This document shows, in pieces, positions 1 to 33,938 of a stretch of DNA of 33,938 nucleotides. Made by a program: the position numbers and the translations under genes. The notes beneath the pieces are model-generated. The model was not told the DNA's origin. It saw only the letters and a list, made by a program, of their open reading frames with translations, and did no database searches. The stretch lies in assembly GCA_029260035.1 (NCBI GenBank), contig JAJDEA010000182.1, positions 1 to 33,938 of the forward strand, given 5' to 3'. Position 1 is the stretch's first letter, and each line of letters begins with the position of its first letter. This stretch comes from Phycisphaerae bacterium. GTDB taxonomy: Bacteria > Planctomycetota > Phycisphaerae > UBA1845.

Positions 1-100
1 CTAAGGGGCCTAGATAGAAAAATCTATGATGAACCGCTTTGCAGCCGCGTAGGGTGCCTCCGGGAAACACGCTTCGGTACTTGAGTTGTTAAGAACAGAG

Positions 101-106
101 TATACT
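101..106 (+). promoter_or_regulatory. Possible -10 box before the AlbA_2 gene
   Basis: TATACT lies about 30 bases upstream of the preferred start of the AlbA_2 gene. No good -35 box sits at 16-18 bases; the best at 17 is TACTTG at 78-83, a poor match. This is a weak prediction based on the -10 hexamer and its position alone. Confidence 0.3.
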
Positions 107-136
107 GATGGAAAGACCCGACAAAGGGAGATGCTC

Positions 137-1492
137 ATGGATTTATTTGCAAAACCCATTGATTCGATCACCTTCCAGGATGTGGTTGATTTCTGCAATC
201 ACCAGATTAAGGAACATGTTAGTCTTGACTACAAAGGGGAACTCTCTAGCAAGGACCCAAGGCGCAAGATCGCGAAAATTGTATCTTCAATGGCCAACAC
301 GGAAGGCGGCGTCATAATTTGGGGCGTCCCTGAATCCAAAAACGACCGAACACCGGTTGCCGATCCTAAGGGCGAATTTCTCGGCAAGAACCCCCATGCC
401 GCGATCTTGAATAGCTGTGCGTCATTGATATTCCCACATGTAGCTTTGGAGGTATCAGAATATCTTCTCAATCCAGAGAATAATGACAAGGGGTTTGTCG
501 TTGCGCGGGTTCTTGCCAGCCACGATATCCATCTAATGGATGGAGGTAGTACGATCTACTTGCGAATCAGCGATCAATCGATGCCGTTTCCAAACGCGAC
601 AACGGTACTCGATAACTTGCTAGAACGCAGAAAGGAGAAGCAAGAGCTGAGCCGGAGAAGGCGTCTTCGTATTTCAAACCTCCTTGATTCTCTTTTCCCG
701 ACCGGCGGCACTAAAGGATTAATGCAGATTTCAATTGGCCCGCGACCGCCTACAAGAGCCTTTTTTGAACTGCGACAATTGAAATTCGTAGCCGAGAATT
801 GCGGCGTTCCCTCGGGGTCACATAATTGGCGCAAATCGCCAATTTCCTCACTCGATGACGCGCAAGGTGTTGCTGATGCTTTGTGTCATGTTGACCGTAG
901 GCGCAAATTCGGTGGGGCTATTGATGTCTTTGGGAATGTGTTTCTTAAGGAAAATCTGAAGTGCCGGATTCGAGGCCTAAAAGCTGAATATCCTTTGGGG
1001 CAGCTCCTCACGAACGAGTCGTCAGGCGAACATTGTCTCCTGGCTGCGGCTGTTATTGAACGAATCATTACCGCCCTTCGTTTAACAAGCAGCATATTAC
1101 AACAAGCCGAATATGTTGGGGACATTGAAGGTGAAATTGTTATTAAGAATGCACGGGGGATTCAGTTAATTAAGGAGGTTAACCATGGTTTACCCATCGA
1201 TATCTGGGTCCTAGGTGAGTGCGGTTCTACCGACATCCTTTCTATTCCAATTGCACTAAACACGATAGATATTGCGGATAACGTCAATCTCGACAGTTGT
1301 TTGAGACCAATCGTCGGTCAATTACTGTGGGCGTGGGGGTCCGTGGACGATGGTGAGATAGACCCGCTTATACATACGGCGGAGTGCCTTCATTACGGCA
1401 GCGAAACGTGCGCCTGTGGAAACTACCAAAAGCCCCACATACGAGATTCTTGCTTAGCTTGTCGAAAAAAACTGGATGAGATAGCGACCTAA
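137..1492 (+). CDS. Schlafen/AlbA_2-domain putative DNA-binding protein
   Basis: A protein of 451 residues with an AlbA_2 (Schlafen-type, formerly divergent AAA-4) domain in the first ~140 residues. The diagnostic stretch is LDYKGELS at 30-37 followed by NTEGGVIIWGV at 54-64. The family is linked to nucleic-acid binding and is common in accessory and defence-related regions; the role here is unknown. The middle (150-400) is not recognised. The last ~40 residues carry C/H pairs (CLHYG, CACG, CLAC) that could bind zinc. The frame is open from a TTG at 86 and an ATG at 131, but the ATG at 137 is preferred: GGGAG at 126-130 lies six bases upstream of it and continues into LFAKPIDSITFQDVVDF. It stands alone, with no co-oriented partner close by. 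Confidence 0.8.
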   Translation: MDLFAKPIDSITFQDVVDFCNHQIKEHVSLDYKGELSSKDPRRKIAKIVSSMANTEGGVIIWGVPESKNDRTPVADPKGEFLGKNPHAAILNSCASLIFPHVALEVSEYLLNPENNDKGFVVARVLASHDIHLMDGGSTIYLRISDQSMPFPNATTVLDNLLERRKEKQELSRRRRLRISNLLDSLFPTGGTKGLMQISIGPRPPTRAFFELRQLKFVAENCGVPSGSHNWRKSPISSLDDAQGVADALCHVDRRRKFGGAIDVFGNVFLKENLKCRIRGLKAEYPLGQLLTNESSGEHCLLAAAVIERIITALRLTSSILQQAEYVGDIEGEIVIKNARGIQLIKEVNHGLPIDIWVLGECGSTDILSIPIALNTIDIADNVNLDSCLRPIVGQLLWAWGSVDDGEIDPLIHTAECLHYGSETCACGNYQKPHIRDSCLACRKKLDEIAT

Positions 1493-1506
1493 GGCCATTG
1501 TTTGAG

Positions 1507-1562
1507 CAGCCCACTTCCAAGAGTCAAGTGACAGCCGATCGATCCGAAGAATCCGGAAAATC
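1507..1562 (+). repeat. 56-bp direct repeat, copy 1
   Basis: This stretch matches 2164-2219 at 47 of 56 positions without gaps; the best block is GATCCGAAGAATCCGGA. It lies in the gap after the AlbA_2 gene. The two copies flank the small lipoprotein gene in the same orientation. No open frame uses it. Confidence 0.7.
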
Positions 1563-1636
1563 TGGGACTGACGCCCTTTCATTTTCACAAAAAGAAGGCA
1601 CTGGACCGTTCGGTTTCATGTCAGGCGCAGAATTGC

Positions 1637-1642
1637 TATAAT
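1637..1642 (+). promoter_or_regulatory. Putative -10 box of the small lipoprotein gene
   Basis: A perfect TATAAT lies 33 bases upstream of the ATG at 1676, leaving room for a short leader with GGAG at 1664-1667. The -35 region is poor (TTTCAT at 1614-1619, 17-base spacer). The call rests on the perfect -10 and its position. Confidence 0.45.
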
Positions 1643-1675
1643 TCCAATGAACAGTCACCTTCTTGGAGAAATATC

Positions 1676-2023
1676 ATGCGGTTCATCCCTTTGGCACTAC
1701 TGTTGTTGGTTTCGGGTTGTGGTTCGGTCGCAGTGATGGACGAAGAGGCTCGTCGTGCTACGACTTTTTCAACTTGCAGGTCGATTGGCTTTCCTGAAAC
1801 AATTACCCAATCGCTTATTATGTCTGCTCGTGAGGATAGAGAGTTTGGATTTAGTTTCAATGAAGTACTAAATGACGGCTTTGACGGCTGTGCCGGCGAA
1901 GGAATCCACGAAGGCGGTTGCTCAACGAATCCCAATCTTGGACCCGACTTCACTGAACAGCAGTGCGTTGCGGGATGTATTACCTGCCTATCAGCAGTGA
2001 TTAACCAAGTGTACGCCGAGTAA
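1676..2023 (+). CDS. Small Cys-rich lipoprotein, unknown function
   Basis: A 115-residue protein with a clear lipoprotein signal: a short hydrophobic run then LVSGC, with Cys15 as the lipidated residue. The mature chain holds six further cysteines (TCRS, DGC, GGC, QQC, AGC, ITC), which would suit disulfides outside the cytoplasm. No known domain was recognised. GGAG lies eight bases before the ATG. The gene is alone between two direct-repeat copies and converges on the glycosyltransferase gene. A longer antisense frame covers the same bases, but it has no signal, domain or ribosome site. Confidence 0.7.
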   Translation: MRFIPLALLLLVSGCGSVAVMDEEARRATTFSTCRSIGFPETITQSLIMSAREDREFGFSFNEVLNDGFDGCAGEGIHEGGCSTNPNLGPDFTEQQCVAGCITCLSAVINQVYAE

Positions 2024-2126
2024 TTACGCAAAACAGTGGGGTTTCCATTGGAGTTTCCATAAGACCTATTTGCCTTTCCATTGGCTTGACGTTGACTCTC
2101 CACTCAGCCTTTTCTCCTGCGCTCAG

Positions 2127-2141
2127 GTACGCGAAGCGTAC
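2127..2141. repeat. Perfect short hairpin between convergent genes
   Basis: GTACGC and GCGTAC are separated by GAA, a perfect six-base stem. A second outer pairing CTCAGG (near 2123) with CCTGAG (near 2155) encloses it. It lies in the 311-base gap between the end of the lipoprotein gene and the end of the glycosyltransferase gene, so it could slow transcription from both sides, but there is no T run as in an intrinsic terminator. Besides this and repeat copy 2, the gap holds nothing recognisable. Confidence 0.35.
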
Positions 2142-2163
2142 TCCCTTCCTTGCGCCCTGAGAT

Positions 2164-2219
2164 CAACCCACTTTCAAAAGTCAAGAAAAATCCGAGCGAT
2201 CCGAAGAATCCGGACAATC
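2164..2219 (+). repeat. 56-bp direct repeat, copy 2
   Basis: Second copy of the 56-bp repeat seen at 1507-1562, with 9 mismatches and no gaps. It is immediately followed by another short CCGAAG/ATCC-rich run. It lies downstream of the lipoprotein gene. Confidence 0.7.
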
Positions 2220-2334
2220 CGAAGCGAAAACCCTTCCAATTAATATGTCGGCAGTCTGTCGGCATGGCACTTTCATCCACCAGCTCGTTCCCAGAAATCA
2301 AGACAGTGTATTTCGACCGGAAAGCGTTTACCCC

Positions 2335-3456
2335 TCACGCGCTGATCGCGGAATCCGTGATGCCTTGGTCGAGAGCGTTTCCTTCGAGCAGGTTTTTGTA
2401 TAGCTGGAGGTGTTGATCCACGTTTCGGCGGATGCCAAACGCTTCGTATGCGTGCCCGCGTGCGACTTCCAGAAGTTTTTTGTGACTCCCGTATTGCACC
2501 AGAAGATTTCCGATCGCGACGGACGCTCTTTCGTCACTGCCGACCTTGAAAAGCAAGCCATTCACTTTGTTGGCGATTAGTTCACACGTCGAATAGTTCG
2601 CTTTTGCGACGATCATCGCGCCAGCAGCCATCGCCCATGAGATCGCGGTCGTCGATGCCTCACCCTTCGGCGAGGCAATGAAAACGTCGGCTGCAGCCAT
2701 GAGTTCTTCAAATCGATATGTCGAGCCTGGCGCGATAAGCGTGTTTGGTGATGGCAGGAGTTTCGCCCATCGCGCGAGGCGAACCGTTTCGCGCGAGCTT
2801 CCGGGCATCATAATCCTTAGTTCCGGCAGGGCGTGATTGGCCAGATGCACCGCAACCAGCGCATCAAAGTGGCCTCCTCGTCGCGTCGCCGGCTCGGAGG
2901 CGATGGCGATCAGATCATTCTTTCCGATATGCAATTTCTCGCGGATTGCTAAGCGTTGTCCATGATTCAGCAAACGAAAATCCACACCCGGACGAATCAC
3001 AACGCACATCGCCGGCGACATACCGCCACGCACCAGACGCCTGCGAACGGTTTCCGCACTACAAACAATCGCCAAGCGTGCGTCTTCAGCCAGGGTCCGC
3101 AGCAACTTGATCTGCCGTGTCGTCAGATTGGGATCGAAGAGTTCGACAACCACCGGCTTGTCTGATGCCACGCGCGATGCACGAGCCGACTCCAACCCCC
3201 AGGCGTGGACGAGGTCTGCACGCTTCAATCGATCACTTCGCCGAATAGCCGGTCCCGCCAATATCCCAGCCTGGGTGCGCTGAACCGCAGCTTGATGATC
3301 GGGGAGGAATTGACGAAGCTGATTGGCGGCGTATCGACCCACTGCCAGGTAAGCTTGACCTACCCGATCCTCGGTGGTGCGATCATTGAGCTGAGAAATG
3401 GCGACTCGTTGTTCCCAGCCTAGAGAGTCGTCCAATATATGACATATATTTGGCAT
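2335..3456 (-). CDS. GT4-like (group 1) glycosyltransferase
   Basis: A 373-residue protein with the GT-B two-Rossmann layout of retaining group 1 glycosyltransferases. Visible marks are MPNICHILD at the start, LVHAWG near 85, CSAETVRRRL, VIRPGVD and the C-terminal donor-site region FEELMAAADVFIASPKGEAS followed by SWAMAAGAMIVA. The usual second glutamate of the E-x7-E motif is replaced (ISWAMAAG instead of LEAMAxG), so activity may be altered. ATG at 3456 is preferred because it is two bases after the stop of the upstream lipoprotein gene (TGA-A-ATG), implying translational coupling. An in-frame ATG at 3489 would give 11 more residues and overlap that gene. It is last in a minus-strand operon with DUF2752 and two lipoproteins. 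Substrate unknown. Confidence 0.75.
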   Translation of the reverse strand: MPNICHILDDSLGWEQRVAISQLNDRTTEDRVGQAYLAVGRYAANQLRQFLPDHQAAVQRTQAGILAGPAIRRSDRLKRADLVHAWGLESARASRVASDKPVVVELFDPNLTTRQIKLLRTLAEDARLAIVCSAETVRRRLVRGGMSPAMCVVIRPGVDFRLLNHGQRLAIREKLHIGKNDLIAIASEPATRRGGHFDALVAVHLANHALPELRIMMPGSSRETVRLARWAKLLPSPNTLIAPGSTYRFEELMAAADVFIASPKGEASTTAISWAMAAGAMIVAKANYSTCELIANKVNGLLFKVGSDERASVAIGNLLVQYGSHKKLLEVARGHAYEAFGIRRNVDQHLQLYKNLLEGNALDQGITDSAISA

Positions 3457-3457
3457 T

Positions 3458-4141
3458 TCAGGATTCGAAATCGCCGAGTCGATGCTCATAAAAGAGCTTT
3501 GCGATCTTGCCGGCGAGTTTCGCGCTCAGTTCGCGAGAGATGGCGTCTTTCGTTTTTAGACGGGTCACATCGCTTCCGTTGAGCACCGCTGTGATCGATC
3601 GCCCGTCGGGGTTGATGGGCCAGGCGCGGACCCGCGATTTTCGCTTTTTTTCTTGTACGTTGATTACTTTCACCGTCACGGTGATATAAGCTGCGACGCT
3701 CGGGTCGGCGATCTGCTCATCCGCGAGAAAATCCTGAATCTCAAGCCAAAGCACCAGCTCTGCGCCAGCAAGCTCGCCGATTTCCCGACAGCCTCTCTTC
3801 TCGAACCGGGCTTCATTTTGTCGGATACGATCCAGCACGTTTTGAGGAACAACTTCTTTCGCGGCTTTGTTCGTGCGAAGCTCTTCGCGCAAGTCGTCCG
3901 CAAGATGTCGAATCACGGCGGGCCAATTTACCCGGCTGGCAGCATCGTCCACAAGAATCAGTACTGGCTTATCCTTGAATTCAAACTCCGGCTTGACCAG
4001 CGTACCCCGACCAGCTCCGAAGAGATATAAGAGTTGCCCTCCTGTCATCCCACAGCCGGTTGTCCAGAGCACCATAATCGACAACAACGAAAGCGATGCG
4101 ACCCGGCCTAACCTATGGTTTTCCCTTGCTGATGCGACCAC
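3458..4141 (-). CDS. Lipoprotein, paralogue of its upstream neighbour
   Basis: A 227-residue protein with a type II signal peptide ending WTTGC, so Cys30 would be lipidated. The start is a GTG with AAGG five bases upstream. The mature part aligns by eye with the preceding lipoprotein along its whole length: PEFEF/SEFDK then a VLILV/IAVLV strand, LADDLREEL against IGEKLSGEL, LVLWLEIQDF against FVIYLEVTEF, and KIAKLFYEH against YVARKFYEY. This points to a tandem duplication. The fold is alpha/beta with a repeated hydrophobic-strand pattern. No family name can be given with confidence. It lies 21 bases after the upstream gene and two bases before the glycosyltransferase start. Confidence 0.72.
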   Translation of the reverse strand: MVASARENHRLGRVASLSLLSIMVLWTTGCGMTGGQLLYLFGAGRGTLVKPEFEFKDKPVLILVDDAASRVNWPAVIRHLADDLREELRTNKAAKEVVPQNVLDRIRQNEARFEKRGCREIGELAGAELVLWLEIQDFLADEQIADPSVAAYITVTVKVINVQEKKRKSRVRAWPINPDGRSITAVLNGSDVTRLKTKDAISRELSAKLAGKIAKLFYEHRLGDFES

Positions 4142-4162
4142 GTTTACCTTTTCAGTGATGGG

Positions 4163-4798
4163 CTATAAGTCGATGGTGTATTCGTAGAATTTTCTTGCCA
4201 CATATTCAGCGAATTTTCGATAAGTAGTTTCCCGAATGAACGGCGCATTAGTGCTGCGAAAGAGAGCGGGCGTTCCTTCCGGATGGACCGCGTTTACCGG
4301 CGTCAGCTCAAAAGTCACGGGTCTCCCGGGGTCGGCTCGAAAATCATAAACCCTGACCGACGCGCCAATTTTCCCCTGCAGAAACTGAGGCTGATGGGGA
4401 TCACGGAATTGAAACTCTGTTACTTCCAGGTAGATCACAAAATCAGAGTCGAATTTCCTGGCGACGGCCTGCGGGTCAATCTGTGCGGAAATGTTTTTCT
4501 GAATGAAATCTTCGACGTCTCGAGAATCCGCAACACGCGTACCCAATCCTCGTTGCGATAATTCTCCCGAAAGCTTTTCGCCAATGTAGGCAGCCAGCTC
4601 GAACCGGGCGTGGGGATAGTCAAACAACGTCGCCGGATCCGTCCAAACGAGAACGGCGATATTGTCGTCCGCAAGCTTATCAAATTCCGAACTCACCTGT
4701 TTTTTTTGTTCGCCTACGAAAATGATCGGCGTAAGAAGGTTACAGCCTGTCGTCGCAAGAGAGGCCAAGAGCAAAACGAAAGCCAGCCATTTGTGCAT
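4163..4798 (-). CDS. Lipoprotein, first of a paralogous pair
   Basis: A 211-residue lipoprotein: MHKWLAFVLLLASLATTGC gives an ideal signal with Cys19 as the acylated residue. The ATG at 4798 is chosen because GGAG lies nine bases before it; an ATG five codons earlier (4813) has no good ribosome site. The mature domain resembles its downstream neighbour (shared LEV/LEI strand, KFYEY end, GASVRVYDF against VTVKVINV), so the two are duplicates. Function unknown; periplasmic or outer-membrane location expected. It sits between the DUF2752 gene and its own paralogue in one operon. Confidence 0.72.
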   Translation of the reverse strand: MHKWLAFVLLLASLATTGCNLLTPIIFVGEQKKQVSSEFDKLADDNIAVLVWTDPATLFDYPHARFELAAYIGEKLSGELSQRGLGTRVADSRDVEDFIQKNISAQIDPQAVARKFDSDFVIYLEVTEFQFRDPHQPQFLQGKIGASVRVYDFRADPGRPVTFELTPVNAVHPEGTPALFRSTNAPFIRETTYRKFAEYVARKFYEYTIDL

Positions 4799-4857
4799 CA
4801 GCCCCGTCTCCATAATCTCGCAATCAGTTAAAAAAACGAAACGCTTGACGCGATCGG

Positions 4858-5373
4858 CTACAAAAGTCGAACAGGAAGCACGCCACTAACAACCCCCAGT
4901 ACGATTTTGAATACCCAACTTCCGAGCAACATCAAGCACAAAGCGATGGCTGTCTTGAACGGGCGGACCCGATACCAGTTGATCGACCAGCGTCGACCTG
5001 TCAAAACCGATCGCATGGCGAGGATTGTAGTCAATGCCGTCGCCAACGCCAGAATGAGCCCGGCTGGCTGGGCTTTCACCGCGCTCAGGAACTGCCCACG
5101 AGCCGAATGGGCGAACGCGGTTGTCATCCCACAAGTAGGGCAGGGATATCCGGTTAGGGCTACCAAACTACAAGGGGGAAGCCCCAATTGTTCATGCGTA
5201 CCCAACCCGGATACATCGGGCTTCAAGGTGCCAGCTGTCAACAAGATCGCGAACCCGATACCGGCTACCAAACCTGCACGAAGCCTGGTCGCTGTGGGAC
5301 TTGAACAGGCCACCTGGGTCAGAATCGGTCCAAGGGGATGAGTTGGTCTTGCAATCGGCATCGGTCTGGACAT
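4858..5373 (-). CDS. DUF2752-family membrane protein
   Basis: A 171-residue protein with the DUF2752 signature PCPTCGMTTAF at residues 77-87, flanked by hydrophobic segments near 33-50, 103-120 and 141-165. DUF2752 proteins are small membrane proteins of unknown function, widespread in Bacteroidota, Actinobacteria and Planctomycetota; the CPxCGMT motif suggests a redox or metal site. The first ATG (5373) has no strong ribosome site, and a second in-frame ATG four codons later is possible. It is first in the minus-strand operon, 59 bases upstream of the first lipoprotein. Its leader contains a copy of the 100-bp dispersed repeat. Confidence 0.8.
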   Translation of the reverse strand: MSRPMPIARPTHPLGPILTQVACSSPTATRLRAGLVAGIGFAILLTAGTLKPDVSGLGTHEQLGLPPCSLVALTGYPCPTCGMTTAFAHSARGQFLSAVKAQPAGLILALATALTTILAMRSVLTGRRWSINWYRVRPFKTAIALCLMLLGSWVFKIVLGVVSGVLPVRLL

Positions 5374-5375
5374 TT

Positions 5376-5477
5376 TAGAGCAAGCTCTATTCTACAGTGG
5401 CGTTCGAATGCACTACTTGCACGCATGACAGAGGGATTCGACGCTGCACCTAATCGTCCGCCGCTAAAATACGTTGG
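5376..5477 (-). repeat. 100-bp dispersed repeat, copy A
   Basis: On the plus strand it starts with TAGAGCAAGCTCTATTCTAC, a six-base palindrome around AA, followed by a conserved CGTTCG-ATGCACT block. It matches copy C (17755-17852, opposite strand) at about 57 of the first 70 bases and copy B (11891-11994) less closely. It begins two bases upstream of the DUF2752 start codon, so it forms the leader of that operon. Confidence 0.75.
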
Positions 5478-5533
5478 TTTGGAGAATCCTGCGGGCTGTG
5501 GCACGTCGGTTGCTTCGCCAAACCTGCCGAGCA

Positions 5534-5562
5534 AGCATAGCGCGCGCGACGGATCGGGTCAA
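5534..5562 (-). promoter_or_regulatory. Putative promoter of the DUF2752 operon
   Basis: On the minus strand TTGACC (5562-5557) is followed after exactly 17 bases by TATGCT (5539-5534). The -35 matches at five of six and the -10 at four of six positions. Transcription from here would give a leader of about 150 bases containing repeat copy A. Confidence 0.4.
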
Positions 5563-5627
5563 GATCTGTCGTATCGCTGCCAATTCGTCTCTGACATAAC
5601 CAGTCGTCGTAAGCTACACCAAAGCAG

Positions 5628-6821
5628 CTAAAGATCTCTGGAAGAATCACTATTATCTTCGCCGTATGCTGCTTCCAAAATAGGGACACAAACAAATACT
5701 TTTGGCCGCCTATTTGGCAACTCCGAAAGAATGCCAGCTTTTATCATTTTGTGAATGTTGATGCGTGCGGCTTGGTTCGACACATTACATTTCTTGGCAA
5801 CATCAGCAATCCGCAAGACCGGAGTTGCAAATAGAAAATCGATTATTTCCCGCATTCTCTTGCCAGAACTTATTGGCGATTCTACATACTGATCTTGTAA
5901 TTCAGACAGTCTCTTGACCCTACGGATTGATGCCTCGGCCTGCTCGATTGTCCCATTCAAACAAAACTCAACCCACTCGTTCCACTCTCCGTTTGTGCTA
6001 ACATTGAATAGCCCATCAATATACTGCCTGCGATGTTTTTCAAAATACTCACTCATGAAGAGCCATGGCATACTCGATCCGAGCCAACTACTCACGCAGA
6101 GTGCCAGGAGAACACGTCCCACGCGGCCGTTCCCATCTTCAAATGGGTGAATCGCCTCAAATTGGTAGTGAACTTCGTACGCTTTTATCAGTGGGTGGTC
6201 TCCCGGTCCTTCCGCGATATATGCGAGAAGATCATTCAAGCACTCATCGACCTTGCTTGGTGGCGCGGGAATGTAAAGCCTCGGCCTACTACCAACAAAT
6301 ACTTGCTTCTCGCGAATTTTCCCAGGCTGCTTTGTCGTTCCATCATCATCCACGATTCCAGTCATCAGGATTTTGTGCAAATGTAATACCAACGACCTGT
6401 CAAGTGGCTTGCCTTCGGCTATCCAATTATGACCTTGTCTGAGCGCTTCATAATGGTTCCAAACCCATAGCTCCTCGCGTCGCTCAGTGGGGACTTTCGC
6501 TGCCAAATCTCCAATTTGTTCGACATCAAAAAGAAGCATTTCTTGAGGCTGAGTATACGTCCCCTCAAGCCTGCTTGATACGAGTGCTTCGCGCCGTTGA
6601 AGTGGCCGGAGAAGTAACGACGGGTCAGGCAGCGTTGATTTGATCTGTTCGAGGCTTCCGACTGACTGATGAGCCGAACACGCAGTACTTATGAGCCTGC
6701 TTGTCCAATCGAGGCGGCATGGTAGCGGGTTGGGGACAAACCCCCAGCTTTGCTTCCCACTGGCGGTCGTGATTGGATGAAGCGAACCATTCTTGAATTG
6801 AGTAAAGATTGTTATATCCAA
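5628..6821 (-). CDS. Fic-domain protein (putative AMP/NMP transferase) with winged-helix tail
   Basis: A 397-residue Fic protein. Fic enzymes transfer AMP or related groups to target proteins. Seen here: the N-terminal cap region with FVPNPLP near 28-34, an inhibitory motif SSRLEG at 82-87 that fits (S/T)xxxE(G/N) and marks a class II self-inhibited Fic protein, and the full catalytic motif HPFEDGNGRVGR at 225-236. Residues ~325-390 form a winged helix-turn-helix (IADVAKKCNVSNQAARINIHKMIKAG region), which would let it bind DNA. The start used is a TTG; no ATG lies in frame near the N-terminus, so the exact start is uncertain. The promoter region upstream carries two perfect inverted repeats, suggesting autoregulation. 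No antitoxin gene is adjacent, which fits a class II enzyme with its own inhibitory helix. Confidence 0.88.
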   Translation of the reverse strand: MDITIFTQFKNGSLHPITTASGKQSWGFVPNPLPCRLDWTSRLISTACSAHQSVGSLEQIKSTLPDPSLLLRPLQRREALVSSRLEGTYTQPQEMLLFDVEQIGDLAAKVPTERREELWVWNHYEALRQGHNWIAEGKPLDRSLVLHLHKILMTGIVDDDGTTKQPGKIREKQVFVGSRPRLYIPAPPSKVDECLNDLLAYIAEGPGDHPLIKAYEVHYQFEAIHPFEDGNGRVGRVLLALCVSSWLGSSMPWLFMSEYFEKHRRQYIDGLFNVSTNGEWNEWVEFCLNGTIEQAEASIRRVKRLSELQDQYVESPISSGKRMREIIDFLFATPVLRIADVAKKCNVSNQAARINIHKMIKAGILSELPNRRPKVFVCVPILEAAYGEDNSDSSRDL

Positions 6822-6860
6822 TGTGGCCCCATTTCGTTGTCATCAGCTCGCTATAAAACG

Positions 6861-6866
6861 ATTATA
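6861..6866 (-). promoter_or_regulatory. Putative -10 box of the fic gene
   Basis: A perfect TATAAT on the minus strand, about 40 bases upstream of the TTG start of the Fic gene. Its first base overlaps the end of the inverted repeat at 6866-6881. The -35 match at 17 bases is weak (TCGATT-like), as is typical of a regulated promoter. Confidence 0.5.
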
Positions 6867-6881
6867 CAACAATGTTGTTGT
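6866..6881. promoter_or_regulatory. Perfect palindrome over the fic promoter (operator candidate)
   Basis: ACAACAA and TTGTTGT separated by TG form a perfect seven-base inverted repeat located between the -35 and -10 positions of the Fic gene, overlapping the -10 by a base. A DNA-binding protein here would block polymerase. The Fic protein itself has a C-terminal winged helix, so it is the obvious candidate ligand. Confidence 0.55.
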
Positions 6882-6894
6882 CTAATCGACATCG

Positions 6895-6925
6895 AAAACA
6901 ACTTAATTGATAAATAAGTTGTTTT
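6895..6925. promoter_or_regulatory. Second inverted repeat upstream of fic
   Basis: AAAACAACTTA (6895-6905) and TAAGTTGTTTT (6915-6925) are perfect 11-base arms around a nine-base AT-rich spacer. The arms share ACAAC with the palindrome 14 bases nearer the gene, so both may be bound by one regulator. The rest of the 554-base gap up to the HNH gene holds only short unconvincing frames and one imperfect hairpin. Confidence 0.5.
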
Positions 6926-7263
6926 GATTTCGGCATGACAACTGACGGCAAACATGACTATAAAGTATGACTTTCAAAAAGATAGTGGAACGAGGGGCAT
7001 CTTCGGATACGGTGGTTTTTGGACATGGACTGCAATTATGGGCAAAAAACTCATCCAATGTTTATCATGTTGGCCTATGGGCCGCCCACTTTTCTGCCCT
7101 CGTATGCTTAGGAGATTCGGTTTCCAGAGCGATTCCGGTTTGGCGTTAGCCTATTGAAAATGGGATTGAAGCGACGGGTGTAAGGGCGAACAGCCTCCGA
7201 AAAGTGCACTTCCCAGACACACCCAGAGTCAAGATTCTGACGCTCCCTGATTTGGAATAGAGA

Positions 7264-7311
7264 CTACCCCATTCGGAGCTTCTTCGTGCAATACCTCCCG
7301 AAATTGGGTAG
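7264..7311. repeat. Imperfect inverted repeat upstream of the HNH gene
   Basis: CTACCCCATTCGG (7264-7276) and CCGAAATTGGGTAG (7298-7311) can pair over about 12 bases with one bulge, around a 21-base loop. It is 65 bases before the HNH gene. No T run follows on either strand, so it is not a clear terminator. Confidence 0.4.
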
Positions 7312-7375
7312 AATACAAAATGCATTAACACGTTAGGCTGCTGGTAAGATTCTAACATTGATCGAGTCGAGTACG

Positions 7376-7840
7376 ATGTCGCCTGGACTTGTTTTAATTC
7401 TCGCAATTCCAATCATAATTGTTCTTGTCGTTTCCACCTTCGCTTTGATGGTCCATTGGGCTGGCTATCAATCGGTCTTGTTTGGCTTTTTCCTTCCTTT
7501 TGCCGTGGCCGTCGCAGTTTTCGCCCGCAAATGGTTGTGGCAAGGTATTTGTGCAAGCGGACATTTCTGTGGCGGTATTTTCCGCAACAAGGAACGAAGC
7601 GGTTATGCTCGACCGCTGTCAAAAACCTACCAGTCTCAAGAAAGGACGCGCCATATCCCAAGCGAGGTAAAACGTGACGTATGGCGGCGAGATAATGGGT
7701 GTTGCACGCAATGCGGATCCAATGAATTTCTTGAGTATGATCACATAGTTCCGTTTTCTAGAGGTGGAGCCAACACTGCCAGGAATATTCAAATGCTGTG
7801 TCAGCCCTGCAATAGGAGCAAGTCAGACAAGATTGAATAA
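7376..7840 (+). CDS. Membrane-anchored HNH endonuclease
   Basis: A 154-residue protein. Residues 4-26 and 33-50 are two hydrophobic segments, so the N-terminus is anchored in the membrane. Residues 98-154 form a complete HNH nuclease: CTQC (110-113) and LCQPC (141-145) as zinc pairs, the catalytic DH at 122-123 in EYDHIVPFSRGG, and N146 in CNRSK. HNH domains cut DNA. The ATG at 7376 is chosen because it gives a clean membrane signal; a TTG at 7358 also opens the frame, and neither has a strong ribosome site. It stands alone between the fic gene and a transposase stub. Confidence 0.78.
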   Translation: MSPGLVLILAIPIIIVLVVSTFALMVHWAGYQSVLFGFFLPFAVAVAVFARKWLWQGICASGHFCGGIFRNKERSGYARPLSKTYQSQERTRHIPSEVKRDVWRRDNGCCTQCGSNEFLEYDHIVPFSRGGANTARNIQMLCQPCNRSKSDKIE

Positions 7841-7980
7841 AATGATAATCCACCGAAAACGCAAATCGGAGATTGAACCAGCTGGATAGGGGTATATATC
7901 AAGAGGCAACTCGATAAGGTTTGTTGTGCCGAGTTGGAGCTTCCGGTGGGGAGAGTCATTAAACGAAGCCTTACAAATGA

Positions 7981-8118
7981 ACATTTCGATTGCAACCTTT
8001 CTTATGTTCCATCAACTACAGCCGAGTTCATTCGACAATTAAGACCGGCCCGGCTGTAGTGCTTGGCTTGGCAGATCATGTTTGGACGGTTGAAAAATTG
8101 CTTGGGCTATTCGATTGA
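7981..8118 (+). pseudogene. 3' remnant of an IS transposase
   Basis: The frame starting at 7981 reads through to a stop at 8116-8118 and encodes about 45 residues. Its end, GPAVVLGLADHVWTVEKLL then GLFD, aligns without gaps with the tail YNFxRxHxTxxxTPAMxAGLxDHVWxxEEL of a common IS-borne transposase family (IS1-like DDE). The NYSRVHS part fits the catalytic YN..R.H region. Upstream the frame is broken by stops and no terminal repeats are visible, so this is a decayed 3' end. The family alignment is from memory. The rest of the 440-base gap (7841-8280) holds no gene. Confidence 0.65.
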
Positions 8119-8149
8119 AACTTCACCAATATCGTCGATACACCTTACA

Positions 8150-8177
8150 TTGCGTCCAACGTGCATCGCCATATAAT
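8150..8177 (+). promoter_or_regulatory. Putative promoter of the sdh operon
   Basis: TTGCGT (8150-8155), a 16-base spacer and a perfect TATAAT (8172-8177) lie about 100 bases upstream of sdhC, only 30 bases after the transposase stub. The -10 is perfect, the -35 matches at three positions. Confidence 0.4.
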
Positions 8178-8280
8178 CGAAGTCAATCCGCTTGGCGCGG
8201 CAAGGTCAACGGCAGACCAATAAGGCGGGTGTTAGGCAAGTCCTCATCAGTCTCTACGAATGCGGGAGAAGAGTGTGGCA

Positions 8281-9033
8281 ATGCAGCAAGTAGGCTCACC
8301 AGCCAGTGGCGAGAAATATCATTTCCTCATTCGCAGGCTTCATTCGGCCACCGGACTCGTTCCCGTCGGCATTTTTCTTTGTATACATTTAGTCACGAAC
8401 GCAACAGTTCTACTCCCGGGTGACCCCGGCTATGAGTTTCAAAAATCAGTCGAACGAATCCACGCGCTTGGTCCATTGTTGGTTCCTGTAGAGATCATTG
8501 GGATTTTCGTGCCGTTGCTTTTCCACTCATTGCTCGGCGTACAGATTATCCTGACCGGCAAATCAAATGCTCAACAATATCGGTATGGCTCGAACATCCG
8601 CTATACCCTCCAGCGAACAACCGGGTTTATCGCATTCGCGTTTATTTTATACCACGTCTGGCAAGTGCACTGGTTTGGCAAACCTGTTGGCGGTGGACAA
8701 TTCAGTCTGCACGATGAAGCCGGGAATCCTGCGGGAGCAGCCACGACAGCCGCCGCAATCCAGGCGGCCTGGTGGATAGCGCCAATTTACGCGATCGGCG
8801 TGGTGTCAACGGTTTATCACTTAGCGAACGGAATCTGGACATCTTTGATTACATGGGGCATTACGATACGCCCGAAGTCGCAAAAAACGGCAGGTTATAT
8901 TTGTGCCGCATTCGGTGTCGTTTTGACTCTTATTGGGCTTGGCGCGCTGAGCGGTTTTCGCACTTTGTCAATTGATTCGGAAGATGTGCATACAAAAAAT
9001 ACGACGCACACCGTGTCTCGTCACGTTCCGTAA
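8281..9033 (+). CDS. sdhC: Succinate dehydrogenase cytochrome b subunit (b558 type)
   Basis: Membrane anchor of succinate:quinone oxidoreductase (complex II). It is a 250-residue protein with five hydrophobic segments and histidines in the expected helices for two hemes: RRLHSATG, CIHLVTN, LFHSLLG, LYHVWQVHW and VYHLANGIW. The length and layout fit the single-subunit, di-heme anchor of the Bacillus/Bacteroidetes/epsilon-proteobacterial type, so no SdhD is needed and none is present. ATG at 8281 has GGAGAA about ten bases upstream; an ATG seven codons earlier (8260) is also possible. It is the first gene of sdhC-sdhA-sdhB, 51 bases before sdhA. Confidence 0.92.
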   Translation: MQQVGSPASGEKYHFLIRRLHSATGLVPVGIFLCIHLVTNATVLLPGDPGYEFQKSVERIHALGPLLVPVEIIGIFVPLLFHSLLGVQIILTGKSNAQQYRYGSNIRYTLQRTTGFIAFAFILYHVWQVHWFGKPVGGGQFSLHDEAGNPAGAATTAAAIQAAWWIAPIYAIGVVSTVYHLANGIWTSLITWGITIRPKSQKTAGYICAAFGVVLTLIGLGALSGFRTLSIDSEDVHTKNTTHTVSRHVP

Positions 9034-9084
9034 GACGTGCATGGCTGAAGGTTTTGCTGATATTGCAGGGAATAAGGTTGCATC

Positions 9085-11067
9085 ATGGCTAAGCAACATG
9101 TAGTGGTTGTCGGTGGAGGGCTTGCGGGATTAGCCGCGACGATGAGGCTCGCGGAAGCGGGAGTGCATGTCTACCTCATCAGCATGGTGCCCGTCAAGCG
9201 GTCGCACAGTGTATGCGCTCAAGGCGGGATCAATTCCGTCAACAACTACACACGACAGCAGGGTGACAGCGAATGGCTGCATTTCGATGATACGGTCTAT
9301 GGTGGCGATTTTCTTCAACACCAACCTTTGGTCAAAGAAATGTGCGATTGGGCGCCGCGCGTCATCGACTTGCTGGACCGACTGGGCGTCACTTTCAACA
9401 GGACTCCCGAAGGGTTGCGGGACCAGCGTCGATTCGGCGGCACGATGTACAAGCGAACTGCCTTTGCCGGGGCCACTACGGGGCAACAACTCATTTATGC
9501 GCTGGATGAACAAGTCCGACGATGGGAAGCGGACGGGCTTGTCGAAAAATTTGAGTATTGGGATTTCCTGGGTCCCATTCTGGATGATTCCGGCCGGTGC
9601 AGAGGAGTCGTCGCCCAAGACATGTTCAGCATGGAGACTCGATCCTTCGCAGCCGACGCAGTCGTCTTAGCTACGGGCGGTTGTGGCTTGGTCTTCGGCA
9701 GAAGCACCATGTCGATGATTTGTACGGGCGGAGCTGCGGGTCGTGCCTACAAGGCGGGCGTCAAATACGGGAACGGCGAATTCGTCCAGGTTCATCCAAC
9801 AGCGATTCCGGGTACCGACAAGCTTCGTTTGATGAGCGAGAGCGCTCGCGGCGAAGGAGGCCGGGTCTGGGTGCCGAAAAAACCTCAAGACGATCGCGAC
9901 CCACGATCAATCCCAGCCAACGAGCGATATTACTTTTTGGAAGAACGGTATCCGAAATATGGCAATCTCGTGCCGAGGGACATTGCCACGCGCGAGATTT
10001 TTGACGTCTGCGTGAATATGGGCTTGAGCGTTGAACAGGATCAACTTTGCGCCTATCTCGACGTCACCGAACTGTCCCCTGAAACACAAAAGAAACTCGA
10101 TGGCATTCTCGAAATATACGAGAAATTTCAGGGAGCCGACCCTCGACAAGTTCCTATGAAAATCTTCCCGGCGGTTCATTACTCAATGGGCGGGCTTTGG
10201 GTCGATTACGAAAAAAATACGACCACTGGAGGCTTGGTGCTGGGGTCACAGCGTAACCAACAGTCAAACATCCCCGGCATTTTCGTCATCGGTGAGGCGG
10301 ACTATCAATACCATGGCGGAAACCGTCTCGGTGCAAACTCTCTGCTAAGCTGTATTTTCTCCGGCCTGATTGTCGCACCTTCGATCGAAAACATGCTTCA
10401 CTCGTTTTCTGCTGGCAATGCCGAAGATCAGCCGATTTCGCTCTTTGACGGCGCTGTGAAAGAGCATGAAGCGCACGCAGATCGCCTGATTAAGAACCAG
10501 GGATCGGAGAATCCATACCAGATTCATAAGGAGCTGGGCGATTCGATGACGCGAAACGTCACGGTTGTTCGCAATAATGACGACATCAAGTCGACGCTAG
10601 CGAAGATAGAAGAACTAAAGGACCGCTATCAGAACGTGGCCCTTTCCGATACAGGTGATTGGACTAACCAGAACTTGAGTTTCACCCGCGCTCTCGGCGA
10701 TATGATTATGATGGCGCGCGTTATCGCTCAAGGAGCACTGCAGCGTGACGAGTGTCGTGGTGCTCATTTCAAGCCGAATTTTCTCACACCGCCTATGGAT
10801 GCCGATGACCCCGCTGAGCTTCACAAGCAGGCGCAACGTTGGTGTAAGGCGTTCAAAGAAAAAAACGATCGTTGGTTGAAATCGACGATTGCTGAATTTA
10901 CGCCGGATGGTCCGAAGATGAGTTATGAGTCGGTGGATACGAGTCTCATTCCGCCCCGTCCCCGAACCTATGGCTTGAAGGGGGCGGAGATCATCGACGA
11001 GGTTTGGCGGGAAATGGGCGCGCAAGCCAAAACAGAGCAACAGGCGGGCGCTGGCACCGCAAACTAA
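9085..11067 (+). CDS. sdhA: Succinate dehydrogenase/fumarate reductase flavoprotein subunit
   Basis: Catalytic subunit that oxidises succinate to fumarate with covalently bound FAD. It has 660 residues, full length for the family. Seen: the Rossmann FAD site VVGGGLAGLAA at 8-18, the covalent-FAD histidine H41 in RSHSVCAQGGINS, HPTAIPG near 235, the active-site arginine in SARGEGGRVWV, and the conserved HYSMGGLWVD and GGNRLGANSLL of the C-terminal FAD contacts. AAGG sits about seven bases before the ATG. It lies between sdhC and sdhB, with only 19 bases to sdhB, as in one transcript. Confidence 0.97.
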   Translation: MAKQHVVVVGGGLAGLAATMRLAEAGVHVYLISMVPVKRSHSVCAQGGINSVNNYTRQQGDSEWLHFDDTVYGGDFLQHQPLVKEMCDWAPRVIDLLDRLGVTFNRTPEGLRDQRRFGGTMYKRTAFAGATTGQQLIYALDEQVRRWEADGLVEKFEYWDFLGPILDDSGRCRGVVAQDMFSMETRSFAADAVVLATGGCGLVFGRSTMSMICTGGAAGRAYKAGVKYGNGEFVQVHPTAIPGTDKLRLMSESARGEGGRVWVPKKPQDDRDPRSIPANERYYFLEERYPKYGNLVPRDIATREIFDVCVNMGLSVEQDQLCAYLDVTELSPETQKKLDGILEIYEKFQGADPRQVPMKIFPAVHYSMGGLWVDYEKNTTTGGLVLGSQRNQQSNIPGIFVIGEADYQYHGGNRLGANSLLSCIFSGLIVAPSIENMLHSFSAGNAEDQPISLFDGAVKEHEAHADRLIKNQGSENPYQIHKELGDSMTRNVTVVRNNDDIKSTLAKIEELKDRYQNVALSDTGDWTNQNLSFTRALGDMIMMARVIAQGALQRDECRGAHFKPNFLTPPMDADDPAELHKQAQRWCKAFKEKNDRWLKSTIAEFTPDGPKMSYESVDTSLIPPRPRTYGLKGAEIIDEVWREMGAQAKTEQQAGAGTAN

Positions 11068-11086
11068 TCGCAACAGGTAGATAAGT

Positions 11087-11845
11087 ATGGCGAAAACCAT
11101 TCCTGTAAAAATCAAACGGCAGGATACCCCTCACGACGGATCGCGCTGGGAAACCTTTGACGTCCCGTACGAATCGGGAATGAACGTCACTACGGTTTTG
11201 CAGAGGATCGCTGCCAATCCCATGACCGCAGAGCAACAATCGTCTACGCCGGTGGCTTATGACGCCTGCTGTTTGGAAGAAATTTGCGGAGCATGCACGA
11301 TGGTAATTAACGGCAGGGTGCGTCAAGCGTGCTCTGCCCTCGTGGACGACCTTCTTCAAGAACAGGCGGACTCTATCGAACTTCAACCTATGACGAAGTT
11401 CCCCGTTGTGCGCGATTTGGTTGTCAACCGACAACCGATGTTCAATTCGCTAAGCAAAGTAAAGGCCTGGGTGCGCGTCGACGGTTATCACGATATGGGA
11501 TCGGGGCCTCGCGTTTCAGAGGCTACACAGGAAGAAGCGTATCCACTTTCGCGCTGCATGACCTGCGGCTGTTGCGTGGAAGCATGCCCTCAATTCAACG
11601 ATCATTCTCCCTTCATTGGTCCCGCGGCGATTTCGCAAGCAATTCTCTTCAACAGTCACCCAACCGGCGCTGTCGATCGCGAAGATCGACTCGCCGTGCT
11701 TTCGGATGCGGGCGGTATCGCAGATTGCGGCAACAGCCAAAACTGCGTCAAGGTTTGCCCGAAAGAGATTCCCCTTACCGATTCAATCGCCAAGGCAGGT
11801 CGAGACACCACTTTATACAAGATTAGGCAGTGGTTCGGGCGATAA
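11087..11845 (+). CDS. sdhB: Succinate dehydrogenase iron-sulfur subunit
   Basis: Electron-transfer subunit of complex II, 252 residues. All three clusters can be placed: the [2Fe-2S] ligands in DACCLEEICGACT with a further Cys in VRQAC, the [4Fe-4S] motif CMTCGCCVEACP, and the [3Fe-4S] set CGNSQNCVKVCPKEIPL. Its spacing fits the Bacillus-type SdhB that pairs with a single membrane anchor. It closes the operon. No T-tailed hairpin follows; the next 200 bases hold repeat copy B. Confidence 0.96.
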   Translation: MAKTIPVKIKRQDTPHDGSRWETFDVPYESGMNVTTVLQRIAANPMTAEQQSSTPVAYDACCLEEICGACTMVINGRVRQACSALVDDLLQEQADSIELQPMTKFPVVRDLVVNRQPMFNSLSKVKAWVRVDGYHDMGSGPRVSEATQEEAYPLSRCMTCGCCVEACPQFNDHSPFIGPAAISQAILFNSHPTGAVDREDRLAVLSDAGGIADCGNSQNCVKVCPKEIPLTDSIAKAGRDTTLYKIRQWFGR

Positions 11846-11890
11846 TCGATCACAAAACCCTATACCATCTAGTGAACGCAGACGATGTAA

Positions 11891-11994
11891 TAGAGCAAGC
11901 TCTATGCTACTGCAGCGTTCGAAAGCACGATTATACTCGTGTATGTGAGCAATACGCCGCTACGTTAGACCAATCGCGGTTCTAAGCGCAACGG
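11891..11994 (-). repeat. 100-bp dispersed repeat, copy B
   Basis: Starts with TAGAGCAAGCTCTATGCTAC and keeps the GCGTTCGAA-GCACGA block, then diverges more than copies A and C while still sharing a CGCCGCTA-like segment. It fills most of the 203-base gap between sdhB and the transglutaminase-like gene. Confidence 0.65.
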
Positions 11995-12037
11995 AGCAAT
12001 GGTTGCGCCTTGCGTTTTTGTAGAAAGTTAAGCACCC

Positions 12038-12041
12038 GGAG
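12038..12041 (+). promoter_or_regulatory. Ribosome site fixing the start of the transglutaminase-like gene
   Basis: GGAG lies seven bases before the ATG at 12049. The frame is open from a TTG at 12010, but only the ATG has a ribosome site and gives a proper signal peptide. Confidence 0.6.
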
Positions 12042-12048
12042 TGTTTCG

Positions 12049-13599
12049 ATGGAATTGTGTCGCCAATCGTTTCGTTTCTTTGCGATTCTCATCTCGATGA
12101 GCATCTTCGCTCCCTCGTTCGCAAATGCTGGCGAAGCGCCGATTGATGTCAAGAGTCCGCCGCAAGGACGATTTATTGACGAATGGGCGGAAGTTTACAT
12201 CGCTGGCAAGAAAACAGGCTATTCCCACTCGTCATTCACCCGAAAAGGTGATCAGATTCGCACGGAATCCACGATGTTCGTCCAGATGGGCCGAGTCGAT
12301 CAGCCGGTCAAGATCGAAATCGTCCAGCATACGCTTGAGACGATCGACGGAAAACCTATTGGCTTTGGTTCGACCATGAATATGTCTACGGTGGAAATGA
12401 AAACCAAGGGTGTGATTGAGGAAGGCAAAGTCAATATCGTGTCATCTCAAATGGGGTTTGAGACGAAAATTTCACACGATTTTCCCGCGGACGCGATGAT
12501 GACGTGGGGCTTGTTTCGCGAGTCCATGCTTCGTGGGTTTGACCCCGGGACAACCTACGACTTGAAGGCCTATGCGCCCGAAATCAAGCAGGATGGCGCT
12601 GTTGTTGCAAGCACTACCGTTGGAAAATGGGAGACGTTTTCGGTTGGGGGAACAAAGAAAGAGGGTCACAGAGTGAATGTTTCGATGGACACGCTGATGG
12701 GTTCTATCGAGACGACATCATGGCTTGGGAAAAGCGGGCTACCCATGAAGGCTGAAGTCCCCGCTCCCGGCCTTGGTAATCTTGTGGTTCTATCAACGGA
12801 TCAGCGTACCGCGCTGGCGGATTTCCTGCCACCTGAGTTGTTCATGACGACAGTCGTGCCAGTAAAACGGCATATTGACCGCAAAGCTGCAAAACGGATT
12901 CGATACCGTCTGACTGCGAAGGCTGGATCGCCGCCATTAAAGGAGATGCTCACCACAAGTTCACAGAAGGTTAAGAAGCTCGCAGATGGATCGCAGGAAA
13001 TCACTGTGTCGAGACTTTCGCACCGAACGAAGGGAAAGCACACTCCAACGCTAGCCGACCGCGACGAATACCTTCATAGCAACATGCTGATTAACCTTGA
13101 TGATCCCGAGCTGATTAAGCTCGCCAAGAAAGCAGGCGGAGGCGTCACTGAGCCGTTCGCGCTGGGGGACAAGCTGCGAAGGTTCGTCACGGAATACATT
13201 GTTTCAAAGAATCTCAACATCGGCTTTGCCACCGCCAGCGAAGTATGCCGAACGCGTGAGGGGGATTGTAGCGAACATGGCATTCTCCTTGCGGCTCTCG
13301 GCCGCCTGAACGGCCTGCCATCTCGCGTCGCGGTTGGCCTTGCCTATGTGCCCATTTTCGGCAACCAGGAAGACATTTTCGGCTATCACATGTGGACACA
13401 GTTTTACATGGACGGTCGTTGGATCGACTTCGACGCCGCACTGCGGGAATCTGACTGTAGCCCGACCAGAATAACTTTCGCGACGTCATCGTTGAAGAAT
13501 ACGGGGCTTGCGGACCTAAGCCTTCCCCTGCTTTCTTTGATTGGTGGCGTGGAAATGAAGATTCTTGAGGTGGAAGAACTACCCATGTCTGACAAGTAG
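12049..13599 (+). CDS. Exported transglutaminase-like (cysteine protease fold) protein
   Basis: A 516-residue protein with a signal peptide ending SFANA before GEAPID. The last third holds a transglutaminase-like core: the nucleophile in TREGDCSEHGILLAALGR, the typical following LPSRVAVGLAY, the histidine in GYHMWTQFYMDGRW and the aspartate in IDFDAA, completing the Cys-His-Asp triad. Bacterial members act as proteases, amidases or cross-linkers; the substrate cannot be read from sequence. The N-terminal ~300 residues are beta-rich and not recognised. It is followed after 204 bases by a membrane-anchored coiled-coil protein on the same strand. Confidence 0.85.
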   Translation: MELCRQSFRFFAILISMSIFAPSFANAGEAPIDVKSPPQGRFIDEWAEVYIAGKKTGYSHSSFTRKGDQIRTESTMFVQMGRVDQPVKIEIVQHTLETIDGKPIGFGSTMNMSTVEMKTKGVIEEGKVNIVSSQMGFETKISHDFPADAMMTWGLFRESMLRGFDPGTTYDLKAYAPEIKQDGAVVASTTVGKWETFSVGGTKKEGHRVNVSMDTLMGSIETTSWLGKSGLPMKAEVPAPGLGNLVVLSTDQRTALADFLPPELFMTTVVPVKRHIDRKAAKRIRYRLTAKAGSPPLKEMLTTSSQKVKKLADGSQEITVSRLSHRTKGKHTPTLADRDEYLHSNMLINLDDPELIKLAKKAGGGVTEPFALGDKLRRFVTEYIVSKNLNIGFATASEVCRTREGDCSEHGILLAALGRLNGLPSRVAVGLAYVPIFGNQEDIFGYHMWTQFYMDGRWIDFDAALRESDCSPTRITFATSSLKNTGLADLSLPLLSLIGGVEMKILEVEELPMSDK

Positions 13600-13790
13600 G
13601 CAAGTCTCGCCAAGCCTGGAGGCCTGTAAACGCCAGCTCATGGGTTCGCCTCCCACTTTTCACACATCCCGTTTACCTCTACAATTCAACATCTTAGAAT
13701 GGGGCAAGTGTTCTGCTTGGGGTCGCCAACCTCAGGCATGCGATCCGGGCGTTTCGTGGTTTCAGGCAGTGCAATCCACGATCCGCTAGA

Positions 13791-13797
13791 AAAGGGG
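13791..13797 (+). promoter_or_regulatory. Strong ribosome site before a GTG start
   Basis: AAAGGGG lies six bases before the GTG at 13804. It decides the start of the coiled-coil gene, whose frame is open from an ATG at 13699 that would place 35 unrelated residues before the membrane segment. Confidence 0.6.
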
Positions 13798-13803
13798 CCT
13801 AGA

Positions 13804-15669
13804 GTGAATCAAACATCCCGTGTCGCGGCCGGTGCCGTGTTAGCGTTCGTTCTCTTGGCCGGGGGCTGGCTCATGCTGCCCTCAATGCAAGGCGCGCAAC
13901 ACACCGCCAATAGTGAAGCGGCCATACACATCGAACGTGGGCGACGCCTACTCCACCAGTACAGTATCGAGCTTGACCACAATAATGGCCTGTTGAACCA
14001 GATGGGTGAGTCAGGCGTTGACGTCGATCTTGAGGACCTGGACGACCTTCTCGATGACGAAGATTTTGCAGATGGTTATCAGGAAGATCACGCCGCCCTC
14101 TGGGCGAGTTATCAGCCTACCGACTGGCAAAGCTCTCCCCCAAGAGTTGTTCGAAGTGCAAACTACGGCAGTATGGCGAGCCAGATTCGGCAAGGTATTG
14201 GCACACAAGACCAGTTGCTGGACGAAAACGACGCGTTGTTGAATGAAGCGCTAAAGGAAATCAATGAGGCGCTTGCGGTTTCTGTTGGAGATGCAAGCAG
14301 CCGGAATCATTCAGAAGCAAACAGGCTGAAGGGTATTATTCTGGCTCAAAAAGGCGAGCGCGAAGCACTCATGGCGCAGATCAAACGGTCGGAAGCTGAG
14401 GAATATCGACAGCGCCTACTCGATCTCGCATCGCGAGCACGGGTTGTCGCTGCGGCACAAAACAAGGTGTCCGACAGTGGGATTGAACAGGAAATCGAGA
14501 CGCTTTCAGGCCATGTTGCAGAGCTGGAAAGCGCGTTGACGAATGATCAAAAAGAGCTTTCCTCGCTGGACACTAAGATCAGTGAGCTTGAGGCTCAAAT
14601 AGCGAAGTTTCAGCAACAAGCAGACCATGCGAGTTCCAAACTGTTGGAACTCAGAAACATGGGCATCGATTTTCACAATCCCGACGGCCCGGAAGTTTTT
14701 CGTGCCAAATACCTCGAGCTTTCGACTCAGTTTCGCAAAGCAGATCGCCAACTAGCCTCGCTTGTAGCCGGTGATTTCACGAACGCGCATTTAGAGGCTG
14801 GCGATGATGTTCTTTCTGGGAAATTCGTCGAAGATGGATCGGATGGCGATCCTTCCTTTGATCGCGGCGTCGAGTCGTATCGAGCGGAGCGCCGCGTTTT
14901 GGCCGACCGCGTTGCGAATCTCAAGGAAGCGGTGGTCGATGCGCGAAGTGATGTCGCCAGACTTGAAGGAATGCGATCGCGCTTTGAGAAAGACCAGGCA
15001 GAAGCCGAAAAAATGTTGGCAGAAGCGACCGCTGACGCAGCCGAGGCATTTGATGAGTTAAGTCGGGTTGAATCCGAAGCAGAGGCCTTTGAGGAAACTG
15101 CGACGGAGCTTCTGTCGCAATCTGCCTCGTCATTGAAATCAGCCGCTGGTTACGCCAAGCAATGGGTTTCGGATGCGAGAAGCCGAGTGCAGGGCGTCTC
15201 GTCCGAAGCGAAGGATCGGTCGGCCTATGAATCGCGTCTTTCTGACGATTGGCTTGGCGGTTATATAAGTGCGCAGGAAGCAGATGCCCATATCCAACTT
15301 GCCTGGATTTACTTCGCTCAATATCGTGGCGACTTAGCCTCTGCGGATGTTTTGAATGGTGTTGTTGAGCACCTCCACATGAAAGAGGCAGACCCAAAGG
15401 ACTACGAAGAAAGCGCCGGTTTGGCTCGCGAGTCAGCGGTTTCCGAAATCAATCAAGCGATGGCTATTCTGGAAAAGGCTCATCGTGACACCGGTCGGCA
15501 CTGGACGCTTGTTGCTCAACAGGCGACAGCTTCTGACCTGTTGCTTCTTCTGGACTACGAGAATTACAAGCAGGACACAATCGCCGCCTATCGAAACGCC
15601 ACGAAGGGCCGCGAAGACAAGGCCTTCGTGCGGGCCTTCACCGATAGACTAAGTCATCTCGAAAACTAA
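13804..15669 (+). CDS. Membrane-anchored coiled-coil protein, unknown function
   Basis: A 621-residue protein starting at GTG. Residues ~8-28 (AGAVLAFVLLAGGWLML) form one membrane segment or signal anchor. An acidic run with repeated D/E (DVDLEDLDDLLDDEDF) lies near 70-90. Residues ~180-290 and ~385-500 have heptad-like Leu/Ala-Glu patterns typical of long coiled coils. The last ~100 residues look like TPR-type helices (DAHIQLAWIYFAQYRGDLASADV). No enzyme motif was seen. A structural or scaffolding role outside the inner membrane is only a guess. It follows the transglutaminase-like gene at 204 bases, with its own strong ribosome site. Confidence 0.7.
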   Translation: MNQTSRVAAGAVLAFVLLAGGWLMLPSMQGAQHTANSEAAIHIERGRRLLHQYSIELDHNNGLLNQMGESGVDVDLEDLDDLLDDEDFADGYQEDHAALWASYQPTDWQSSPPRVVRSANYGSMASQIRQGIGTQDQLLDENDALLNEALKEINEALAVSVGDASSRNHSEANRLKGIILAQKGEREALMAQIKRSEAEEYRQRLLDLASRARVVAAAQNKVSDSGIEQEIETLSGHVAELESALTNDQKELSSLDTKISELEAQIAKFQQQADHASSKLLELRNMGIDFHNPDGPEVFRAKYLELSTQFRKADRQLASLVAGDFTNAHLEAGDDVLSGKFVEDGSDGDPSFDRGVESYRAERRVLADRVANLKEAVVDARSDVARLEGMRSRFEKDQAEAEKMLAEATADAAEAFDELSRVESEAEAFEETATELLSQSASSLKSAAGYAKQWVSDARSRVQGVSSEAKDRSAYESRLSDDWLGGYISAQEADAHIQLAWIYFAQYRGDLASADVLNGVVEHLHMKEADPKDYEESAGLARESAVSEINQAMAILEKAHRDTGRHWTLVAQQATASDLLLLLDYENYKQDTIAAYRNATKGREDKAFVRAFTDRLSHLEN

Positions 15670-15815
15670 CAGGATGCGGGGCACGGCGTTTTCGGTATTT
15701 GACCGAGAATTCCAGGCCCCCATTGTCGTTTGGGCGGACGAAATAGCCTGTCGCTTTATTTTTAGCATTTGCAGGCGAAAAGTTGTCGTAGATTGTAAGA
15801 CCATGACAACAATAG

Positions 15816-15844
15816 TTGACCTGTTATCGAACGACGGCGATAAT
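15816..15844 (+). promoter_or_regulatory. Putative promoter of the sigma factor gene
   Basis: TTGACC (15816-15821), a 17-base spacer and GATAAT (15839-15844): five of six matches in each box. It would start transcription about 150 bases before the sigma gene. The rest of the 325-base gap (15670-15994) holds nothing else recognisable. Confidence 0.55.
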
Positions 15845-15994
15845 AAGTATACGACGTGCAGCAATGTCGTCCTCCAACACGCAGCTAACTCGCGGGCGAA
15901 GAATTATCGCTAGCTTGAGGCTGTGCCTGCGGCGCAAAGCCGCCAGCAATATTGAGCTGATTAATTGCAGGGATACCTCCTGCGGGGTTTTACT

Positions 15995-17686
15995 GTGTCA
16001 ACATTGAAAGATAAATCACTACCCAAGTTCTTCAACCATGATATGGCCGAGTTGGCGCACCAACTTACCATGTCACCAACGCGACTGCGCGAGGAACAGA
16101 TTTTGGGTATCGAGACACTGCTGGGAATTGTCGAGCCGGAAAAAGCCTACCCGTATGAGTTGGTTTGTTTCCATATTACAAAATATCGCAAGCGAGGCCC
16201 GTCTGCGGAAGCATCCATCCCAGGCAAGGCGCTCGTTAGCGACCTCGTGACATTTGCGGAATTTCTCAGCCGAAAATCACGCATATCGGCTGTTGGCCTC
16301 AGCGAGCCGTTCAAAACACACCAAGAAACGGCTGAGGAGTTGCAGGTAAGCACGAAGACCGTCCGCAGGTGGCGCGATCGAGGCCTTATGGGCATTCGCG
16401 TTGTATGCGAAGACGGCGTCAGCCGATTGGCATTTTTTCAGCGTACGATCGATCGTTTCATTCGACAAAATCAAGACCTGGTCAACAAGGGAGCTTCGTT
16501 CAAGCAACTAACGGACGGGGAACGCCTGGGTATTGTCGATCGCGCTCGGACGATTGTCGCAAAACGTCGCGTGAAGATGCATGCCGCTGCGCGAATGATT
16601 TCGGAAGAGACCGGCCGGGCAGTGGAAACGGTTCGGTATACGCTGCGCCGGTTCGATGAGGCGAATCCTCAAGAAGCTGTTTTTGTCGGCGCGGAAGAGG
16701 TTGTTCATTCAGAGCAAGAGCTTGCCATTTGTCGCTGCCATGAAGCGGGTGAGCTGTCTTCCTCGATTGCCCGCGCATTTGACTGCACGCCGGAGGAAGT
16801 GGAAAGCACGCTCCGCCGTGTTCAATGGCATCAATGGAAGCAGTCAACACCGGCGTGTATTTTCAATCAACTATTCGACGCACCCAACGCAGACGCAATG
16901 ATTCTTGATGTGCCGGAACCTCCAGCTGACGCTGCGACGAAGGTCAGAATTCCCAATGATTTGCCTGCGTATTTGCAGTCTTTGTATCGCACACCCCTTT
17001 TCTCTCGAGAGCAGGAACAGGATCTGTTCCGCCGGTACAATTACCTCAAGTACAAGACCGCAACATTGCTCAACTCTATCGACGTTGACGACCTCACATG
17101 CGAGCAATTCGACAAAGTTGCATCACTTACGGTCAGCACAAACAAAGTCAAACAGCGAATCATCAAAGCCAATCTGAGATTGGTTGTCAGCATCGCGAAG
17201 AAGCATGTCGGCTGGTCAAGCCATTTCTTTGAAGTCATAAGTGACGGGAATATTTCACTTATGCGAGCAGTCGAGAAGTTCGATTATTCCCTAGGTAACA
17301 AATTTTCCACTTACGCCTCCTGGGCTATCATCAAGAACTACGCACGCTCGATTCCCGAAGAGCAATACCGAACAGCTCGCTTTGTTACGGGGCGTGAAGA
17401 ATTGTTGGAATCCAGCGCCACCATGGAATCGGAATGGGTTGCTCAGAGTGACCGCCAGCGCGTCCGTGAATTGATCGATGCCGGTATCGGCCAACTTGAC
17501 GAACGTGAACAGGAGATCGTTCGCGGACATTTCGGATTGAACAGCTCCAACGCTCCTCAAACGCTGGAAAAACTCGGCCAAAAGTTCGGCGTGACCAAGG
17601 AACGCATACGTCAGATCGAACTCCGGGCGATGTCCCGCCTTCGAGAAGTGCTGAGTCCTTCACTTGTCGAAGCACTGGGCGATTAA
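15995..17686 (+). CDS. Sigma-70-type factor with a long N-terminal DNA-binding extension
   Basis: A 563-residue RNA polymerase sigma factor. Region 1.2 (LPAYLQSLYRTPLFSREQEQ, from 323), region 2 (NLRLVVSIAKKHV at 393-405, then FDYSLGNKFSTYASWAIIKN, 429-448) and region 4 (LDEREQEIV at 501 to GVTKERIRQIELRAMSRLR, 532-550) are all clear. Only ~45 residues separate regions 2 and 4, so the region 3 domain is missing. The first ~300 residues are not sigma: they hold an excisionase/MerR-like helix-turn-helix at 111-131 (ETAEELQVSTKTVRRWRDRG) and further helical HTH-like stretches near 195-220 and 245-275. GTG at 15995 is preferred (GGGG seven bases before it); a TTG at 15965 also opens the frame. 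This resembles multi-domain sigma factors seen in planctomycetes, from memory. Confidence 0.85.
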   Translation: MSTLKDKSLPKFFNHDMAELAHQLTMSPTRLREEQILGIETLLGIVEPEKAYPYELVCFHITKYRKRGPSAEASIPGKALVSDLVTFAEFLSRKSRISAVGLSEPFKTHQETAEELQVSTKTVRRWRDRGLMGIRVVCEDGVSRLAFFQRTIDRFIRQNQDLVNKGASFKQLTDGERLGIVDRARTIVAKRRVKMHAAARMISEETGRAVETVRYTLRRFDEANPQEAVFVGAEEVVHSEQELAICRCHEAGELSSSIARAFDCTPEEVESTLRRVQWHQWKQSTPACIFNQLFDAPNADAMILDVPEPPADAATKVRIPNDLPAYLQSLYRTPLFSREQEQDLFRRYNYLKYKTATLLNSIDVDDLTCEQFDKVASLTVSTNKVKQRIIKANLRLVVSIAKKHVGWSSHFFEVISDGNISLMRAVEKFDYSLGNKFSTYASWAIIKNYARSIPEEQYRTARFVTGREELLESSATMESEWVAQSDRQRVRELIDAGIGQLDEREQEIVRGHFGLNSSNAPQTLEKLGQKFGVTKERIRQIELRAMSRLREVLSPSLVEALGD

Positions 17687-17754
17687 AGCCGTCCTATCTA
17701 CCGGGCCGAACACAACCTCCACAAAAACACCACCAGAGCCGAGGAAATTTATCA

Positions 17755-17852
17755 CCAACTATAGCAGCGAACGGTCAAGTATAGCGGCGAAACCCTCTAT
17801 TTCGCGAGTAGGAAGTGCATCCGAACGACACAGTAGAATAGAGCTTGCTCTA
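17755..17852 (+). repeat. 100-bp dispersed repeat, copy C
   Basis: Opposite orientation to the plus-strand reading of copies A and B: it ends with TAGAATAGAGCTTGCTCTA on the plus strand. About 57 of 70 bases match copy A. It lies in the 331-base gap between the sigma factor gene and the nonulosonic acid genes; the remainder of that gap shows no gene. Confidence 0.75.
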
Positions 17853-18017
17853 GGCTTGTTAAGGCGTGAGACAGATTGGTCGCGCACAGTTTCCAAGCAA
17901 ATTACCTACTGACTCAGCCATATTTTCGATAAAGCGACGAAGTTTCAGCCGCTTCGGGAGTATCCGACATCGACATATCAAGCAGTGCTATTTGTCAGAC
18001 CGATATCTCTATAGATT

Positions 18018-19808
18018 ATGAACGTTTTAGGCATCATTCTTGCGCGCGCGGGAAGCCGAGGCTTGCCGAATAAGTGCATGCGCGATCTGCTCGGCCAGCC
18101 GATGATTCGGTACACGATTGACCATGCGCTGCAATGCAACGCGCTTAGCGACGTCATCCTGTCGACCGACTCTGAGCCAGCGAAAGCTGTCGCTCTCTCC
18201 GCGGGAATCGAGGTTGTAGACAGGCCCCAGGAACTGGCAAGCGATTTGGCAACCGTGGACGCGGCGGCGAGACATGCCGTGGAGAGCTGGGAGTTAAGCC
18301 ACGGTGCTTCCGTGGACGCCGTCGTACTGTTGTATGGCAATATCCCTGTTCGCCAGCCCGGACTCTTGGGCCGAGCCATTCGTCATCTTCAAAGATCAAA
18401 CGCGGATTCCGTACGAAGCGTAGCAAAGGTAAGCAAACAACATCCGGATTGGCTGCACCGCCTGGAAGCCGACGTGATGGCACAATACAGGCCAAACAGT
18501 ATCTATCGTCGTCAGGACCTCACGCCTTTGTATTATCACGATGGCGCTGCTGTTGTCGTGCGTCGTGACGCACTATTTGGTGCGCTCGAAACGCCTGACG
18601 ATCACCAGGCATTTCTTGGCAAAGATCGACGCGCGATTATTCAAGGGCCGGAAGATTCCGTTGACGTCGACGAGGCGCTTGATCTTGTCATAGCTGAGGG
18701 GATTCTACGATCACGCCAAGAAGCCGTCGTAAACACCACAAGTCCACATGAGAACTTGGTACCCCGTGTGAAGATCGACACTCGCACGATTTCATGCGGA
18801 CAACCCATCTATGTCATCGCAGAGGCAGGCGTAAACCACAATGGCAAATTGAGTCGCGCGATAGAAATGGTGGATGCCGCTGCTGGAGCTGGTGCAGACG
18901 CAATTAAATTTCAAGTGTTTTCTGCTGAAAGGCTCGCTTCCAAGGACGCGCCAACCGCCCGGTATCAGCGATGTTCCGACGATGCTACTTCGCAGCGGTC
19001 GCTACTGGAAGGACTCGAGCTTTCATTTGAGGATTTCCGGGAGATTCGCGACCATTGCAAGACAAGGGCTATTACATTCCTTGCGACGCCTTTTGGTTTG
19101 GAAGATGTTGCCGTCCTGGAGGCACTCAAAGTCGATGTCATTAAGACGGCGTCTACAGACTTACCTAACAAGCGTCTTCTCGAAGCGGTTTCGCGTGTCG
19201 GCTCTCCTTTGATTGTATCGACCGGCGCTTCGACTGTGGCAGAAATCCATCAATCGGTTGATTGGCTCCTACGACGGGTCGGCCCGGAACGACTTATACT
19301 TTTGCATTGTGTCAGCTCGTACCCTGCACCGCTGGAATCGATCAATTTGGGTGCCATTCGAACCATGGCCGAGGCGTTTTCCGTGCCCGTCGGCTTCAGC
19401 GATCACACACAGTCCGTTCAAACAGGGGGCTGGGCGGTTGCAGCGGGGGCGTGCGTTTTGGAAAAACACTTTACACTCGATAAGACGCTGGACGGGCCGG
19501 ACCATGCCATGTCTCTGACTCCTGACGATTTGAAGGAATACGTTTCCGGTGCGCGAAACGCATTTCGTGCGCTCGGCAATGGAGTATTGGGTTTAACCGA
19601 ACTCGAGGCCGAGGTGCGCTCTGTCGCTCGCAAGAGCGTTGTAGCTGCGAGAGACATTCCAGCAGGCATCGCGATTGGTGCTGGCGATCTGACGCTCAAG
19701 AGACCGGGAACCGGTATCACCGCTGATCATTTTGATGAATTGCTCGGCCGTCGGACGACTGTTCCGATTCACCGCGATACGCTATTTGACTGGGATATGA
19801 TCGAATGA
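18018..19808 (+). CDS. Fused CMP-nonulosonate cytidylyltransferase / nonulosonate synthase
   Basis: A 596-residue two-enzyme fusion. Residues ~1-235 are an acylneuraminate cytidylyltransferase (NeuA/LegF type, makes CMP-sugar): ILARAGSRGLPNK, VILSTDS, LLYGNIPVR and the conserved SVDVDEALDLVIAE end. Residues ~250-510 are a sialic/legionaminic acid synthase (NeuB/LegI type, condenses phosphoenolpyruvate with an N-acyl hexosamine): VIAEAGVNHNG, IKFQVF, FLATPF, ISTGA-like VSTGAS, LLHCVSSYPAP, GFSDHT and VLEKHFTLD. Residues ~533-596 are the SAF (antifreeze-like) domain with RDIPAGIAI and RPGTGI. There is no good ribosome site before the ATG. The stop overlaps the next gene by ATGA. Which acid is made cannot be decided from sequence. 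Confidence 0.9.
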   Translation: MNVLGIILARAGSRGLPNKCMRDLLGQPMIRYTIDHALQCNALSDVILSTDSEPAKAVALSAGIEVVDRPQELASDLATVDAAARHAVESWELSHGASVDAVVLLYGNIPVRQPGLLGRAIRHLQRSNADSVRSVAKVSKQHPDWLHRLEADVMAQYRPNSIYRRQDLTPLYYHDGAAVVVRRDALFGALETPDDHQAFLGKDRRAIIQGPEDSVDVDEALDLVIAEGILRSRQEAVVNTTSPHENLVPRVKIDTRTISCGQPIYVIAEAGVNHNGKLSRAIEMVDAAAGAGADAIKFQVFSAERLASKDAPTARYQRCSDDATSQRSLLEGLELSFEDFREIRDHCKTRAITFLATPFGLEDVAVLEALKVDVIKTASTDLPNKRLLEAVSRVGSPLIVSTGASTVAEIHQSVDWLLRRVGPERLILLHCVSSYPAPLESINLGAIRTMAEAFSVPVGFSDHTQSVQTGGWAVAAGACVLEKHFTLDKTLDGPDHAMSLTPDDLKEYVSGARNAFRALGNGVLGLTELEAEVRSVARKSVVAARDIPAGIAIGAGDLTLKRPGTGITADHFDELLGRRTTVPIHRDTLFDWDMIE

Positions 19809-20959
19809 GCAGTTCTACTGCACGATCGAGGCGTCGTCGTGTCGCAGTCGTAACCGGTACGCGCGCGGAATATGGCGTGCTTCAGTCGACGATGCAAGCC
19901 ATTCAAGATCATTCCCGGCTCAAGCTGCAATTGGTCGTAACGGGTATGCATTTGATTAGAAGATTTGGCCATACGGTTGATGACATCGTTCGAGATGGTT
20001 GGTCGCCAGCCGTGCGAGTTGCCATGCAAAAAGGAAATGACACGACACAAGACCAAGCGGAGGGTCTCGGGCGTGGCGTTCGCGGGATCGCGAAATACCT
20101 CGATGAGGCGAATACGGATATTGTCGTCGTGTTGGGCGATCGAATTGAAGCGATGGCGGGTGCGCTGGCTGCGGTTACGACAGGCCGAATCCTTGCCCAT
20201 ATCCACGGAGGCGATGTTGCAGCGGGCGACTTTGATGACAGCTTGCGGCATGCGATTACAAAGCTCGCACATGTTCATTTAACAGCAACGCAATCTTCAC
20301 ACAAGCGAGTTGTTCGCATGGGCGAAGAGTCTCGCAGGGTGTATTGTGTTGGTGCTCCGGGCTTGGATCAGTTACGGGAGATGGTTCGAAATTCCATGCC
20401 AGAAGAAACCTTGCCTCGCACTGCACTCATCGTTCAACACCCAATCGGCCGATCGAAACGCGAGGAACGCAAGACGGCATTGATGGTTCTCGAAAGTGCA
20501 GCATCTGCTGGCTTGCAACGGGTTATCATTTACCCCAACACGGATCGAGGTCACTTAGGTGTCATCGATGCGATCGATACACATCGCAAACGCTCTAGCA
20601 ATGGAGACGTCCAGGTATTTCGCTCGCTGGATCGCGATTCGTACCTAAAAGCACTGATAGACGCAAAGGTACTGGTTGGAAATTCTTCGAGCGGAATCAT
20701 TGAGGCTGGCATGGCAGGCACGCCTTCAGTAAACGTTGGTTCGCGACAGGCAGGCCGAGAGGTCTCCGGTCCGTCCGTCATCCATACTCAAGAGACACCC
20801 TCTTCCATATCACGCGCGATAACCCGCGCCCTCCGCAAGAGACCGATAAGAGGAAAGTCCGGCGCCTATGGTACGAAGCCGGTCGGTCCGAAAATCGCAG
20901 CCATTCTCGCCAAGATTCCACTGCACGATTCATTTCGTCGAAAAACCTGTTCTTATTAG
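19805..20959 (+). CDS. UDP-GlcNAc 2-epimerase (hydrolysing), NeuC/LegG-like
   Basis: A 384-residue epimerase of the hydrolysing kind, which makes the N-acyl hexosamine that the preceding synthase uses. Seen: VVTGTRAEYGVL near 15-26, VVLGDRIEAMAGALAA, HIHGGDVAAGDFDDSLRHAITKLAHVH, VGAPGLDQL, and VGNSSSGIIEAGMAGTP with GSRQAGR near the end. The GDRxE and HxHGGD motifs are the expected nucleotide-sugar site. It overlaps the fusion gene by four bases, so the two are translationally coupled and form a compact cytidylation-synthesis-epimerisation cassette. Acetyltransferase and aminotransferase genes of the full legionaminic pathway are absent, so a Neu5Ac-type route from UDP-GlcNAc is the simpler reading. 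Confidence 0.88.
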   Translation: MSSSTARSRRRRVAVVTGTRAEYGVLQSTMQAIQDHSRLKLQLVVTGMHLIRRFGHTVDDIVRDGWSPAVRVAMQKGNDTTQDQAEGLGRGVRGIAKYLDEANTDIVVVLGDRIEAMAGALAAVTTGRILAHIHGGDVAAGDFDDSLRHAITKLAHVHLTATQSSHKRVVRMGEESRRVYCVGAPGLDQLREMVRNSMPEETLPRTALIVQHPIGRSKREERKTALMVLESAASAGLQRVIIYPNTDRGHLGVIDAIDTHRKRSSNGDVQVFRSLDRDSYLKALIDAKVLVGNSSSGIIEAGMAGTPSVNVGSRQAGREVSGPSVIHTQETPSSISRAITRALRKRPIRGKSGAYGTKPVGPKIAAILAKIPLHDSFRRKTCSY

Positions 20960-21070
20960 CTGTAGAAAATCCCGTTCTAATCAGAGAATCGTTGCTTGAC
21001 GATAGACTACGGGTTACGAACCGCTTAGGAGCATTGGGAGCCGACCTGCAAAAGGGGCCGAGGGAATATT

Positions 21071-21958
21071 ATGTCAGTCGAGACAGCCGACAATACGAAA
21101 GCCATTGTCGACAAGGCGTTGGCATCTATAGGTGACATCGCAACGCTGCCTGAAGTTACTCTGAAGATCATCCAGATTGTGGAAGATCCGAAGAGCACGG
21201 CGCGCGACCTTCACGAGATCATCAAGAATGATCCTGCCCTATCGGTCAAGGTGTTGAAGGTCGTCAACTCCGCTTTCTATGGATTGCCTGGGCAAGTCGC
21301 CAGCGTCGATCGAGCGATCATCCTGCTGGGCTTGTCCGCCGTCAAGAATATCGCAATCGCAGCTTCAATCGCTCGGTTGTTTAAGGGCAAGCGTATTTCG
21401 GAAGAATTCAGCGCTTCTGACCTATGGCGCCATAGTGTTGGCGTAGCCGTGGCGGCGCATGCCATTGCGAAGGAATCTCCGCACGACGTTCTGCTCGATG
21501 AGGTCTTCGTCGCAGGGATGATTCACGACATTGGCATGATGGTCGAACGGCAAGCGCATCCTGATCAGTTCGCAGATGTCATCGCTCGATGTATGGGCGG
21601 CGGTGTTGATTTTCTCGAAGCGGAGCGGAAGATCATTGGAGCAGACCACCAGGCGTTTGGTGTCGGCTTGACGACAAAATGGAAATTCCCAAGGCATCTT
21701 CGGGCTGCCGTTGGATTTCACCACAATCCTGAATCACTCAGCGCCGAATTGCAGAACATCACCGTCCTAATTCAGATGGCTGATGTTATTTGTTGTGAAG
21801 AGAAGCTCGGCTTTTATCTCTCTGCAGCGGGCCAAACGATTTCGCAGGACTCACTCGATCGGCTGGGTCTGACGCAACAACAACTCGATGCGATTCGCGC
21901 TGAACTCCCTGAGAAACTGGACGAAGCAGAAGCCATGCTTTCCGGCGGCGCGGATTGA
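21071..21958 (+). CDS. HDOD-domain signalling protein
   Basis: A 295-residue protein that is almost wholly an HDOD domain, a non-catalytic relative of HD phosphohydrolases used in signalling and regulation. Typical marks are LPEVTLKIIQIVEDPKSTA, IIKNDPALSVKVLKVVNSAFYG and RAIILLGLSAVKNIAIA, then an HD-like VAGMIHDIGMMV. GAGGG lies six bases before the ATG. It is the last plus-strand gene before the convergent Cys-repeat gene, 32 bases from its end. Confidence 0.9.
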   Translation: MSVETADNTKAIVDKALASIGDIATLPEVTLKIIQIVEDPKSTARDLHEIIKNDPALSVKVLKVVNSAFYGLPGQVASVDRAIILLGLSAVKNIAIAASIARLFKGKRISEEFSASDLWRHSVGVAVAAHAIAKESPHDVLLDEVFVAGMIHDIGMMVERQAHPDQFADVIARCMGGGVDFLEAERKIIGADHQAFGVGLTTKWKFPRHLRAAVGFHHNPESLSAELQNITVLIQMADVICCEEKLGFYLSAAGQTISQDSLDRLGLTQQQLDAIRAELPEKLDEAEAMLSGGAD

Positions 21959-21990
21959 TCTCCCCACCACGATGCTGACCCGTCTCCGGC

Positions 21991-24900
21991 TTAGTCGCAC
22001 GGCGAGACAATCGGAAGCGACGCGCCATTCCACGATACGAACGACCCAGCTCCATTCAAGAGGTTAATCAACGCCGTAATATCCTGCGGGTTGGACGGCG
22101 GGCCGCTTCGATTGATGTCCGTTGCGAAATCAGGTTGCACAACGACACCGTTCAACGAGTTGATCAGAGCCGTAATATCCTGAGCATTGGTGCCTCGACT
22201 GGCGTTGACGTCGCCCGGCAAGAATCCAAGACAAGCGTGTGATGCACTCGCAATGTGAATGAACTCTGTCCAGGCAGAAGGTTCAATCGGCGCGTCCAGT
22301 GTCAACGTCACGGATAGCGGATCACCTACAACAGGCGTGACAGTCAAAATGTTCGGCGGTGTTCCGTCTCCACCCGCTTCCGACAACATGAAATCGCCTG
22401 CGGTCAACGCTGATGCGTCTCCATCAAAGGTCAGCACAATTGACGTCCAACCGCAAACACCTGGGTTGCCGATACACATGGCTATATCGCCGATGTCATG
22501 GGGTTGACGCGCGTCAATCGCATTGTCAGCCGGCATGGACGATACAATTGATATCTGCATGCATGGATTCGGATTGCAACTACCCGCTCCCATAAATGTC
22601 CCGCCAGCACCAACGCAGGAAGCTTCCGATTCTACGGAACACGTTCCGGTATTGCAGCAGACCCCCGAACCGCACGGATCGGGTGAGCACGTCGTTCCGT
22701 CGCCATCGTATGCGTTGAAAATGCTGACTTCACAAGCTTCCTGGGTGAGAACCTGGCAGCTGGCATCAGGGCTGCAACAAGCTCCTGAAGCTGGACACGG
22801 GGTGTCTGCTATGCAGTTTAATGATACGCAGAACAGGCCATTCATCGTGTCGCAGTTGGACTCCGTTGTATCGAGACATGTGCCGTCATCCAGACAGCAG
22901 GAACCGCCAGGCTCGCATGTGACAGCTGTGCAGTTGGAGCCAAGTGTGAATACGTCGCCGGTGCCAACGCATTGCGAAATGACGGTATCCCTGCACGTTC
23001 CGTCGAATGAACAACAAGCGCCGCTTGCACAGTCGACGGCTGTACACAATATGCCATCGCCTTCGTATACATTGGCTGCGTTCAATTCGCACGCAGCCTG
23101 GGTAATCTCGCTACATCCACTATTGGGGTCGCAGCAGGCACCGGCGCTGGGGCACATCGGGTTGGCAACGCATGTCGCCAACGCAGTAAAGATTCCACCA
23201 GCCGCGGTGCACGGTGTTTCTCGTTTGTCATTACAAGTGCCATCAATTTCGCAGCACGAACCGCTGACTTCGCATTGAGCTGCGGCGCAATCCGAACCTG
23301 GCGCAAAGACATCACCTTGTCCAACGCAAGCATCGACGATTGTACTATCGACGCAGCTTCCATCGGTCGAGCAACACGAGCCGTGAGCACACGTTAAAGT
23401 CGTAGCGGCGCATAGCGCGCCGGACGAGTCGTAGATTCCGCCCGCTCGCTCACAGGAGAGTCTCGTTCGATCTTCACACAGCCCTGTCGGCATGCAGCAC
23501 GCAGCTGAGATACAAAGGTCGGACGGCGCACAAGAAGTGTCATCGCCCGCATAGACTCCCTGGACGACCGGCCCCGTACAGACGGACGTATCTTCGATTG
23601 TGCATACTTCCATGCTTGACATGCTGTCAATGTTGCAGCATGCGCCGCGCGCCTCGCAAGTTCGTTGTGAACAGAGGTTACCCAATACGAAAGCGCCTGG
23701 AAGGGTATCGCACTCCGACGCAACGGTGTTGTCGATACACTGCCCAGTTGCCGTACAGCAGGAACCGGGGACGCATTCACCAACTACGCAACTGCTGCCT
23801 GGCCCCTGGTAGAAGCCGTTTTGAAGCCTGCAGTCCAACAATGTTAGTGCAGGCTGGCAGCTTTCGGTTTGTCCCATCGGGAACGGAGGCGACAAGCAGC
23901 ATGCACCTGCATCGCAGAGATCAGGCTCACAGACCGTGCTGTCACCTGCATAGGTGCCTCCCGCATTCTGACATGTGACCATGGTCATCGTGTCGTCGCA
24001 GGTGCCCATACTGTCCAGGCAGCAAGCACCGTGGGCAATGCAAGGAACATTGCTGCATACATCACCAACGGTAAAGACATCGTTGGTCTGAGCACATTCC
24101 GCGGCGATCGCACTGTCAACGCAACTGCCATCAAACGAGCAACATGCACCCGACTGACATAATCCCGGCGAGCACGTTGTCGTATCGCCAAGGTAGACGC
24201 CACCGTTAAAACCGCAATTGCCTTGCGTCGATATTGTACAGGCGTCGTTATCGCAGCAGGCGCCAAACGGCTCGCAGAACGCGACGGCACATGTGATTCC
24301 TCCGCTAAACACGCCATTGAGCGAATCACACTTGGCTCGAACGACACCCTCAACACAACTACCGTCGCTCAAACAGCAGGCGCCCTGCTGACACAATGAA
24401 GCGCCGCAGGTTCCAGCACCATCAAAAACGTTTTCGGGGTCCGCTTCGCACGCTGTTTGTGTGATAAGTTGACAGGTGCCATTCGTGAAACAGCAAGCGC
24501 CAGCTGACGCGCAAGGCGCATCGGCGATGCAATCCAGCCCCGGCGAGAATATTCCAACAACTGGGCCACAGAGAGACTGTCTCGTGTCAACGCACACGCC
24601 TGCATTCGTGCAGCATGTTCCCAGTACGCAAGGCGAGTCGGCACATTTGGAGCCAACACCTTCAAAATCTCCGCCGGCATCGGAGCACGCAGCCGACGTT
24701 AATGTCGAGCACACGCCACCAACACAACACGCGCCGCCCGAAGGACACAACCCATCGGAGCAGGTTTGTCCGGCGCTGAAGGAGACATTGGCTGGCGGGT
24801 TGTTCGGATCCGGTATGCAATCGAATTCGACCGTTTCCTGACAGCTACCGTCATCCCGACAGCAGGTGCCGATCGTGCAAAGTCCCGGGTCCTCCGTCAG

Positions 24901-27195
24901 GCAACTCGTATTGTCGCCTCGATACACACCAGCGGAGTTTGAACAGGTTGCTGCAGTGATGGTGCGACATGACCCGTCCGACAAACAGCACGCTCCCGCT
25001 GGCGGACAAACGGGTGTCCCCGGGCAAGTCTGACTCAGATCGAACGTGCCTCCGGAATCGGAACATTGCGATTGAATCGTATCGATACAACCACCGGTCG
25101 GTAAGCAGCATCGCCCGATCGCGCATTGTGCAGTAGTGCAGTCGGTTGCACTGGCGTCAAAGATGCCGCCAGATGCCTGACATCCGAAATCGGTCAAGCC
25201 ATTGCACGTTGCCCCCGTAAGGTCCGTTGGATCACAACATGCTCCCGCTGGCGGGCACGCATCGACTCCGCACGTTTGGCCACTGAAGAAGCTCGCTCCC
25301 ACAGCAACACATTCTGCAATCGTGTCGTCGGCGAGATTGCATGTACTGTCGTCCAGGCAGCACATGCCAGTTGCACATAGATCGATGGCACATGTTTGAC
25401 CCGGATTGAAGTTTCCCGCAGCCGCGCTACACTCAGCCTGTGTCAGCTCCGCACACAAATTGCTTCCACAACATGCACCGGTCAGCGAGGGGCCGGGACA
25501 CAGTGGTGCGCTACTACACGAGTTTACCGCATTAAACGTCCCAAGCGCATCAGCACAAGCGACGGCATCCATATCCACGCAAGTTCCGTCTCCGAGGCAG
25601 CAAGCCGTCGCTCCTGTTGCACATGAAACCGTTGAGCAGTCGTCTCGGTAGCCGAGGAATTTACCCAACGGCAACTGAGCGCATTGGTCCGGCTCAAGGT
25701 TGTTGATACATCCACCCTGCCAGCAACATGTTCCCGGACACTGCTGGGTCAACGTGGCACAACTTGTATCATTGCCTTGATAGCTTCCGCCCAATACCGA
25801 TTCGCAGAGATTTTGGTTAAGGTCGTCGATGCAGGTCAAGTTCATTCCGGCTACGGGCACCGGCATACAGCAGGCCCCGTTTCCGCCACAAGATGCCGGA
25901 AGCGTTGCGCAGGTCGTCCAATCACCCTGGAACGTTCCATCTGCCAACTGACACTGAGCCGCTGACGTTTCCGAGCAACCGCTACCGTTGCAACAAGCGC
26001 CACTCGGGTCGCAAGCGCCGGGAGCGCAGGTGGTGCCATGAATCTGCCATACGCCAAGCGCATTAGCACAAGCGGCTCGCGAGACATACAAACATTGGCC
26101 GCTTGCACAACAGGCTCCAAGGCCGCAAGCAGGTTCTACGCCTGCACAAGTTGTATTATCACCCTGGAAAACACCGGGAATCGCCAAGCAGTCTTCTTCA
26201 GTTACTTCCGAGCACCCACCACCATCCAGGCAACATGCGCCGACGGGAAGGCAGGTGTTCGTAGCACAGGATACTCCCTGGTTCCACATGCCGCCTTGCG
26301 CTTCGCACGAGAATCGGTCACTGGCAATACAGATTTCGCCAAGACAGCATGCTCCTTGCGTCATTGGACAGCCCAGGCCCATGCCGATCAAATCGGAACA
26401 GGTGAAGAGTGGTTCGGAAAACTCACCGCCACCCGCCAAACAAGCTGCCTGGGTAGTCTCAATGCACCCCATCGTTGGATCGCAACAGGCACCGGGCTTG
26501 GGCGCGATGCACATTTGCATCGACCATGCCGCTTGGTTGAACGGACTCATAAAGAATACCGTCGCCGGATCGATGGGAGGATCGGCAAACAGAACCGATG
26601 CAGCAGACCCAAAAATGTCACCGTCGTCACCAGCGAGTCGCTGTGGGTATAGGATGTCAAAGTCACGAAAAGTCGTCATTTGCGTCGTATCCCACGACAC
26701 ACCAATGGCATATTTCTTCCCAGGCTGCAACTGAACGGGTGGATTGAGAATCCCGGACGAATAGAACATCGGACAAGGCGGCTGCGCACAGCTCGTGTCG
26801 CCGGCTATTTGAAACGTGGGGTCTTGAATAAAGACAGCTTCGTATTGATTCAGACTGGTTTCCTCAAATACCGCAAAAGACACATTCGCCGATCCGGTAA
26901 ATGAAAACTCAAAGAGAATCTCAGTCAGCTCCGATGGGTTATCGAACTGATAGACGTTCGCGCGATACGCCCGCGCCACAAGCGGAAGCGTCTGTTGGAG
27001 ATTGAAGCCAAAGATTTCGCACGCAGCCGCCAACGGCGAGTTAGCCGCGAGCGGTGAGTTGGCGTCACCGTCTTCAACAGCCACCTCTAGTAACCGAGAA
27101 GGGCGAACCCCATCAGCCACAGCCGCTGCTTTGACTTGAGTTGCGAAATTCAACGCGATAAACAACGCGACCATACGAAAAATAACGATGCGCAT
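21991..27195 (-). CDS. Giant exported protein with 32 six-Cys GACC repeats and a dockerin-like tail
   Basis: A 1734-residue protein. Residues 1-24 are a signal peptide ending QVKAA. Residues ~25-232 form an N-terminal beta-rich domain, with SPLAANSPLAA repeated near 47. From ~233 to ~1547 there are 32 modules of about 41 residues, each with the pattern GACC-x(3-6)-C-x(5-8)-C-x(9-14)-C-x(3-7)-C: six cysteines per module, close to 190 in all, so it must be disulfide-rich and extracytoplasmic. A beta domain (LTFDGDASALTAGDFMLSEAGG) follows, and the end carries two calcium-loop-like repeats (GDVNASRGTNAQDITALINSLNG and TDINRSG..NPQDITALINLLNG), a planctomycete-style dockerin. GGAG lies eight bases upstream of the ATG. 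Function unknown; structural or binding surface protein is an inference. Confidence 0.88.
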   Translation of the reverse strand: MRIVIFRMVALFIALNFATQVKAAAVADGVRPSRLLEVAVEDGDANSPLAANSPLAAACEIFGFNLQQTLPLVARAYRANVYQFDNPSELTEILFEFSFTGSANVSFAVFEETSLNQYEAVFIQDPTFQIAGDTSCAQPPCPMFYSSGILNPPVQLQPGKKYAIGVSWDTTQMTTFRDFDILYPQRLAGDDGDIFGSAASVLFADPPIDPATVFFMSPFNQAAWSMQMCIAPKPGACCDPTMGCIETTQAACLAGGGEFSEPLFTCSDLIGMGLGCPMTQGACCLGEICIASDRFSCEAQGGMWNQGVSCATNTCLPVGACCLDGGGCSEVTEEDCLAIPGVFQGDNTTCAGVEPACGLGACCASGQCLYVSRAACANALGVWQIHGTTCAPGACDPSGACCNGSGCSETSAAQCQLADGTFQGDWTTCATLPASCGGNGACCMPVPVAGMNLTCIDDLNQNLCESVLGGSYQGNDTSCATLTQQCPGTCCWQGGCINNLEPDQCAQLPLGKFLGYRDDCSTVSCATGATACCLGDGTCVDMDAVACADALGTFNAVNSCSSAPLCPGPSLTGACCGSNLCAELTQAECSAAAGNFNPGQTCAIDLCATGMCCLDDSTCNLADDTIAECVAVGASFFSGQTCGVDACPPAGACCDPTDLTGATCNGLTDFGCQASGGIFDASATDCTTAQCAIGRCCLPTGGCIDTIQSQCSDSGGTFDLSQTCPGTPVCPPAGACCLSDGSCRTITAATCSNSAGVYRGDNTSCLTEDPGLCTIGTCCRDDGSCQETVEFDCIPDPNNPPANVSFSAGQTCSDGLCPSGGACCVGGVCSTLTSAACSDAGGDFEGVGSKCADSPCVLGTCCTNAGVCVDTRQSLCGPVVGIFSPGLDCIADAPCASAGACCFTNGTCQLITQTACEADPENVFDGAGTCGASLCQQGACCLSDGSCVEGVVRAKCDSLNGVFSGGITCAVAFCEPFGACCDNDACTISTQGNCGFNGGVYLGDTTTCSPGLCQSGACCSFDGSCVDSAIAAECAQTNDVFTVGDVCSNVPCIAHGACCLDSMGTCDDTMTMVTCQNAGGTYAGDSTVCEPDLCDAGACCLSPPFPMGQTESCQPALTLLDCRLQNGFYQGPGSSCVVGECVPGSCCTATGQCIDNTVASECDTLPGAFVLGNLCSQRTCEARGACCNIDSMSSMEVCTIEDTSVCTGPVVQGVYAGDDTSCAPSDLCISAACCMPTGLCEDRTRLSCERAGGIYDSSGALCAATTLTCAHGSCCSTDGSCVDSTIVDACVGQGDVFAPGSDCAAAQCEVSGSCCEIDGTCNDKRETPCTAAGGIFTALATCVANPMCPSAGACCDPNSGCSEITQAACELNAANVYEGDGILCTAVDCASGACCSFDGTCRDTVISQCVGTGDVFTLGSNCTAVTCEPGGSCCLDDGTCLDTTESNCDTMNGLFCVSLNCIADTPCPASGACCSPDASCQVLTQEACEVSIFNAYDGDGTTCSPDPCGSGVCCNTGTCSVESEASCVGAGGTFMGAGSCNPNPCMQISIVSSMPADNAIDARQPHDIGDIAMCIGNPGVCGWTSIVLTFDGDASALTAGDFMLSEAGGDGTPPNILTVTPVVGDPLSVTLTLDAPIEPSAWTEFIHIASASHACLGFLPGDVNASRGTNAQDITALINSLNGVVVQPDFATDINRSGPPSNPQDITALINLLNGAGSFVSWNGASLPIVSPCD

Positions 27196-27319
27196 TCCTC
27201 TAGCTCCAGTTATGCACTAATTAAAGGGTAGCGTTTTGCAAGACCCCAGGTGTGGACAGAGAAACGCACCCCCAAACGCGAGGCTGACACAGTTCATTCC
27301 CTTCCACGGATTCCCACGC

Positions 27320-27349
27320 ATTATATCCCCATTTTACCGCCGATACCAA
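27320..27349 (-). promoter_or_regulatory. Putative promoter of the Cys-repeat gene
   Basis: On the minus strand TTGGTA (27349-27344), an 18-base spacer and a perfect TATAAT (27325-27320). A start near 27313 would give a leader of about 118 bases. This suggests the gene is transcribed on its own and not only by read-through. Confidence 0.5.
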
Positions 27350-27603
27350 TGTTGACAGCCATTTATTCACAGCAATTCCCAAACACCCTATAACCAACCT
27401 AAACCGGCGCGTCGCGACGTAGGGTATCGTATTCTCGCTCCCCAGCTTGAGCGCAAATGTGACCCCTTGGTGGTTGCTACGATGCCCCACATTCACCCAG
27501 AGGCTCGTTACCGGTCGTTCGTTGTCTTGTGCAACCCCCGCGAGTCGGCAGCGCTTACGCGAATCAGGCCAAGCAAACGCCTCACCCCCCGCAAGTTTGG
27601 CAA

Positions 27604-27659
27604 GTCCATGGCCACGCAAGCGTGGACCATGCCACCCCTCGATTAACTCATCCATTCAC
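27604..27659 (-). repeat. Palindromic repeat family 2, copy 1
   Basis: Contains a hairpin at 27607-27631 built of CCACGC-AA-GCGTGG extended by CATGG/CCATG with one bulged base, then GCCACCC and CATCCATTC. It shares these blocks with 31548-31588. A second hairpin CAAGTG..CACTTG follows at 27668-27687. It lies 86 bases downstream of the GspK-like gene. The rest of the 549-base gap holds only the promoter above and no convincing gene. Confidence 0.65.
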
Positions 27660-27744
27660 ATTCCGTGCAAGTGTGCCACGGCACTTGGGCAGTGGCATTC
27701 GACTTCGCTTTTATGCACCCCATTCAGTCATTCGCGACAAAGCG

Positions 27745-30700
27745 CTAGTCACTCTGCACGTCGTCATAGTTCGCCATGATGCGATCGCCGATACGATCAG
27801 GCTCTTTCGAACCATTCAGCATAGGCAGTCGATCGATGGTCTCCTGAAAGCGAATCGCTCTTGAATCAACGTCATCGATTCGCATTTGTTCCTCAACGCC
27901 CATGTTTGGATCTTCGATCGTAACGTCCTGCGAGCCTCGAAGTACGCCATAAACGGTAAACACCTGCGATCGAACGGTGATCCAATCGCTCAGCGCCATA
28001 AGCGGAGCGACAGCTTCGATGTAACTTGTATTCGTCGTACCGCCGACGGGCACCAAGCCGTTATCAAAACGATAAAAGGCGCTCGCGCCTGCATGCCTAA
28101 CGTTAGCAAGTTCTCCGACGGTCATGAAGCCCGTGCCACGTCGCATTGATGGTGGCATCTTCGGGGGCAATGCGAAGGTGTCGCCAGCGTCCCAGCCTCG
28201 AATCGATGGGGTTGGGGAAAGTACGCCAAGCGACGGGTATTTGGTAGAGCCGTCGTTGTAATTGCCGGTTGATTCCGGCAAACTTCCCGGAAACGTATGG
28301 AAGATCTCCCGCAATTCGCGGTACGCAACGATTGACTTGGCCAACTCCGGGCCAAGAGGTATTGGCTTAGCGCGGTCTACAACCGAGATATTCAAAGCCG
28401 TCGCGATGGCATCTTCAATAGGAGAGGGGGTAGTGGTCGACGAGTCGGTGAATCTCTCCATCGGCACAAAGGGCACGCCTTCGAGCACTTTCCACGGAGC
28501 AGCATTGATGTTGATCCGCCCGTGTACGCGCATGCCATCCATATCGACCTTCGGCTTCTCGACGTCGTTCGTGCCAGTCGTGACGAGATTAGGCCCTTCA
28601 TTGGAAAGCGGAAGTGCCGTGAAATAGTCAAACACATATTGCCCCCAGGGCAGATGCTCCAAGCCGCCCGGCTTATCGAGGAAGGACGTTGCAGGAAACG
28701 TGGCGCTAACATCGACATTCGCATCAGCGTGGTGCAACATCAAGCCCATTCCATCCGGCGTGCTTTCATCAAAAACCGGCATTCGCCCGTTATCGATTGG
28801 GTAGAACGGCTGGTCGTCCAGGAAATCCGTGAAGGGCTTGCCCGGGGCGTTCGCGTGTCGCATCAGCAGGAGCATTGAGCCTGTCGTCGGAAACGCCGAC
28901 TCGAAACTACCCGTGTTGGCGAGCAACACCTCGACCTTATTGAGGTTGCCGGCAACGGAGTTTCCAAGGCTGTCACCGAAGGAAGTTCCCGTTCCATAAG
29001 CACTTGAGTTAGAGAGATCTGCTGGTATTACGGAATACCAATAGGAGGAGGGGTCGATAGAGCTTGCGACTCTTTCGATAGAGCCGATCGTGCCGGGAAT
29101 ACCGGCAGTTTGCTCCCACTGGCCCACTGTCGTAGATGTTTGCCCAACCAAAGAGAACCGATCGACAACGATGGGCACACCGATGACATTTCGTACAAGC
29201 GCAACGGTTGTGTTTTCATCGATTAGGAACTCCGACCCACTTATAGTTGACAACAAGACCTGAGCAGGTCCCGCTCCGGGAAGTGGCATCATCGTGTCCG
29301 AATCATAAAACCCCACAAAGCTACCGGCTGGAATGATCTCGCCGAATGAAAACGGAACGGAGAACCCGGAATTTGGACCGCCGTTAAGCGTGAACGTGTA
29401 GTCATTCAGATTGATGTCGGTGTCGTATGGGTTAAACAATTCAACACCGAAGAAATACGGCTGCGTGAAATCGACAGCTCCCGTGCCATCGTCTGTCGCT
29501 TGCACCACGACTTCCGTAATAAACGGCTGTCTTTCGATGCCGTAGCGCTTGCCGGTGCCGGTCGATTGACCAAAGCCTGTAGGATCATTGTAATCGGCGG
29601 AGCGAATATCCACAGCTGTCGGATCGTCGTCACCGTCCGCGAAGTCGATCATGTTAGCGGTGAGCGCAGCTGCGGTTTCTGCGATGACCGGGAAGTTCGG
29701 GTCCCAGTAGGGAGGAGAAGTTAAGTAAGATGGCTTATACGATCCCCAGTCACTTCCACGCGCGTTGAGCAACATGAATGTGAACGTATCCTGGATCAGG
29801 AGAATTTGTTCGGCCTTTGACAAGTCGTCCAAGTAAGGCAGTGACAGTTTGAGCCTACCCTTTAGCGAATTGAGTTCGCAGTCGGGATCATTGATACAGT
29901 CGCACCAATCCGCGTATTGCGGCGCACCGGCTCTGTTTATGCCTACATAGCTGTTCGCGTATTGTTCCGCCACACCTGAAGTCGTTACGGTTTCGGGGTA
30001 ATCAAGATAAGGCACGGGCACGACAGCAGGACACCCGTTTGCAATAATATCTTTGCGCCATTCACTGTTGATCCAATCCGCCAAATCGAGCGAGTCGATC
30101 GTCGTACCATTATCAATTCCAACAATCGTAGGTCTGGCGAGCAGGTCGTCATGGCTGATCGTGGTGACAAGATGGCGTCGGTCATAGCCATCCGAGGTCG
30201 GGTCCGGGTTTACGGGGTCCACACGATCCGGGTCCATCCGTATATGCCAAAGCGGAAACGCTGGGTCTGCGCCTGTTTCAGCAGGCGGATCGATTGGATA
30301 ATAACGATGGTCAGCCATTGTCTCCTGAGGCAGCAGGAAGAACGACAGATCGTTGGTCCCGATGGACAGCGGATTAGCCAATGAGTTGCCGAATAGGCTG
30401 CTCGGCTGAATCTCGCGAGGCGGCAAAAAGAAGCGCCGACGCAGGTTGTATTCTTCGCTTTTCGGATCATATGGCGGGTTGAACAACGGCGTTCCGGTGA
30501 CGCCCGGAATGACCGCGTCAATAATTAACGGATGCGAATAGCTCAGGTTGGCCATGCCGCCGTGGGCGATGATGCGAAGGCCTGCCGAGATATCCCCGTT
30601 TGGATCGGACGCCGGGTTAAGTGTTTTCTTGAGTTCGTCGAGCAGTGCATCATTGACGGCACCGAGGTCGCCGAGCGGAACTTCGATTGAATCAATAATG

Positions 30701-31290
30701 CCGTCACCATCCGCGTCCAGCGTTGTGTAATCGTCCCAGAATTTCCCGGAATCCCAGGTCGTCGTGGGCAAAGGTTCCCAAAATTCCGTTGGATCGACCG
30801 GCTCTTGCGAGTTGGGAACGAGCGAGAACCGATTCACCGGAGCATCGGGATTTGCGATGCGGTCGCGATACGCTTTGATGTCCGTTGCCCAGGCGAAGAC
30901 CATGTTGCCGGTAATCGGATCGACATATGGTTCGATGGGTGCAAAGAGGTTGTCAACGCCTGGCATTTCGGTGTAATTGGCAGCCCAGCTGACGAACTGC
31001 CCGCCGAGGTTACCCGTGACGGAGGGAATGACTTCTGTGATGGCTGTCTGCACGTCCGCGACGATGGATTCAGTAGCCGGGCCGGTGGACGTTCGCGCGT
31101 TTTCCGCAGCGATGATATCCGCCTCGAAGTTCATCGTAGCCATAAAGGCGATACCAGTGACGAACAAAATACCGAGGATCGTGACAACGAGGATCAAGAC
31201 CGTACCTCGCCTGCGGCGCGCGGCAGCCATGCTTGGCCCGGCTTCGGGCTGATGCGGCTGAATCGATGTTGTCTTCGTCTCGCGAATCAT
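27745..31290 (-). CDS. Very large GspK/PilX-like pseudopilin-family protein
   Basis: A 1181-residue protein, far larger than the ~330 residues of a normal GspK. Residues ~20-55 are a basic stretch followed by a prepilin-like signal, RRRRGTVLILVVTILGILFV, with no glutamate at +5 as expected for GspK. The section HGRININAAPWKVLEGVPF near 920 matches the GxxNxNtAp..vL..lpG pattern of GspK/ComEA-type helix-hairpin-helix. A central part near 610-700 (FFGVELFNPYDTDINLNDY) resembles a lamin-tail domain. A minor-pseudopilin role in a type II secretion or type IV pilus-like machine is inferred. It is downstream of a GspJ-like gene, separated by 311 bases. Confidence 0.7.
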   Translation of the reverse strand: MIRETKTTSIQPHQPEAGPSMAAARRRRGTVLILVVTILGILFVTGIAFMATMNFEADIIAAENARTSTGPATESIVADVQTAITEVIPSVTGNLGGQFVSWAANYTEMPGVDNLFAPIEPYVDPITGNMVFAWATDIKAYRDRIANPDAPVNRFSLVPNSQEPVDPTEFWEPLPTTTWDSGKFWDDYTTLDADGDGIIDSIEVPLGDLGAVNDALLDELKKTLNPASDPNGDISAGLRIIAHGGMANLSYSHPLIIDAVIPGVTGTPLFNPPYDPKSEEYNLRRRFFLPPREIQPSSLFGNSLANPLSIGTNDLSFFLLPQETMADHRYYPIDPPAETGADPAFPLWHIRMDPDRVDPVNPDPTSDGYDRRHLVTTISHDDLLARPTIVGIDNGTTIDSLDLADWINSEWRKDIIANGCPAVVPVPYLDYPETVTTSGVAEQYANSYVGINRAGAPQYADWCDCINDPDCELNSLKGRLKLSLPYLDDLSKAEQILLIQDTFTFMLLNARGSDWGSYKPSYLTSPPYWDPNFPVIAETAAALTANMIDFADGDDDPTAVDIRSADYNDPTGFGQSTGTGKRYGIERQPFITEVVVQATDDGTGAVDFTQPYFFGVELFNPYDTDINLNDYTFTLNGGPNSGFSVPFSFGEIIPAGSFVGFYDSDTMMPLPGAGPAQVLLSTISGSEFLIDENTTVALVRNVIGVPIVVDRFSLVGQTSTTVGQWEQTAGIPGTIGSIERVASSIDPSSYWYSVIPADLSNSSAYGTGTSFGDSLGNSVAGNLNKVEVLLANTGSFESAFPTTGSMLLLMRHANAPGKPFTDFLDDQPFYPIDNGRMPVFDESTPDGMGLMLHHADANVDVSATFPATSFLDKPGGLEHLPWGQYVFDYFTALPLSNEGPNLVTTGTNDVEKPKVDMDGMRVHGRININAAPWKVLEGVPFVPMERFTDSSTTTPSPIEDAIATALNISVVDRAKPIPLGPELAKSIVAYRELREIFHTFPGSLPESTGNYNDGSTKYPSLGVLSPTPSIRGWDAGDTFALPPKMPPSMRRGTGFMTVGELANVRHAGASAFYRFDNGLVPVGGTTNTSYIEAVAPLMALSDWITVRSQVFTVYGVLRGSQDVTIEDPNMGVEEQMRIDDVDSRAIRFQETIDRLPMLNGSKEPDRIGDRIMANYDDVQSD

Positions 31291-31547
31291 TCTTCGTCTC
31301 TAATCAAACGGGAATAGTCTTCCCGTGCCGGCCGCTGTAACAAGCTTTTTTCAGATGTGGTACCGAATGCAGCGTTTCATCCCCTGCAAATGCGTTTCAC
31401 CGCTACATCTGATTGCTGATGGCTATAGTATTCGGCTCCCGCCGGTGTCCCTTCAAGCGTCTTAGGGGGTAATAACATCCAATTGCGAGCGATATTTCGC
31501 AAAACGCAGGCGATTCCTGGGTCCGCAAATGTGTCCGCGGATAAGTT

Positions 31548-31588
31548 GTCCATGGCCACGCAAGTGTGGACATGCCACCCATCCATTC
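31548..31588 (-). repeat. Palindromic repeat family 2, copy 2
   Basis: GTCCATGGCCACGCAAG, then TGTGGACATGCCACCCATCCATTC; it aligns with 27604-27659 with a short deletion. The hairpin is kept with one G-T pair. It lies 14 bases after the stop of the GspJ-like gene. The rest of the 311-base gap to the GspK-like gene shows no gene. Confidence 0.65.
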
Positions 31589-31601
31589 GTACATGCAGCG
31601 A

Positions 31602-33080
31602 CTAGCCACCCACCGGGATCACCATCACATGACTGATGGGCCTTTGCAGCCTGTTTTCTCGATCGAACATCTCTACCGTTATACGAAGTGCCTTGGGGAA
31701 GAACTCCTCAGGCAACGACCCGTTCGTACCTCGATTTGCCGTAAAAACCGCCAGACTTGGCCGACCGCCGCTCGTCGCAAGCGAGTGTGCTAGCCACTGC
31801 GGGTCTCCTCCCACACCGAATCGATCCTCAAGACTGTAGGGAGTCCAACCCACATCATTCACGCCGGCGATTCCGTTGCTAAGTAGCCATTGAAGATCGA
31901 CGGCACGAAAACCTTGTCCAAGCGTCGTTGCATCCACCTCGGCCTCTCTAATCTGCCGAAGCGGGTCATCGTCGGTCGGGTTCATTGGGTCGGCGCCGAA
32001 ATCACCCTGATCGATCCAAAGGATGCGCTGCTCGCGGTCAAGCCAGCCGCCAACCACATCCGAAGCCGGGTCGAGCGTCCATTCGACCTTGAACGAGGCG
32101 CAGTTCGGCATGAAGTAATGGCCTAGCCGATTGGCGAGCTTCGCCGGCGGCAACAGGGCCAATTGGCTACGCAGCAGCGGATTGGAATTATTGAATACAT
32201 CCGGCCAATAGAAGGGCGGACCACCTCCGCCAGGGAAGCCGCCCGGCTGGAGCATGTAAAGATCGAAATCAAAATTGCCAACAACATCGGACTCACCGGT
32301 AAGGAGCGTCGGATCGTGCAACCCGTTTGTGCCGGTCAGCCAGGATACCCACGGCGGATCGACACTCGCTGGCGGTGGCTGTGACATGAGAACAACGCTT
32401 CGCCGGGCAAGGTGCCAGTTTTGAGCGGAGGCTGGCGAAACGTTCGGGAGCTCCGGGAAAGCGGCGGGGTCCGGGTCGAAGGTAGCTAAGCCTGTAAGCG
32501 GGTCGATCAGGTATTCCCCGAGGTCGGCGTGGCCATACACAATCTGCTGGTGTCCCGATGTAACCGTATAAGGAACGGGGGAAACATTGTCTGTATAGTT
32601 GACAAAGCTCGTACTTTTTCGCGCGGTGAAGAACATCAACATGTCGGCTCGAGGCGGGTTGTCGAAAACCGGATCAGCGAAGTTTTTCGTAAGTTTGTCG
32701 TTGAATGGGTCTCCATCGTCATCGATCTCGGAATCGTCCTGCCGCCAATAAGCGTTGATCGGATTGCCCTGGATGACTATGACGGATTCTTCGGGCTTGA
32801 CGGCCTGCAGATCGTCGCGAAGCTGAGTCTCCAGGACCCGGATAATTTGATTAACCTGCGTGATTGCCGTGGCTTGTCCCGTAGCTGTGACGGTCAAGTT
32901 CATCACTTCGCCCGCCAACGCAAGCATGAGCAGCAGGATGGCGATCGAAATGACCAACTCAACCAGCGAAAAGGCCCCCCGTCGGCTTGAAACACCACGC
33001 CGGCGGCAACTTCCCTTCCGCATGACCGGGAGGTGCGTAGACGCTGAGCGTAGCAGAGTTTTACCGATTGACCTTCTCAT
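31602..33080 (-). CDS. Prepilin-type protein, GspJ-like
   Basis: A 492-residue protein with a prepilin cleavage signal SSRRGAFSLVELVISIAI near residue 31-48. The cleavage fits either G|AFSLVE or A|FSLVE, with the conserved glutamate at +5 for the latter. A helix and IIRVLETQLRDDLQAV follow, as in GspJ. The start is uncertain: the frame opens with GTG at 33104, but ATG at 33080 has ACGGA a few bases upstream and is preferred; an ATG at 33023 would also keep the signal. The remaining ~400 residues are longer than in normal GspJ and not recognised. It precedes the GspK-like gene in the same direction. Confidence 0.75.
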   Translation of the reverse strand: MRRSIGKTLLRSASTHLPVMRKGSCRRRGVSSRRGAFSLVELVISIAILLLMLALAGEVMNLTVTATGQATAITQVNQIIRVLETQLRDDLQAVKPEESVIVIQGNPINAYWRQDDSEIDDDGDPFNDKLTKNFADPVFDNPPRADMLMFFTARKSTSFVNYTDNVSPVPYTVTSGHQQIVYGHADLGEYLIDPLTGLATFDPDPAAFPELPNVSPASAQNWHLARRSVVLMSQPPPASVDPPWVSWLTGTNGLHDPTLLTGESDVVGNFDFDLYMLQPGGFPGGGGPPFYWPDVFNNSNPLLRSQLALLPPAKLANRLGHYFMPNCASFKVEWTLDPASDVVGGWLDREQRILWIDQGDFGADPMNPTDDDPLRQIREAEVDATTLGQGFRAVDLQWLLSNGIAGVNDVGWTPYSLEDRFGVGGDPQWLAHSLATSGGRPSLAVFTANRGTNGSLPEEFFPKALRITVEMFDRENRLQRPISHVMVIPVGG

Positions 33081-33296
33081 TACGGTTCCGTAAGAACTGG
33101 ACACTTTTGCCGTGGATGCGAAACGCCACAGCCATGTGAATTATGGTCGAAATCATGTGTCGGTCCAGAGGCGGGCGGGTGAGAAATAAGGCCGATAATG
33201 ATTGCGCTCGCCCCATTGAGAGATTGGTTTGCGACCAGAATCGTCAATGTTGAGCCGGGCGTTCTTCTGCAGTACACGTCTCACCCCGACGGTGCC

Positions 33297-33938
33297 TTAT
33301 CGCACAACGTCTTCGATCAATCCTCTCGGTGCACCGATGTCCGCCACTTCGATTTGTCCGAGGAATGCCATAGCGGATGGCTTTGAGAATCCCGTCTTTT
33401 TCGCGACGAACGTAATCGTCAGGCCTGCCCGGATCGTTGCATTCGACGCTGTTCCTTCTTCGCAATCCAGCCCGGACGGAACGTCGATAGCCACGACGGC
33501 TCGCCTTCCGATCGTGTTAAGGTCAGCAATGAACTCAGCCAACGGGCTGCGCACTTCGCCGTGAAATCCTGTTCCGAGGAGTGCATCAACGATTACATCT
33601 TCGTTGCGAATAGACTGAGCTAGTTGCGATTGCGATTCCATGTTCGTTGCGAAAGTTATTTCGATACCCATTGCGCTAGCGATTTGGTAATTCGCAAGCG
33701 TGTCCGGGGTCATGCGGGCTTTGTCGCCGAAGATACCAATTCGCACAGACCAGCCTGCGTTGTGCAAATGGCGCGCGATGACAAGCCCGTCGCCGCCGTT
33801 GTTCCCAACACCACAGCAAATGACCGCCTGCCCCTGCTCACCGAAAACTTTTCGGATCACAGAGGCTGCGTTTCTGCCTGCGTTTTCCATGAGCACAAGC
33901 CCGGTCATGCCGTACCGTTCAACCGCTAAACGGTCCAC
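33297..33938 (-). CDS. nnrE: NAD(P)H-hydrate epimerase (YjeF N-terminal domain), 5' end outside window
   Basis: Repairs damaged NAD(P)H hydrates by epimerising the R and S forms. 213 residues are visible, from DRLAVERYGMTGLVLMENAGRNAA through the nucleotide site GVGNNGGDGLVIARHL, VDALLGTGFHGEVRSPLAE and AIDVPSGLDCEEGT to the end. The usual ~10-15 N-terminal residues (MKxLTxxQVREI-like) precede the visible GTG, so the gene runs off the window. The C-terminal dehydratase domain of bifunctional forms is absent. It is the first gene of the minus-strand block; the gap to the GspJ-like gene is 216 bases. Confidence 0.9.
   Translation of the reverse strand: MDRLAVERYGMTGLVLMENAGRNAASVIRKVFGEQGQAVICCGVGNNGGDGLVIARHLHNAGWSVRIGIFGDKARMTPDTLANYQIASAMGIEITFATNMESQSQLAQSIRNEDVIVDALLGTGFHGEVRSPLAEFIADLNTIGRRAVVAIDVPSGLDCEEGTASNATIRAGLTITFVAKKTGFSKPSAMAFLGQIEVADIGAPRGLIEDVVR

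Follow-up and report, generated by a model that had tools for sequence, protein, structure and literature searches.

The window, a 33,938-nucleotide stretch of a Phycisphaerae genome, holds on its minus strand a gene for a secreted protein in which an N-terminal domain, a long array of six-cysteine modules, an Ig-like linker region and a dockerin-like tail follow a signal peptide (Table 1). The signal peptide, claimed in the original prediction, is plain by eye at the protein start; inspection by eye of the 1734-aa protein revealed no further membrane helix beyond it, and a Pfam scan of the whole protein returned Dockerin_1 alone, with no rhomboid-like transmembrane core. The Ig-like linker region is also present in L149, L200 and L204. 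Upstream of the repeat gene and on the same strand lie the genes of two large proteins (27745-31290 and 31602-33104) with hydrophobic or N-methyl pilin-like starts, one of which gives a weak helix-hairpin-helix match, as in GspK-type minor pseudopilins. A sugar pathway of the sialic-acid type is indicated by the sequence assignments at positions 18018-20959 of the plus strand, where a NeuA-NeuB fusion joins a CMP-sugar synthetase-type domain to a NeuB-SAF synthase and NeuC comes next.

Table 1. Features of the 32-module gene, in positions of the window
Feature	Positions	Strand	Basis
Whole gene: secreted 32-module protein, 1734 aa	21991..27195	-	uninterrupted ORF
Signal peptide, ~aa 1-23	27127..27195	-	sequence, by eye; MRIVIFRMVALFIALNFATQVKA
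N-terminal beta-sandwich domain, predicted fold lectin-like/PHR-like	26491..27048	-	AF2, VIA, relatives
Array of 32 six-cysteine modules (GACC / iRhom-type module)	22561..26493	-	CC splitting, alignment, profile, structure search
Ig-like linker region, aa ~1548-1655	22231..22554	-	inferred from sequence; conserved in orthologues
Dockerin type I-like tail, two D-x-N-containing repeats	22054..22218	-	PF00404

Cutting the protein at each CC pair yields exactly 32 modules, the number originally counted, each with six cysteines except module 30, which has a seventh; the last module continues into the tail. The modules follow the pattern CC-x4-12-C-x7-9-C-x12-18-C-x4-9-C, that is, cysteine spacings of 0 / 4-12 / 7-9 / 12-18 / 4-9 with 0-5-7-12/13-4 the most frequent, a tally that was also made on 172 modules drawn from many loci. 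The GACC, GSCC and GTCC starts attributed to the modules are not universal: GMCC, GRCC, GVCC, TACC and AACC are found as well. In the alignment, the six cysteine columns are invariant across the 32 modules whereas the sequences between them differ widely (23-45% identity to the first module), suggestive of modules that kept their cysteines while their remaining residues diverged. Among the 172 bacterial modules, the stretch that runs from the second cysteine to the third (C2-C3 loop) has the consensus x-P-D-G-x. The array carries a net charge of -120 over 1314 aa and is 14.7% cysteine. Tandem Repeats Finder detected no DNA-level tandem repeat over the array, which therefore does not reflect recent slippage, and the copies look old. 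A two-module (A/B) superrepeat, suspected because neighbouring modules are the least alike, found no support (even/odd test, p 0.18). In a survey of cysteine co-loss, C1 and C4 were lost together in one module, a single case.

Neither Pfam nor NCBIfam has a model for the six-cysteine module, and none of the 32 copies matches granulin, EGF or other Pfam cysteine repeats up to E 10. Although these and other cysteine-repeat stalks likewise consist of tandem disulfide modules in secreted proteins, their cysteine order and spacing are unlike those of the window modules; granulin and EGF identities were thus rejected, as originally predicted. Literature searches on this six-cysteine repeat, and on any link of iRhom with planctomycetes, returned nothing relevant. 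The statement that no characterised family is known stands as far as family models are concerned but not for relatives, which exist in the cysteine modules of the iRhom homology domain (IRHD). A different cysteine repeat, of CC-x5 units (CCGNPDPCCDSSAECC...), occurs in the same genome (G000:C109:28207-28596, in L075) as part of a 1850-aa secreted protein.

Foremost in the evidence for these relatives are profile searches of 177,635 distinct PDB sequences, through which eukaryotes were covered. With a profile of the 32 window modules, the four iRhom1/2 sequences come out on top (E 4.3e-4 to 1.9e-3), the next match standing at E 0.58. A wide profile built from 117 modules of other loci, none from the window, finds the same four iRhoms at E 1.8e-5 to 3.9e-4 and no other PDB sequence up to E 10; it also shows a second module copy in iRhom1, the first iRhom copy being aligned in its first half only. 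Comparison of the module profile with iRhom by hhalign gave 93% and E 2.4e-7. When the iRhom segment was shuffled with its cysteines fixed, the real score was reached in 0/10,000 shuffles for both iRhom1 and iRhom2; shuffling within loops reached it in 1/10,000 (iRhom1) and 0/10,000 (iRhom2). Permuting the non-cysteine columns of a profile, with cysteines and column compositions unchanged, left no match up to E 10, whereas the unpermuted twin ranked the four iRhoms first. In the reverse direction, a two-sequence iRhom profile at E 0.1 has matches in 11 of 40 planctomycete genomes (best 4.2e-4); in the fetched loci, where reversed frames give no comparable match, its best matches are GACC modules, the first of which aligns GACCIGTDSCEIMTQAQCTFQSGQYQGDNTSC with a 31-letter protein segment.

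The arrangement characteristic of an IRHD-type module, CC-x5-6-C-x7-C-x13-C-x4-C with similar inter-cysteine residues, was thus found. The IRHDs of iRhom1/RHBDF1 and iRhom2/RHBDF2 have the spacing 0-6-7-13-4 within the six-cysteine pattern common to the bacterial module, and residues outside the cysteines agree between iRhom and the L214 module, for example in CCIGT..SCEI.T...C. The settings differ: the IRHD, with two modules per domain, interrupts an inactive animal rhomboid between TM1 and TM2, and iRhoms have a long cytoplasmic N-terminus, whereas the bacterial modules come singly or in tandem arrays in secreted proteins in which no rhomboid core was found, and the window protein begins with a signal peptide. 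None of the four rhomboids in this genome carries the module.

Predicted structures point the same way. Two window modules, modelled with AF2 as originally proposed, gave a pLDDT of 89.6, consistent with a module that behaves as an independent disulfide-type domain. A Foldseek search of this model against 350,542 PDB chains returned four matches, the top three of which are iRhoms; rmsd values were 10.7 A over the full 137 columns for the top match, 1.6 A over 41 columns for the second and 1.2 A over 30 for the third, and the E-values to iRhoms (0.4-1.7) are weak because the domain is tiny (37 residues). VIA-align superimposed the model on iRhom1 597-637 at 1.9 A over 39 residues (Z 2.3-2.6), and a library of viral structures gave weak module matches only. 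The weight of the iRhom link lies in the agreement among several tests, each single statistic being modest. The profile search suggested at the outset accordingly finds nothing in Pfam, the module itself in planctomycete genomes, and iRhoms in the PDB. Given that the module matches both IRHD cysteine modules, what had been put forward as a new disulfide fold is probably better described, by sequence and predicted structure, as an IRHD module outside iRhoms.

The IRHD has itself been regarded as isolated. Its structure was reported to appear unprecedented in a cryo-EM study of iRhom2 (PMC11248996) and its fold to be unique to iRhoms in a modelling study (PMC10148629); neither the PDB nor AlphaFold models yielded relatives in these studies (PMC11248996, PMC10148629). 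iRhoms were stated to be metazoan-only (PMC3149277), and a review describes the IRHD as having 16 conserved cysteines and resembling no known domain (PMC6451368). The domain is held by 8 disulfides (PMC11248996, PMC10148629); two complete modules would account for 12 of the 16 cysteines. The second iRhom2 module lies at about residues 571-606 of PDB 8snl. The first reads CCVQNDHSGC from residue 470 of that chain, which places in its C2-C3 loop both D475 and S477, two residues at the ADAM17 prodomain interface, of which the former raises ADAM17 shedding when mutated and the latter served for cross-linking (PMC11248996). In the alignment, which here covers iRhom2 residues 470-479, this loop stands where the bacterial consensus is x-P-D-G-x.

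The models and profiles indicate that the bacterial and IRHD modules very probably share a fold, and a common ancestry, while unproven, is quite likely. The chief alternative is convergence: few cysteine spacings may be open to short disulfide-rich modules, so that the two could have arisen separately, the bacterial protein still being a stalk. The mere 37 residues of the module, the Foldseek E-values and the absence of a module-bearing rhomboid from this genome all speak for separate origins. We nevertheless consider them doubtful, as the signal is carried by non-cysteine residues (permuted columns match nothing and shuffles hardly reach the score), iRhom1 has two copies, and the wide profile matches no other cysteine-rich PDB protein. 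There is an even chance that the IRHD, regarded as confined to animals, was built from two copies of a module that abounds in planctomycete surface proteins and occurs in phage tail regions too. The module would have entered the animal stem by horizontal transfer or been retained from an ancient shared source, and its C2-C3 loop would have turned into the ADAM17 brake once it sat within a rhomboid.

The module is present in 57 of 60 relatives, which come almost entirely from the same order and family, but in just 19 of 392 genomes sampled evenly across the phylum. About 12 further proteins of this genome carry 1-6 modules, other genomes have up to ~40 module proteins, and more than 1000 distinct bacterial module sequences were collected. 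Public genomes, searched with a consensus query since the dimodule alignment was too variable, gave matches mostly in Phycisphaerae MAGs, plus two Ca. Eisenbacteria contigs; no module-bearing plasmid was found in PLSDB. L151, from a Gemmatimonadetes MAG (SS_bin_27), was left out as evidence of spread because it shares its SS_bin label with a Phycisphaerales bin (SS_bin_71) and may be misbinned. Among the domains that accompany the module are dockerin, multicopper oxidase, S8 and M12B proteases, the proprotein convertase P-domain, GH16 and carbohydrate-binding modules, a variety suggestive of an extracellular module used across many settings.

Several other module proteins were noted. L175:2971-4308 (IMGVR_UViG_3300010151_000153) encodes a 446-aa GACC-module protein, 18% cysteine and without a signal peptide, located between two frames that correspond to the opening and closing portions of one phage tail family (phrog_350), with baseplate wedge genes nearby; CCC-starting proteins resembling it occur in L167, L169 and L177. 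Several GACC proteins (L160, L094, L105) lack a transmembrane helix and have in common a C-terminal motif of the kind S/T-W-G-x-[IVM]-K-x-x-[FY]-R, which may be a sorting tag not recognised so far. L135:2339-4771 encodes an M12B reprolysin-like protease that combines GACC modules with a dockerin-like tail; ADAM17, the protease regulated by iRhom modules in animals, belongs to M12B too, a parallel that may be coincidence.

The N-domain (~185 aa) is predicted by AF2 to be a beta-sandwich (pLDDT 90.8, pTM 0.88). PHR domains, phage tail-tip/baseplate proteins and the Cwp84 lectin-like domain come closest to it by VIA (Z 11-13 over 141-162 residues), with the predicted beta-sandwich in common but only 6-13% identity; the N-domain profile has no PDB sequence match. 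Since beta-sandwiches are common, 'lectin-like' is a lead rather than a test. The profile matches 24 of the 60 relatives, nearly always as one copy. Among 23 frames with the N-domain in the fetched loci, 21 continue into arrays of 6-37 modules, in most cases ending in a tail of this type. Array length thus changes freely between conserved ends, a spacer-like behaviour. At the other end, the dockerin-like tail predicted earlier is real but marginal in Pfam (PF00404; 18.3 bits in the whole-protein scan and 23.8 bits in the genome search, against a cut-off of 22.9): it resembles dockerin type I in its two short D-x-N-containing C-terminal repeats but scores weakly, with degenerate calcium loops, the second one residue longer. 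The earlier remark that no cellulosome genes are in view is correct within the window; across the genome as a whole, however, 28 dockerin matches were counted, and cohesin domains on C33 and C166 exceed the Pfam cut-off. The dockerin matches and cohesins make a dockerin-cohesin attachment of the window protein possible on sequence grounds. The cohesin-domain secreted proteins are located at G000:C166:3137-4087 and C33:34580-34870.

Because iRhoms are membrane regulators and not stalks, the likeness of the modules gives no direct function. The product is probably an exported surface or matrix protein with a lectin-like tip, a rod of iRhom-type modules and an Ig-like plus dockerin-like anchor, and the role that we mildly favour is that of a disulfide-locked stalk joining a binding tip to this anchor. 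Exported to the cell surface or matrix, the protein would attach through its Ig-like and dockerin-like C-terminus and hold the lectin-like beta-sandwich, as a tip, away from the dockerin anchor on a long acidic rod of 32 disulfide-locked modules; we infer the rod shape and disulfide pairing, as well as the dockerin anchoring and tip binding. Each module, in the fold that would occur twice in the IRHD, would run from a short beta-hairpin at the CC pair through a short helix and one more strand to a loop that the last two cysteines close. The x-P-D-G-x C2-C3 loop may form an exposed, variable, ligand- or ion-contacting edge, as the iRhom2 loop contacts the ADAM17 prodomain. The disulfides would render the spacer resistant to proteases and unfolding, and its length would evolve through module gain and loss.

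Other functions may be considered. Planctomycete envelopes with much protein and cystine have been described in older work, which counts for a structural cell-envelope protein whose modules cross-link or pack into a cystine-rich layer with no held-out binding tip; secretion, the very high cysteine content and the many module proteins per genome are in keeping with such a layer. Modules also found singly or in small numbers on enzymes (S8, M12B, multicopper oxidases), the even and complete cysteine number per module and the conserved lectin-like domain at one end nonetheless render it rather improbable. Slightly less so, if still unlikely, is that the modules are themselves functional, each binding a ligand, metal ion or protease, with avidity arising from 32 copies. 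This is a serious rival because the iRhom2 module does so, with D475 and S477 of its first-module C2-C3 loop at the ADAM17 prodomain interface (PMC11248996), and the bacterial L135 protein combines an M12B reprolysin with modules; yet orthologues differ in module number (6-37), variation between the cysteines is wide, and only 2 of 58 proteins have a reprolysin domain. A metallothionein-like metal storage protein, finally, would fit the high cysteine content and the match of one module to PF07846 (E 0.035), but is highly improbable for a secreted protein with a strict six-cysteine pattern free of CxC clusters, a confident folded model (pLDDT 89.6) and a match to a domain held by 8 disulfides (PMC11248996, PMC10148629), and was dropped.

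Beyond the stalk favoured here, the finding bears on the IRHD, the most conserved and least understood part of the iRhoms, which control the release of TNF and EGF-receptor ligands through ADAM17. The bacterial module set is a possible source for the origin of this domain; its deep alignment marks out where the module begins and ends and which variable loop holds D475, and the bacterial modules would offer small soluble versions for biophysics. For the planctomycetes, it gives a name to a large, hitherto uncatalogued extracellular family of surface proteins.
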